From: Piezodorus guildinii
Lineage: Eukaryota > Arthropoda > Insecta > Hemiptera > Pentatomidae
DNA: 64,000 nt
NCBI GenBank assembly: GCA_023052935.1
Contig: CM041292.1
Location: forward strand, 116,742,936 to 116,806,935
Direction of reading: 5' to 3'
The position numbers and the translations under genes were made by a program. The notes beneath the pieces were generated by a model. The model ran no database searches. It worked only from the letters and a program-made list of their open reading frames with translations, and had not been told where the DNA came from. Positions within the stretch are counted from its first letter, which is position 1; every line of letters starts with the position of its first letter. This document shows, piece after piece, positions 1-64,000 of this stretch.

Positions 1-1320
1 CTGTTCGTTGACTGTTGGCTTGTGAAGGTCTGTATGTAAAGTAGTGTTGCTAACGTACCGTTGTGATAGTACCGTTGTAATAGTCCTAAAAGTTTTGGAA
101 TGAAAAATTTGAATTTTACGTATGTGTCTTTTTGGCAGTGCCGTATATCTGGGAGGCGTAAGTCTAAATGGGCTTCAGTCGGTAAGTGTAAGTGTTTAGT
201 TTATTTTCAAGTTTTAATTTTGAGCGTCTTGAGAGTAGTGAGTATAAAAGTTTTAGTCTTTTGTTTAGTGTTATCTGTTTGTTCCTGATGTGTAGGATCA
301 ATGTCATTCTTCTTTCGAATGTCAAACCGAGATATTTTATTGTGTCTGTCTGTGGAATTTAGATGTTGTCAAGATATACTAGGAGGCAGATATTATTTAA
401 AAACATATATTCTAGTTTCAATCTTATACATTTAAAACGTATAATATAAAGCATGATAAAATAAATCAGATTCTAACATTATATATGATTGAGACGTCCG
501 AAAGGAATATACCTATCCCAGGAAATTTCACAGGAAGCGTCAAAATCTCTCATTAAACTATTATTGAACCAATTTAGTTGAATCATTTGTCCAAAATACT
601 GAACCTTATTTTCAAGTTATGGAAGGAAATGTTTTTTTATGATTTGAAATAAAGTGTGATGTGTAATTAAACGGTTTTGAAAAGATCTAATTTTCGAACT
701 TGTTTTTAAACGAGCTGTGAGTTTTTTATTTAAACCTGATGAGGACTTTCACTATAAATAATCGATTAGAATATAATGGAAATCGTCGTCCAAATTATTG
801 ATGATTAGGAATAATTTTCCTAGCATTTATTAAAATGTTTAGAATATAATAGAACTAAGAATCAAGAATATGAGTAACGCTTTCACTATATATGAAGATC
901 TGTACTATATATGTTTTAGGTTGGCGCAAAAAAATGAGATAGGACAACAAGAAAAGATAATAGGGCAGCAAAATTAATCACTTTTTTTTTCACTATAAAT
1001 TACCAGTATATTACTGATTTCCAGTAAAACTACTTGTTTTTTTGTTTTTTAATGATTAAATGAAATGTTCTCCTAATTTTCACTATGTTTAAAAATTGTT
1101 CATATTTTCATCTTTCCAGTTAATATTTTCTTTTATATCTTAATTTTTTATTATTTATTATTTATTTTTTTTTTTTTTTACATTCTCATAAAATTGCTTC
1201 TTCCAGACCTTAAATTCAGAATATGCTAAGAGAGTGGTTCCTATGATAATATAGCGGCTCAAGCTGGTTTGGGCATATCCATTATTAAAGATATAACAGT
1301 TAGCGACTAAGTGTTACCGC
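1..1320. other. AT-rich stretch, no gene seen
   Basis: No recognisable coding sequence or RNA gene. A 62-codon frame at 100-288 resembles no family I know. At about 918-945 there is a short sequence reminiscent of a mariner inverted-repeat end, but it has no partner. A 15-bp T run lies near 1165-1180. Confidence 0.4.
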
Positions 1321-1500
1321 ATAGTGATTAAGGAAGAGTGTTCCTGCAGTAACGCTATTAATGACCCCCTCCCCAAGATGGCCACCGTTAATTAGGACGG
1401 CTGTGGAGTTATTGTGAAGGGGCCTCCTGAATATTTGATGCGGCTCTTCTCTGCATCCACACAACCTCATCTCAGCCGCTGTTACGCCTTCTTTCCTACC
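1321..1500. promoter_or_regulatory. GC-richer island with TAAT motifs
   Basis: The base composition rises sharply above its AT-rich surroundings. The segment contains ATTAATGA and GTTAATTAGG homeodomain-type sites set in non-repetitive sequence. There is no open frame and no match to the repeats in this window. It could be a conserved non-coding regulatory element; this is inferred from composition only. Confidence 0.2.
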
Positions 1501-2740
1501 CTGCCAAATTCAGTCCACCTCTTCTAAGTTTCTTGCTTATCTATCTATCTTATACTGAACGTATACACTCTCACAAAAAGCATCGAATACTGATGGATCT
1601 AATTAGTTTCAGAATTATTTTTAATCCATCGGAGGATAGTCTAGATTCATTCCATAGTTACTGAATACTGCCTAGACCATAAAGAATCTCTACTGCGACA
1701 CTGCGGTAGGAAGTAGCCTCCCATAAAAAACAGTTTCTATGGAAAGTAAGGTTTTTATCTTATTAGTAATTGTCAAACAATATTTATCAAAAATCATTGG
1801 CATTAAAGATTAAAGTAACCTAGAACACAAACAAATTTATTGTGAAGAGAAAAAAAAGTACTTGAGTACATGGGCCGGAGGCACATCAAGTTCAACCCGC
1901 TTTTCAGAAACATCACACCACCACTTAGGCATGGGAAGGCATTGTCCCTTTGGTCCACGTTCTGGCCGAAGATACAGCGGTCTGGACCCATGATATTCTG
2001 AAGGCCTGGAAGATGGTCCCTTCCCACCCAGTTTAGTTTGAGGCAAAAGCCTACACTTTCAGCTACTACATGGTGTGGACTTAGCAATAAAATACCTCAA
2101 AAAGTATTGTAAGTTCTTGCAAGACCTGTGACTGTTATTATTAGCTTTGCAAGTGTTATAAATTTGATTGTTATGTCAAATAAAGAAGATTAGAATAAAC
2201 AAATAAAAATAGCCACATCATATAAACAGAGAAAAAGTAATTTATTCTATCTTATATGACAACAAAACGTCTTAAAGAATAATTAATATTGCATACATTA
2301 CTGCCCAAGTGAAACATAAATTAACGTAAAATTCGGAATTAGAACGTTGGTATATTGCTAATCACTACCAATCTGTTGTTGAAAATTGGAGTTAATGTTA
2401 AATGCCTATTATACTGAATTGTAGATGTATCAGTTAATTCGATTCTACAATTGTTACAGAGTCAAGTGCCTACGACATTAAGTTCTTTGATGCGATCGTC
2501 TCCTACTTCAATATCTGACTATCTTAACTTTCTGCTTCCTCTTCTCCTTGTTCAAAGGATTGGCTTTGTAAACAATATTTCGTTCGAAGGTATAACAGCT
2601 ATAAAATATATTTTATTTAGAGATTTTAAGTCATTAACACTTACATAGTACATAATGTTTACAAATCATATTCTTCTAAGGATTAGAATGGAAGGATTCC
2701 AGTAAACTGTCATTTGTAAACATTCCTTTACGGTAATTTG
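1501..2740. other. AT-rich stretch with one unrecognised short frame
   Basis: A 94-codon frame on the minus strand (1803-2087) covers a somewhat GC-richer patch, and a second minus-strand frame overlaps it. I recognise neither product. The patch may be an old transposon or pseudogene remnant, since both frames are about equally open. The rest is AT-rich without visible structure. Confidence 0.3.
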
Positions 2741-3859
2741 CACTTCTTTTTTTTTATTTATTTTTTTTTTTTTTGGCTGGATCGTTGTTCTTAATGTTTT
2801 TTTTTAAACATATTTTATTCATATTTACAACTTTACATAATATACTACAACAAGTAAATAAGAAATACAAGAATTTTGGCAAGTGTTCTTCCACTGGATA
2901 GTTTTTGTCAAGACTTATAACTAGATAATAACAAACAGACCAGGCTGGTTTCAGCCTAAAGTATATATTATTTATAATATAACAATATATATTTTTATAT
3001 AATCAATATACAGGGCTGATCAAAGCATCCTTGGCATAGGCCGAAACTTCGGATAGAGAAAAAAGAAATAAAAGGACCGTTGAGTGTAATATATGGATCG
3101 CCTCTTTATTTAAACAGAACCTAAAAATATATTTATTCACTCTAACAGATTATATATATATATATAATACAAATTAATTCAATGTTTATTTAATTTATGA
3201 GATCCCAAGGCCATCGTCTTTTTGCAAATCTAAAGATAGCAATTTAGTTTATGAGGTTTGAAGTGGAACGCCAGTAAATTAACTTTTTGCCACAAGAGGA
3301 ACGAAAAGGGGTTTCAATATAGTTCAACGTTACATTATCCTTGGCAAGGCTAAACACTATGTTGATGTGATGAGCATTCATATTTTTTTGTCTACTGATT
3401 TTCACCAAATCAAGTAAATACCAAATACTAGCTTAATTGACCTAAGATATACTTCTCGACAACTTCCTAAACCCCACTTCCAAAGGTATAAAGCCACTCA
3501 AATATTATAAAAATTATGACAATATAAACATTAGTTCAAATTATTATTGTTTTTACTATATAACAGCTGATCTTGAGGAAAAACCTTCTGCCTGGAAGAC
3601 TTGAAATCTGGACTGAGGCTAATGTAAAGAGCATCACTATTTCCTTTGGCGGGCCATGCACGGCCCTTGGGAGCGGATCAGGGTGATAATCCCCACTCCA
3701 GAGGCAGCAAAGTCTATGCAGCTTTTTTTTTCTTAGCTTTTTTTTTTTTTTTTTTTAACGCAGGACTTAATACTAAGCCACATTTAAAAAGAAATAAAAT
3801 ATGGAAAAAAAAAATCTATCGCTGTCTAGGACACGGTTAGATTTATTAAAACACTTGGC
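2741..3859. other. AT-rich, T-tract-rich spacer
   Basis: Contains T runs near 2748-2775 and 3735-3756. The stretch 2810-2900 loosely resembles the 3' flank of the jockey-like LINE fragment at 7250-7746. A small GC-rich patch lies at about 3645-3715. No gene was seen. Confidence 0.3.
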
Positions 3860-3871
3860 GAAAATTCATTT

Positions 3872-4170
3872 TTCATTTCGGGATCACTTGTAGCTGGGTG
3901 GCTAGCGTAACAGCCTCCCATGCTAAAGGTCACGGGTTCAAACCCGCAGGTGCTCCTAGGATTTTTTAATGGGAGTAAAAAATCCTTAGTTACGCCGTCC
4001 TTCGGAGGGGACGTTAAAAGGTGGTCCCGAGCCTGTGCGATGTCAGGTACTCGTTAAAGATCCCTATCCTAATAAAACCTGGATAGGCAAAATTTAGGAC
4101 TCCCACTGTAGCATCGTCCGATTAGCCTTAGTAGCATAAAGTGACGTTAAATAAATAAACATCATCATCA
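3872..4170 (+). mobile_element. SINE1 copy 1, tRNA-derived SINE
   Basis: A 12-bp direct duplication, GAAAATTCATTT, flanks the element at 3860-3871 and 4171-4182. The head is tRNA-like, with an A-box-like GCTGGGTGGCTAGCG and a B-box GGGTTCAAACCC. A body common to all four copies follows, and the tail is TTAAATAAATAAAC plus ATC repeats. A conserved hairpin sits at 3959-3985, with arms GGATTTTTTA and TAAAAAATCC around a 7-nt loop. The central part (CTTCGGAGGGGACGTTAAAA) resembles, from memory, a central domain shared by many invertebrate SINEs; I could not check this. It is non-coding and would be transcribed by RNA polymerase III. Confidence 0.85.
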
Positions 4171-4182
4171 GAAAATTCATTT

Positions 4183-5068
4183 CTTATAATGTAAAACAGA
4201 ACCTCAAAGCGTAACAGCATTCAATATAATAAAAGTAACAAGTATGACCAATCGATCACTCTAACCAAATTTCCATCCTTCCTTCCGTCCGTTCATCTTT
4301 CATTAATAAACTTTTTAATGTTTATTCTTCTTTAAAACTCATTTATGTTGATTCTTAAAAAAAAAAAAAAAAAGAAGAAACATTTATATGATAGAAGGCC
4401 TAAATAAGAATATAAACGCAGATAACGAAATAATAAAAAACATTTATATATATTTTTAATTATTGACAATCGCGGTAGTTTCCATTTTGTTTATCTAGTT
4501 AAAAAGGTAAACTGGTATACAAATAGGTGCAGGTTAAGATTGCGTGCTTGTAATATAAGGCATGGATAAGATTAAAGTTGACAACAAGGGCGATATTCCT
4601 GTGACAGTAGAAGAGACATTATCTATAAAGGAAATGGTTAGTGATTGACCTGAGTTAATTGAGCAAGTCAAACAGCAATCTGGCCCGGAGCGTCGCCAGC
4701 GGCTGCTACAAAGCGGCCCTTCCGATCCCCATCAATAATTCCAAAGCAAATTTGAGGCTTTCTAGGACCTCTACAACTTCTCCCAAACTGCTCTAGATCT
4801 TAACCGCCAGGCATAGTCCCAGGCCTCTCTTCAACCATTTCCAATAATTTTGTTCAATAGTTGTTATAGGGCTCCTATCAATAATCAGAAATTTTCTTCT
4901 CTTTAGATTTACGCTTATCCTACCTATCACTTATTAGCCTATTTATGGAACCATACTAACATAAAAATAAATATATTCCAAGCGTTTTACATCAATGCAT
5001 TAAATTTTCAAATGAAATAATATATCATAAAAAATAAATTGTTTTTGTGAATTATCCTTTTAATTAAA
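4183..5068. other. AT-rich stretch, no gene seen
   Basis: Only short frames and A/T tracts are visible. A modestly GC-richer patch at about 4670-4820 contains no recognisable protein signature. Confidence 0.35.
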
Positions 5069-5288
5069 AAATCTGGTGCGGTAACACGCGACTTTCTCTT
5101 ACCTCGGCGGTAAAAATCGATTAAAATTAAAAAAAGTTGAAGTTAATTTAAATAAAAAGTTTATTTATTTTCGTTGGAAGCATATGATTTAGATTAAATA
5201 ATACAAAAATAATGCTACGTATAATAATCAGTAATAAGATTATGCCCTATTTGTCGCTTTACATTACCTTTTACAACTTTGTATACAA

Positions 5289-5436
5289 TAGGGGTACTCA
5301 CTACGTTTGCTATAGCATGCTATTTGTGTTATTTTGCTAAACCCGTCAGTTTCTACAGTTATTTCCTGTATAAAATTGATGGGTTTAGCACAATAGCGCA
5401 AATAGTATGCTATAACAAACGTAGTGAGTACCCCTA
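5289..5436. mobile_element. hAT-type MITE, copy 1
   Basis: A 148-bp foldback element that begins TAGGGGTACTCACTACG and ends with the inverted complement. The terminal inverted repeats are about 55 bp and nearly perfect, around a core of about 40 bp. The flanking octamers GTATACAA and ATATACAA match at 7 of 8 positions. The TAGGGG start and 8-bp duplication fit hAT-superfamily MITEs. It is inserted in an R1 repeat. A half copy (one arm only) lies at about 5562-5589. Confidence 0.7.
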
Positions 5437-5561
5437 ATATACAATATTTGAAGAAATACAAGGGATCAGTATATGAAGTTTATAAGGAAAATTATTTACA
5501 GAAGTCAAATAACTTTTAAACTGGGGGAGCACCGCCCTTCGTGCCATTTATTTATTTTAGT

Positions 5562-5589
5562 ACTATAGCAAACGTAGTGAGTACCCCTA
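5562..5589. mobile_element. Solo arm of the hAT-type MITE
   Basis: The sequence ACTATAGCAAACGTAGTGAG followed by TACCCCTA is identical in type to the right arm of the MITE at 5289-5436, without a partner arm. It is a truncated or recombined copy about 130 bp from the complete one. Confidence 0.6.
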
Positions 5590-6260
5590 ATATAACATTT
5601 TTCCTAAAATCTTTAGCTTTCTTCCGGTATATTATACTTCTATGTGGCTGTTCTCATGTTCAGAAAACAAAAAATTTCTTATTTTAATACATAATATTAA
5701 AGCCCAATAATTTTTATATCGATATAGTGAGTTTGTTCAAAATCGTTAGAGCCGTTTTTGAGAAAATCATAAAAAGGTGCAAAATGCATGGGTTTAAGTA
5801 GCCCTTTCGATCAACCGTTTTTTATTGAAAAACTTGCTGTAAGGTCTCAGGCATATAGTTGTCTGAAATTTCAGTTTCGTACTTTTTTTTCGTTTTTACG
5901 CCACACTTACAACACACACACACACACACACAAAACAGAATTTTTTCGGGACATGGATATTTAGACTCAGAGGACCTTAAAACGTGCATTTCCGTTGAAA
6001 ACTTAAATTAGAAAATTTTCACGATCGCAACACTTTCTCTTACCATATATTTTTTTGATATTCGTAACATTTTGTTGACGAAAACACTTCTAGTACAATA
6101 GAACTTAGGGATACTGGGTTGGCTTATTCATTATTAGGAAATTGTATCAAAATGTCTTTTATAAAATTCGTTTAAAAATCCCTCTGATTCATCCAGAAAA
6201 CATGAGGAAATAGACAACATTCAAAACATATCTTTCAATCTGATCGTAATGTCCTGATGG

Positions 6261-6639
6261 GGCATATAGGGAAAGTTATTGTAGATTTCAAGAATAAATT
6301 TATTCAAATTAAACAGTTATATTCTTTGGTTATCAGTAATAATAATTTCAATTAGGCAAATACTGGTCAGTCTTAGTATAGTACCTCAGTTTTTCATTTG
6401 TGACAGAAAATTTATTGATAAATCCCCTTCAACAGATCTTGTATTTAATAAAACGAAACTCTTTTCTCTTGAATCAATCATATCTAGAGAAAATAACAGA
6501 GCGTCGACAATACAACAAGTAAATATATGTTATGTAGAGGTATTATTGAAACCACAGCTTCCACTTCAATGGCAAACTGAATGTCATTAATTAGTCAAAA
6601 CAAGGCAGCATATCTGATATCATTCTCCCTGTTTATCGG
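6261..6639. other. AT-rich stretch, no gene seen
   Basis: No frames of note and no match to the repeats catalogued in this window. Confidence 0.35.
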
Positions 6640-7110
6640 AACCGAAGAAAATACACGGGTGTTCAATTTGCGGAGAAGACAACGGTCTGACACTTAAATA
6701 TTTGATGGAGGGACTCTAAAAATATGCAACCGTTTGGAGACGGCTTCGACCAGAGCGGCCGTGCATGCAGACCATTACGGAGGCCTTTGTAGGGCCCGAG
6801 CTGGGCGGTGAAACTTTAATGCCCTATCGTCCGCTTATTTATTCAGACTTCCTTAGCAATTACACCACTGCACGCAACTTATAAATGTCCCTTTCCCAAA
6901 GTCCTTAGCCATTCAGCTATCGTGTCTCCCTTAAACTCATAATCGTGGGCGGGACTCTTATCACGACACTGTGTCTACTTAGAGGCAAAATGGTGTCGCT
7001 CCTAAGAATAATACCGGCTCATTATAACCAATCACGAAAGGGAGGACAGTATTTGCATCAGAGGAGACCGTCCAATGGCTGTTGTAACTTGTACAATTGA
7101 CTTCAGGTCT
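6640..7110. promoter_or_regulatory. GC-richer island
   Basis: A long, non-repetitive, GC-rich block with runs such as GAGCGGCCGTGCATGCAGAC and TTTGTAGGGCCCGAGCTGGG. It has no open frame and no similarity to the mobile elements here. It could be a conserved regulatory element or an untranslated exon; only composition supports this. Confidence 0.2.
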
Positions 7111-7249
7111 TGAATAGAGTAGCTATTACATGCATTTGCTATTGCGGTAAATAGCTTTTGAATATTCTATTTAGAACTTCTACGAGCGAATTTTAGTTAA
7201 GTCCATAAAACTTGAACAGAATATTAAATATCTTTTCAATATTGAACTG

Positions 7250-7746
7250 AAAGGAATTTTATAAATATACCGTATTTTTATTTAAGGAAATTTACAACTG
7301 TATTAACAACAAGTACAATACAAAAAGTAAATAGGCTTGGTATATGATTAGAACACATGATAGTCCTGTGAAGAAACTACCTATTGGTAGCACTCCAAAG
7401 TCATTTTATGGTAGATGGTCTCTTGGCCATATTTTAAGGAGGGAATAGATATGGAAGAGAGGTCACGATTAAGCGGGTTTGAGTGGGCAGGGAGTTTTGA
7501 ATGAAAAGAGGTATATCTGTAACGGGTCAAGTCTTCAAGAAATAGGGTATTTAGGTCTTTATAGATGATTTTATTGTTAACAAAGTAAGGAGCATTGAGG
7601 ATTTTTCGAAGGATTTTGGACTGCAAGGATTGGATGCGAGAGGAATGCGATGGTTTAATAGACCCCCATAGCTCAATGCAGTAGTATGAGGATTCCATGT
7701 TAGGCGTTTTTGTCGAGGTGGTGTCCAAAGTACCGGATCTGTTCAA
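7250..7746 (-). pseudogene. Jockey-like LINE, C-terminal reverse-transcriptase fragment and 3' end
   Basis: A minus-strand frame of about 121 codons (7381-7746) reads as the region downstream of the RT domain in jockey-clade LINE ORF2. It contains YCIELWGSIKPSHSSRIQSL followed by QSKILRKILNAPYFVNNK, the ELWG...RIQSLQSKILRxIxNAPxxVxN signature. The frame ends near 7381 and an AT-rich 3' region continues to about 7250. Relatives lie at 33120-33460 (minus) and 20235-20345 (plus), and an upstream RT segment of the same type is at 23545-23740. Everything 5' of this point is missing, so it is a typical 5'-truncated dead copy. Confidence 0.8.
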
Positions 7747-7749
7747 CAG

Positions 7750-8126
7750 GAGTTAGCAGGATCTTGTTAATGAACGCGGTAGAGCAGGAAGTCATAGGTT
7801 TGAGTTAAGGTAATTTAATGGGATTTGTTAGGATTTATTTTAATTCTCCAGTTTTGACATCAACTCCAATGGCTGATAATATACCGTATTTAAAATAGAG
7901 TATATGAAACCTTGATTTTTAGACTGCCTTACCAAATATGCAGACATTTTTATTTCATTATTCAATTAAGGTTATTCTTAATAATTTTAAGCATTAGACA
8001 GTTGTTTGACTAGCCTTCAAAAATTGACATACCAGTATTTACCAAAACTGCGATAATTGGGAAAAAAGTCAACAAAAATCCGTTTCGGCATCATAAAAAT
8101 TTCGTTAATTTCTACAGGGATATTAT
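7750..8126. other. AT-rich spacer, no gene seen
   Basis: No coding signature. The first ~50 bp may still be decayed LINE sequence continuing upstream of the preceding fragment. Confidence 0.3.
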
Positions 8127-8130
8127 TTAA

Positions 8131-8959
8131 CCTTTAACTGGTAAGTTGGGGTCTACAGGATCCTAGGCCTCTTTAAAGTTTCGTGAATCCCACTTTCTCG
8201 ATCCGATTGGCTTGTGAAAACCCGACATTTCCTGTCTCGACCTGATTGTAATATAGTCTTCTTTTGTCAGTTTTTATCCGGCATTGCTGTAGGCCAGTGT
8301 TAGGGTCCTATAGACCCCACCTCACTAGTACTGTTCGGATTTATTGAAAGTCGGTTTTTTCAATTTATTGAAAGAAATGTCTCGTGATCGAGTTATTTTA
8401 CGCACATTTTTAATTTCATTAAGTAGCTGGGATCATCTTTCTTACAGGATCACATGACCAGACGGTCAGAAAATCCCGGGAGCTTCGGTTTGAAGCTCAA
8501 TCATTATTAGGGGAAAAGCCCAGAAGAATCTAACACATATAGTCAGGAGGCCCCTCCGAAAAAAGGAGATGTTATTTTTGTCCAAGAAACAAGGATAGGA
8601 AGCCATCTATAGTTTATATTAAATGTGAAGAAAATATCTGTAGACAATGTTCGGTTTCCTATTGCAAAAACTGTTCTTAATTTTAGCTGTGTATATTTTC
8701 CTTAAAATATAAAAGTTTCATTTTTTTAATCATCTTCTGTTTTTTAAGTATAATAAACTTCAAGATAAGGACTTGTTTATATATTATTTTACAAATATTT
8801 TCATTGATTAAAATATAACATTAAAAAAAAAAAAAATTAACGTAATTTACAAGAATAGACGATTCTAGATATTTCAGGATTTAAAAAAAATGACGTCTGG
8901 GGTCTGAGAGACCCCACTTCATCAATTTTGAATATAAATTTCACCGCACCAGTCAAAGT
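8131..8959 (+). mobile_element. piggyBac-like element, internally deleted
   Basis: TTAA tetranucleotides border the element at 8127-8130 and 8960-8963, the piggyBac target site. The ends are CCTTTAACTGGTAAG on the left and, reverse-complemented, ACTTTGACTGGTGCG on the right, with CTTTRACTGGT shared. Repeated GGGGTCT...AGACCCC blocks occur just inside both ends (8155, 8308-8325, 8895-8912). Such GGTC/GACC blocks are common next to piggyBac termini. The 829-bp length is far below the ~2.3-kb norm. Only the C-terminal transposase exon survives (8567-8680). Confidence 0.7.
8567..8680 (+). pseudogene. piggyBac transposase C-terminal Cys-rich domain remnant
   Basis: The plus-strand frame starting at 8567 reads RCYFCPRNKDRKPS, then a Cys-rich segment with CEENICRQCSVSYCKNCS, and a stop. 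The spacing C-x2-C ... C-x6-C-x2-C-x4-C-x2-C matches the Cys-rich (RING-like) domain that ends piggyBac transposases and helps bind the element ends. The RCYFCP...KDRK opening is typical of that family. The frame is open for roughly 13 further codons upstream, but the DDD catalytic core is absent. It was found by reading, since it is only 37 codons. Confidence 0.75.
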
Positions 8960-8963
8960 TTAA

Positions 8964-9343
8964 GGAAAATAATACTCTTTAAAACTTTTAGTTGTCTTCT
9001 TTTCTAAGTAAATTTCGGGATGTTGCACTGGCAATATTTGTTGATATACCGTTTTAAACGTTTTTCTGTAGTCTGATCAAGCAATGACCAAGTGAATTAT
9101 GTACAATACGGCTTAGCCGGGTAAAAAGCACATTTGTGTGCTTGAATAATGAATCGAGAAGTCCTTAGTGTGAAAATAGGCGAAAATATTTATATGTACG
9201 AGTTAATATAATAATGAATTAATGTTCAAGGATAAGTCATGATGGAATGATTCGTGGGTCCAAAAACAGCATTTATCTTAGATAATTATACACTGAACAA
9301 AATTAGTAAAGTATATAATGACGACTTTTGGTGTTTTTTTTTT
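8964..9343. other. AT-rich spacer, no gene seen
   Basis: No coding or repeat signature recognised apart from poly(T) near 9335-9342, next to the SINE1 tail. Confidence 0.3.
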
Positions 9344-9625
9344 GTTTATTTATTTAAAGTCACTTTATCTTACTATGGCTAATCGGACGATACTACAGTG
9401 GGAGTCATAAATTAGGCCTATCTATGTTTTATTACGATAGGGATCTTTAACGAGTACCTGACATCGCACAGGCTCGGGACCAACCTCTTAACGTTCCCTC
9501 CGATGGACGACATGACTAAGGATTTTTACTCCCATTAAAAATTCCTAGGACCACCTGCGGGTTTGAACCCGTGACCTTTAGCATAGGAGGCTGTTATGAT
9601 AACCACCCAGCTACAAATGAGCCCG
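9344..9625 (-). mobile_element. SINE1 copy 2
   Basis: A minus-strand copy. The reverse complement starts GGGCTCATTTGTAGCTGGGT, has the B-box GGGTTCAAACCC and the shared GGTCCTAGG and ACGTTAAGAGGTTGGTCCCG blocks, and ends with TAAATAAATAAAC. The conserved hairpin has a substitution in one arm. Target duplications are not clear. Confidence 0.85.
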
Positions 9626-10678
9626 ATTTTAGGTGGTAATCGTTCTATATTCATGTATTATTTTTATTTAATTAATTAACTAAACACGTCTTTCCTTTAG
9701 TGTAAAAGATTGAAACGTAAAGTTGACTATTGGATAACGTTTCCCATTATGTTATATTTGCCAATAATCATCTGTTTAATATTATTTATATTTTATTTTA
9801 TGTTTAACATATGTATTTAATTATTAAGTATATTATGGAGGTTTTTGTTGTGATTTTTCCTGGTATAAAATAAACCTCCTTATAACGAAATTGACATTAG
9901 CAGTCAAAATTTTATAAATTTCACATATTTACATCTAATATTTATTAATATACATAAAATTAATTAATATAATGACTTAATCCTAACATTGAAAATAATT
10001 CATGTTAGGTACTAAACATTGAATCTGCATTTTTGAATACAAATATTTCTCTTATTCTTTTTTCCTATGACGTATTATGTAATGTTTATTTTTTTCTTTC
10101 ACATCAAAAAAAAAATCTGTGTTCGTCAAAGGTTTGTGTTAACTTTCAAGCAAAATACTTCAAAAGCCGGAATCACAATAACAAATATTAAACTTGTTTT
10201 TCTCCTAGAGATGTATTTGTATAGACTAAAAAAAAGGCACAGAAAGCGAATGATGAAACACTGCCTTAAAGGCATAAGCCAGAAAGATGTAATGGAATAT
10301 TCACTAGAGCTTAAATAGTTTATGTAGCTGTTTGGTGGACGGTCGGCTCCTGGTGAATATATTATGACGAACCGCAAAATTTCATTGAATCTATATCGAT
10401 GGTCAACGATTATAGTTATCCTTAATTTCCATCATATATTATAGATAGGATAAGGGCTTCTATAATACATCCACCACCTGTTCGCCCTTCCGAGCTTCAG
10501 CTGATGCAACTCTTGTGGCTGAGATTGTCGGTCACAATTGTTATTACAAATGTATTTGTAATAACAATAACCATTTAAAAGAAATAAAGTTAATATATTA
10601 ATGTATAAATTGAGTTAGTATGATATTCAAGAGGAAGAAAATTCTGCATATTTTTTATAGGCTGCGTATAAAAAACTT
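9626..10678. other. AT-rich stretch, no gene seen
   Basis: Overlapping frames of 83 codons on both strands (10067-10377) have low-complexity, Lys-rich or Ile-rich products and no family resemblance. A slightly GC-richer patch at 10460-10530 is unexplained. Confidence 0.35.
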
Positions 10679-10830
10679 TTGCCATAACAACAACCCATGA
10701 AGGGGCTTGGAGGTGAACCACCGTGTAAGGAGGTGATTTAGCTGACATAATATCAAACCGCCAGGTTCTTCTACTTCAAAGGAAACCTCATTTATAGATG
10801 CTCGCTGAACCTGACTCTTGACACGATCTA
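10679..10830 (-). mobile_element. SINE2 fragment (3' part)
   Basis: AACAACCCATGAAGGGGCTTGG and the following sequence match, with substitutions, the 3' region of the full SINE2 at 51467-51783 (CTACAACCCATGAAGGGTCT). The tRNA head is not present. Confidence 0.5.
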
Positions 10831-10997
10831 CGATTAATTAATTGGTATATAATATTACTAATAAACATTTATTCTGTTACGGGCAGATTCCAATTCAGGG
10901 CCTTAAAATTATTAAAACGTAAAATTAGTAGTTTAAAGAAGTATAAGGACAATTTTGTAAAAATTAAGATACGTATAGAATAACAAATTTTTACTTT

Positions 10998-12190
10998 CAC
11001 TTACCTACATATGGAATATATAGTAAGAGAAAGTATTGCGATCGTTTTAAATGTTGTCTATTTCCTCATGTTTTCTGGATAAATCGGAGGGATTTTTAAA
11101 CGAATTTCATAAAAGACATTTTGATACAATTTCTTAATAATAAATAAGCCCACCCAGTATCCCTAAGTTCTATTGTACTAGAAATGTTTTCGTCAACAAA
11201 ATGTACGAATATCAAAAATATATATGGTATATATGGTAAGAGAAAGTATTGCGAGCGTGAAAATTTTCGAATTCCAGTTTTAAACAGAAATACACGTTTC
11301 AAGGTCCTCTGAGTCCAAATAACCAAGTCCCGAAAAAAGGTCTGTTTTGTGTGTGTGTGTGGAGTCTGTGTGTTGTAAGTGTAGCGTAAAAACGAAAAGA
11401 ATGAAGAAACTAAAATTTCAGACAATTATATGCCTGAGATGTTACAGTAACTTTTTCATTAAAATCAGCTAACTAGAAGAGCCACTTTATACCATGCATT
11501 TTATACCAATTTACGATTTACTCAAAAAACGGCTCTAACGATTTTGATTAAACTCGCTATATCGATGTAAAATTCAATAGGCTTTAATATCATGTAGGTT
11601 TCATTCTGATTAAAAATAGTCTGACAGGGCTTAAATGCCGATATTTTAAAATTTCTTCGTCTAAAGTACCTCTAATGTTGTAGATTTTATAAAAAAAAAA
11701 AAACTATATTATCTTGTTACCACTGATAAGTACCTTTAAATTAAGTACTTTTAATTTTGTAGTTTTTATGACATTGGCAATATTATCTGATAAGCATTGC
11801 TAAAAAAAATGTAAACATATAAGTCGAACGAATTCGATATCCAACAAAAGGAGATAACTGCAATGATATTTTTTTAATGTATTTTTTTGTTTTTGAACTT
11901 AAGAACAGTAATATACCGTCGGAATGCTAAAGATTTTAGAAAAAATATTATCTCATACACAATCTTGTGAAAGTTAATGGGTAGTGGTGAAAGGCCGATA
12001 AACTAACTGATTATTTTAGATAATAATATAATAGATTATTTAATAAAATTGTTTCTATAAAAATCCAATGTAAATAATTCTTTAACAATATATTTTCGTT
12101 TCTAAATTTGTTTAAAAATTCTTATATAGATATAAATAACGGAAGTAAGTGAAAGTCATGTGTTGCGCGCACCAAATTTTTCATATTCCA
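10998..12190 (+). repeat. R1 interspersed repeat, copy B
   Basis: The longest R1 copy. It starts ACTTTCACTTACCTACATAT, continues with a GAAAGTATTGCGATCG block that occurs twice (11028 and 11243), then a (GT)n block, AAACGGCTCTAACGATTTTG, TAATATCATGTAGGTTTCAT and AACAGTAATATACCGTCGGA. It ends GTAAGTGAAAGTCATGTGTT plus GCGCGCACCA. The start and end contain inverted ACTTTCACTTAC / GTAAGTGAAAGT. No conserved protein is encoded; a 109-codon minus-strand frame here is not preserved in other copies. Confidence 0.75.
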
Positions 12191-12660
12191 TTCTCCTTCA
12201 TTAACCTATAAAATTCTTAGGAACATGAATACAGATCATTTTCCTTGACAGTGCTGCTGAATATCTTAAGATCATTATCATTATCATCACTTTTTTGTTG
12301 GCAAAAAATGGCATCAGAGAAATCTATGACCGTATCAATAAGAAACATTTTTTTTTTTTTTTAATTTGAAAAGAGTCATACTGATTCTTTTATATTAATC
12401 TTAATAGTATTAGTAAGAAACGATTACCTTTTTAGAAATTATTTGATGTCTTGTTTATTTGAAGCTATCGTCGAACTAAGGAAAAATAAATCTTGATTGC
12501 AAATTTATTCTTGGATACACCAAAAACATAATTCCATTTTCAATGGACAAAATTTAATCAATAACATAATAGTAATAGGTCGATTGGAAGAATGTAATAT
12601 GATAATAAATAATTAGTAGGTTTTTAAATCTTCCAAAAATAGTTTATTACAATGATCTTT
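12191..12660. other. AT-rich spacer, no gene seen
   Basis: No recognisable feature other than an A/T run near 12348-12362. Confidence 0.3.
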
Positions 12661-12664
12661 AAAA

Positions 12665-12702
12665 CGAGCCAACGTTTCGGGGGCCTTCCCCATCATCAGG
12701 AA
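12665..12702 (-). ncRNA. Hammerhead-like motif, copy a
   Basis: The minus strand reads CCTGATGA, then TGGGGAAGGCCCCC, then GAAACGTTGGC. This gives the CTGATGA and GAAA boxes of a hammerhead core separated by a perfect 4-bp GGGG/CCCC stem. The base expected to be U next to the cleavage site is not U, and no stem I is evident, so catalysis is doubtful. It is followed by AATAAACTATTTTT, as in the R2 ends. Confidence 0.35.
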
Positions 12703-13259
12703 TCACATTACTTTCTATCACATTATATTTTAATATTCCTGATAATTGTCAACGAAATTTCTTCTTATTTTCTTCATATGGTTGAATAATAAATAACACT
12801 TTTAAGTAGTATATCAATTAAATATTTTATTCTGGAACCTTTGTCGCTATCTCAAGTTTTCTTTTATTTTATTATCAGCATTATGATTTTATGTGATTAT
12901 AATGCTACATTCTAACCTGACTGTTTTAAGTTTATTTTTTGATCTACTAGCAGCCGATTTTCTCTATGCTTTGAGAAACTCGTATCGAACATACACATTT
13001 GATAAACTATATTCTATGTCTCCAAGCAGAAAAAACAGATGATTGGGCGTAACATAAGCCAGATTGGATCCTTGGATCATCTTGATCATAAACCTAGTAG
13101 CTTTCATTGTTGATTGATTTCAGAGTTTTATTTTATTTTATTTATTTTATTTCATTGACAATATGAAGTTTGTAGAATATCCTCAGATAAAGACTTCGGC
13201 GAAGAATCAATAAGCTAAGGTTTCTGGCTACTTCAGGTTTCTCTCCTAAGAGCAAGGAC
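12703..13259. other. AT-rich spacer, no gene seen
   Basis: A TTTTATTTATTTTATTT-type simple repeat lies at about 13128-13153. Nothing else is recognised. Confidence 0.3.
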
Positions 13260-13600
13260 TTAAGCCGTCCTTCTCGATTGCAAGTTGAGCGGGGATTGAA
13301 TGGGAACCTGGAGCGGACCAAGTAATGGCGCTGGTGTAGTTAAAGGGACAAAGTGGTGGCCATCGACCAGAATCGATACAGTTCCCTTCCTTACTGGTCG
13401 GGGACACTTAGGACTTGTTCTTCAGTTTGCTTTTCTCAAGTCCCTCACTCCATTACCCAACTTTACACTTTATTACTCATAGTCTGCTCAACTTCCTTCC
13501 CTCCGGCTTCCACTTGTCTTTTAGACGTCTCTTACGATGTCAGGTGACTCTGACAATTCTTAGGAAGATACGTCACGCCAGAAGTTCGTCAGAATGTAGT
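13260..13600. promoter_or_regulatory. GC-richer island
   Basis: Non-repetitive sequence of higher GC with three overlapping frames of 60-64 codons on the plus strand, none resembling a known family. Overlapping open frames in a GC-rich patch are expected by chance. Possible regulatory DNA; function unknown. Confidence 0.2.
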
Positions 13601-13911
13601 TTGATTTGATGTTTTAGACACCAAAGTAAAATTAAATTAACTCCTCACAGCAGTATTAAATACTAGTTATAAAATCGGTTGCACTTGGAACGAATCATCT
13701 TTACTAATAAAAATGTAAATAAATAAATTCTTATTGCTTTATCAAGCTGGTATACTATGATCATCAGAGGCGCAGTAAATAATTGGTAATTGTTTGCATT
13801 TGAGCTTTTTAATGACATTAGCGTGAGTTTGCGGTCCTGATATTATCTCTGAACACGTCAGAAAAGAATGCTGTGACGGAAGTTTATTTGCATAACACCA
13901 TCACAGCTAAT

Positions 13912-13913
<2 letters not shown>

Positions 13914-13953
<40 letters not shown>

Positions 13954-13955
13954 AA

Positions 13956-13985
<30 letters not shown>
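13914..13985. repeat. Compound (CA)n-(TA)n microsatellite
   Basis: About fifteen CA units (13914-13943) run directly into TA-rich repeats ending near 13985. Confidence 0.95.
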
Positions 13986-13988
<3 letters not shown>

Positions 13989-14028
13989 GTTAAGAAATGA
14001 AATTTTAAAAATTCTTAATTCTGGGACC

Positions 14029-14302
14029 GGAAATCACCTGTAGCTATCATAACAGCCTCCTATGCCAAATTTCACGGGTTCAAACCCGCAGTGGTTCTAG
14101 GATTTTTTATGGGAGTAAAAAATCCTTAGTTATGCCGTCCTTCGGAGAGGACGTTAAAAGGTGGTGCCGAGCCTGTGCGATGTCAGGTACTTGTTAAAGA
14201 TCCCTATCCTAATTAAACTTGGATGGGCAAAATTCAGGACTCCCGCTGTTCGATTAGCCACAGTAGCAGAAGTGACGTTAAATGATTAAAAAACAAAACA
14301 AC
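14029..14302 (+). mobile_element. SINE1 copy 3
   Basis: A 9-bp duplication, TCTGGGACC, flanks it at 14020-14028 and 14303-14311. The head is shortened (GTAGCTATCATAACAGCCTC). The B-box GGGTTCAAACCC and the GGATTTTTTA/TAAAAAATCC hairpin are kept. The tail is altered to TTAAATGATTAAAAAACAAA. Confidence 0.85.
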
Positions 14303-14407
14303 TCTGGGACCAAGTCCCTATAGAACAAAAAAATAACAAAAAAAAATAATATGGTCTAATTACTTTTATATAAAATATTTCAAAAATCCTATACATCTAT
14401 ATGTATA

Positions 14408-14722
14408 CTACAGATACCTATATTTACAATGGAACGGATGATTGAGATTCAAGTAGGTAATGGAAGAGTTGATCTTTGAAAGAAGAAAGAGAAACGGTTT
14501 TACAGATGAAGAAAGATAACGAATTCCAAAATAATGATGAGCGAACGAGTAAGGATTTGTGAAAGGATATAAATATTGATTGATTGAGTTTCTAGTATTT
14601 AGCGAATGGATGTCAAAGCGGAAGGTGAGGAGCTCAATTATGTAGGAAGGTTTTCTATTTTTTAAGATTTGAATAGGTAGGAACAATGAGAAATATTGCC
14701 ATAGAACAGAAGGATAAAACAA
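14408..14722 (-). pseudogene. Possible CR1/L2-type LINE C-terminus, decayed
   Basis: A 104-codon minus-strand frame contains NTRNSINQYLYPFTNPYSFA and then an IRYLSSSVKPFLF-type run. The order NTR...L..P...F..R...LW...P is the usual C-terminal end of CR1/L2-like ORF2 proteins. The tryptophan and several other marker residues are lost, so this is a guess from spacing. Compare the clearer example at 53320-53710. Confidence 0.3.
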
Positions 14723-15229
14723 CTTTAACTGTGGTGCAATAGCCAGAAATATGGTTCAAAAAAGCTATTCATCAGACTTTTAATTTTACTTCTAGTTCAT
14801 CGTTGTACTCATTACACTAGACAACCGTAGTTAAAGTTGGGAAAGATAACAGATGAAACAAGTACCTGAAGGGTTTGAAGGTAAGGATTCACGGAATCTA
14901 TAGAGCTGTTTTAGTATGGAAATGGATTTTCGTTATATTTCAGAATATGGTTGTGATTTTAATTGGAGAATGAAATGATTCTCCTTACTTTTAGAATTAG
15001 TTGTCTCATAATATTTAAAATATAAACAATGCCTTAACTTACCTTAATCACATTTCTGATTTTGAAATTTATAGGATGAACTTGCTGTTAATTCATCGAA
15101 ATAAAAATAAAATCTTACTCAAAAATTAAGAGATACAATTTCACAATTAATAATTACCTAATTCCTTTTAGAGTTTATAAAAACCAAAAATTACTTCATA
15201 TATATACATTTGCTTAACTGTATTGCATT

Positions 15230-15406
15230 ATGAGAAAGTTGGTATTTGCTGATCCGACTGGTAGGCGTCCGAAAGGTAGACCGAAGCGTCGATGGGAGGA
15301 TTGCGTTAAGGCTGATCTTGGGGGCTTGGGCTTGAACGGAGAACATTGGACGAGTCTGTGTAGAAGAAATATGGTGGTATTGGCATCGAACCTTCGGGTT
15401 CGGTAA
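15230..15406 (+). pseudogene. LINE ORF2 C-terminal remnant (GRPKxRW type)
   Basis: A 58-codon open frame from ATG to TAA reads LVFADPTGRRPKGRPKRRWE, then DCVKADLGGLGL and EHWTSLCRRN. The GRxxGRPKxRWxDxVxxDL...W signature ends many LINE reverse transcriptases, followed in family members by A-x-DR-x2-WR. It is followed by an ATT trinucleotide tail (about 15412-15427), as expected of a LINE 3' end. All upstream RT sequence is missing. A second, more decayed example of the same ending is at 17950-18240. Confidence 0.7.
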
Positions 15407-17391
15407 GCCTATTATTATTATTATTATATTGCATTATATCAGAGAGTATATCTTGACCTCGGTATGAATTTGAGGAGAGTAAGTATATACAACTCTAAGA
15501 AATAAAAAATCTATTCTATATCTACATATGAAATGTTAATAACATGTAAGTTCTATCTGGGAGGATTTCTCTTCTCTTATTTAAAACACTTATCTTGCTT
15601 CTAATTCGAACCTCTCCACTGAATTACATGATTGTGAGTTCTAAATCATTTAAGAAATAATCAGAAATATTCTTAAACAAATGCGAATTACGATATTCAA
15701 ATTGTTAACTCGAATAATTTACCTAATCGCAATATTAAGATGTTGATATTGTCACATCGTCAACTTCTTATCAGATTACTTGAATAATCGGTAATTCAAT
15801 TAGGATGTATCACTAAATTTGAAGAAATATTAGAAGTTTAATTCTCAAAGAGAGCATGATAAAACATTTATCCACACATTTATCCATGTACATCCAGAGA
15901 CAATAATAAATGGGTTTATGAGTCAGTAATCAAATTAAAATACTCTCGATTGAGTTTTAACCCAACAGGAAGTGTTCTCCTGTCACACTTCCAAAAAGAG
16001 GACAATATTTGAAATTCGTCCGACTTGTAACATTAGGTGAGTATTGCAACAAATACATATATGTGTAAAGTATTGTAACGACAAAATTAGGCTCTCGTGT
16101 TAACAGACGTTACTTTTAGCAGAAAATGGACAGTAATATTGTTTTTCAGAATATATACACATCCAACTGCTAATAGCGATAATGTGTTTATTATCCGTAC
16201 TTACACGAAGTGAATTTTTTTTTTTTTAAGTTGATTGGTGGCTGTAAAAAACTTTCTAAAAAAAATCGGTCATAAGTGTCCAACGCGTACTAGGATTACT
16301 TGCATATTACCTATGCCATATCAACTAAAGAATACAATTTTCTTTATTATTGAGAAACATTTTAAAAAAATCAATCAAACATTAAATAGCATACTGTAAA
16401 CATTTAATGATATTTAAAATCAATTAATGATTTTCAAAATGTCATGAACTATTTATTAAAACCCGAATTTCGACCGTCAGACATTGGTATTTATCATTGC
16501 AAAACTAAACAAGATAGATAGATAAGATTATATAATGATACTGAGATTATACATTTCAATATAACTAGAATCTAAATATCGAAAACAAACAAAAATCCAT
16601 CTGTCCACCCTCCACAGCTTTACACCGAAAATAGTGAATTATTTCTTTTAGAATTCACTTCCAGTATTAGAAGTTAGTTCAATAAAACTCAGAAACAATT
16701 TTTTTAGTTTCAAATTGGTGGCTGATTAGAGATGTTATACACCCCTTTAAGTTAGTTATTTTGTAGATGGAAAAAAATTATGTTTTGGAATTAAAAATCC
16801 CAAATATTAATTCACCGATCCTAATTTGCTGGATTTATTTATTTCGTTTATTTATTTTTTGGAGAACCTTGAATTTTAGTCAGCGTATAACATTATAAAG
16901 GAAAACTAAAGATGGTTTCAAGATCGCTATATTCTTACTGAAAAACATAACTGCATGACAGGAAATGATTTTATTAAAGAACCAGACATTCTTGGATGGT
17001 GAATTTAAAATAAATACTTTGGATAAATGTTTGGATTGGAATAAAAGAAAAAACTTATAGTTGTTGCAGGTTTTACATAAAGACAACTAATACTTCATAA
17101 AAATTAGAATATAAGTTACAATGACGATTCAATATCCATTGTAACGAAAAAGTCAGGATCAAAAAGGAAATATACAGTTCACTCTTTAGGTTACAACATT
17201 CTCATAATAAAGGACAGGATCTCTCACTGCTTCCTAATTAAACCCAAGTATACACAGATCATGATGAATATATTTTTGTTTTATCTTTAGGTTTTCATTC
17301 ACACCCGTCTTGTATTATACAAGCAGTGTATTAAGGAAATTATATATATTATAAACTTCAGAAAGCTAAACTTTACGATAAAAATTGCAGT
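15407..17391. other. Long AT-rich stretch, no gene seen
   Basis: About 2 kb without a recognisable element. A 68-codon minus-strand frame (16880-17086) has no family resemblance. There are poly(T) runs near 16218 and GATA repeats near 16515-16525. Confidence 0.35.
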
Positions 17392-17727
17392 TTGATAAAT
17401 CCTGAATTAAGAGATTATATAACTGTAATTCTTTCAGAAGCTATTTATGCAACTGAAACAATAGCCATTGCTGGTCGTTCTAGAATTAGGGAAATACAAA
17501 CGGTTAAGCATAAAACTCATAGGAAGATTTATGAGGACATCTATAAAAACGGTATTGGGACGAGAAGATCTCAGGACGAACTTTATCAAGAATGCAATAT
17601 AATAACTGAAGAAATTAGGAAACTCAGTGCTAGGTTTAAACTCACATCTCTAGAACGGAAGACTCAAGACTTACTAAGAGTAAATGTGGACAGAAAGGTA
17701 CTTCTTACTTATAACTGTTCACTATAA
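17392..17727 (+). CDS. Unrecognised 111-codon open frame
   Basis: The frame begins at a TTG codon, so the displayed start is not an ATG; the first in-frame ATG is not obvious. The product is hydrophilic and Arg/Lys/Glu-rich (for example EAIYATETIAIAGRSRIREI and KTQDLLRVNVDRKV) and predicted mostly helical. I recognise no family. The low-complexity bias of the neighbouring chance frames is absent here, so it may be a fragment of a LINE ORF or a retro-derived pseudogene; LINE debris begins 220 bp downstream. It could equally be chance. Confidence 0.2.
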   Translation: MINPELRDYITVILSEAIYATETIAIAGRSRIREIQTVKHKTHRKIYEDIYKNGIGTRRSQDELYQECNIITEEIRKLSARFKLTSLERKTQDLLRVNVDRKVLLTYNCSL

Positions 17728-17949
17728 ATGTTTTGAAGAACTCACAGAATACCAAAATAAAATTTGAACAACGAATATTTCAGAAATCTGGAAAAAATGA
17801 ACAGTTGAAAGGAAAAAGAAACATTCTGATGGAAGGTGTTGGGTGAATTCAAGTTCAGTCACGGGATAATAATCACTATATAATTTATATTGTGTGTAAA
17901 AAGGGCGGTATATGATGGAAGGATCGTTGTTTTGTTTTTGTTAATTGAT

Positions 17950-18240
17950 GGTAGATAGGATAGCAATAAATAAATTTATCCGGATTACCAGGCTTCGTTG
18001 GGCCAGTCATGTGCAAAGGATAGCTGAAGATAGCATTTCAAGAGAAAAACGAACTATGCACCATTGGGAAAAAGAATAGACGGAAGACCCCACTCAAGAT
18101 GGTCGGACCAGGTTGGCAGTGAAGCGGTGCGACTGGAAGTGTAGAGCTGGTAGAAGATTGCCAGGGAAAGAGATCGGTGGGGACAGTTTCTTCTGGAGAC
18201 CAGGGCCCAGACTGGGCTGTAAACCCAAAGGTGTATGAAT
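17950..18240 (+). pseudogene. LINE ORF2 C-terminal remnant with frameshifts
   Basis: The plus strand reads IRITRLRWASHVQRIAEDSI, then after a frame change KRIDGRPHSRWSDQVGSEAV, then after two stops KIARERDRWGQFLLETRAQT. RLRWxxHVxR, GRPxxRWxDQV and RDRW in this order are the standard C-terminal series of a large group of LINE reverse transcriptases. At least one frameshift and two stops make it a pseudogene. It shares its architecture with 15230-15406 but is diverged in sequence. Confidence 0.75.
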
Positions 18241-18339
18241 GTAGATAGGATTGTAGAGGCTCTAAAACTTCAATATTCTTAATCATAATTGTTCATTTAA
18301 TCGGACGAGTGCTACTTGAAAATAAAGTGGGTAGCAATT

Positions 18340-18730
18340 ACTATAGACGAGCCGACGAGCCTACCTTGAGGGACTCCTCTTCGAGAGCGGAGGACGATAT
18401 CCGGTACAGCCAGGGCAACATGAAGAGGTATAACTGGCCATGGTCGATACACCTTTGTTTGCCTTTGCCGTATTTACCCCGCGACTGTTTGACTTTCTAC
18501 TTGGTCTTTCCCAGCCCCTTCCTCCCCTGACCTCTATAAATAATAACAGCGCCATTTTAGGGCAAATAGTTGTCTTATGAATATTTGCACAGCGGCGGTG
18601 TAATCATCCCTTCATTAAATATTTCTCACTTTCATGAGAACATCCACTTTGGCGATAGTTTTTCAACGTTCTAACAAACCCCAGCCCCCTCACGCAAAAC
18701 TCTTTAATAATTCGTTGTTGGGTTCGTTAG
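18340..18730. promoter_or_regulatory. GC-richer island
   Basis: Non-repetitive, GC-richer block. It includes CCTCTATAAATAATAACAGC (a TATA-like CTATAAATA at about 18532) and TTATGAATATTTGCAC (near 18575), an octamer/POU-like site. Short frames on both strands are unrecognised. Possible enhancer or promoter; inferred from composition. Confidence 0.22.
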
Positions 18731-18889
18731 AGCAGTATTTTCGGAAAAATTTATAGATCCCTAACAACTTACTTCTAAACGCTTTTCCAAGTAGCAATGA
18801 AGCTTCTGAGATAGTTATTTTAAGTTTTATACAGATTGTTATCGGAGTATAATGATAGTGTAATAATCCTTAATAATAATAAGATGCAA

Positions 18890-19070
18890 AATGTATAATA
18901 TAAAGTGGCTCTTCTGGTTCACCGATTTTTATGAAAAAGTTGCCGTAACCTCTCAGGCTTATAGTTGTATTAAATGTGAAACTTAAGTTTGGCACGACTT
19001 TTTGTTTTCGTGCTAGACTTACCACACTTACAAACCTTTTTTTTTTACTAGGGAATTTAAAATAAACCAA
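18890..19070 (-). repeat. R1 fragment
   Basis: The reverse complement matches the R1 segment running from the AAAAGTCGTGCCAAACTTAAG block to GTTACGGCAACTTTTTCAT. Only about 180 bp is present. A minus-strand 66-codon frame over it is not conserved in other copies. Confidence 0.6.
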
Positions 19071-20230
19071 AAAAATACCTTTTACTTTTAAAATTTGTTA
19101 TTTTCAGTCTATGGTCTTAGGTGGGTTAGTGGGCGCTTTTTTTTTTTTTTTTTTTTTTTTTTCAATTCATATTAAATTAAAAAATAATACTTATGCCATC
19201 AGTACTTAATCACTTAAATTGTCGTCTCAGATTATTAGGAGTGTATTTTGACAGACAAAAAAATAATAAAAAGGTTACTAATATTACTACAGTTACTTGT
19301 TAACAAATTAATAACGGCTATCATCTACGATGTGTTTACTGCTTGTGCAAGTCCCTTACAAAACAAACTATATACTTTTCGATTGACACAGTAATTATTG
19401 AAACAGATTAACGTCCGTAAACTAATCCATAAGTTAATTTAAATTTTTATTAGTTATTTTTTTCTTTTCTTCTTAATTCCTTTCAGCGTGGAGGTTTCCC
19501 TATCCAACGTAGCCAAGCGTTATTTTTTATCTCGTATTTTTAGAGCTCCTCCCCTTTATCGACCCATGCTTATCAGTTATCAATTTTTAGCTTGAAAAGT
19601 TATGACGTAATAGGAGATGAATTAAAAATTAAAAAAAATTTTACGTTGGCATAACTGACAAGTTGACTTTTTTAATACCTAAAGATACAGCCATAGCGTA
19701 AGACTGAAACGTGTCATTTACGGTTAAAAGGGGAATTTTTTTTTCCCCACGTACGGAAAGGAGTTGGAAGAAAAAACTGACGTTGAACCCTCCATTCGGA
19801 AGTATTCCGGTTCTCCAACCTACGTTTGTAATATCATTCTCTTTAAAGGCTTAATTCAGTAGAAGGAGATTGTTGGACTTTATCGTTAGTAAGTAGTACT
19901 CAAGGTTATTACTTGCAGTAAGTGGCTAATGTTCCGAGCAGAGCTGATAAAAATAAATCAGAGAAGGGGTGTTAACTGAAATCGGGAAGGACTGCTACCC
20001 CAGGCCATCAACCTTTCAAGTGGGATCGTTTAAAAGTTAGAACTACATGAGCCTGCTTAGGACCCATTAAGAGGGGGAAATAAAAAATATTAAGTCTCCT
20101 CCCTTCGCGTCTTCCTTGAGAAAAGGGGAGTGCTTTTAAATTATATTAATCGATTCTGGGAATAATTTTTCTGTTTTATGATTTTGTAATTATTTATTAA
20201 ATTATTGGGATCGCTGCCTAATACATTTTT
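19071..20230. other. Mixed-composition stretch, no gene seen
   Basis: A T run of about 25 bp lies at 19138-19162. From about 19480 to 20140 the composition is somewhat GC-richer and non-repetitive, with no convincing frame. It may include regulatory DNA. Confidence 0.3.
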
Positions 20231-20234
20231 TTTT

Positions 20235-20400
20235 CATCACCGAATTCTTCCCATATCCACTCCCTACAATCCAAAATCCTCAATGCTCCTTACTTTGTAA
20301 CGAATGAACTGATCCATAAAGACCTTAATGTTCCATATATGGCATTTTTTGGCTCGAACCTGATACCATTCCGTTCATGACAAACTCCATTCCACTAGTT
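20235..20400 (+). pseudogene. Jockey-like LINE fragment
   Basis: The plus strand reads HIHSLQSKILNAPYFVTNEL and then IHKDLNVPY. This matches the RIQSLQSKILRKILNAPYFV(N)NK...KDLN segment of the copy at 7250-7746 but on the opposite strand. It is too short for RT activity and runs into AT-rich DNA on both sides. Confidence 0.65.
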
Positions 20401-22055
20401 CCCATCCTTTTGTTTCTTTTCGATTTTTGATAATTCTCCGAGACGTATAAAAACAAGAAGGCCCCGAGACCTTCTTGTTCAGAATGTTTTTAAAGTGCTT
20501 TCATTGGAAGCTTCTCCACAAGTTTATCATGATTTTTAAATTTTTACCCACATTTTGTTGCATTATATAAAAAATATATATATTTTAATTTGTTTAATTT
20601 ACCTTAATCCATTTGAGAACGAAGATTTCTGGCATTGCCTTATCTAGGCATTTGTATAGAAAATAAGGGATATTCATTCCTAAACTAGGTAACATTTTAG
20701 AATTAATATAATTATAAACTATGTAACATTGTTTTTTTGTGACATACCTTTTATTGATTTTTAATAATTTTAATTTTCCCTTTAAAATTACCAAACAGTG
20801 ATTTTTATATAATGATTTACAATATGCTTCATGTCAATAAAATGTTATTTGAATGAAATTATAATTCTGCCCAATAATTTTTTATCTCGGAAATCACTCT
20901 ATTTCTTGCGGACATCAAGAATAAAAATCTAAAAAGATTTAATTTACGTATAGTTATTTATGTTTAGTATTTCTTTTTCAACACAAATATTTGTATTGAT
21001 AAAAAACATAATATATAAAAAAATAATAATTTTAATAATAATATATGATAAAATGTTTTCAAATGAATTATAATTTATTATGCAATGTAATAGAAGCTCT
21101 AGTAAATATTTAAGAAATAAATTATAATAAACTCCATTTTAGTTTAATTATTTTCAATAATGAACCTTTGTAAACGACCTATAAAAAATAAATATATAAC
21201 CACTTTCACTTCCCTCAAAATTTCAGGTCTTTCGTTTCAAGATACGTAGTACTCGAATAAGGAAAACAAAAAAAAAATCCGTCTGCCTAGCATGCGAATT
21301 ATAAATACTAAATTTCTACTCAATAAAAATTAATTATATTAATTAATTTATTATAATTAATTAATATCCTGCTAAACAAAAAATCATCATTAAAATCTGT
21401 TAAGAAATAGCGAGGATATTGCGTTTTGAATTGGCAATGGTGAATTTTTCATGAATGCAAATTGTGAGTGTTAATTTTTGGTCTTTCTTAAGTTGTTTGA
21501 TTAGTTTATTGTTATGTATGTATGGTAAGTTAATATGCTAGGCAGTACATTATAATTATTGAGAACTTTTAAGCCATTTTGTGATAATTTGAAGCGCTTT
21601 TTATTTAAATTTCCCATTATTTAATATACCTACTAGACATTGACTGATACTAGACATAATGATTCCTTGTATACTCCGGGCATTTTCTAGTGAGAAAAAT
21701 GACTGTTTTATACAGACAGGCTATTTATTAGATATTAAATCACGTTATTGTTTATATATTTTGTATTTATTTGTTGGTTGCGTAATTTCTCGTGTTAACT
21801 GGTTTAAAAAACGCTTAGGAAATGAAGTGATCGTTAAAAAAATTAGGAGTGGGAAAATCATTGTGCATGAATTTTACAATCGTTTACAAATATGATTGCA
21901 TTTTATTGAGGATTTTTATAATTTATGTATTCATTACTAATAGAGGAATATCAGTTAAAATATTAAATTAAATTTAATATTTTTTTTCCTTTACTACCCA
22001 TCGATTTATGATTTTTTTCCTGTTTTTTTGATGGATTTTTGGTTCTAAAACTTAA
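20401..22055. other. AT-rich stretch, no gene recognised
   Basis: Very AT-rich. A 78-codon plus-strand frame at 21659-21895 (ATTG-type start region, hydrophobic middle LYILYLFVGCVI) has no family resemblance. A palindromic TTAATTAATTAA-type cluster lies at 21333-21365. Confidence 0.3.
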
Positions 22056-22059
22056 GAAA

Positions 22060-22505
22060 AAAAAGAGGAGGAGGGAAGCTGAGTGGATGGCGGGCAGGTA
22101 GGCTAATGGATAAATGGATATTAGCCGTTGGGAAACTTAGGGGCTGAATTATAGGAGTTCTAAACGATGGTGGCGGTCTTTGCATAATCTACCCGGGGGT
22201 TTTTAGCCGGAAAAGCGGTTCCGAAATTCGAATTAAAAGCTGGCGGGATCTGTTGGAAGTGGGGTTTAAGCCCTCCCTGATGAATAAAATATTCCGAGTA
22301 AGCACGATGAGGACGGTTGCTAAAGAGCACCCTCTCAATCACATATCCGCCATTACCCCTCCTCCCTTACATTACAGCCCTTATTTTTTGGGCCAATGGG
22401 AAGCTGCCTCTCTTACCCTCCTCTTCGGGATCAGTCTAAAAAAAACGACCCTCTCTACCCTACGTCATTATCGTTCTCGCATTCAGTCTAAAACCACTTA
22501 GCAAT
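22060..22505. promoter_or_regulatory. GC-richer island
   Basis: The longest and sharpest GC-rich block in this part of the window, with overlapping unrecognised frames on both strands (22160-22342 minus, 22253-22501 plus). GGCTAATGGATAAATGGATATTAG and CAATCACATATCCGCC are homeodomain-like and non-repetitive. It is flanked by T runs at 22548-22568. Candidate regulatory element. Confidence 0.25.
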
Positions 22506-22569
22506 AGGAGAAAAAACTTTTTTTTTTTGTTTTCGGCTTACATCCTTTTTTTTTTTTTTTTTTTTTTTG

Positions 22570-23540
22570 TTAACAGTTAAGAAAAAAGAAGTCATCTGCG
22601 TGTATTCACGAGTATACACGGTTACAGAAATACAAATTGAATAATCCAGAAGTGAACACAATAGATAGAAGGAATCACTATAAAATATTTTTTGTACTGC
22701 AAGCGATTTAAATGAAATGATAGAGGGTATCGAGTTTCTAGATGCTGCTTAGAGTGTAGATGCGAGAAGGTCGCTTAGAGGAAATAGATTAGATTATGAG
22801 CTATTGAAAAGGCTAATTACAATTACTAATTAGCCTACTCCAGTGGCGCTGCTCAGAGAGAGGATCTTTTGGATGGACCAGTCTGGGGTTCCTTTAGCAA
22901 ATTGTAAATGTCGTATATAGTTATGATTGTATTTTTGATCTTAATTTATTTCTCACTTTGTATTTATCTCAATAATAGATTGTATATATACAAAATTAAT
23001 ATATTTATACATTATTATACATTATATACAATATTAATAAAAGAGAAATATTAGTGAAAATATTATATTTATTGTTTTTTTCTAGATGGCCCAGCGCCTT
23101 ATGATTTTTTTTTTCTTGGTTGTTCAATGGATTGTTGGTTTCAAAACTTAATAAGAAGAATGTTAAGAGTTTACGCACATCTAACGGAAATCATTTATTA
23201 AAAATTATTGATTTATGGATTATTTTACATGATAACCAATATAAACGAAAATTAGGTAGTAAATTGTTTTTTTTTCTATTCTCTCAGCTCTAGAAGGTTT
23301 CCAAGAGATGGTAAACATTAGCAGTGTTTTTCTTATAATTAAAACAATAACTAGGAGAAAACTACTGATCCTGGATGAATTTTATAAGCTGTATTAACAT
23401 CAGTAGAAATATGATAATGTATATAAAACTAGCAGGTAACAACAATTCTGAAGTATACTGGTCTCACTGGCTGTACAAAATTAGTACTCTCTCTGGAAAA
23501 TTCGATTAAATCATGACAAGTCTAACCATATAACGTTCAC
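22570..23540. other. AT-rich spacer, no gene seen
   Basis: No family resemblance in any frame. It contains AT palindromes around 22975-23045. Confidence 0.3.
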
Positions 23541-23544
23541 AAAA

Positions 23545-23740
23545 TACTTGACCACCAATTTTTATCGGCAACAGCCAATTCTTCTGACCGACTCTGTATA
23601 TTATGTACTAACACTCGATCGAAGGATGACTTGGGACCCACATGTCAAGATGAAAACAAAGACTCTCAACCAGCGACTGAAAATAATATACTTTCTTCTG
23701 TCTAAATCATCAGAGCCGAAAACTAGATAGAAACTGAATA
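23545..23740 (+). pseudogene. Jockey-like LINE RT fragment
   Basis: The plus strand reads YYVLTLDRRMTWDPHVKMKT and KTLNQRLKIIYFLLSKSSE. This is the (V)xYLGLxLDxRLTWxPHIKxKxxxLxxRLxxxYxLL segment that follows the catalytic core in jockey-clade reverse transcriptases. Only this ~60-residue stretch survives. It lies upstream, in protein order, of the part kept at 7250-7746. Confidence 0.8.
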
Positions 23741-24330
23741 CATAAACATCTACTTAAATTAACATGCCTAACATGCCTGCTGCTTAATGTTTATAGAGCA
23801 CATTTGCTTACTGTCAGATAGCTTCTGATAGTCGCGAATGGAGAAATATGAATGGAGAAATTCTCAAAGAAAGTATGAAATTGTCTCAAGCCCACTTTCT
23901 CCGTTTAATTAAACTTCACACTTACTTCTCCCAATTGTTTTCTAAATAAACTTTTATTTTCATCTATTAAGATCAAAATTTCTTTTTCTTTTTACATTAC
24001 AAATACTACTACTGCCAAAATAATTACTTTGTTAGACGTATGAATTAAAAAACCCTCATAATAAATAAGGGAGAACAAAGAATTAGCATAAAGGCATGAG
24101 TAATTTAACCAACGTTCTCCGTTTGGACAACCTATCGACAAATCGCTGCCCTCTCTCATAATAAATATCCCTACAACTATCATTGTCTCTTTACCGCTAA
24201 GTACTCCACTATCCTTTTAGCGAATCGCCTCTAATAAATAAGGCCAAAATGGCAGACAGGCTTCATCATCACAGTCACAGACTGACCCCATATTGATATT
24301 GCTGTACAATCAACCTGCCTATAATTATTA
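23741..24330. other. Spacer, no gene seen
   Basis: A 63-codon minus-strand frame (23992-24183) lies in ordinary sequence and resembles no family. Confidence 0.3.
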
Positions 24331-25222
24331 GATTGCTAGCTGACCCGGCAAATGTTGTTCTGCCATATAAATTATTTTTAGTGAATATTTCAGTTGTTAA
24401 ATAAAAAATAACAAATGTATTGTAAGTGTGTAGGGAGGGATCTGTGAAAGAAAGAGGAATGGAGTACTATAGCCGCCAATAGAAAAAAAACGACAAAACA
24501 CCAACTACTTATTTTCTCAATTCAAGAGAGAGATGAAAATAAATTTTGTTTACATATTTACAAATTGACAAAACATTTACAAATGATTTTGGTTGAGACA
24601 TCCTTACAATCAGCAAAATGTTTTGTTCGTTTGATAATTATAATCTATTCGCCTAATGATTAAATATGTGGTAAAATTAAATTGATATTAACTATGGTAG
24701 AAGGAAAAATTCTGCAAAAAACCTACATATAATCTCAATTTAATGTATTTCATTAAAGTACAGGACATATTCATTGTCTGATCTCTTAAAAGTTTAAAAT
24801 CAGCATTGATAAAATAGGTAAATACACAATGTGAAAACATTTGATAACCAACCGAGAAAACAACAGAAATATTGTTTCTGTTAGATTTTTTTTCCGAATA
24901 TAAAAGTAGTAATATATTCCATAATGGAGCTTTTGAAAGGTAATGGTGAGTGAAGAAAAGCTAAGTAATTGATTAATTAATCTAAAACATATGCTTCCAT
25001 CGAAAATAGATGCACCTTTTTTTTGTTACCTTTTTCAATCCTGATTTAAAGTTTCTTAAATTGATTTTAATAATGAAAGTAACTGAAAATCGTGTGTTGT
25101 GAGCACCGGATTTTTAAAGTAATGACGACGGTAAAATTATTGTTGATACAAAAATACTAAAACTAAAATGCGATTAAAAAATGCGAGAGTGAACATTTGA
25201 GGTTAAAACTATTTTTTATGTC

Positions 25223-25259
<37 letters not shown>

Positions 25260-25420
25260 CTAAGGATACCAGAATTACCAAGCAGTGTGAAATATACTTC
25301 AATTCTCATACCTGCCAAATGTACAAAAATAAAAATCATGAAAATCGGTTGAGCCGTTTTGGAGGAGTTCGATTACAAATACCGTAACATGAGATTTTTA
25401 TATATGAGATTACCGTATTT
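24330..25420 (+). repeat. Composite repeat with GACCCGGCAAA start and R1-like interior
   Basis: Starts near GCTAGCTGACCCGGCAAATG and TTGTTCTGCCATATAAATTA. It ends near ATGAAAATCGGTTGAGCCGT followed by TTTGGAGGAGT and GAGATTTTTATATATGAGAT. Both end types are, from memory, recurrent ends of non-autonomous elements in arthropods; I cannot assign a class. The interior 24880-25160 matches the R1 3' part (TAATGGTGAGTG..., ATCGTGTGTTGTGAGCACCG). A 27-bp A run lies at 25229-25255. Confidence 0.45.
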
Positions 25421-25929
25421 TGTACACCATTTACTTTTTTAACTATTAAAAGTAATATTTAATTATTAAAAATTATTTTTCCCAATTTAAAAGACATTTT
25501 TTTAATATATTATGCACTGGATCAACCATAAGGTATTTATACAACCGTTACTAAACCCGAAACACTTCATGGGATATAGTGGTACAGATATGTTTATACT
25601 CACACATACGCTTATATAGATATATAAAAAAGTTCATAGAGGTTCAATTAGCAATCAGACAACTTTTTTATGATAACGTTTTGTGATTTTACTGTTCATC
25701 GAACCTAATTAGATAAACAATTTGTTCATTAAACATGGAAGGTTTTCAGTTTTATAAGCCTGAACATGAGAAGAAAAATTATAGGATAGGGTAGGGATGG
25801 GATTTTAGAGCGATAAAAGGCTAGATTATAACGCCCGACGACATTTATAGTTTTATATGGGTCAAACTTAAGTTAATAACCGATTATGAATGAAAGAATA
25901 AGTCCAAATCAGTATATTAAAGTTGTTTC
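25421..25929. other. AT-rich spacer, no gene seen
   Basis: Nothing recognised. Confidence 0.3.
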
Positions 25930-26230
25930 AGTCGTTTTTACGTTAAGATGAAGGCTTGCGCCGGAAGAAGACGCTCCCGCAATGATTAATCGAGGAAAGA
26001 GGAAGAATTTTTTAAGCGAAGGACGAGGGGTATGAAAGATGAAAGAGAATTGATGACCCTCCTACAAAAGCTCCCTATAAGGATTTTATTATTTCATTAC
26101 ATTATTAATGCCGTGTTAAATTATTTATAAAGTTCATATGTTGCAGGGTCGTCGTCTTTATTTTTAATGCCTCAATTTATTGATGATGAATTATTAAAGG
26201 GCTTGTACATATTTAACACCAGGTCTGTGT
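25930..26230. promoter_or_regulatory. Homeodomain-site-rich island
   Basis: A non-repetitive block starting GC-richer (GAAGACGCTCCCGCAATGAT) and continuing with ATTACATTATTAATGCC, TTTATAAAG, TTTTTAATGCC and AATTATTAAAGG. Clustered TAAT/ATTA cores, set between repeats and without a frame, look like an enhancer. This is inference from motif density only. Confidence 0.25.
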
Positions 26231-26795
26231 TTTCATTCTGTCTCACTTCTTTACCACGGTTAATATATGGATATTCTTGGATTCTGTCTTCTTGATGTTA
26301 TTAGATGCGCTATTGAAAGGTTCAGTCAAATAACATGTTCCTTTTTAATAATATAAAGTCAATTCTGCCTCTCTGTATATACCTTTTTACAGAATAATGT
26401 CCAAATTTTATATAATAAGATTATGTATGCTTATTTTATTTTTACAATAATCTGCTTACAAAAAATATAAAACGTGTTGAGAAAAAATAATTCAATATGT
26501 TAACAAGTTTTATATACTTTCATCATTTTATTTGATTTTCATAATTTTTTAAAATGTAATATAGAAATAAAAAATAGCTGTTACAAGAGACCAAAAAACT
26601 ATGGGTAAAAATACATACCTAAATAATATAAACAACTATTGCTGTAGGACTTTAAATAAAAAGTATCTATATATGGATGTATGGATCTTGTAATTTTTAT
26701 TTATTAGTATTTTAATTTTACCTCAAACATGTAAGCAGACACTAAGGTACAATTAAAATACTGTTTACTAGACTCACTCCTGATTGTTAATATTA
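26231..26795. other. AT-rich spacer, no gene seen
   Basis: Nothing recognised before the target duplication of the LTR retrotransposon. Confidence 0.3.
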
Positions 26796-26799
26796 ATAA

Positions 26800-27364
26800 T
26801 GCTACGGTCAAGACAATGACGGGTGGACCACGCCTGGAGGGGCCTAGATGAGGCTAGAGACTTCTGGACCTGGACAGTCCTCGAAGTGCCTGGAAAGGCC
26901 CACCACCCTACCTGCGCCCGGGTCTAGAAGATTCGGCGGTGGTACAAATAGCTGTCCCCTGAGCCTAGGTGGGTCAGTCTTAATCCGGCTCAACAAGTAT
27001 CAGTGATGTGTCAGTGAACAGTGACAGTGAACAGTTCGTGACAGTGTGACAGTATAGTGAAACTGTGTGTCAATATTGTGATAACCGGTCGGTGGGAAAG
27101 TAGAAGACTGTAGTTTATATATGTGTTTTATAGTTGTAAGTTCTAGAATAAGTCTAACAGATTGTATGAATTTACGTAAGTAGTTTATTTGTTAGGAATA
27201 CCTCATTTTATATGTATACTGTTTAGTAGTTAAGCTAGTGATTCCATTAATATTGTTAATATAGTGGTTAGTAATCCCTTTGTATTTGTGTTTTCTGTAT
27301 TTAATAAATATTTGTAATTTGTAAACTGGAGTAGTTCATTTCTCACACCCCGTAGCCCGTAACA
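26800..27364 (+). repeat. 5' LTR
   Basis: Begins TGCTACGG and ends CCGTAACA, imperfect inverted ends with the canonical TG...CA. No difference from the 3' LTR was seen on reading all 565 bp. It contains a cluster of (C)AGTGAACAGTGACAGTG-type short repeats (about 27006-27060), a TTTATATATG TATA-like site (about 27114), and an AATAAA polyadenylation-type signal at about 27303. Confidence 0.95.
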
Positions 27365-27367
27365 ATT

Positions 27368-27384
27368 TGGTGTCAGGTGTGGGG
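27368..27384 (+). other. Candidate primer-binding site
   Basis: TGGTGTCAGGTGTGGGG starts 3 bp after the 5' LTR. It begins with TGG, the complement of a tRNA 3' CCA. The priming tRNA was not identified. Confidence 0.6.
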
Positions 27385-27448
27385 TCATTGTAAATGGTTA
27401 TAATTTTGGTTTTCTTGTTTTTGTAATTATTGGGCTACTGTGTGGAAA

Positions 27449-30400
27449 ATGACTTCTCAGAGTGTTAGACTGAATGATTTAAAAGTTGCAGACTTAAGAC
27501 GGGAGTTAGAAGAACGAGATCTGGATACTTCCGGAACGAAATTAGTACTGCAACAACGCTTGCGCCAATTTTTTGTTGATTCAGGGGAAAATCCAGACGA
27601 GATTACGTTTGAAAATGATTTCAGTAAGTTGTCTGCAACTTTTAAAACTGAATTAGGCACTGTTAAAAATGAGTTAGGTACTGTTAAAAATGAGTTAGGT
27701 AATGTAGAAAAGAAGTTAGGTAATGAATTAAGTACTGTTAAAAATACATTGGAGGCTAAGTTAGGCAATTTAGAAACTAAGTTAATGGAAAGTGTAGATA
27801 ATAAGTTAGCTGATGTAGAATCTAGATTAGGAGAAAAAGTCGATTCTGTAGAAAATGAACTTAGGGTAAGAATAGAAGCTCTAGAAGAACGTATGAACAA
27901 CCCAACGACAATCGACACCGACCAACCCTCTGAGAGAAGCCCTCACAACACCATTCCCTCCGCCAATGCTGGGATGCCACCAACACACAACACCATCCCA
28001 TTGTTCGACGGGAAGACGCCATGGGAGGACTACATGACTCTCTTCGAGACAGCGGCTTCGATCCACGGGTGGTCAAAGGAGACGCAAGCATCAGCGTTGT
28101 GCCTAGCCTTGCGTGGAGACGCCTTAGGAGTGCTACAGGGGATGCCCATGTCGGAGCGGTGCAACTACAGTGAGCTGATGAAAAGACTGGAGATGCGTTT
28201 CGGCCATCGCCACATGGACCAACTATACCGTTCCCAGTTAAAGAACAGGGTCCAGAAGACCAACGAGACGCTGCAGGAATTTGAAGCAGATATCGCCCGG
28301 CTAGTGAGGAATGCCTACCCAACGGTCACCGACGACGTCTACGAGAGCTTGGCTATCGACAAATTCCTGGATGGACTTCGAGACCCGGAAACCCAACAGG
28401 CAGTGAAACTCGCACGCCCTAAAACTTTGGGCGATGCATTGTCGCAGGCCATGGAATTCGAGGCTGTCAGGCAGTCAGTCCGTGGACATGCACGGGTTCG
28501 AGCGGCAGAAGCGGAGCCTAACACGGCCCCCACCATCGAGGACATAGTAGCAAAGGTCTTGGAAGCCCTCAGGACCCGCAAAAAGGAGATACGCTGTTGG
28601 AGCTGCGGTCAACTTGGACACCCCAGAAGCAAGTGTCCTACCAGGAAGCCGGAAAAGCCAGCAACAGTGTTGCGGACTACGGTCGTTACCGACGGTTGGC
28701 AGGACACACAACTGGCAAAGGAACAGGACGAGGACCCGGACTTGAAACAAATAAGGGAATGGAAGCTATCAGGCCAAAGGAGACCAAGCTGGCAGGATGT
28801 TGCTCCAATGTCGAAAAATATAAAAACCTATTGGGCTCAATGGGACTCCATTCTACTGGACAAAGGTCTGCTGAAACGAGCATTGGAGGACACAGAGGGA
28901 GATCAGCGGAGACTACAGCTCATCGTACCAAAGATTAAAGTGCCCGAAGTACTGAGGGAATTACATGATGGAGCATCTGGTGGCCACCTTGGAGTTCACC
29001 GGACATTAGAAAAGGTTCGTGAACGCTTTTACTGGGCAAACCTCAAGGACGATGTGTTAGATTGGTGCCGGCGGTGTGCAACTTGTGCCGCCTCTAATGG
29101 ACCGATAAGGAAAAAGAAGGCACCTATGAAGAAATACAACGTAGGAGCACCATTCGAGAGAATAGCGGTAGACATCGCTGGCCCTTTTCCTGTGACAGAT
29201 AATGGCAACCGATACATTCTCGTGGCCATGGATTATTTTTCAAAGTGGGTGGAAGCTTACGCCCTTCCGAATCAGGAGGCCGCCACGGTTGCAGATGTTC
29301 TCGTGAAGCAGCTCGTCAGTCGGTTTGGGGTGCCCATGGAACTTCATGCTGACCAAGGAAGAAACTTTGAGTCGGCAGTCTTCACCAGGATGTGCGAGGC
29401 TCTAGGAATACGGAAGACCAGAACGACGCCTCTTCACCCTCAGTCCGATGGCATGGTAGAGCGCATGAACAGGACGATGGGTCGATATTTGGCCAAGGTA
29501 GTTTCTGGCCATCAGCGAGACTGGGACCAATATCTTCATCTGTTCCTGCTAGCCTATCGTAGTTCAGTCAATGAAACGACAGGGCAGACCCCCGCCAATG
29601 TCGTGTTCGGTAGAGAACTACGCTTGCCTTGCGATCTGAAATTCGGTTTCAAGCCTGATGAGGAGGTCGCCGGAGAAGACTACGTCACGAACCTACGGAA
29701 GCGAATGAACACTATTCATGAGAAGGTTCGCACAAACATCCAGGGAGCAAGTGACAGAATGAAGGAGCGTTATGACATCAAGGCAGAGAAAGGTGGCTTC
29801 CAACCTGGAGACTTGGTCTGGCTACACGATCCTCGAAGAAGGCAAGGCTACTCACCGAAACTTCAAAACTCCTGGGACGGACCGTATGAGGTCATCAAGA
29901 GGATCAATGATGTCATCTATAGGATCAGGAAGCAGCCCAAAGGAAAACCCAAGGTAGTCCATTTCAACCGATTGGCTCCATACAAGGGAAACCATGGCCC
30001 TACAGAGGAACAGCAAGTGAGGAACCTCACCGACAAGGACCTAACTCCCCATCCTAAGGCGCCAGACTCCCGTAGGGTAACGCAGACAGTTTACAGAGAC
30101 ATATTCTCGTTACCGGTAGACTATGCTCTAGCACACTGTGTCGCCGAACATCTGAGGAATTCCCGGGGGATTGCGACGGTCTTCAGGAAGAAGTTCGCTG
30201 GAATTGAAGAGCTGGAACGCCAGGGACCCAGAGTTGGGAAGACTCTCCATCAAGAGCATGAAGGCCGGCACCTGTTTTACTTGGTTACCAAGAGTTCATC
30301 AGAGCAGAAGCCGACATACGACACACTGCGCCGGAGTCTTGACGACCTGCGGAGAAAGCTTCTGGAACTGCGTGTCACCAAGCTCGCCATCCCGAAGTTG

Positions 30401-30616
30401 GGTTGTGGATACGATGGCCTGGAGTGGAGGATTGTCAGGAACATGGTAGAAGAGACGTTCGCCAACTCTGGAGTCATCATAATGGTATGCACGTTCAACC
30501 CCTGGAAAGACAAAACACCTACATCGGAGGAAGATCAGCATCGCTCAGCTTCTGCAATCTGTGCTCTGGGGCAGAGCACGTCTAAGGAGGGGGTAGTGCT
30601 ACGGTCAAGACAATGA
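27449..30616 (+). CDS. Gag-integrase-macro domain polyprotein
   Basis: 1055 residues from the first ATG; the frame is open 9 nt further upstream, but from a GTG. Domains in order: SAP-like DNA-binding motif (7-42, LKVADLRREL...LDTSGTK); repeat-built coiled coil (about 60-150, ELGTVKN units); Gag (about 181-336); CCHC knuckle C383-C386-H391-C396; integrase HHCC (H513, H517, C543, C546); catalytic core D575, D635, E671 (DD35E); GPY module near residue 810. The C-terminal macro domain (about 878-1025) has YRDIFSLPVDYALAHCVAEH and KLGCGYDGLEW. K948 and D989 sit where TARG1/OARD1-type ADP-ribose hydrolases have their catalytic Lys and Asp. Protease, RT and RNase H are absent between residues ~400 and ~430, where the post-RNase H linker (EDPDLKQIREW) follows almost directly on Gag. 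The stop lies inside the 3' LTR. Confidence 0.93.
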   Translation: MTSQSVRLNDLKVADLRRELEERDLDTSGTKLVLQQRLRQFFVDSGENPDEITFENDFSKLSATFKTELGTVKNELGTVKNELGNVEKKLGNELSTVKNTLEAKLGNLETKLMESVDNKLADVESRLGEKVDSVENELRVRIEALEERMNNPTTIDTDQPSERSPHNTIPSANAGMPPTHNTIPLFDGKTPWEDYMTLFETAASIHGWSKETQASALCLALRGDALGVLQGMPMSERCNYSELMKRLEMRFGHRHMDQLYRSQLKNRVQKTNETLQEFEADIARLVRNAYPTVTDDVYESLAIDKFLDGLRDPETQQAVKLARPKTLGDALSQAMEFEAVRQSVRGHARVRAAEAEPNTAPTIEDIVAKVLEALRTRKKEIRCWSCGQLGHPRSKCPTRKPEKPATVLRTTVVTDGWQDTQLAKEQDEDPDLKQIREWKLSGQRRPSWQDVAPMSKNIKTYWAQWDSILLDKGLLKRALEDTEGDQRRLQLIVPKIKVPEVLRELHDGASGGHLGVHRTLEKVRERFYWANLKDDVLDWCRRCATCAASNGPIRKKKAPMKKYNVGAPFERIAVDIAGPFPVTDNGNRYILVAMDYFSKWVEAYALPNQEAATVADVLVKQLVSRFGVPMELHADQGRNFESAVFTRMCEALGIRKTRTTPLHPQSDGMVERMNRTMGRYLAKVVSGHQRDWDQYLHLFLLAYRSSVNETTGQTPANVVFGRELRLPCDLKFGFKPDEEVAGEDYVTNLRKRMNTIHEKVRTNIQGASDRMKERYDIKAEKGGFQPGDLVWLHDPRRRQGYSPKLQNSWDGPYEVIKRINDVIYRIRKQPKGKPKVVHFNRLAPYKGNHGPTEEQQVRNLTDKDLTPHPKAPDSRRVTQTVYRDIFSLPVDYALAHCVAEHLRNSRGIATVFRKKFAGIEELERQGPRVGKTLHQEHEGRHLFYLVTKSSSEQKPTYDTLRRSLDDLRRKLLELRVTKLAIPKLGCGYDGLEWRIVRNMVEETFANSGVIIMVCTFNPWKDKTPTSEEDQHRSASAICALGQSTSKEGVVLRSRQ
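30584..30593 (+). other. Polypurine tract
   Basis: AAGGAGGGGG lies 3 bp before the 3' LTR, the expected site for plus-strand priming. It is also translated, as part of the polyprotein's last codons. Confidence 0.8.
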
Positions 30617-31161
30617 CGGGTGGACCACGCCTGGAGGGGCCTAGATGAGGCTAGAGACTTCTGGACCTGGACAGTCCTCGAAGTGCCTGGAAAGGCCCAC
30701 CACCCTACCTGCGCCCGGGTCTAGAAGATTCGGCGGTGGTACAAATAGCTGTCCCCTGAGCCTAGGTGGGTCAGTCTTAATCCGGCTCAACAAGTATCAG
30801 TGATGTGTCAGTGAACAGTGACAGTGAACAGTTCGTGACAGTGTGACAGTATAGTGAAACTGTGTGTCAATATTGTGATAACCGGTCGGTGGGAAAGTAG
30901 AAGACTGTAGTTTATATATGTGTTTTATAGTTGTAAGTTCTAGAATAAGTCTAACAGATTGTATGAATTTACGTAAGTAGTTTATTTGTTAGGAATACCT
31001 CATTTTATATGTATACTGTTTAGTAGTTAAGCTAGTGATTCCATTAATATTGTTAATATAGTGGTTAGTAATCCCTTTGTATTTGTGTTTTCTGTATTTA
31101 ATAAATATTTGTAATTTGTAAACTGGAGTAGTTCATTTCTCACACCCCGTAGCCCGTAACA
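30597..31161 (+). repeat. 3' LTR
   Basis: 565 bp, apparently identical to the 5' LTR by eye, ending CCGTAACA and followed by ATAA. The polyprotein stop codon (TGA, 30614-30616) is in its first 20 bp. Confidence 0.95.
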
Positions 31162-31165
31162 ATAA

Positions 31166-33060
31166 TATTGTTGTTAAATTGAAAAAACGAAACAAAGAAT
31201 ACAAGGAAAAACGGTATATGATATATTATCCTATATTATCGTCTAGAAGAACATAGGTAAATATATGTTTCCAAAAAACTTCAGTGATTATACATACATG
31301 TAATTTTATTTCTTGATAAGTATACTAATGTTTATAAGTATTAATATATAAAGCACTTTAGCAGTCTTGATGAAATTTAATAGCAAATTAAATTTTAATC
31401 AAATAATAACAAGGAATTCTATGTACAATTGAAAGATTTTTAGTCAAAAGTAAGTACGTCATGCAACATGCATAAAATCAATCTTTAAAAAAAATGTTCC
31501 ATGAAAAAAAGATGTTTTGTATAAAAATTGTATCAACGGAACAATATAAAAATGTATACAAAATCACTAACTAAAGAAAGGTAGCATCAAAATACAGAAA
31601 CAGATAACTATAAAGTTCAGTTGCTTAATTTTGATGTTCTTAAGTAGTTTACAGAAGGAAATAAGAAATCCGTAAATATTTTGAAGAGTAAAGCATTCGT
31701 TGTATTAAATAAAGAACTTTAAATTCTAACTACACATGCCATGTAAGTTAGAAACTATTAAATCTATTAACCTGCATGTTTTTCACTCTTTGATTACACA
31801 GAGTTACAATGGAAAAACAATGCGGGACTGTAATTTCAAATAGTTTGGATGATTTTTCAAAACCATATTTTAATGTTACAGACGATTGAATCACTTAGAA
31901 AAATGATTTAGCTGCTCGAAAAATCAAAATATTAATTTTTTTAAGAGACATCACTAGTAAATAAGGGAATGGTTGATAGGACCAAGCACGATAAATGAAG
32001 GAGAAAAAAAATTATAAACCACGGTATTTATGGGTTTTTAATCCTTAGAAACTGGAACATAGACGGACAAGTGAAGCATTTTTATTCCTTTAAAACCGCA
32101 TGGATACATGGAATTAAAAATATATTTATTTGATTACTGGATCTTCTTTATGAATTTAATCATGGATCGATATCATTATCCCAAGTCTATATTTAATTTT
32201 CTTAAAACATCACTATTCCTTTAAATACAGAAGTAAAAATTATTGAAAATGTTAATATTAATAAAATAAAATTCACATTGTTTTAAGAAAAATAAAATAT
32301 AAATTAGAATAATACTTCACTCAAGCAACTTATTAATAAAACTTCACGTACAAATTCATGTGAAACTACAAATGAATTTTCAAAAAGCAGATTGTTTTAT
32401 TTCGATGTTTAAATCTTGTAAATACTTGGGAGAAAATTGATACTCTAATATATTTAATTTTTAAATCATTATTTTTTTCTCAAACTTTAAATTTTCGATA
32501 TTTAAAAATTCATAGATATTTCATAAATCAATTTTAACATGCTATATTTCAGGGAATTGATACGTTGATTTCCAAAAGGTACTATGTCTATTTTAGGAAC
32601 TTTCACAAGAAGCACAGAACTCTCTTATTAATATATTATTAAACCAACTTATTTGATTCTTTTCACATTAAAAACTAGAATGTTTTATTTTATTTTTTTT
32701 GTTTGTTTTTTACTATATAAATAACACAATATTAAATTTATGGAATGAAATGTTTTAGTATGACTTATATCTTTAAAAAATAACTGCATATCTAAATCGC
32801 GTTTTTAAAGGACTTGAGAGGTCATTAGACAAAATAAAATAAAAGATTTAGATAAAACTAAATAATTAGAATACAAATATGTCAAAGTATCAATTACGTA
32901 AAAGATGTCCTTAAATAACTTTTGTAAATCAAAGTCTCAATTGATCTTCAAAATCTTCAGGGCTAAAATTAAATTAAGGTTTTCCATATTTTCGATAAAT
33001 TAAATTTACTGATCATATTTTAGTTAAAACTTTTTAATTTATATTTTATTGAATTTTACA
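31166..33060. other. Long AT-rich stretch, no gene seen
   Basis: About 1.9 kb of very AT-rich DNA without frames above chance and without recognisable repeats. Confidence 0.35.
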
Positions 33061-33460
33061 ATTGTATATAACATAAATACAACAAAGAAAAGTGTTGAAT
33101 TATAAAAAAAAAGCATGAAAAGGCTTGTGAAGAAACTACCCAGCGGTAGAACTTCAATGATTATTTAATTAAGTAGATCCCGATTCCATCTTCTTTTCAA
33201 TTGCCTCGGAGTGTTGTCAGGAATATGTGAGGTTGATAGGTTGCAGACCAGAGGGTTTATGTGGATTGGGAAGTTGGAATCGAAATTGGTATGTCTGGTA
33301 CGAGAAAGGTCTGCAACAAATGGGATATTAAGGTCGTTATGGATGATTTTATTTGTGATGAAGAAGTAAGGAGCATTAGGATTTTGGATTGTAAGGATTT
33401 AATGCGGGAGGAATCAGATGGTTTAGTAGAGCTCCAAAGCTCGATTCCATGTGTCAAGAT
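33060..33460 (-). pseudogene. Jockey-like LINE 3' fragment
   Basis: The minus strand reads GIELWSSTKPSDSSRIKSLQ then SKILML, and after a frame change a stretch ending in an AT-rich 3' region that includes CTGGGTAGTTTCTTCACAAG, also present in the copy at 7250-7746. It is the same LINE family, with at least one frameshift. The 3' end is near 33060. Confidence 0.75.
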
Positions 33461-35140
33461 GGGCCTGATAATGGTGACATATATGAGCTATATTATAAGA
33501 AGTATGAATATTTTTTTCTGTTTGAAACTAATGAAAAACAATAAAATATATCAAATTCTCTTTTTATTATAATATTGTTGTAATTGAAATATCATTTAAA
33601 AATAATGTCATATATGCTTTTAAACAAAAATATACATGGAGAAAAGAGACAGGGCGATTAGGAAACATAAAAGATGTATATGTATAAAGGAGGAAAATCT
33701 TGAGTAAAGAGGTTAAGGAATATTTCAAGATAAAGCTTTTACGGAAAGGCGCCTCGGAGGGGGAGTGGCCAGCCAATGCACTGATTCACCGCGCGCATGC
33801 CTTCCTACCCCTGAAAATGGTGGTTTCCAGTCAGCTCCCTCCCAATAAATTTATTTAAAGTTAGATATATTGCTACATACATTCAAATACAGAGGGTAAT
33901 CTACACTAGTACTACAATGCCATGCAATAGGGTTGGCAACTCTATAAAGTATAATTTGGTGACATACGTTGTGCCTAGGAGACCAAGAGTTGCAGACGAT
34001 GCTCGCATCCTCCAAAAGTCGGCTCTGCAATCAAAGAAAAACACCGCTCTAGAATCCATTACAAAACTTTTTCGGAGACCGGCCACACATTATCGCCAGT
34101 AAATAACATCAGTCAAAGCTCATTATGAATGACTTTAAATGTGATTGTAGTACATGCATTTCCATGTTTTAATTTACTCATGATTCTTTTCTTATTTCTT
34201 CTAATATTAAATGATTAAAAATATTAAAAACAATTTACACGCTACAACAAAAACTCGGGTAATGTAATCTACATCATAAAATTTTATTAAAACAAAAATA
34301 AAAACTACATAATATTTTAGATAAAAATAACAGCAGTATATCATCATTGTATGATCTATCAAACTCTTCGATCAACAACTCAACTTGTAACTACATTAAA
34401 CAAATAATCAGGGTTTAGATAATGAGCATAAATCATGAAAGAAATTAAATTAAATATATCAACCAGTATGTTTGTATTGTAATTGTTCTCAGAGTATCTG
34501 CCTTGATTGCTGAGGATTCCCTATCTTACTGAAAATTCTCTATAAGATCTCAGTATCGTAAAATTAATGTTTAGTTTACCTTGAACAATGAAGTTTGAAT
34601 CCAATAAAAAAATACTATTTTTAAAATTTTGGAATTAAAAAAAATGTCTCAATTCATTAGCTATTAATCTGAAATACCCGCGGTTATTCTAAACTTAACA
34701 GGAAAATAAGTAGATTCTACCACTTACTAGTCATTTAAACCTTATTTATTATACCGTCGGGTTTATTATTTGTTTATTATATTTATGATTGTTTATATAT
34801 TCATAATACTAGTTATATTTTTTTTGTAATAAAATTTGTAATCTTTTGGACCTTTTACATCGAATACATAGGTGGCACCACCTTTCCTCCCCCCCATTTG
34901 TTAACCCCTTCTTGGTTTTATTAACCGAGAATTCAGCTTCTTTCTTTTTTATTTTATGTTATTGATATTTTTTAATCATTATTTGTGACTTATTATGATC
35001 TTGTGAAATAGTTCTGACATTTGAACAAGACATATCTAACGCCGTTTTATGAGACTAATATAAACTGATTTATTATTTTATGAGTTATTCGATTTCAACA
35101 CTCATATATTATACAATGTATTTTATTTAGTAGTAATTGT
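33461..35140. other. Mostly AT-rich stretch, no gene recognised
   Basis: Two small GC-richer patches occur: 33740-33845, and 33900-34110, where the plus strand is open for 61 codons (33917-34102) and the minus strand for 61 codons. Neither product resembles a known family. TACAGAGGGT at 33888-33897 matches the first bases of the Tc1 end at 39657 but has no partner nearby. Confidence 0.3.
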
Positions 35141-35144
35141 TTAA

Positions 35145-35352
35145 ATTATGGTTCCTCGATACGGTTGAGACGTAGAGAAAATCCGACGTGGGGATGGGCC
35201 CAAGGCCGTTGAACTTGATAAATAATCAATGTGCTCGGACCCGGGCTATGACAACAGAGCCGCGCTTTAACATCTGACCCAATTCCTCTATCGGAGCCTA
35301 CTTTTCTCATCTTTCCTCCACATCCCTCGAGGTATTCCGCTGTGATAAACAC
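35145..35352. promoter_or_regulatory. GC-richer island
   Basis: A compact GC-rich block (GACGTGGGGATGGGCCCAAG, CTCGGACCCGGGCTATGACA) in AT-rich DNA. A 68-codon minus-strand frame over it is unrecognised. Candidate regulatory DNA. Confidence 0.2.
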
Positions 35353-35439
35353 TCAATTAATAGATGATATTTAATATCGTTATAATTAAAGTCCAAAACT
35401 AGTAGAATATATGGCCAATATCCTATTTGAGGTCCCATT

Positions 35440-35745
35440 TATGTACATTTATTATCACTTCCACTTATATTTGAAATATATAGTAAGGGAAAGTATTGCA
35501 ATCGTGAAAATTTTCGAATTATAGTTTTCACTGGAAATACACGTTTTAGAGTGCCCTGAGTCCAAATGACCAAGTCCCGCAAAAAGGTGTCTTTTTGTGT
35601 GTGTCCGTGTGTAATAAGTCTAGCGCAAAACGAAAAGTCGTACGAAACTGAAGTTTCATATTAAAGTTAATTATACGCCTGAGATGTTACAACAACTTTT
35701 TCATCGATATCAGCTAACCAGATATTATCTACTATAATTATATCT
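35440..35745 (+). repeat. R1 5' part, plus strand (copy C, left arm)
   Basis: From CACTTATATTTGAAATATAT through GGAAAGTATTGCAATCGTG, the GTCCCGCAAAAAGGTGT block and the (GT)n block to AGATGTTACAACAACTTTTT. It is followed directly by R1 sequence on the opposite strand. Confidence 0.7.
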
Positions 35746-35749
35746 ACAC

Positions 35750-36298
35750 TAATTTCTTAAAGTGTCCGCTTTTCATCACTCTCCATTACCTTATGAAACT
35801 CAGTGGATAAGATAAAAAAATTCTAGGATCCTCAAAGGTCCAACGGTATATTGTACATGTATATCAATATAATTTTTATAAAAAAAAGATCTAACTGAAA
35901 CAATATTTCTGCAATTTTCTTCTTCAGTTGTTTATCAAATGCCAGTTTTTTATGAAATGTTAATAAAATGTAATGGTCATTTTTGTCGAATCCATAACAT
36001 TGAAGTACTTTAGAGAAAGGAAATTTTAAATATCGACATTTAAGTCCTTTTATTATATTCCAATCAGAATAAAACCTACATGATATTAAAGCCTATTAAA
36101 TTTTACAGCGGTAAAGCGAGTTTAATCAAAATCGTAAGGTAGCACTTCCGGTTAGCCGATTATAGTTAAAAGATTGCTGTAACATCCCGAGTGCATTGTC
36201 TTAAATATGAAATTTGTATATTGGGATTGGAAAAATTTCACAATCGCAATACTTTCCCTTATTATATCTTTACTTTCACTTTCCTATATATGAAATAT
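35750..36298 (-). repeat. R1, minus strand (copy C, right arm)
   Basis: The reverse complement runs from TATAGGAAAGTGAAAGTAAA and GGGAAAGTATTGCGATTGTG through AATTTAATAGGCTTTAATAT to ACAATATACCGTTGG and TAATGGAGAGTGATGAAAAG. This gives the R1 order on the minus strand. Its 5' end abuts the 5' end of copy D across the inserted SINE3, making a head-to-head pair. Confidence 0.7.
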
Positions 36299-36590
36299 GA
36301 GGAGCCCGTGGCTGAGTGACTAGCGCGCTAGTCTCTCATGCTATAGGTTGTGAGTTCGAATCCCAGTCCCAGCGGGGCTTTTATAAGGAAGTAATTAAAT
36401 GGGGATTCACTCAAAGCCTCTCCCCCGGGTATGTGAGAATCGTCAGCCAAACAGTGGCACTCATAAAATTAGACATAGGGAGTGATAACCCTATCCCACA
36501 AGATGCATCCAGAAACGTGAATGTAATCTCCCAGAAGACTTCACCACGAGACCCAGTGCCTGCGAGGCCTGTCGCGCCACTGGAAGAAGA
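36299..36590 (+). mobile_element. SINE3 copy 1, tRNA-derived SINE
   Basis: A perfect 13-bp duplication, ATATATGAAATAT, flanks it at 36286-36298 and 36591-36603. The tRNA-like head is GGAGCCCGTGGCTGAGTGAC with B-box GTGAGTTCGAATCCCA. The body contains GGGTATGTGAGAATCGTCAG and ACATAGGGAGTGATAACCCT, shared with the minus-strand copy at 46630-46846. A 97-codon frame through it is incidental. It landed at the centre of a head-to-head R1 pair. Confidence 0.85.
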
Positions 36591-36598
36591 ATATATGA

Positions 36599-37280
36599 AA
36601 TATATATAGTAAGAGGAAATATTGCGATCGTAAAAAAATTCCAATTCCAGTTTTTAACGGAAATACACGTTTTAGGGCCCCTTCTGTCTACATAACCAAG
36701 TCCCGAAAAAAGGTGTGAATATGTGGTAAGTCTAGCGCAAAAAGGCGAAAAGTCATAGAAAACTGAAATATCATCTTTCAGACAATACGGCCGAGATGTT
36801 ACATCAACGTTTTCTTGATAGTCGGCTGACCGGAAGATCTTCCATATACAATGCATTTTAAACCCTTTCACTCATAACGGCACTAGCGATGTTTATTAAA
36901 CTCACTTTAAAGATGTAAAATTTAATGGGCTTTAATATCATGTACGTTTCATTTTGATTGAAATAGTCTGACAGGACTTAAATGCTGATAGTTTAAATTT
37001 TCTATCTCTGAAGTAACTTTAATTTTGTAGAATTAAATAAATTGATCATATCATCCTGTTGGAAATGATAAAAAACAGGTAAATATATAAGTTGGACGGA
37101 TTTGATAATCAGCTATAGGAGGAAAAAGCAAAACTATTTTATTTTTTTTAATATAATAATAGTAATATACACATATAATATACCGTTGGAAAGCTAATGA
37201 TTTTAGAAAAAATAATTATCTCACACACAAAGCTGTAAAACGTCATGGAGAGTGATAAAAAGGGCTTAATCTTATAACTG
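36599..37280 (+). repeat. R1 interspersed repeat, copy D
   Basis: Starts GAAATATATATAGTAAGAGG, then the AATATTGCGATCG, GTCCCGAAAAAAGGTGT, TTTAATATCATGTACGTTTC and AATATACCGTTGGAAAGCTA blocks, ending TGGAGAGTGATAAAAAGGGC. The 3' end runs into a (TA)n tract. Confidence 0.75.
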
Positions 37281-37282
37281 AT

Positions 37283-37347
<65 letters not shown>
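37281..37347. repeat. (TA)n microsatellite
   Basis: About 33 uninterrupted TA units directly following R1 copy D. Confidence 0.95.
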
Positions 37348-37348
<1 letters not shown>

Positions 37349-37507
37349 CAGTTTTTACGTAATATTCACTCACTCAAAAATTTATTTTCAACTTAAAAAT
37401 GTTCTAAGGCACAAATTAATAATGCTAATATTAGATAAAAGAAATAATTTATTTATTTTAATTTCAACATTAATATAAGACGAGACAGAAGTCATTTGTT
37501 AAGCATA

Positions 37508-38173
37508 CGTCAAAAAAGTTTCCATATACTTTCTATATTAATCCTATTTGTTGTACTATGACCGTATTTCTAGTGTTATATGTATAAATATTTTCTCTAT
37601 AACCAAATCTCAGTTCAGTATTTACTTTACATGGGCCAGGGAAAATGATTTATTTTCAATATGAACATTTCTCGTGATTTGAGAGAGGTCATGGTTCGCA
37701 GGGCTTATCTACAAAAAAAAATTGCATATTTGTTAAATAAGCCACATGCTACTGCACAGTATGGACTAAAAAGACATAGAGAGTTAAAAAGTTTGAAGGA
37801 TATAACATGTGCTGGAAGACAGAAGACTGGAGAATCGACAGCCATCCTTGCTGAAGTCTGAAAATCCTCACACTACCGACACCTAAATGGCCATCATAAT
37901 AAATAGGGACTATGGGATTCAAGCCCACCCAGAAACGGAAAGATACAGTGGTCGAGTCGCCCTTTTTCATTAAGTTAAACCAGTAGAAGCAGCTATAATT
38001 TGCTAGGGTTTGTAAATGAACCCAAAAATGTCTGGGAACGGGTCATATTCTCTTAAGAATCCAAATTTAATATTTTTGGGCCAGATGGAAGGTCAAAAAT
38101 CTGGAGGAAATAAATCTCAAGGAATTCAAAACTAAGATTTTATTCATGGGTGTATCGAAACTTTTTAACAGTG
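37508..38173 (+). mobile_element. Tc1-like relic A, internally deleted
   Basis: TA dinucleotides at 37506-37507 and 38174-38175 bound the element. The right end read inward (TACACTGTTAAAAAGTTTCG) matches the left end (TACGTCAAAAAAGTTTC) with substitutions. From 37661 the plus strand encodes MNISRDLREVMVRRAYLQKK...KRHRELKSLKD, the N-terminal helix-turn-helix region of Tc1-type transposases. After frameshifts near 37980-38105 come residues resembling NVWERVIFS...SKFNIFGPDGRSK, the segment around the first catalytic Asp, which I cannot confirm. The middle and C-terminal parts are missing. Confidence 0.7.
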
Positions 38174-38319
38174 TACGCACATTACATATAGCGATGTGTT
38201 TGTGGAACGATCGAATTTGATTACGATCTATAATATAGAGAATGTTTAGCCTACTGGAACAAAAGTGTTTTATAAATGATACAAGTTTTTTTCAGTCCAG
38301 CGCACGGTCTAGGAATACG

Positions 38320-38600
38320 CTGATTGCCATTCTTCCAAGTTATTCCTGGGCAGAACAGATGAGTGACCCTCAAAGCGGACAGACGACACAGCGACACGTG
38401 ACTACGGGCCGACCGGAGACGAGAGATGGTACTAATTAGCTAGGGACTAATGAAATGGCCCTCACGCACACCTGTACACTCCCCCTGCCCACTCTAAAAA
38501 TCTATAAAATTATCAAGCCGGCCACCACACGCTCATATTCTGTCCACCTTCCTGTCCGCTTCCGCGCCTCACACGGGTCAAAACCACACTCCTCAAACCA
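38320..38600. promoter_or_regulatory. GC-richer island between two Tc1 relics
   Basis: Contains GACACAGCGACACGTGACTA (an E-box CACGTG) and CCGGCCACCACACGCTCATA. It has no frame of interest and no repeat match. Candidate regulatory DNA. Confidence 0.2.
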
Positions 38601-38884
38601 CTTCTCTATTTAATTAACACAAAGAAGTTCATGTCTAGCAAAAAATCTTAGATCTAAAGATCCATTTCTTTCAAAATGTTTGTCTGACATTGTTTTATTT
38701 CTATACTAAATATTATTCTTCAATTGATTGTTTTTAAAATATTTATTATGTTCCGATTTGATATTCATCAATGATTTCAATACACATTAAACTCTTATAA
38801 TTATTTTATATTGTGTTCAAATTATTATATTGATTTATTTCATGTTTTTATTAGTGTTTCCTTCTACTTAATCTATACGCATTT

Positions 38885-39657
38885 GGTTACTTTTGGGCGA
38901 TTCACTGAATACAGAGTTTCAACCAAGGAACGTTAGGACTACAGTAAAACACGTCGGCGGCAATGTGATAATTTAGGGCTACATGGCATCAAATGGTGTT
39001 AGAAAGTTATGCTTCGTTGAAAGTATAATGAATGGTGAAAGGTATGGAGACATTTTGCGACATAATCTGCTATCCAATGCTAATCAAGTAGGACTGGAGG
39101 ATACGTTTATATTTCAGCAAGACAACGATCCTAAACACAGCCAGAAAAACGAAGGAATGGTTATTGTACAATGTACGGAGACAAGACCCATCAGTCTCTG
39201 GATATAAATCCCATTGAACATTTATTGTATATTTGGTTATGGGATTTAAGGTAAGAAAACACAAAATTTCTTCAAAAAATGTGTTAAAAGATGTGTCGTT
39301 AGAGGAATAGAAAAAAATCATACCTGAACTCACGGAAAATATTTTTTGATGCAAAGAAATTAACAAGCTATGATTGATGCCAAAGGAATGATAACAAAAT
39401 ACTAATAACTTTTATTTACTTAAATAGGATATTTTTTTATTAATAAATGGCTGTGCCAATATTTTTTTTACTTACATTTTTACAATGTATTTTCCTCATT
39501 CATTTCTACCTTATTATTTCATTTTTTTTTTTTTTTTGCTATATCTATTGCTTTTAATATTTATTCAAAAATAAAATTTATTGCTCAATAATAAGTTATA
39601 TACTTTAAGAATTAAATGGAAAAAACCGGGTGTGCCAATAATTATTTTGACCCTCTG
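38885..39657 (+). mobile_element. Tc1-like relic B, 5'-truncated
   Basis: The plus strand reads NTEFQPRNVRTTVKHVGGNV, then from 38983 MASNGVRKLCFVESIMNGER and FIFQQDNDPKHSQKN (second catalytic Asp in QQDNDPKH). After a frameshift comes SLDINPIEHLLYIW (the SPDLNPIEHLW region holding the third acidic residue, Glu). The 3' inverted-repeat end GGCACACCCGG reads outward to TGACCCTCTG at 39657, followed by TA. Several stops and frameshifts are present. Its end sequence differs from relic A, so it is a different Tc1 family. Confidence 0.8.
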
Positions 39658-39659
39658 TA

Positions 39660-40180
39660 TATGTTATTAATATTTCATACAATATTCTTATTTCCAAAAG
39701 TGAATTGTTAATGTTGAAAATATTTTTTGATTGTTTATTTAGTCATTTAACTATTTCATATGAATACATTAACTTAAGCTAATTACAATGTAAATAAATT
39801 CCTACTAAGAGATTAGAAAATACTTAACCAAAAAAGGGATAAATAACAAACAAAAAAGTTGACCCGTTTCATTAAAACATAACCAAAATAACAATAACAA
39901 TAAAATAAACATCATCCATTCCATTCTCTAACCATTGAAAAGCTCATAAACCCAGTCACTGAAAGTAAAACTTTATACCACGGATCTTACGAATTTTGAA
40001 AATTTACGATTATAATCGTTATATAAATATAAAATTAAATACTTATTGATATCAGGTAGGTTTTATTCTGATTGATAAAGTTTAATCTTTATATTGATCC
40101 AAAATAGACTTATTCTAAAAAGCGGAATCAAGAACTATAAAATCGAATCACAAGAAGAACCAACAGGAATATTTAATCCC
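39660..40180. other. AT-rich stretch with an R1 fragment
   Basis: Part of it (about 39960-40090) matches R1 with substitutions (TATCAGGTAGGTTTTATTCT, compare TATCATGTAGGTTTCATTCT in copy B). No gene was seen. Confidence 0.4.
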
Positions 40181-40485
40181 CTTGACAGCCGAAGATAGCC
40201 CCCGCAGACAAACAGAAGCTCACCGGGAGGCCTGCATATCGAGCGGATAATCGGATCGCAAGGGTTGAGCTCTTCACTAATTGTTTCCTAATGCCTCATT
40301 GTGCCCGCACTCTAATCTCGGATATTGTCTCCTCTCCTGCCTGTTATTGTAGCACTTATTGTCAGGGGATAAACCCTATGGCAAACCTTTACCCTTCACT
40401 TTGTTTGCCTAGTGCTGCAATTTGGATTAGGCCGTACTTGAGCAGCCAAACAATAATATGTCAACTATCGCTAAGGTGATTGCAT
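40180..40485. promoter_or_regulatory. GC-richer island
   Basis: Contains GAAGCTCACCGGGAGGCCTG and CCTCATTGTGCCCGCACTCT. A 62-codon plus-strand frame (40291-40479) is Cys/Pro-rich and unrecognised. Candidate regulatory DNA. Confidence 0.2.
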
Positions 40486-40639
40486 GTCAAATATAGAACT
40501 TTACAATATATCGATAAGGAGTTAGATATTTGCCAGATGGCAGATTCTCTTACGGTTTTTCTTACCGAAAAAAATTATTAATTATTATTTTTACTTAGCT
40601 GTGTATAAAGTACATAAAAATATTATATATACATTTACA

Positions 40640-40872
40640 ACTAATAAGGGTCTTGGGCTCAGTGCATACATTCGTACTGTTTCTTGGCGGACGGTCACAG
40701 AATAAGGTGACTAGGTCATGCTGGACTCTGACACAAGGTTTTATCCCCATGTTTAGGTAACCACTTTATAAAAACTGGGTAGGCCCCAGGAGAGACTCCA
40801 TACCCTAGGTTCGCCCCCCTGGCTGGACTAATAGAATAAATACTATTTGAAAACAGAACCCGGAGAATAGTT
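40640..40872 (-). mobile_element. SINE2 copy (3' body)
   Basis: Matches the full SINE2 at 51467-51783 over AAGGGTCTTGGGCTCAGTGC, CATTCGTACTGTTTCTTGG, ACCACTTTATAAAAACTGGG and CTGGACTAATAGAATAAATA. The tRNA head is reduced to traces of AACCCGGAGAA. Confidence 0.7.
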
Positions 40873-40889
40873 ACTTGTAATACAGTAGG

Positions 40890-41125
40890 CTATTATTTTT
40901 GAAGGAAATATTACGATGATGAAAAATTTTAAAAGAAGTTTTCAACGAAAATAGACGTTTTAGATTCCTCCGAGTAAAAATAAACAGATATTCCAAGTCC
41001 TGTCGAGTATATTATGTAAGTTTTGCTGAACAACAGAAATACAGGGAGTGAAAGCTGAAAGTTGTGGTAAATTGCGATAGTGAATTATCACACACTTTCA
41101 GCGTACTACAATAAATTTACTAAAA
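40890..41125 (+). repeat. R1 fragment, strongly diverged
   Basis: AAGGAAATATTACGATGATG, TTTTCAACGAAAATAGACGT and CCAAGTCCTGTCGAGTA follow the R1 5' order with many substitutions. Confidence 0.45.
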
Positions 41126-42106
41126 ATGTTTTTTTTTATTACATATCTTTGTAAAAACATTATTTTCTTTTTAATTTAATAAAATTAATGTTAAGTTTTA
41201 TAAATGGTGTTTCTAACTTAAAAGAAAAAAAAATTTACATAATGTACCTATATATTACAATTATTTTGATGTAACTTTTGTAGTTTTATGTTATTGTCTT
41301 GACTTTATTAAAAATAGTTATACCTTTCCCCTCTTTTTTACTTTCGTGAAAGTGATTTACGTACTTACTTGCCTATCTTTTATCTCGTGTAGCCTTAGGC
41401 CAGAGCCTTAAGTCTTATTTCAAAACAAACAGTAATACAAAGCTAAATTATACCTATACAGTTAGTTTATGAGTCAAGTTAGAATTAGAACTAGGATATT
41501 TTCGGAAAAAATCAGTTTTGATACTAAAGTTAGTACCATACAACATTCATCATTTCATTCATTTCTCATTTAAAAAAAAAATTATTTTTTATCACATTAA
41601 TAATTTAAATGTGGTCCTATATCTTTGTATAGGGAACGAAAATATACGATATATTTTTAATGCTTTATTTTTTTACACGATAAAAATTGTTCTTCTGTTA
41701 TTATGCATTACATTCTGTTAATTAGGCATGACATTGGCATAAAATTTTATAAATGCATAATTTACAGAACGTAAATTAGATAATAGTAACTTTAGAGTTT
41801 ATTATTGATATATTAAAACTCATAAAAAGGTAAACAATTAAAATATATCATATATATATATATATATATATATTACATATGTTACATAATATATTATATA
41901 AATATATATATATTATATACAAATAACAAAATGGTAATAAAAATACCCTTTTATGTTATACCTTTTTAATGGATCAAATGAAGATGTTAATTAAGAAGGC
42001 TAATTTAGAAGATTAAACAAAGACCAATTAAGCTGTCATGTTCCCTCACACCACCAATTACCATTATTTTAATGCATCTTACTAGCAACAACCGATATTC
42101 TGGAGT

Positions 42107-42145
<39 letters not shown>

Positions 42146-42290
42146 ATAACCTTTTAGAGATTCAGAAGGATGATGTTTAATATTTTATTGTAGTATTTGT
42201 TTTAAAGTATACTTGTTTGAAATAAGATAGTAACAGATAATAATAGAAGTGCTTTTGAATGATCATGTTTATATGAATTATCGAATAGTT
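41126..42290. other. AT-rich stretch with (TA)n and poly(T)
   Basis: (TA)n near 41850-41913 and a T run at 42112-42138. A 67-codon frame (41518-41721) is hydrophobic, low-complexity and unrecognised. Confidence 0.35.
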
Positions 42291-42377
42291 GACCTATTAA
42301 CGAATATGAAGGATGAGGAGGGTTGACTCAGGTGGAGGTAAAAAAAGATTTGAAAATATTGAAAAACTATTCATTAT

Positions 42378-42414
42378 CCAACGTTTCGACCCACGTAACA
42401 GGTCTCCATCAGGG
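42378..42414 (-). ncRNA. Hammerhead-like motif, copy b
   Basis: The minus strand reads CCTGATGGA, a GACC-loop-GGTC stem with an intervening TGTTACGTG, then GAAACGTTGG. Compared with copy a the stem sequence differs but pairing is kept. The first box is CTGATGG rather than CTGATGA, so the core is imperfect. Confidence 0.35.
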
Positions 42415-42812
42415 CTAAAAAATAACAAAATACAATGTGTTTCATTAATATAAGACCTTGAAAAGTTAACAAAATAAAAAAACAACCAATAAAGATCAGA
42501 AAGTAATAAAAAAAAAAGTAATAAAAGCTGGAAAAAAAAAATAATAAGTAATAAATCGATCATGAATTTTTAGTAAATAAGTAAGATTAGAAATTAATAT
42601 ACCTAACTATGAAGATAAATTAAGGATGACTAAGTAAAGAAAAACACTCATTCTCGCAAAGCCACCATGATAATGACCGACAAAGGGGTAGAATTAAATA
42701 GGGAAAACTATAATTAAATTGAAACTATTAGTTGTTTCATTTAATGACCGCTATCCGGTGGGACTAATTCATTTCATACATTGTTAATAAGTTGTAAACT
42801 ATTTATTGTCTG

Positions 42813-42849
42813 CCAACGTTTTGACCACCCTTGTAGTACATCATCAGGG
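42813..42849 (-). ncRNA. Hammerhead-like motif, copy c
   Basis: The minus strand reads CCTGATGATGT, ACTAC-AAGG-GTGGT (a 5-bp stem with one G-U), then CAAAACGTTGGC. The second box is AAAA instead of GAAA. Confidence 0.3.
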
Positions 42850-43196
42850 CGACTGTAGGCAGGAGCTCACAACAGATTTACTAACTATTTATTACTAATC
42901 AAATAAATAAACTTGTTCATCAAAGTGTTTCATTGTTTCTCTTTTACAAACTGCTACCGGGGAATAATTTCCTTCTGGATTAATGTAAAGTTATCTTTAA
43001 TTTATTTTCATAAACTTGTGTTAACTATATTAAACTCTGATCTTACATATTTTAGTATTAATTCATTTTGCTTTTTTAAACTCATTATTAACTTTTTATT
43101 TAATTTTGTTATCACCCTTTCATTTTTTTTTATTCTGCCTTTTTTCATGGTCATACATTTATCTAACATCTCCATCGTATTTTGTTATGTTTTTAG

Positions 43197-43233
43197 CCCT
43201 GATGAAGATTTGCAACGATGGCCGAAACGTTGG
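43197..43233 (+). ncRNA. Hammerhead-like motif, copy d
   Basis: The plus strand reads CCCTGATGAAGATTTGCAAC then GATGGCCGAAACGTTGG. Both boxes are intact, but the stem between them is poor. Confidence 0.3.
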
Positions 43234-43439
43234 ATAATACATAGGTATTCATTATTTTTTAATCTTTTTTGAGCACCACCCGAACTATCTCATCCTTCAC
43301 AGACTATCCTTCTACACTGATAATTATAAAATAATCTAATATGTTAATGCAGTAATATAAAATTTCATTGTTTCATGAACGTTCGTTAACCGAATCACTT
43401 TAACAATGATTCAGTATATAAAGAAACAGGAGCATTGTA

Positions 43440-43745
43440 CATAGGGTTCTCTGCATTGGTTTAACTCCGACCGAGGCAACTTTCCCAAGACATAACTCCC
43501 CTCCCCCGCTATAAAAGGAAGCACTCGACAACCCTCGGAAAAACATTTGCATACCCTCGAAGGGCCGACCCTCCCAGGGAGGGTGCCGTAGACGATGACA
43601 TACGGGGAGCGGAGTGCAGGTGCCCGCAGCCCAGCTGTTCCACTCTCCAGTGCACTTCTTCTGATTAGCGGAACAGATTGGTTACGCTGCGCTGGAGAAG
43701 TGTACAATCTTCAAGAGCTTGTTTACAGTTTTGGCGTGGCGTAAG
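43440..43745 (+). promoter_or_regulatory. GC-rich island with TATA-box-like core
   Basis: GCTATAAAAGG at about 43508-43518 is a strong TATA-box match set in GC-rich DNA, the only such case seen in this window. Downstream are a perfect inverted repeat ACCCTCCC-A-GGGAGGGT (about 43567-43583) and GC-rich, non-repetitive sequence to 43745. The minus strand is open for 98 codons (43411-43707) without family resemblance. It could be a promoter with an untranslated exon; no transcript evidence is available here. Confidence 0.3.
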
Positions 43746-44060
43746 GAGAAGGCGTATAGCAAACAGACTGTTTTCTAAGAACAACAGATTTTTAGTCATA
43801 TTTCGTTAAATTGCTCACCTACAAATTCGTTTAACAATGCATTCATTAGCAATCGAATAAGTTAATGTACCCCTTCCTAGATTTTTACAAGTTAATAAAT
43901 AAAATTATTTTACTATTGAAGTTGAATATAATAAGTTAGAATTTAAAAAATGGTATTTACAAGATAATCCAGCTCTAAAACTAAAACAATGATGAAAAAA
44001 AATCGAATAATAATATGTTACCTATTTGATTAGTTGTTAGCTGATTTATAAATATATTTT
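43746..44060. other. AT-rich spacer, no gene seen
   Basis: Nothing recognised. Confidence 0.3.
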
Positions 44061-44310
44061 TTTTAAATCTACTGGGCGCAAACACGAATTTCACTTACAT
44101 TCGTTGTTAAAATCAAGTTAAGAACTTATAAATAAAGCTAGATTTAAAAAATAAAAAGGTAAATAAATTACCTTCAGTTTCATTGAAATATGTTTTAGAT
44201 TAAATAATACAACAGTATAAAATTGTTTTGTATAACAATCACGTAAGTTTATGCCTGATAGTCGCTTTATATTACCTTTCATAACTTTGTATATAAGATA
44301 ACGTTTTTTC
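44060..44310 (-). repeat. R1 3' fragment
   Basis: TTTAGATTAAATAATACAAC and TAAGTTTATGCCTGATAGTC then GCTTTATATTACCTTTCATA match the minus-strand R1 segment at 5160-5290 in order. CTACTGGGCGCAAACACG corresponds to the R1 end (compare TCTGGTGCGGTAACACGCG). Confidence 0.6.
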
Positions 44311-45061
44311 TAATTAATTTAGTAATTTTTATTTTAAATGAGAATTTAATTATTATGCCTATTAATGACTATAAAAAACAAATTTTTATAAAATATTTTG
44401 TGCATTTAACGATTATATATTTTTACTTTAATTACATAATTATTGTAATCCTTATTTTTGTTATAATTAAATAATTATGTATTCTCTACTGATTTGTATG
44501 ACTAAACAGAAGAATAAAAATATCGTCAAGCGTTCAACCTTCTCCGTCCTTAGCAACCATCCTAGTCCTAGAATGAAAATGTTAATCGTAACTGAAATTA
44601 GATTGTTAAGAAATCGAGCTGTAGAAACACTCATACCATCGCTATTACACATTTTTACGCTTATCTCGAAAAATCCCATAACAATATCGATTGATATCTT
44701 ATAAATGTATAATTAATTAGATGTTTTTTAATATCAAGTTAGTTGTTTTGTTTTCCCTCCTAAAAATTTTGGTCTTACATTTCAAGAACTCGAATATAAA
44801 ATAAAGAAAAAGAAACAGTCTATCCGCTGTCCGCGGCTTTTCTCCAAAAATGATGAATCGTTTTTTTTTATTTTGGCATAAAAATGACATGATATCCGGC
44901 AATGATTCTAATACATTGCTTAGGATATTAGGGGAACAGTTTTGCAATATCGGGCGATTAAAAAAAAATTAAATCAATGACATAGATATTTTTGATGATC
45001 AAGAAGTTGATCAGGCAGAGATCGCTCTCAACCTCCAGCTTTTTCCCTTTTTTTGTTATAT
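44311..45061. other. AT-rich stretch, no gene recognised
   Basis: Overlapping 70-76-codon frames on both strands around 44467-44947 share no family resemblance. Confidence 0.3.
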
Positions 45062-45145
45062 GACCACTAAATAGATCTAGGTGAGCCACAGAAGAGTCTC
45101 CCTAACCCAGGGTCTCCCAAGGTTGATATAACAGAATAAATAAAT
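45062..45145 (-). mobile_element. SINE2 fragment
   Basis: CCACTAAATAGATCTAGGTG, CCCTAACCCAGGGTC and ATATAACAGAATAAATAA follow the middle of the full SINE2 (51620-51700) with substitutions. Confidence 0.5.
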
Positions 45146-45370
45146 TGTCTTGCCTCAAACGTTTTAGGACCGGGGAGTATGCTTCTTACGTTAAGATAGA
45201 ACAATTGATTTCCAAAAGGTGATAAAGGACATTTTTTACGAAATTGATAATTTGACATAGTTATATTCTCATTATTTAGTGTTGTCTAAATCTTCTATTT
45301 GATTTTATCTGATAAATAATTACATTTAGTTTCGTACTAAAACATTTCATTCCACAACTTTAATGTAGTA

Positions 45371-45382
45371 AAAAAGAAAAAA

Positions 45383-45437
<55 letters not shown>
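45371..45437. repeat. Poly(A)-(TA)n tract
   Basis: About 30 A residues run into about 18 TA units. Confidence 0.95.
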
Positions 45438-45441
<4 letters not shown>

Positions 45442-45596
45442 GAAAAAGAACCAAGTAAGTTAGTTCAATATTATAGCAATGAGAAATTTTTGTGCTTCCT
45501 GTAAAACTTACTCAAATGGATATACGTGTAGTAACTTTTTGAAATTATCATCTCAATTTTCAATGTTTTTTTGTTATTTTGAAGTCGGAAAATCAA

Positions 45597-45830
45597 GGAG
45601 CGGTATGGACAAGTGGATAGGGCACTAGGCTACTGATCTTTGGTGCTCTGTTCTGTGGCAGAATATTTATATATTTTGTTGATTCGCCCGTAGAATGTCC
45701 ATACCTAGCCTCTATAAAGAGGTTTCATTGGAGAAAAATCTGGGACTGAGAGTGATTTCGGTTTAATCGCCTATTTGGACGGCCTAGAAAAAATACTAGT
45801 CTCTGAATATACTGAACCCAATTCTTCTGG
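45597..45830 (+). mobile_element. SINE2 copy, plus strand
   Basis: The head is AGGAGCGGTATGGACAAGTG then GATAGGGCACTAGGCTACTG. The body contains GTGGCAGAATATTTATATAT and CTAGCCTCTATAAAGAGG, homologous to the reverse complement of 51467-51783. The B-box region is decayed. Confidence 0.65.
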
Positions 45831-46019
45831 ACTGTAGAGGTACAGTTTTTATTTATTAAATAACATATCTAATTACTACTGCTATATTATGAATAATTGC
45901 AATTATAACATTAAATAATTGAAGAGCAGACCATACAAGTTTTGAAAGAACTTTACTTCATATAATTATGGAGATATTTTCCCCCCATGATTATGATACA
46001 TGAAAAAGTGTGTTAGAGC

Positions 46020-46400
46020 GGGGAAGTGTGTTATGAGATTAGGTTAGCCTGAGTGGAGAGCGGCAAACATGGACAGAGTACATGTTATTTCCTTAATGGG
46101 ATGGCTATGGATTGCGGCGGCCCTAGGAGGACAATTAGAGCAACACATGGATAGCGGTCGGGTGTCACACCGTGGGAAGGGAGGGCTCATCGAATTAGCG
46201 CCACGCGGCGGCACAATCACTCAGTCCTCTCTGCCCACTTGTTCCTACCCTGTCACTCCTGAGGGCTGTCTGTGTTAGCGCTTGGGCTTGCCCATTGTAC
46301 GGATTGGTTTATAATCTAAGGTTCGATACGGGGATTGATCTACTTCCCATTGGAAGGCGCTCTGTAACCAATTCCACATTATGGATGGAGGTCAGGTATT
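46020..46400 (+). promoter_or_regulatory. GC-rich island containing a short open frame
   Basis: Among the GC-richest non-repetitive blocks. It includes CATCGAATTAGCGCCACGCG and GATTGCGGCGGCCCTAGGAG, flanked by AT-rich DNA. The frame at 46069-46278 lies inside it. Confidence 0.25.
46069..46278 (+). CDS. Possible signal-peptide exon, 69 codons
   Basis: The ATG is in a good animal context (CGGCAAACATGG). The first ~23 residues, MDRVHVISLMGWLWIAAALG, have the layout of a secretory signal: a short charged start, then a hydrophobic core. The rest is polar and Gly-rich, ending TPEGCLC. I recognise no family, and a GC-rich patch gives long chance frames. It could be a first coding exon with the true 3' boundary at a splice donor inside the frame, or nothing. 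Confidence 0.15.
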   Translation: MDRVHVISLMGWLWIAAALGGQLEQHMDSGRVSHRGKGGLIELAPRGGTITQSSLPTCSYPVTPEGCLC

Positions 46401-46629
46401 AAACAAAATACCACCAATAGAGAGGGTGGAATGTTTTCTTTGTAAAAAAAATAAAACGGTGCTGTCCAAATATGTCTGGTCGCTAAACGAAAAAGCGCAC
46501 TAATCAATCCAAGCAAGAAATATCCTAGTTTTTATAACAATTTTTATTCTCGGTGGCGCGATAAGCCTTGTAGGAATTTAGCCGATTTGTTTAATCTACT
46601 GGGAGAATACACTCGTGTTTATCGATGAA
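46401..46629. other. Spacer, no gene seen
   Basis: Unremarkable, except for proximity to the SINE3 end. Confidence 0.3.
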
Positions 46630-46846
46630 TTTTTATTCATGAATGATTATTGGATAGGATCATCACTCCCTACGCCTATTTTTGTGAGAAGCTGGCGGCT
46701 GACGGGTATCATATCCCTGCGGAAGAGAATGTAACTAAATTCTTATTTAACTGACTGCTTGAAAAAGTCCCTCCAGACTGGGAAATGAACTCACGACCTT
46801 AGGCGTGAGAGACGAGCCCGCTAATCACTCAGCCGCGGGCTCTCCC
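46630..46846 (-). mobile_element. SINE3 copy 2
   Basis: The reverse complement reads AGCCCGCGGCTGAGTGATTA, B-box region GTCGTGAGTTCATTTCCC, then TATGATACCCGTCAGCCGCC and CGTAGGGAGTGATGATCCTA. The order matches copy 1 at 36299-36590. The 3' end is shorter, and no clear target duplication was seen. Confidence 0.7.
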
Positions 46847-47420
46847 TTTATAATAACAATTTAACTAATTATGATCATTGATAATTATCATATGTTTACA
46901 TTATTTATTATCAATATTAAACAATAAATCAAGAATATCACACCTTTTTTTTGTTTTTATATGGCACATAAACCGTACAAAAAAAGAGAAAAGTAAATGA
47001 ATAGATACGCAAACCATAATACAATTATAATTAGTTTAATTAATTATTAATTTAATCCGGGGTTGAAATCCCCATTTTTCTCCCTTGGCAATTACTCTTA
47101 AATCTTTTTGAATTGAGCGGCAATGTTATAAATAGTTATCTACATAAAGGAATAGAGATTATGGAATGAAAAACTAGAAGAGAAACAACTTACTTCAGGC
47201 TTTGGTCCACCGCTAGCCGCCTGATGAGACTATATTGTGAACCGCTTTATATTATTATATTATATCATATTTTGTTTCATGCTGGATTTATACTTTGAAC
47301 TGAACTACAGTTACAGTTCGAAAATAAGTGTAGTACAATGTTTTTTTAGTTTAAATATTATTATTTAAATTCCTATTATTGAAATAATAAAACTATCATA
47401 GCAATTCATTTTTTGTTGTT
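46847..47420. other. AT-rich spacer, no gene seen
   Basis: Nothing recognised. Confidence 0.3.
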
Positions 47421-47640
47421 TGTAATTAATTGCTGTGGCGTCGGGGGAGAAGGGGAAGGGAATGGTAAAAAGGCTGATACCTCTTCTCGAGTAGGTGAGA
47501 CTTGTAATTAAACAAGTTCTTCAGCGAAATTAAAACTTGATGTCGCAATAGGATTTGGCCTCGAGAAGCAGTGCTTCAGAACTACAGTAGGTCAAAGACA
47601 GTGTTGTGAACTGGATGGTCAGCAGCAGGAAGACGAGAAG
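47421..47640. promoter_or_regulatory. GC-richer island with a palindromic TAAT site
   Basis: GCGTCGGGGGAGAAGGGGAA is followed by ACTTGTAATTAAACAAGT, a palindrome (ACTTGT/ACAAGT around AATTAA) containing a homeodomain core. There is no frame. Candidate regulatory element. Confidence 0.22.
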
Positions 47641-48085
47641 GGAGGATATAATACAGTTACCTTATGATTAGAAATCGCGAGTTTACCTATGGCCTTCACC
47701 TCTGTTACATATCTTAACAGTTCAAAACAAAAACATTGTGGAGTTGCCGATGATATTTGGCAATAACTCTTGTTAACCTTTCTAATATTTCTTGTTATTA
47801 TTTATTTAGTGTTATACTTAATTTTTCAACTTTGCCTCAAACTGTCAGCTAAAACTTTTATACTGACTAATGGGTTTATTTTATATGGTATCCTGTATTA
47901 TCGGTAAGGTGTTGAAGGGTTATTTTAAGATAATAAAAAATAAAATTATAATATTTGTTAATCTTGTTTTTAATTCAAGGACAGAATCTTTAGAGGGAAG
48001 AATCCATTACTCAAATACGAAGACTGAAGCTAAAATCGCCCGCCATAAGACTCTTCCAGAGAAGAGTACTTTATAGAATTTATTA
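47641..48085. other. AT-rich spacer, no gene seen
   Basis: A 68-codon plus-strand frame (47870-48076) is unrecognised. Confidence 0.3.
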
Positions 48086-48089
48086 ATAA

Positions 48090-48420
48090 TTAATGGGAGA
48101 GAGGGATTAAGGCTAATATCAGATATAGGGGAGGAAAGTTGGCGGGAATTAGGGGATCGGGCACTAAAGATGTCAGCCTTCCCCCAACGGTAAGTGGTCC
48201 CCTCATCCCGGGGTAGCTGCACCCTCCCATTGTGGTCGAGAAGTGAACGACCATCTTCCGTCATAAGACATGGATTCAGGGGAGCCGGAGGAGGGTACCC
48301 TTGTAGTCGTAGATTAGCGATGTAGTCTACTCCGCACGTGGCTGCATTACTACAACCAGCGTCATTTTACAAGCACCGTTGCTTCACTACTTCTTCTGAT
48401 CTAGTTATCTTGATCAACAC
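48090..48420. promoter_or_regulatory. GC-richer island with GGATTA-type sites
   Basis: GAGGGATTAAGGCTAATATC holds a K50-type GGATTA and a TAAT core, followed by GC-rich non-repetitive sequence to 48420. An 85-codon minus-strand frame (48007-48264) is unrecognised. Confidence 0.22.
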
Positions 48421-48828
48421 AATGTTCTTAGGTTATAAGATGTATTACTAGTTTCCTCAGGACTCCTATTGCAATTAGTTAATTCTGCTCCATTCCAGAA
48501 TTTTATAATCGGTCTGATGCAAAATTAATAATACAGAACAACATAAAGTAAAACCAATAACTATAATAAATTAATTATTAAGAGAAAACAGAAAAAATTA
48601 ACACAAATAATTTCACAATTTCTTCGTATCTTGCATGTGAATATCTTATTTGGGTTCCTTCAGTTACTATTTGTGATTCCTTGTCAGTTACTATTTGTCT
48701 AATTTATGTTCGTATGTCAACATACAGACAGGTTTTTTACTTAAAAGTTATTTTTTCTATACTTTGCAAGGGTCTTATTTTCGATTGGTTATAGAATAGC
48801 ACGACATTTCAAAAATATTTTGCTTTTA
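48421..48828. other. AT-rich spacer, no gene seen
   Basis: A tandem GTTACTATTTGT(G/C) duplication lies near 48663-48700. No gene. Confidence 0.35.
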
Positions 48829-49740
48829 TTGGGTTGATGCAAAATTAATGCAGGTTTTTAGTAGGTATTGTAAATACGCCATATCTTTACTTTAACCATA
48901 TATATATTTAATCAAAATAATTTCCATCTGAATCAATGCACTTTTGCCAACGTTCAACAAGCTTTCTTATTCCACCACAAAAAAAATCCGAATCCCTGGA
49001 CTCAATGAAATCACGAAAAGAATTTTCAATGTCGTCCTGGTTTTGAAAATTTTTCTCCCTCAAAAAGTTGTCCAGATGCCTGAAAAAGTGGAAGTCTGTA
49101 GGAGAGAGGTCAGGTTAATAAGGCGGATGTTGGAGAACTTCGTAGCCAAACTCGTGCAGTCGTCGAAGCGTTGGTTGTCCAACGTGTGGTCTGGCGTTAT
49201 CGTGGAGCAGGATCGGCCCCTTCCGATTCATCAATGCTGGGCAAAGACGTTGCAATTTTTGATTCATGCTGTCAATTTCTTGACAGTACTTGTCAGCAGT
49301 TATAGTCTCACCTCGATTGAGAAAGCTTTGACCTCAGCTGGTCGTTGGCCAGAGCAAGATGACGGCCCCGACCTTCCTTGTCTTCGAGGTCGAAATCTCC
49401 TCTGCGAAACTTCTGGAACCAACGCTGCACCGTGCACTCATTAATAGCCCCCTGACCCCAACACTTCATTAATATTACGAGCCGTTTGCGCAGCGCTGCG
49501 CCCTAATTTAAATTCGTAAAAATAAATTTGACGAAAATCGCACTTTGACATTTTCGATTCAAGACCTTTGAACACAATGAACAAAACGATTTTACTAAAC
49601 AAATTCATGGTGAAAGAGAGGGTATTAGATAAGGTTTGTTTTGGTATAATAATGATCAATGTTAGGATTAGCTTTGTTTACACAATTGGAATTAAGATAT
49701 TGCAATAGAGGAAACCTGCATTAATTTCGCATCAACCCAA
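48829..49740 (-). mobile_element. Mariner, internally deleted copy
   Basis: The inverted ends are TTGGGTTGATGCAAAATTAA and, on the other side, TTGGGTTGATGCGAAATTAA, with TA at 48827-48828 and 49741-49742. The outer sequence is nearly the same as the full mariner at 62090-63375. About 375 bp is missing: GCTGAGGTCAAA (near 62502) is joined directly to GCTTTCTCAATC (near 62880). At 912 bp it keeps both ends and could be mobilised by an active transposase. Confidence 0.95.
48900..49659 (-). pseudogene. Broken mariner transposase
   Basis: The N-terminus is open to MSKCDFRQIYFYEFKLGRSA and AQTARNINEV. A one-base insertion (GTGTTGGGGTC versus GTGTGGGGTC in the full copy) then shifts the frame and a stop follows near 49441. 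The internal deletion removes the second helix-turn-helix, the WVPHQL motif and the first catalytic Asp. Residues around the second and third Asp remain in another frame. The long plus-strand frame at 48944-49444 is an antisense shadow. Confidence 0.9.
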
Positions 49741-49742
49741 TA

Positions 49743-50985
49743 GATAAATAGTTTTATATAAAAAAACATCATCAGTACGTTGCAATTATAATATAATTAT
49801 GCATTATATATAATGATCTAACAGAAAGCACGAAAAAAATTGAGTATATTTATAAATAAATATCACAGTAATTTATTTTTACTCTTTTGAATAATTTGTT
49901 TCTAGAATTCTACTTTTTCTTTTTTTTTACTAAGAAGCAATGCTTTTTTTCAGCATTTTGAGCTGACAATATTTCAAAATATTTTAACTTTCAAACTATT
50001 ATTCACGGGAAAGCCCTGAAAAATTTTAGCCACTTAGCCGATTGGTCCCCTAAAAATATCGTTACATTACATATGTTACACTTATTTCATAAATACTATT
50101 GCTTGAATAAGTCTGCAAGTGACCTACTTAACCTATTAGGCAAGGACTAAAACATACTATTTAAGTACTAAATTGAATCATATTTATCACAAAATAGACA
50201 TGATTCAAAAAACCTAATATAGAATGTAGTATAAACAATTTAGTGTTAAAAAAATGATTTCAATATAAAGATCATATACATTATTTCTCTTGGAAACATT
50301 CATTTTCAGGTCATCTATTGAAACACTTATCAAGATGATGGTAACAATCTTGGAAAGAACATGTATATGAATCTACTTTTAAACCTTTATTTATAAAAGA
50401 AAGTCACTATCCACTCAATTTTGTAGTCATCGCACTATCCCAAAAGCGCTGAGATTGTAAGGCTAGAATCATTCCTAAAAGTTCCCCATATCCTCTATAT
50501 ATTCGTCCTCTATATGGTAGGAAAAAAATATATCTAAAATCATTAAAAAATGTTCTTCATATAACTGAAAATGTATAAGTACTCATTTAAAAGACAATCA
50601 ATTTTCTGACCACATTAAAACGAAGCCACCTTAATCTGACCCGTATTAGCAAAGATTCTAAATAAATTATACCCAAACATATTAAAATACGTTAGATTTT
50701 GTACCCATATTAAAAGCAAAAAAGTGCGTTTTTTTTAAGAGGAAAACTTCTTTCACGGATGGGAAAATTTCACTTTGACGTTTCAAACGATTTATGGTTC
50801 AATAAAAGCTATAAAGTTTTGATTAATTATGGTTATTCATATTTCTATTGGCATGTTATTGAATATTTTACAAGATAAAATTAAGATCTTTCATTATATA
50901 ATAACCTTATATTACCTGTGAAATAGTTATAGATAAAAATAGTTATAAGAGCAACTGATTGACTTATAAAATTACTCTTACTATT
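49743..50985. other. AT-rich stretch, no gene seen
   Basis: Over 1.2 kb without recognisable coding or repeat features. Confidence 0.35.
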
Positions 50986-51014
50986 AATTTATTAACAAAA
51001 AAAAAATGAAACAT

Positions 51015-51043
51015 TCGTGAGCGAAACCTTGGGGTACAGCTAG
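51015..51043 (+). mobile_element. Possible Helitron-like 3' end
   Basis: GCGAAACCTTGGGGTACAGC then CTAG followed by T. A short ACC-TTG-GGGT hairpin about 10 nt before a terminal CTAG, followed by T, fits Helitron 3' ends. The 5' end and body were not identified. Confidence 0.25.
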
Positions 51044-51458
51044 TTCTTGTACAATCAGCCAAAATTTTGGAATTACTTAAAAACAAGAGTTTAAATTAAT
51101 ATTATTCTGTTCGCACTAATAGATACCATTTGCTGACATAAACTCTCTTAAACATTTATGTTCGTAGGTCTATTCCTCTTATGTTTTTTATTTTATATCG
51201 TATTTAAATCATTCTCGTCATTAGTATAGTTCAATCATCAAGTATAGTTAATCAAACAAAAAAGTTTATAAACTTTTCAAAGGCTCAAAGTGCAATGTTA
51301 AACCTCTTTCTACTTGGATGTAAGACTCCAAGAGCTTTTTTTTACGACTATACCACGTTTTACCTGAGACCTACCAAATTGGTCCAGGTAAGATTATAAG
51401 ACAGTTAAATATTTATGTGTACGAATATTACTGAATGCCAACAAAATTATTAAAATTA
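51044..51458. other. AT-rich spacer, no gene seen
   Basis: Nothing recognised. Confidence 0.3.
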
Positions 51459-51466
51459 TCCACATG

Positions 51467-51783
51467 TCTAAAAAAACCTGTACCACTACAACCCATGAAG
51501 GGTCTTGGCCTCAGTACATATAGAGATTCGTACTGTTACTAGGTCAACGGCTGTGCAATGAGGTTATTAGATTGAGATCACACTCAGCTGCCAGGTTTTT
51601 TCCACAATTTGGATACCCACTTTATAGAGGCTGGGTCTGCCTCAGGAGGGTCCCAATACCCTGTGGTCGACCCCCTACTGAAATAACAGAATAAATAATA
51701 TTCCGCCACAGCCGGGATTCGAACCCAGGACCCGGAGCACAGCAGACTAGTGCTCTATCCAATAGACCACGCCGCTTCCATCC
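51467..51783 (-). mobile_element. SINE2, full-length tRNA-derived SINE
   Basis: An 8-bp duplication, TCCACATG, flanks it at 51459-51466 and 51784-51791. Read on minus, the head is GCGGCGTGGTCTATTGGATA then GAGCACTAGTCTGCTG, with B-box GGGTTCGAATCCC, a good tRNA-like A/B-box pair. The body includes CAGCCTCTATAAAGTGGGTA and ends AAGACCCTTCATGGGTTGTA then GTGGTACAG. At least three shorter relatives are in the window. The A/B boxes make it look like a tRNA gene, but the body and duplication show it is a SINE. Confidence 0.9.
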
Positions 51784-51791
51784 TCCACATG

Positions 51792-52015
51792 CCTACCTAG
51801 TTTTTAAGTAATTAAAAGCTGAACTTTGTAAAAACTGGTTTGTCCACGTTATCATAATATGTTAAAGTAACCAATAATTTCGATGGAGGAGTTCTAGTTA
51901 AAATAAAATATTTAAGAGCACTCGCAAATTATTTACTTTTACTAATCTCTCGAAGTGACCTACACCAGTATTTTATCGTAACTGTTAAAAAAAAAAAATT
52001 AAAAAAATGTATCGA
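51792..52015. other. AT-rich spacer, no gene seen
   Basis: Nothing recognised. Confidence 0.3.
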
Positions 52016-52019
52016 GAAG

Positions 52020-52480
52020 ATTGAGCTATAAAGAGGCAGAACGGAAGAGGGGAGGCCGTTGATCAATATTCAGACTCGAGGGTGGGTCCGACGTTAAAAA
52101 TCAAATTAAGGATTTAGACTGCCTCATTACTTAAGGAGCGGATTGGAGACTGTCTAATTCCCGCCGGCCATTATTCATGAGTCCTCTCCTCCCGGAGCCT
52201 GTCACAATTAGATTTTTCTTATTCAGCTTCTCCGGTGTCTTATCTCAGCATCTTATTTAAATTCTATTAACTTACTCACTTTACCTTCCTAATTGCTTGA
52301 TTGGTCGATAATGTGCTTTTTGTATGATTAACTGAAGAGGGCGATTTGTTTACAGGGGCCGGTATCAGGTTGAAGTATCTGATGGAGTCTTTCTTTATGA
52401 CCTGTTGCCAGATCCTATCTCAAGGCAGGCTTTCTCTTCAATATTCCTCAAGGGAGTGTTTCTTAAATAGAAGGGGGTTT
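52020..52480. promoter_or_regulatory. GC-richer island with homeodomain sites
   Basis: Contains GTTGATCAATATTCAGACTC, AAATCAAATTAAGGATTTAG, CATTACTTAAGG and CCATTATTCATGAGTCC in non-repetitive, GC-richer DNA. An 82-codon plus-strand frame (52346-52594) at its right edge is unrecognised. It is one of the better candidates for a conserved enhancer in this window. Confidence 0.25.
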
Positions 52481-52659
52481 ATGAAAAATAATTGCTATAT
52501 GGCCAAAGAAACTTCGAAGATAGTATTCGGGGAACATAATTCAGAGATTATTTTACGTTTAATTTTATACAACCATCTCTATAATATCACATAGGACAAA
52601 TATTCAATATCATTGTGAAATAAAAACTCGATTCTTCCATAATCATAATTTATTATCTG

Positions 52660-52775
52660 AAGGATAAGATGGTTCGAAGGACAATCAAAAAAAGTTTAAA
52701 AATAGTGAAAACTATTTATTTACTGACATCACGACCCACCAGGGAGGGCTTCCAGGCAAGAGTCAAGAAAAAAAT
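52660..52775 (-). repeat. R2 end, decayed
   Basis: On minus: CCTGGAAGCC, GGTGGGTCGTGATGTCAGTA, AATAAATAGTTTTCACTATT, then CCATCTTATCCTTC. The order matches the R2 ends at 42300-42430 and 43180-43305. The CTGATGA and GAAA boxes are mutated. Confidence 0.5.
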
Positions 52776-53319
52776 CAATATATTCATATTCATAACACGG
52801 TAAAATATTTATTATCTTATTATTATAAATATATTTTCGACTTTTCGGGGTCTTACCATCAGCCAATTCTTATTCAGAATCTTCTTTCAGGATTTTTTTT
52901 TAGTTTTAAAATATGGTATTTTTACCATCCATATTAATAATAATAAATTCTTTATTTATTCTGAGACAAGTCCCTTCAGAATTATGTTACAGACAAATCA
53001 AATTGGAACTTCAGTATCTTAGAGTAATAAAAAAAATAAATAAATAAAATAAACAAAAAACAACAGAAATAACAAAGAAAATGAATAATAGTAATAAATT
53101 AACTGGTAGCTTCTAATAATAATAATTTTAAAAAACAAATAAAACAAACTAGACAAAAAATAAAATATTTACATATTCATATATACAGAGCTAATTAAAA
53201 TAAATTTACAATGCTTATGATAATTGTAACATAAAATACATAAATGTTTGAATGCAATGCATAATAAGATATAGTAAATAACTGTTTTTCTCTGCTCTAT
53301 TTGCTCATTTTTATTGAAC
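52776..53319. other. AT-rich spacer, no gene seen
   Basis: On the minus strand, GGCTGATGG near 52855-52865 is followed by CCCCGAAAAG, another weak CTGATG...GAAA arrangement. A-rich sequence at 53020-53070. No gene. Confidence 0.3.
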
Positions 53320-53562
53320 TTTGCTGATTAATTGGGGTAATTTGAGAAATGGATCGACAAAAAGTGTTTGAACAAACGGGATTTGAAGGCCGGAAGAGTA
53401 TTGGAGTGACGGATATGAGAAGGAATAGAATTCCATAAGGACGAGGATCTGATAAGGAAAGATCTGTCGAAAGCTGCGGTTCGATGAGGCGTTACATACA
53501 GGTCCGAAGGTCGCGAACGAGTGTTGCAGGTGTGGACGGAGGATTTAAATGAAATATATCTG

Positions 53563-53635
<73 letters not shown>

Positions 53636-53710
53636 CTGAGATGTAAGATGGACGTTGAGATCGGAGAACTTGGTAAAGGAAGGATGCCAGGAGGTACTCA
53701 TCGTTAAATA
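53320..53710 (-). pseudogene. CR1/L2-type LINE C-terminus split by a (TA)n tract
   Basis: The minus strand encodes [13 protein letters not shown] (53640-53700), then a (TA)n tract, then [40 protein letters not shown] and [20 protein letters not shown], ending at a stop near 53331. The YNTRS...F..R...LWNSLP..I....L..FK..L..F series is the standard end of CR1/L2-group ORF2 proteins. About 70 terminal codons are undisrupted apart from the dinucleotide tract, so the copy is fairly young. RT core absent. Confidence 0.85.
53562..53629. repeat. (TA)n microsatellite inside a LINE
   Basis: About 34 TA units interrupting the LINE reading frame. Confidence 0.95.
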
Positions 53711-53717
53711 TATTAGC

Positions 53718-53719
<2 letters not shown>

Positions 53720-53760
<41 letters not shown>
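53720..53760. repeat. (TA)n microsatellite
   Basis: About 19 TA units, 90 bp upstream (in LINE sense) of the previous tract. Confidence 0.95.
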
Positions 53761-53761
<1 letters not shown>

Positions 53762-53875
53762 CTTTATATATCTGAATAAAATTATTTTAAATATGCTCAA
53801 CCATTGCAATGACCGAATCTCTTCCTTTTTTTTTGTTTCAAAATCAATTGTTTTTAACTTCACAATCAATTGCTG

Positions 53876-53877
<2 letters not shown>

Positions 53878-53926
<49 letters not shown>
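53878..53926. repeat. (TA)n microsatellite
   Basis: Third TA tract within 370 bp, about 23 units. Confidence 0.95.
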
Positions 53927-53929
<3 letters not shown>

Positions 53930-56031
53930 TATTATTAATCTTTTTTTCTCTCTCCTTTACTTTTCTAAATAATTAAGTCTATTTAATGTATTTCTGCTAG
54001 ATATGGCATCTTTATTTGTAACATTTATGTTATTCTTAAGGCACTAAGTCCCAAACTAGATAAAATCGTTTTCGATTTCTATTTTCATATCTACTTCTCA
54101 TATATTCCTCGGAAGAAAAGTATATGATATATAAAAATAGGTTCTAATATAATTAATTTACAGTAAATTACAACAATGTAAGAATTTAGTTTTTATTTCT
54201 CACAGATAATGAACATAATTGTATCTTCTGAACAATAGATAATAAGTATGTATATGACATAATAAAACAATGAAAATCTAAATTTTTACTAACCACTTTT
54301 GGTGAGATAAACCAACGATCACCAATATCGTGCTTGGAATAAGAACACAAGAATTTTATCTTCATTTATGTTTCGTTTCATCAGATACTCTAGTTTTCCG
54401 ATAAAGAACATTTTAAAGTTAAATGACCAGAGTAAATACTTTAATCGTTACAAATTTGTTCAAAATTAAACTCCAAGTTTCTTTAACAAGTAAGTCATTT
54501 TAAGGTTCTTAGAAACGATACAGAGGGATACCACAATTGCAAATTGATCAAAGACAGTGATAAAAAATACTACCGTCAGTTCTGTCAGGCGTTTTATTGG
54601 CTAGATCTTGTTTTAAAAAAAGTATAATTCGTTTCCTTATACATCATTTGATATAAAGCTATAGATTCTATATCATGCTTTACAAGATCTTGAAAACCAG
54701 GTTGTTCTCAATCGATATTTTTATAAATAGGAGAAATGATTCCAACATTATATCATAAAAAGGTAAGAAACCGACTATGATTCAATTTTAACGCTTCTTG
54801 CCTCCTGAAAATTGTTTAATAATGCCTGAATAGCCAGACTTGAAGAAAGAAACAAAAGGGATTCCATAATTTAAGTGGTTCATCAACTATTAAAAACTTT
54901 ACGGTAGCCCTAAAATATTAATTGAGCTTATGCCATTTCTTAACCTTCTGGATTCAGCCTTCCTAAAATTTTCATAGGGACTTTTAAATTATTTATGAAC
55001 TCTTCAAGGCGGCAAAAAGTACACAAACAATATATTTCCGGTCTTTTTTTTTTCTGACTTTGTTTAACGCCGTGATTTAATTCGGTTACTTAATCCAATA
55101 AATAGAAAATGTTTCTTAGTATTATAATCAAATATTATTTCATAGCGTATAAGCACTTCCGATCTAATAGTTTTAATTATAATAATTCTCTAGAATTGAC
55201 GTTTCAACGATTTATCATTTACCTATTCATTTAACTTTGTCAAAAACTACTTTTAAAAAAAATTATAACAGGAAAGAGTTTAGTTTCAAACTATGCTATA
55301 TTGGGCTTGTTGAATTAATGATCATGAATTACATTTACATCTAAGCATAAAATTTTGTTTTATAAAAATGTATTTTCCTGCAGTAAAGAAATTGAAAATT
55401 AAGATTGATTCCATATAGCTTCCTATACCTCTATTTTCTTTTAGGATCTTAGATAAGTGAAAACTATTAATTTCATTTCAACTAATTTTTTTTTTTGTTT
55501 AATTATAGCCTTAATTGGAGTTTGGGTCTTTCTTTTCAAATTATTAAAAGATAATAATAGGTATGGTGGGCAGAAATGATGATATATTTAAAGTTAATCG
55601 GATATGTATATTTATTTTTTATTGTTTATTGCCAGTCATGAACGATCCCTTGAATCATATGATCAAATAAACTTCTATACTTACAGATCAGACATCATAT
55701 TTTATTTAAATGTTCACCTTGCATATTTACTTATTGTGTTAAATAATAAAGTTACTAGTTACAATAAATAAATGAAATAAAAATTATTATTTATATGATA
55801 TTTCTCAATTTTTGTTATTTGTTGAAGTTTCAGGATTGTGTCATTTATAATTGTCTAATATTAGACATTTTTTATTGATTGGGACACAACTTGGAAACGA
55901 TTACAACTGGTTTTTGTTCTGTTTTTTAGAGAAAAAAAAATGTATTTATTTATTTTACAACTTGTCTCAATAATGACAATAATAATAATAATGGTGCTTA
56001 AAGATCATATTCGTCCAATACTTACAGAAAA
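53930..56031. other. Long AT-rich stretch, no gene seen
   Basis: About 2.1 kb with no frame above 60 codons and no repeat match. Confidence 0.4.
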
Positions 56032-56039
56032 AACAAAGG

Positions 56040-56319
56040 GGTTACCTGTAGCATGGTGATTATTAGCATAACAGCCTCCTACGCCAAAGGTCCCGAGTTC
56101 AAACCCGCAGGTGGTCCTAGGTTTTTTTTAATGGAAGTAAAAAATCCTTAATTATACCGTCCTTCAGAGGGGACGTTAAAAGGTGGTCCCAAGCCTGTGC
56201 GATGTCAGGTACTCGTTAAAGATCCCTACCCTAATTCAACCTGAATAGACAAAATTTATGACTCCCACTGTAGCATCGTACGACTAGCCATAGCAGCATA
56301 AAGGGACGTTAAATAAATA
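56040..56319 (+). mobile_element. SINE1 copy 4
   Basis: AACAAAGG at 56032-56039 and 56320-56327 is a likely 8-bp duplication, though it overlaps the AAAC tail. The head is GTTACCTGTAGCATGGTGAT, the B-box GAGTTCAAACCC. The hairpin arms GGTTTTTTTA/TAAAAAATCC and tail TTAAATAAATAAAC match the other copies. Confidence 0.85.
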
Positions 56320-56506
56320 AACAAAGGTAAAGTCAAATTGCAACTATTAACGGAAGAAAATAAATAATAGAATGATGGTAGCCATATTTTGTTCGCCCGT
56401 TGAAGGTATCATATAAATCACCATGTAAACAATATAAATTTATACTTCTTGCCAAGTAGTCTAGAATATATTATATAATTTCTCTCTATATAAGAAATAC
56501 GATTAG

Positions 56507-56625
56507 GTAATGGATGTTTTGGAATGATGTTGAGTTTGCTGAAGGAGGATAAGATTGATAGAGTGGATGTCACCAAGTTGGTTACGGAGGACCCCAAGGA
56601 AGTAGAATGGGAGGACTTTAACTGA
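56507..56625 (+). CDS. Possible small terminal exon, unrecognised
   Basis: After an AG at 56505-56506, the plus strand is open as NGCFGMMLSLLKEDKIDRVD and VTKLVTEDPKEVEWEDFN, then TGA (56623-56625). The ATG at 56524 starts 33 codons. The product is compositionally balanced and acidic at the end, unlike the Ile/Tyr/Lys-rich chance frames around it, and the DNA is locally GC-richer. It could be a last coding exon of a host gene or a retro-derived fragment. I do not recognise the family. Confidence 0.2.
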
Positions 56626-56639
56626 AAGCCGCTTAAGGA

Positions 56640-57340
56640 GACAGATCACCGGTGTCTTGGCTCTAATGAACAGCCTGTCTCCTCTTCCTTATAATTCAAT
56701 CCCTTGTCTTCGGTTCGATTAATTATAGTTATCTTCAATAAGTGTCGCTTCCGGATAATATACTTAGGTTCTTGTGCTACCGACAACGTTCGTCCATTTT
56801 GTATATTTTTAGATAATAAAAAAAAAACTTTGATAGAGAATAAAGAATTCAGAAGCAATGGAATGATATAATTTAGGAATAAAAAAGTCTTGCGAAATGG
56901 TCTGTGTGTATGTAGTAGGTCGTTTTTACACAATTTTACGATTTTCATAACAGCTATAATTATTTTGTTTTAACAAGTTTCTTCACTATATGGTTCTGTT
57001 ATTGTTAAAACAGTATTTCAAAACTTTTTCCTCTTATACATTTAATTGTATTTGCTTTAAATAATTATGGGTAATTATTGCTTTATTGGTTATGTTACTA
57101 TGGGTATTTATTGTATTATTGGTGATTGATTGTTATAAAGCTGAGGCTCTAGTTGCAAATACTGTTTAATTTTTTTTTTTTTCATATTGAATATATTTTT
57201 CATAAGTAAAAATTACAAATATGTATAAATTTAAATAACTCAAGGCTTTCACGGTCAGTATAATCATCTTCCTAGTCATTTTTTAGATTAGCCCCTGTTT
57301 TCAACATTTTTTAACAAAGTTTCACCAGACATGCTACACT
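56640..57340. other. AT-rich spacer, no gene recognised
   Basis: A 100-codon minus-strand frame (56646-56948) has a hydrophobic, Lys-rich product with no family resemblance. Confidence 0.3.
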
Positions 57341-57352
57341 TCATCCTGAAGA

Positions 57353-57384
57353 AGTTGGCAGCATATCTGGAGAAGCGTTGGTAA
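57353..57384 (+). ncRNA. Hammerhead-like motif, copy e (diverged)
   Basis: CCTGAAGAAGTTGGCAGCAT then ATCTGGAGAAGCGTTGGTAA. The GTTGGTA end has the U expected before a hammerhead cleavage site, but both boxes carry substitutions (CTGAAGA, GAAG). Confidence 0.25.
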
Positions 57385-58647
57385 ACAAATTTCGATTGGT
57401 TAAAAAAAAAGATAACATGATCGAAATCAGAAAACGACTATGACGATAACAGTCTACATTTACTGAATGAACAACAGTTTTTTTTACCGTTTTATCCATT
57501 GCTCTACATATTCATATCATTCAAAAAACGACATGCATTTAGTAAAATAATAGATACGATATTCCTTTGACTTATTTTCGATATCAGAATAGATCGCTGT
57601 ATGAGATCAAACAACAAGACTAATATCTACTTGCAATGAAATACTTAAAAATCGAAACTGTTGAAAAATAATTATGACATAGCATGGATATTTACTATAA
57701 TCATTAAGTGCCAAGTTTTTTAAAATTTTATTTCAATGGAAATAAAAAGAAAAGAAATACTCAAACGATACGGTAAACTATATGAAGAGGGAAATATTTA
57801 TTTATATAATACACCAAATTTATAGTATATAATATATATTTCACTATAGTTTCAGTAACAATATTTTTCGTTTTAAAAAGAAAATATCACCATAAATACT
57901 CGGATAATAATTAATAAAAGTATATAAATTAATTAAAGTTTGATTTACAATTTATTTAATGTAGAATTCGTTTATCGTCTAAGGAATATTAATTTCAACG
58001 ATTTTAAAATAATTGCAAGGAATATTTATTTTGGCAAACCTTCATTTCTAAACAACACTAATTCTAGTTTCATTATAATTTTTTTTTTAATTACATAGAT
58101 GATAAATCTATTAATTATTAAAAAATTAAAATTGTTATACATTAAATTATCATGATGACTACTGGGAACAAGAAAATCAGAAAATAAAAAATCTTCTTGA
58201 GACTAAAAATGCCAAGAGAGAAAATATCAGTCTCTGCTACGTCGTTTATCAAATGAGGGAGGCCTTGCTTGTTTGGAACCGAGAAAATATATTTTCTCCT
58301 CTCTATATAAAATCATGTGTAGAATCAGGGCAGAGATAGATGGTGCTACGAAAGATATTGGGAGCCCTTACTGACATTTATTGAATTTGATCCACCCCTC
58401 CACAACGTTTCTACCATCCAGCCCCTACGACAAAATTTTATCCAACTTAAACCGGAACGGCTTACTTTAAAGTTATCTACAAGAAGTTATAGTATTTTTC
58501 AAAGATGATTAATTTTTTTAAATTTTCTCAGTGTTGTATTTCGTCGTAAGAATTCTATCTCAATTCTTAAATTCTATCTAAATAAGGTCCTACTGTCCCA
58601 TACCAGTTTAATGTACGTGATAAATTGGTTCTTAATTCTTCCCAAAA

Positions 58648-58650
<3 letters not shown>
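57385..58650. other. AT-rich stretch, no gene recognised
   Basis: At about 58140-58450 the plus strand contains broken frames such as LLRRLSNEGGLACL that could be LINE debris, but they are too short and disrupted to call. Confidence 0.3.
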
Positions 58651-58652
<2 letters not shown>

Positions 58653-58724
<72 letters not shown>

Positions 58725-58727
58725 ATA
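58653..58727. repeat. Compound (TA)n-(TG)n microsatellite
   Basis: About 23 TA units followed by about 14 TG units. Confidence 0.95.
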
Positions 58728-59022
58728 AACAAAAATAAAACAAGAATTATGCACATGCGAATAAAATATTGAAATGATAAATCTTGACTGATCTAGTTTC
58801 AAAAACATATTATTGTTATAGGATAGCCCTAATCAATTAGAGGTCAAAGAATATCTTGGATGTGATGAGTTAATTTTACGTGTTGATTATTCAATGACAT
58901 TTTTATTTATTTTATTATTGATGAAATTTGAGATAATGGATGTTTATATGGCTGATACTTTTCTGTAGGGTATATATAATTTTATCTTACATTGATGTTT
59001 GTTCTAGTATTGGATTTTAAAT

Positions 59023-59025
<3 letters not shown>

Positions 59026-59077
<52 letters not shown>
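59026..59077. repeat. (TA)n microsatellite
   Basis: About 26 TA units, 45 bp upstream of the second hAT-type MITE. Confidence 0.95.
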
Positions 59078-59080
<3 letters not shown>

Positions 59081-59121
59081 AATACGAGTAAATGTTATTT
59101 TATACATTTATTTTAATATAT

Positions 59122-59270
59122 TAGGGGTACTCACTAAGTTTGCTATAGCTTGCTATTTATGGTATTGTGCCAAACCCATCAATTGTATACAGGAAATAAC
59201 TGTAGAAACTCGACGGGTTTAGCAAAATAACACAAATAGCATGCTATAGCAAACATAGTGAGTACCCCTA
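59122..59270. mobile_element. hAT-type MITE, copy 2
   Basis: 149 bp, TAGGGGTACTCACTAAGTTT at the left and the inverted complement ending AGTGAGTACCCCTA at the right. The core AATTGTATACAGGAAATAAC matches copy 1 in inverted orientation. No 8-bp duplication is recognisable, so one flank has changed. Confidence 0.7.
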
Positions 59271-59281
59271 TTGTAGTGAGT

Positions 59282-59310
59282 CCTGAGAATGGAGAAAATT
59301 CCGAAACGTA
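59282..59310 (+). ncRNA. Hammerhead-like motif, copy g (diverged)
   Basis: CCTGAGAATGGAGAAAATTC then CGAAACGTAG: a GGA(G)-loop-TTCC stem before an intact GAAAC box. The first box is altered to CTGAGAA. It directly abuts the MITE end. Confidence 0.25.
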
Positions 59311-59936
59311 GACTCCAAGAATTTTTAGAAGAATTAAGAATCATTTATTTATCATTATTATATGTTTCATCCGAATAATTAATTTCAATATGATTTTAAT
59401 GTAAATTCTGGGTAAATAATTTAACGCTTCACACTAAAGCTTACTTATTACGATACGATAATATTATAATTTACTATTAAATAAAAATTAAACAAAAATG
59501 ACCCTACTTTACCGAACAACGGATTGAGCTTAAAATCATACAAATGTTTAAATGTATATGTATGATTTATTAAATTTTTATTTCCACTATTCCCAACCTC
59601 TTTGCACACGTTATCTGCAGCATGTGTAATGTAGCAGCATGTTTTGTCTTTCAGGGACATTTTGAATTATTGACAAAATATATTTAAAAAATTCATATAT
59701 ATTTTTAGAAAGAATAATTCGGCAAGCATTTAGGAGTATAATAAATTAATCTGTAGTAAAAATGTCTAATGAATAAATACAATATTACGTTCTGAAGTGA
59801 GGGATCAGAGTTGAACCTACAAAATGATAGAATCGATTTAATCCTGTTTACCTTACCTTTTAAATACGTAAGAATGGATATTGGCTATTAAAATTGCCTA
59901 GGTGTAAAAATTCGAATTGAGAATTCTTTCAATTAC
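59311..59936. other. AT-rich spacer, no gene recognised
   Basis: A 70-codon minus-strand frame (59448-59660) is unrecognised. Confidence 0.3.
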
Positions 59937-60860
59937 CTATGTATGAAATATATATACTAAGGGAAAGCATTGCGATCGTGAAAATTTTCGAATTCCAGTT
60001 TTTAACGGAAATACACTCCCTGAGTCCAAATAACGAAGTCACACAAAAAGGTTTGTGTGTCCGTGTGTGTATAATACTGAAAATTCATATTTGAGACAAC
60101 TAAAGGTCCGAGATATTGGTGTACCATAAGGGCCTTTTTATAATATACATTTTACAACTTTTCACGACTTCCTCAAAAACGGTTTAAAGTATTTTGATTA
60201 CACTCGCTATATCGATGACAAATTTTACAATATTTAATATGATGTAAGTTTAATTCTATTTGAAATAGTCTGACACGTTTAAAATGCCGATAGTATAAAT
60301 TTTCTTCCTTAAAGGACCCTTAATTTTGTAGATTCAAAAAAATAAAAGATATCATCTTATGAACATAGATAAAAAAACGGTTAAATATACAAGTTGAACG
60401 AATTTAATAATCAACCAAAGGATAAAAAAGCAAAACTATATTTTAAGCGTATTTTTTGCTTTTTATATATTAAGAACAGTAATATAGACGTATCGCCCCC
60501 TCAGACCGTCTCCCACGTCTTATTAAATTGGTTAAAGAAATTTTTTGGTGGAAGAAATAGAAAGAAAGCTGTATGTTATAACTCTATTTTGGGTAAAACG
60601 TAAACTTTAAGTGGCTAACCTGTAAAATGAAAGATTTTGAGTTAACCACTTATTCACGACCGCCACAGATATAGAAATATTATTTAATCTAAATCATATG
60701 TTTCTAACGAAAATGAATACAAGCATTATTAAAATCTACTTGAAATATTTTTCAAATTGTAGTATATTTAATAGTTTTTAAATTGATTTTAACAAGTCAA
60801 AGTAAGTGAAAGTCGTGTGTTACACACACCAGAATTTTTAAAATAATAATCAAAATAGTT
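59937..60860 (+). repeat. R1 interspersed repeat, copy F
   Basis: Starts ACCTATGTATGAAATATATA and GGGAAAGCATTGCGATCGTG. It continues with the (GT)n block, AAACGGTTTAAAGTATTTTG, TATAAGTTTAATTCTATTTG and AACAGTAATATAGACGTATC, and ends GTAAGTGAAAGTCGTGTGTT then ACACACACCAG. A 69-codon frame (60394-60603) is not conserved in the other copies. Confidence 0.75.
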
Positions 60861-60919
60861 GTTGATTTCTTAAAAATATTAACCTTTACCTCAAGAAGTT
60901 AATGAACGAATAATAAGGA

Positions 60920-61290
60920 ATGATTGGTGGATGCTGACGTAACTAGCAAAGGTCGATGGCAATCATAACAAGAGGAAAATATCATTTCATCCCGTTATTG
61001 GCATCGATCAGCATTACTTCCGTCCCGACAAATCTTCTTATTGAGTTGATAAAAGTTTGCCCATAGAGGTTGTCGGAACTGGCTGCGCCGGTATTAGGGG
61101 AAAATCGGTTCCAATGTCGGGGGGACCCCGGGAGAGTTGGTTAATAAGCTTAGCCAGGGAGCCTAAGTAGTTAAGTACCGATACAGCTAATACTTACCAC
61201 TCAGCTTCACTCCAGGCAACTTTCCTACTTCCTTCTCATCCAGAACTTATCCAACTTGATCAGTTTTATGTGCAGTTAAGTCACTCTAAA
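60920..61290. promoter_or_regulatory. GC-richer island
   Basis: AACTGGCTGCGCCGGTATTA and GTCGGGGGGACCCCGGGAGA are the GC-rich core. No frame and no repeat match. Candidate regulatory DNA. Confidence 0.2.
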
Positions 61291-62087
61291 AGCAGCTTGT
61301 GTGGCTGGTTGCTTACAAGCGATTATGTTAGGGAGGATATGAAAGAACTTAATGCACAGAAAAAAAAAAAAGAAGGTATTTATAGTAAAAAAATCAAACC
61401 ATAAATTCTAACGGTATAATGCTTGTCATTTAGTTTAAACTATATGGTAAAAAAAAATTAGAAAAACTTAAAACTTTAACAAAATACTTAGATTAAAGTA
61501 CGTAAGGTGTATGGCGACGATAGAATGATTTTTATTTAGTGGATTCATCTTTTTGCTTAAATTTATATCAGTGATTCTTTGATATTGTTGGTCCTGTAGG
61601 TGTGCATTTTCAAATTTGTTTTTTATTTTTTTGCATGTATTTTGCTTTAAATAATAAACTCTATCACATAGTATAAGGTATAATATAGAAAGCTATTGAT
61701 AAAGAAAGTAAATGTATGGTAAACTTATAACTTTTCCGGTCAATATCACATGTAATTAGATTGATAAGTACGCTGTGTGTGATAGCAACCCTATAAAGTT
61801 GAATTATTTAATTCAAATAATAATTTATTGTACTTATGTACAGTTTTAAATTTCAATAAAAGTAATTGAACAAAATAAAATTAAATAAGTCCCGATTTTT
61901 AATAAGGGTCTTTTCTTTTTTATTCTCTGTAATATGCCTGAACTCTAATGGTAAATAATTACATGTCAGTCATATAACAACTTAGGAAACTTACATAATA
62001 TCAATATCTCAAATAGCCGATTGGACGTTCAGAGAGCCTGGCCAATTTTTATTTACACATCTGTTTTCAAGGTTCAAGAAACCTATA
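61291..62087. other. AT-rich spacer, no gene seen
   Basis: Nothing recognised up to the mariner. Confidence 0.3.
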
Positions 62088-62089
62088 TA

Positions 62090-63375
62090 TCGGGCTGATG
62101 CGAAATTAATGCAGGTCTCCTCTATTGCAATATCTTAATTCCAATTGTGTAAACAAAGCTAATCCTAACATTGATCATTATTATACCAAAACAAACCTTA
62201 TCTAATACCCTCTCTTTCACCATGAATTTGTTTAGTAAAATCGTTTTGTTCAGTGTGTTCAAAGGTCTTGAATCGAAAATGTCAAAGTGCGATTTTCGTC
62301 AAATTTATTTTTACGAATTTAAATTAGGGCGCAGCGGTGCGCAAACGGCTCGTAATATTAATGAAGTGTGGGGTCAGGGGGCTATTAATGAGTGCACGGT
62401 GCAGCGTTGGTTCCAGAAGTTTCGCAGAGGAGATTTCGACATCGAAGACAAGGAAGGTCGGGGCCGTCATCTTGCTCTGGACAACGACCAGCTGAGGTCA
62501 AAAGTGGAAGAAGACCCAACCAAAACCACACGAGAAATGGCGGCGGAACTCGGTGTGAACCAATCCACAGTTGTACGCCACTTGGAAGCAATTGGTAAGG
62601 TAAAAAAGTTGGCCAAGTGGGTGCCACACCAATTAAACGACCACCAAAAAAATCGCCGCTTTGAAATCTGCTCCATGCTTGTGACACGCAATAAAAATGA
62701 TCCATTTCTCGATCGCATTGTGACGTGCGATGAAAAATGGATCTTATACGACAACAGAAGGCGTTCTAGCCAATGGCTGGGCAAAGATGAACAACCAAAA
62801 CCTTTCCCGAAGCCAAACCTGCACCCAAAAAAGGTTATGGTCACAGTTTGGTGGTATAATGCTGGTGTTATTCACTACAGCTTTCTCAATCGAGGTGAGA
62901 CTATAACTGCTGACAAGTACTGTCAAGAAATTGACAGCATGAATCAAAAATTGCAACGTCTTTGCCCAGCATTGATGAATCGGAAGGGGCCGATCCTGCT
63001 CCACGATAACGCCAGACCACACGTTGCACAACCAACGCTTCGACGACTGCACGAGTTGGGCTACGAAGTTCTCCAACATCCGCCTTATTCACCTGACCTC
63101 TCTCCTACAGACTTCCACTTTTTCAGGCATCTGGACAACTTTTTGAGGGAGAAAAATTTTCAAAACCAGGACGACATTGAAAATTCTTTTCGTGATTTCA
63201 TTGAGTCCAGGGATTCGGATTTTTTTTCTGGTGGAATAAGAAAGCTTGTTGAACGTTGGCAAAAGTGCATTGATTCAGATGGAAATTATTTTGATTAAAT
63301 ATATATGGTTAAAGTAAAGATAAGGCGTATTTACAATACCTACTAAAAACCTGCATTAATTTTGCATCAACCCAA
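62090..63375 (+). mobile_element. Mariner element, complete
   Basis: 1286 bp between TA dinucleotides at 62088-62089 and 63376-63377. The left end is TCGGGCTGATGCGAAATTAA, then TGCAGG. The right end reverse-complemented is TTGGGTTGATGCAAAATTAA, then TGCAGG. The ends thus match over about 26 bp with three differences. It carries one uninterrupted transposase frame and is the full-length relative of the deleted copy at 48829-49740. Confidence 0.95.
62279..63298 (+). CDS. Mariner transposase, DD34D
   Basis: Cut-and-paste transposase of 339 residues from ATG 62279, the usual mariner length. An in-frame ATG at 62222 would add 19 residues, and the frame is open further 5'. The N-terminal half has two helix-turn-helix segments (about 6-55 and 75-105). 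The linker motif WVPHQL is at 114-119. The catalytic triad is D151 (VTCDEKW), D243 (LLHDNARPH) and D278 (YSPDLSPTD), with 34 residues between the last two, as required for mariner. There are no stops or frameshifts. It is possibly functional; activity cannot be judged from sequence alone. Confidence 0.95.
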   Translation: MSKCDFRQIYFYEFKLGRSGAQTARNINEVWGQGAINECTVQRWFQKFRRGDFDIEDKEGRGRHLALDNDQLRSKVEEDPTKTTREMAAELGVNQSTVVRHLEAIGKVKKLAKWVPHQLNDHQKNRRFEICSMLVTRNKNDPFLDRIVTCDEKWILYDNRRRSSQWLGKDEQPKPFPKPNLHPKKVMVTVWWYNAGVIHYSFLNRGETITADKYCQEIDSMNQKLQRLCPALMNRKGPILLHDNARPHVAQPTLRRLHELGYEVLQHPPYSPDLSPTDFHFFRHLDNFLREKNFQNQDDIENSFRDFIESRDSDFFSGGIRKLVERWQKCIDSDGNYFD

Positions 63376-63377
63376 TA

Positions 63378-63590
63378 GATTAGACGCACTATTGTTAAGG
63401 CATTTATTAGTTATCATAGATCAAATAATTCTCCTAAAATGAAAAAAATCAAATAAACTATGCACAAAAACTGTGACTATGGCGATAATATTCTCATGTT
63501 AGTCCAAATTTCTACTAATGAGAAATGAAATATTTTTAAAAAGAGAATAAATGGAGGAAAATACATTATATAAGTGAGAACTAAAAAAGG
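63378..63590. other. AT-rich spacer, no gene seen
   Basis: Nothing recognised. Confidence 0.3.
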
Positions 63591-63594
63591 ATAC

Positions 63595-63880
63595 AGGGAG
63601 GGAAGAAACCTTGTTAGTGGTGTGTGAAGCCACGGCCGCCATGAGGGGGGTGATAAAATATTTATTTGCGTATTCTAAATTCAGAGCAATTCTGGGAGGG
63701 TCCAGGAGCAATAAAGCGGGAATTGGTTTTGCCGCGGAACAAGAAGGAGCAAAGAGCTGGCGCCAATAAAACCGGTACAGGCTCCGAATCGAAATCGCCC
63801 CGGCCGCCCCCCGGACGGCATACAGATGTTCCCACCGCCCGTCTTACGCTCTATCCGTCGAATAATTGAAAACATCTCAG
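63595..63880. promoter_or_regulatory. GC-rich island at window end
   Basis: AGCCACGGCCGCCATGAGGG and CGCCCCGGCCGCCCCCCGGA make this one of the most GC-rich blocks. Overlapping frames of 64-70 codons on both strands (63499-63875) are unrecognised. Candidate regulatory DNA or untranslated exon. Confidence 0.25.
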
Positions 63881-64000
63881 TTCTCTTACCAGTCTTAGCG
63901 CCTTTTCAGGTCTATAATAACCTGCCTTTGCTTAAGGTTACAATCAATAAAATAAGTCAGGTAAAAAAAATACTAACTTTATAATGGTTGAAATAATCGG

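What the first reader, a model, noticed from the sequence alone, without database searches (positions are those of the whole stretch)
30080..30520. A TARG1/OARD1-like macro domain fused to a retrotransposon integrase
Seen: residues ~878-1025 of the polyprotein carry DIFSLPVDYALAHCVAEHLR, YLVTK and LGCGYDGLEW. Known: this order is the signature of TARG1/OARD1-type macro domains, which remove ADP-ribose from modified Glu/Asp. K948 and D989 fall where that family has its catalytic Lys and Asp. Inference: the element may strip ADP-ribose from its own proteins or from chromatin at integration sites, or counter a PARP-based host defence. I know of no described Ty3/gypsy element with this arrangement.
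Basis: partly seen in the sequence, partly recalled or inferred. Interest (0 to 1): 0.9.

Follow-up and report, generated by a model that had tools for sequence, protein, structure and literature searches.

The report
Retrotransposon integrase armed with ADP-ribose eraser
A self-copying mobile element, present in at least 150 copies in a probably insect genome, carries an extra enzyme domain closely resembling the human ADP-ribose eraser TARG1 joined to its DNA-inserting enzyme; it would let the element strip marks that the host likely places on invading DNA or its proteins, a counter-defence not described for this kind of element in the papers we could search.

The parts
26796..26799 (.). target-site duplication ATAA (repeated at 31162-31165)
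   Evidence: read in sequence
26800..27364 (+). 5' LTR, 565 bp, TG...CA, identical to the 3' LTR
27368..27385 (+). likely primer-binding site (TGGTGTCAGGTGTGGGGT) just inside the 5' LTR
   Evidence: position and TGG start; tRNA not identified
27440..30616 (+). single open frame, 1,058 aa: SAP - coiled-coil-like stretch - gag capsid-like - CCHC - integrase - macro
   Evidence: the coiled coil is by eye
27470..27574 (+). SAP domain at the Gag N-terminus
   Evidence: Pfam PF02037 E 1.2e-9
28016..28474 (+). Ty3-type Gag capsid-like region
   Evidence: only sub-threshold Pfam hits (DUF1759, PNMA, Ty3_capsid); 55-56% identical to the gag region of relatives P0010 and P0013, the latter matched by Pfam Retrotrans_gag
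28592..28639 (+). CCHC zinc knuckle (C386, C389, H394, C399)
   Evidence: spacing; Pfam below cut-off
28652..28660 (+). deletion junction: about 2.2 kb (protease, RT, RNase H) missing relative to full copies, with a 9-bp overlap of the two alignments
28925..29098 (+). integrase H2C2 zinc-binding domain
   Evidence: Pfam PF17921 E 1.4e-19
29150..29440 (+). integrase catalytic core (Pfam match); triad D578, D638, E674, with 35 residues between the second D and the E; E674 lies just past the Pfam match
   Evidence: Pfam rve E 2.6e-16
29807..29983 (+). integrase C-terminal SH3 / GPY-type module
   Evidence: Pfam PF24626 and PF22938
29984..30073 (+). variable linker between integrase and macro domain
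   Evidence: 33-47 residues long and 14-38% identical in 10 of 11 measurable relatives, 59% in P0006 (3 of 14 not measurable)
30074..30496 (+). TARG1/OARD1-type macro domain; predicted catalytic K951 (codon 30290-30292) and D992 (codon 30413-30415)
30584..30593 (+). polypurine tract AAGGAGGGGG, inside the last codons of the frame
30597..31161 (+). 3' LTR, 565 bp; the frame's stop codon (30614-30616) lies inside it

Best explanation
A family of Ty3-type LTR retrotransposons encodes, fused in frame to the C-terminus of its integrase, a TARG1-type macro domain that is predicted to be an active ADP-ribosylhydrolase and likely strips host-made ADP-ribose from the integration complex or its DNA. Shown: sequence likeness to TARG1 and a confident predicted TARG1 fold, retention of the Lys/Asp pair, the fusion in many copies and several insect lineages, and joint divergence with integrase. 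Inferred: that the domain travels with integrase into the nucleus, that it acts on Glu/Asp-linked or DNA-linked ADP-ribose as TARG1 does, and that host PARPs (which respond to the nicks and gaps of integration and may help to hold down Gypsy-type elements in Drosophila) are what it works against. The window copy codes for a Gag-integrase-macro protein without protease or reverse transcriptase and most likely moves with enzymes supplied by full copies.
Against: No activity, expression or localisation data. Pfam Macro is under its cut-off. The position equivalent to TARG1 S35 is Ala here. Three relatives (P0035, P0039, P0048) have Arg for Lys and no Asp, and P0038 has a gap at the Asp, so some lineages may only bind. 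Within the genome the macro domain looks less constrained than integrase: in the 12 usable of 16 LTR-selected copies, 4 non-synonymous and 3 synonymous variants (ratio 0.41) against 0.12 and 0.11 for the two integrase segments; counts are tiny. The Drosophila data are weak: of 8 significantly changed elements 5 rose and 3 fell, most gypsy-superfamily rises were not significant after correction, and the authors allow an indirect effect.
Confidence: 0.6

Rival explanations
1. The domain is a reader, not an eraser: it binds ADP-ribose on chromatin and steers integrase to PARP-marked sites (breaks, active promoters), as chromodomains are thought to steer chromoviruses.
For: It sits where chromoviruses have the chromodomain; three relatives have lost both catalytic residues yet still align over at least 120 residues (P0035, P0039, P0048).
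Against: K and D are kept in 41 and 40 of 44 relatives and 36 of 36 own copies, more than binding alone would seem to demand. Insertion preference was not tested; only 15 four-base target duplications were read.
Confidence: 0.2
2. Cytoplasmic counter-defence: the domain protects Gag particles, element RNA or cDNA from host ADP-ribosyltransferases before nuclear entry, as viral macro domains do.
For: The list of viral proteins with similar predicted folds is led by Kadipiro virus VP8 and holds thrips-associated flavi-, negev- and virga-like viruses and, lower down, invertebrate iridescent viruses. The short form keeps Gag, integrase and macro in one frame. TARG1 acts on thymidine adducts of single-stranded DNA.
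Against: Fusion to integrase rather than to Gag in the full copies; few insect PARPs with antiviral roles are known to me (recalled, not tested).
Confidence: 0.2
3. The domain is a captured passenger with no selected role.
For: Weak within-genome constraint on small counts; Aromia relatives with a changed loop (ASG for GCG).
Against: 40-84% identity kept in 14 of 14 relatives while the linker beside it mostly falls to 14-38%; catalytic residues conserved; joint divergence with integrase.
Confidence: 0.05

Closest known systems
TARG1/OARD1/C6orf130 (human terminal ADP-ribose glycohydrolase)
   Different: Stand-alone host protein there; here an integrase C-terminal domain. S35 equivalent is Ala.
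Ty3/Gypsy (Metaviridae) LTR retrotransposons
   Same: LTRs, TSD, likely PBS and PPT; PR-RT-RH before IN in full copies; RT nearest to Ty3 (4ol8 E 1.3e-94), integrase nearest to Ty3 (7q5b E 2.9e-32) among solved structures.
   Different: N-terminal SAP in Gag and C-terminal macro in Pol; window copy lacks PR-RT-RH.
Chromoviruses (integrase C-terminal chromodomain)
   Same: An extra chromatin-related domain at the same place in Pol (PMC3605345, passages).
   Different: Macro domain instead of chromodomain; an enzyme fold rather than a histone-mark reader.
Ectocarpus Gypsy elements with YbiA-family NADAR domain
   Same: An ADP-ribose-related enzyme domain in Gypsy Pol (PMC12477816, one passage).
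Fish epsilon-like endogenous retroviruses with macro-domain ORFs
   Same: A macro domain captured by a retroelement (PMC4977317 citing Basta 2009; one passage; Basta not read).
   Different: Described as additional open reading frames in vertebrate retroviruses, not an integrase fusion in a Ty3-type element.
DarG antitoxin macro domain
   Different: 22-24% identity; bacterial antitoxin.

Membership tests
TARG1/OARD1-type macro domain | macro fold closest to TARG1 | tested here: met
TARG1/OARD1-type macro domain | catalytic Lys84 and Asp125 (K84 from PMC8501950; D125 recalled) | tested here: met
   gapless structural alignment puts residues 93 and 134 of the piece there; sequence alignment agrees
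TARG1/OARD1-type macro domain | Pfam Macro above its curated cut-off (not specific to TARG1; not a defining feature of this branch) | tested here: not met
   13.4 and 17.4 bits against 22; relatives straddle the line, e.g. P0007 22.3, P0029 19.5; whether human TARG1 passes was not tested
TARG1/OARD1-type macro domain | hydrolysis of Glu/Asp-linked or thymidine-linked ADP-ribose | not testable with these tools
   needs an enzyme assay
Ty3/Gypsy LTR retrotransposon | paired LTRs, TSD, PBS, PPT | tested here: met
   PBS by position and TGG only
Ty3/Gypsy LTR retrotransposon | PR-RT-RH upstream of IN, RT closest to Ty3 | tested here: met
   met in full copy L009; the window copy itself lacks PR-RT-RH
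Chromovirus | chromodomain after integrase | tested here: not met
   only Macro is matched in residues 859-1058 at E up to 1
Retrovirus-like element with env | env frame after pol | tested here: not met
   the frame runs through the PPT into the 3' LTR, leaving no room

The most novel reading that the evidence does not exclude
Insect Ty3-type retrotransposons carry an ADP-ribose-erasing integrase: a captured TARG1 domain travels with the integration complex and undoes PARP marks on integrase, target chromatin or cDNA, revealing an ADP-ribosylation arms race between insects and their retrotransposons; in beetle relatives the eraser has gained a CCCH zinc finger, and some lineages have turned it into a pure reader.
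Probability: 0.4. Interest if true: 0.85.

Novelty: new variant of a known kind. Interest (0 to 1): 0.72.

Why it matters
Macro domains are known weapons of RNA viruses against host ADP-ribosylation. A young, high-copy retrotransposon family with a TARG1-type domain on its integrase would make the question whether PARPs restrict retrotransposons in insects directly testable, and would give an integrase accessory domain with an enzyme activity rather than a histone-reading role. It also warns annotators: gene models named OARD1-like in insects can be retroelement pieces.

Tried and rejected
Chance or mis-frame: rejected (E 1e-32; one frame; 150 of 150 scored copies open). Separate downstream ORF or env: rejected. 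MacroD- or PARP-type macro domain: not favoured; the structural list is led by TARG1, then DarG; families absent from that list are not thereby excluded. Domesticated host gene or old relic: not favoured; the LTRs are identical and near-identical copies many.

Led nowhere: the family search with PF01661 in the own genome found 2 exon-size pieces among 12 candidates (L028, L029) and did not reveal the host's own TARG1; a diverged query (macro piece of P0004) found only matches at 59% identity, overlapping the same places where both lists show a place, in the 150 scored of 538, so no second family in this genome was shown; a viral-contig scan gave one distant TARG1-like gene (L015). Host species not identified. 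The origin of the captured domain (host gene or virus) stays open: only three outside sequences were in the tree, which is midpoint-rooted. Within-genome selection test too small to decide (one search counted some loci twice and is superseded). A first linker comparison by BLAST (match in 1 of 14) was unfair to a 26-residue query and is replaced (one search failed with a script error). One search translated the region in the wrong frame and was not used. Papers: seven searches aimed at prior description and on retroviral macro ORFs; nothing on a Ty3/Gypsy integrase-macro fusion in what the listings and passages showed; subscription papers are mostly not held.

Full report
What is there. The frame at 27440-30616 codes for 1,058 residues. 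Pfam finds SAP (E 1.2e-9), integrase H2C2 (1.4e-19), integrase core (2.6e-16) and the integrase C-terminal modules, and below cut-off a CCHC knuckle, capsid-like families and Macro; the integrase triad is D578, D638, E674 with 35 residues between the last two. The frame lies between two LTRs of 565 bp, 26800-27364 and 30597-31161, without a difference, with a 4-bp duplication ATAA on both sides, a likely primer-binding site at 27368 and a purine tract at 30584-30593. The stop codon is bases 18-20 of the 3' LTR, so nothing else is coded downstream.

The element. Aligned to the full copy L009, the window copy lacks about 2.2 kb; that piece codes for aspartyl protease, RT and RNase H, with RT nearest among solved structures to yeast Ty3 (4ol8, E 1.3e-94); the integrase too is nearest to Ty3 (7q5b, E 2.9e-32). 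Of the 27 copies compared (window and 26 loci, many of them chosen for short frames or short LTR spacing), 14 share the very same junction, with a 9-bp overlap; L035 and L040 have other deletions. Looking through 76 held loci, 33 carry the junction, which are 29 distinct places after merging overlapping loci by hand; of 20 small stretches fetched for the test, 13 of 15 chosen for short frames had it and 0 of 5 chosen for long frames. So one deletion event has been copied many times; the short form codes for a Gag-integrase-macro protein and must borrow the missing enzymes (inference). Gag and Pol share one frame in L009, L010 and L013 and lie in two overlapping frames in L011 and L012.

Copy number and age. 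With the macro piece as query, 150 of 563 candidates were scored; all 150 are 99-100% identical and free of stops (a lower bound, and the best-scoring ones by design; a few lie on small unplaced contigs). The LTR search had 1,642 candidates, 40 scored, all 99-100%. Of 27 copies examined, 16 were complete: 14 pairs of LTRs have equal length and no difference, 2 (L010, L036) differ in length; 15 of 16 show a 4-bp duplication, the exception (L013) having a mis-set LTR end. The family is young.

Relatives. Protein searches gave 5, 12 and 63 hits (the third list repeats the first five, and its last 10 have no local alignment to the window piece and may match by the integrase end only). Named sources are beetles (Aromia, Molorchus, Callosobruchus, Harmonia, Diabrotica, Exocentrus, Gonioctena, and a partial one in Ignelater), a leafhopper (Macrosteles), a planthopper (Nilaparvata; partial) and a mildew (Erysiphe, probably insect contamination, not tested). 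P0006, 84% identical in the macro domain, P0007-P0009 and P0011 hold RT-RNaseH-IN-macro. Against 14 relatives the macro domain keeps 40-84% identity; the linker before it is 33-47 residues long and 14-38% identical in 10 of the 11 that could be measured (59% in P0006), where the 73 residues that follow keep 55-66% (86% in P0006). Of 66 aligned rows, 44 cover at least 120 residues: K in 41 (R in 3), D in 40. P0035, P0039 and P0048 lost both; P0038 has a gap at the Asp. A CCCH-like motif follows the macro domain in 29 of the 44 and is absent in the window's branch (by pattern, with Pfam zf-CCCH at or over its cut-off in P0038 and P0023 and weaker hits in P0022, P0029 and P0013). Distances of integrase C-terminus and macro domain correlate (Pearson 0.74, Spearman 0.45, Mantel p 1e-4; 32 proteins with both, 24 after thinning). 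In a 37-row tree 34 retroelement-type rows part from human TARG1, L015 and P0016 with support 97/99, midpoint root. I read this as one capture followed by joint descent; more outgroups are needed.

Selection inside the genome. To avoid picking by protein score I took 16 copies by LTR similarity. The macro segment was usable in 12: 4 non-synonymous, 3 synonymous variants, ratio 0.41; integrase segments 0.12 (13 copies) and 0.11 (14 copies); the gag segment 0.44 (5 copies). With all 36 copies: macro 0.27, integrase 0.24 and 0.14, gag 0.34. These counts neither prove nor exclude constraint on the macro domain; the conservation between families is the stronger argument.

How it likely works. Shown: sequence, predicted fold, residues, fusion, recurrence. 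Inferred: activity and target. The domain sits where chromoviruses carry a chromodomain (PMC3605345), so it should go with integrase to the integration site. Integration leaves nicks and gaps, which recruit PARPs (established knowledge, recalled); [quoted passage not shown] In Drosophila without PARP-1, 5 of 8 significantly changed mobile elements rose and 3 fell; nine further gypsy-superfamily elements rose without passing correction, and the authors allow an indirect cause (PMC7712786, passages). Hence my reading: an integrase-borne eraser working against host ADP-ribosylation. Rivals are a reader that steers integration and a cytoplasmic counter-defence; thrips-associated and other invertebrate viruses have look-alike macro domains, which fits some conflict over ADP-ribosylation in these hosts.

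Novelty. In the open PMC library I found no Ty3/Gypsy integrase-macro fusion. Nearest in print: NADAR in Gypsy Pol of Ectocarpus (PMC12477816, one passage) and macro-domain ORFs in fish epsilon-like retroviruses (PMC4977317, one passage). A survey of NAD/ADP-ribose systems in viruses (PMC9503650) holds neither 'retrotransposon', 'integrase', 'TARG1' nor 'OARD1' in its main text. So: a new variant of a known kind of element with a known enzyme fold in a new place.

Noticed in passing
window 28652-28660 and 28 other loci (L006, L020, L030-L034, L036-L039, L041-L043, L048, L051-L054, L056-L064): One deletion of protease, RT and RNase H has been amplified to at least 29 loci: a non-autonomous short form that keeps Gag, integrase and macro domain.
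   Followed up: yes
P0010-P0014, P0022-P0036 and others (C-terminal to the macro domain): In 29 of 44 relatives, many of them from beetles, a CCCH-like motif follows the macro domain; the window's branch lacks it.
   Followed up: partly
P0035, P0039, P0048: Relatives in which the catalytic Lys is Arg and the Asp is lost, as if the eraser had become a binder.
   Followed up: partly
P0001, P0002 (Macrosteles), P0050 (Nilaparvata): Proteins annotated as OARD1-like; the two Macrosteles models carry the element's linker (EEQQVRNL) and are likely retroelement pieces, so automatic names mislead here.
   Followed up: partly
P0007, P0010 (Erysiphe pulchra): Fusion polyproteins filed under a powdery mildew; probably insect contamination of that assembly.
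   Followed up: no
window 27470-27574: SAP domain at the Gag N-terminus, also in the beetle relative P0014 (58% over 40 residues).
   Followed up: partly
L009-L013: Gag and Pol share one frame in some copies and lie in two overlapping frames in others.
   Followed up: partly
flanks of window copy, L009-L011, L014, L030, L035-L040, L042, L043, L048: Of 15 four-base target duplications read, 14 have the form NTAN (ATAT, GTAT, GTAC, TTAT, CTAT, TTAA, ATAA); L011 has GTCG.
   Followed up: partly
L038, L039, L041, L042: A stretch of about 92 bp in the early gag region is present twice in tandem in these short copies (overlapping alignments).
   Followed up: no
window 62171-63298 (+): Open frame of 375 aa, mariner-type transposase (Transposase_1 E 3.5e-29, HTH_48 E 2.4e-16).
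   Followed up: partly
L015:5007-5465: Stand-alone 152-aa TARG1-like gene in an IMG/VR contig, beside dUTPase-like and peptidyl-tRNA-hydrolase-like frames (by eye).
   Followed up: no
P0016: Protein with an RNase HII, a TARG1-like macro domain and an AlkB-type domain in one chain.
   Followed up: no
G000: Seven contigs make up about 1.19 of 1.20 Gb; n = 7 would suit a stink-bug-like heteropteran (recalled karyotype, not tested).
   Followed up: no
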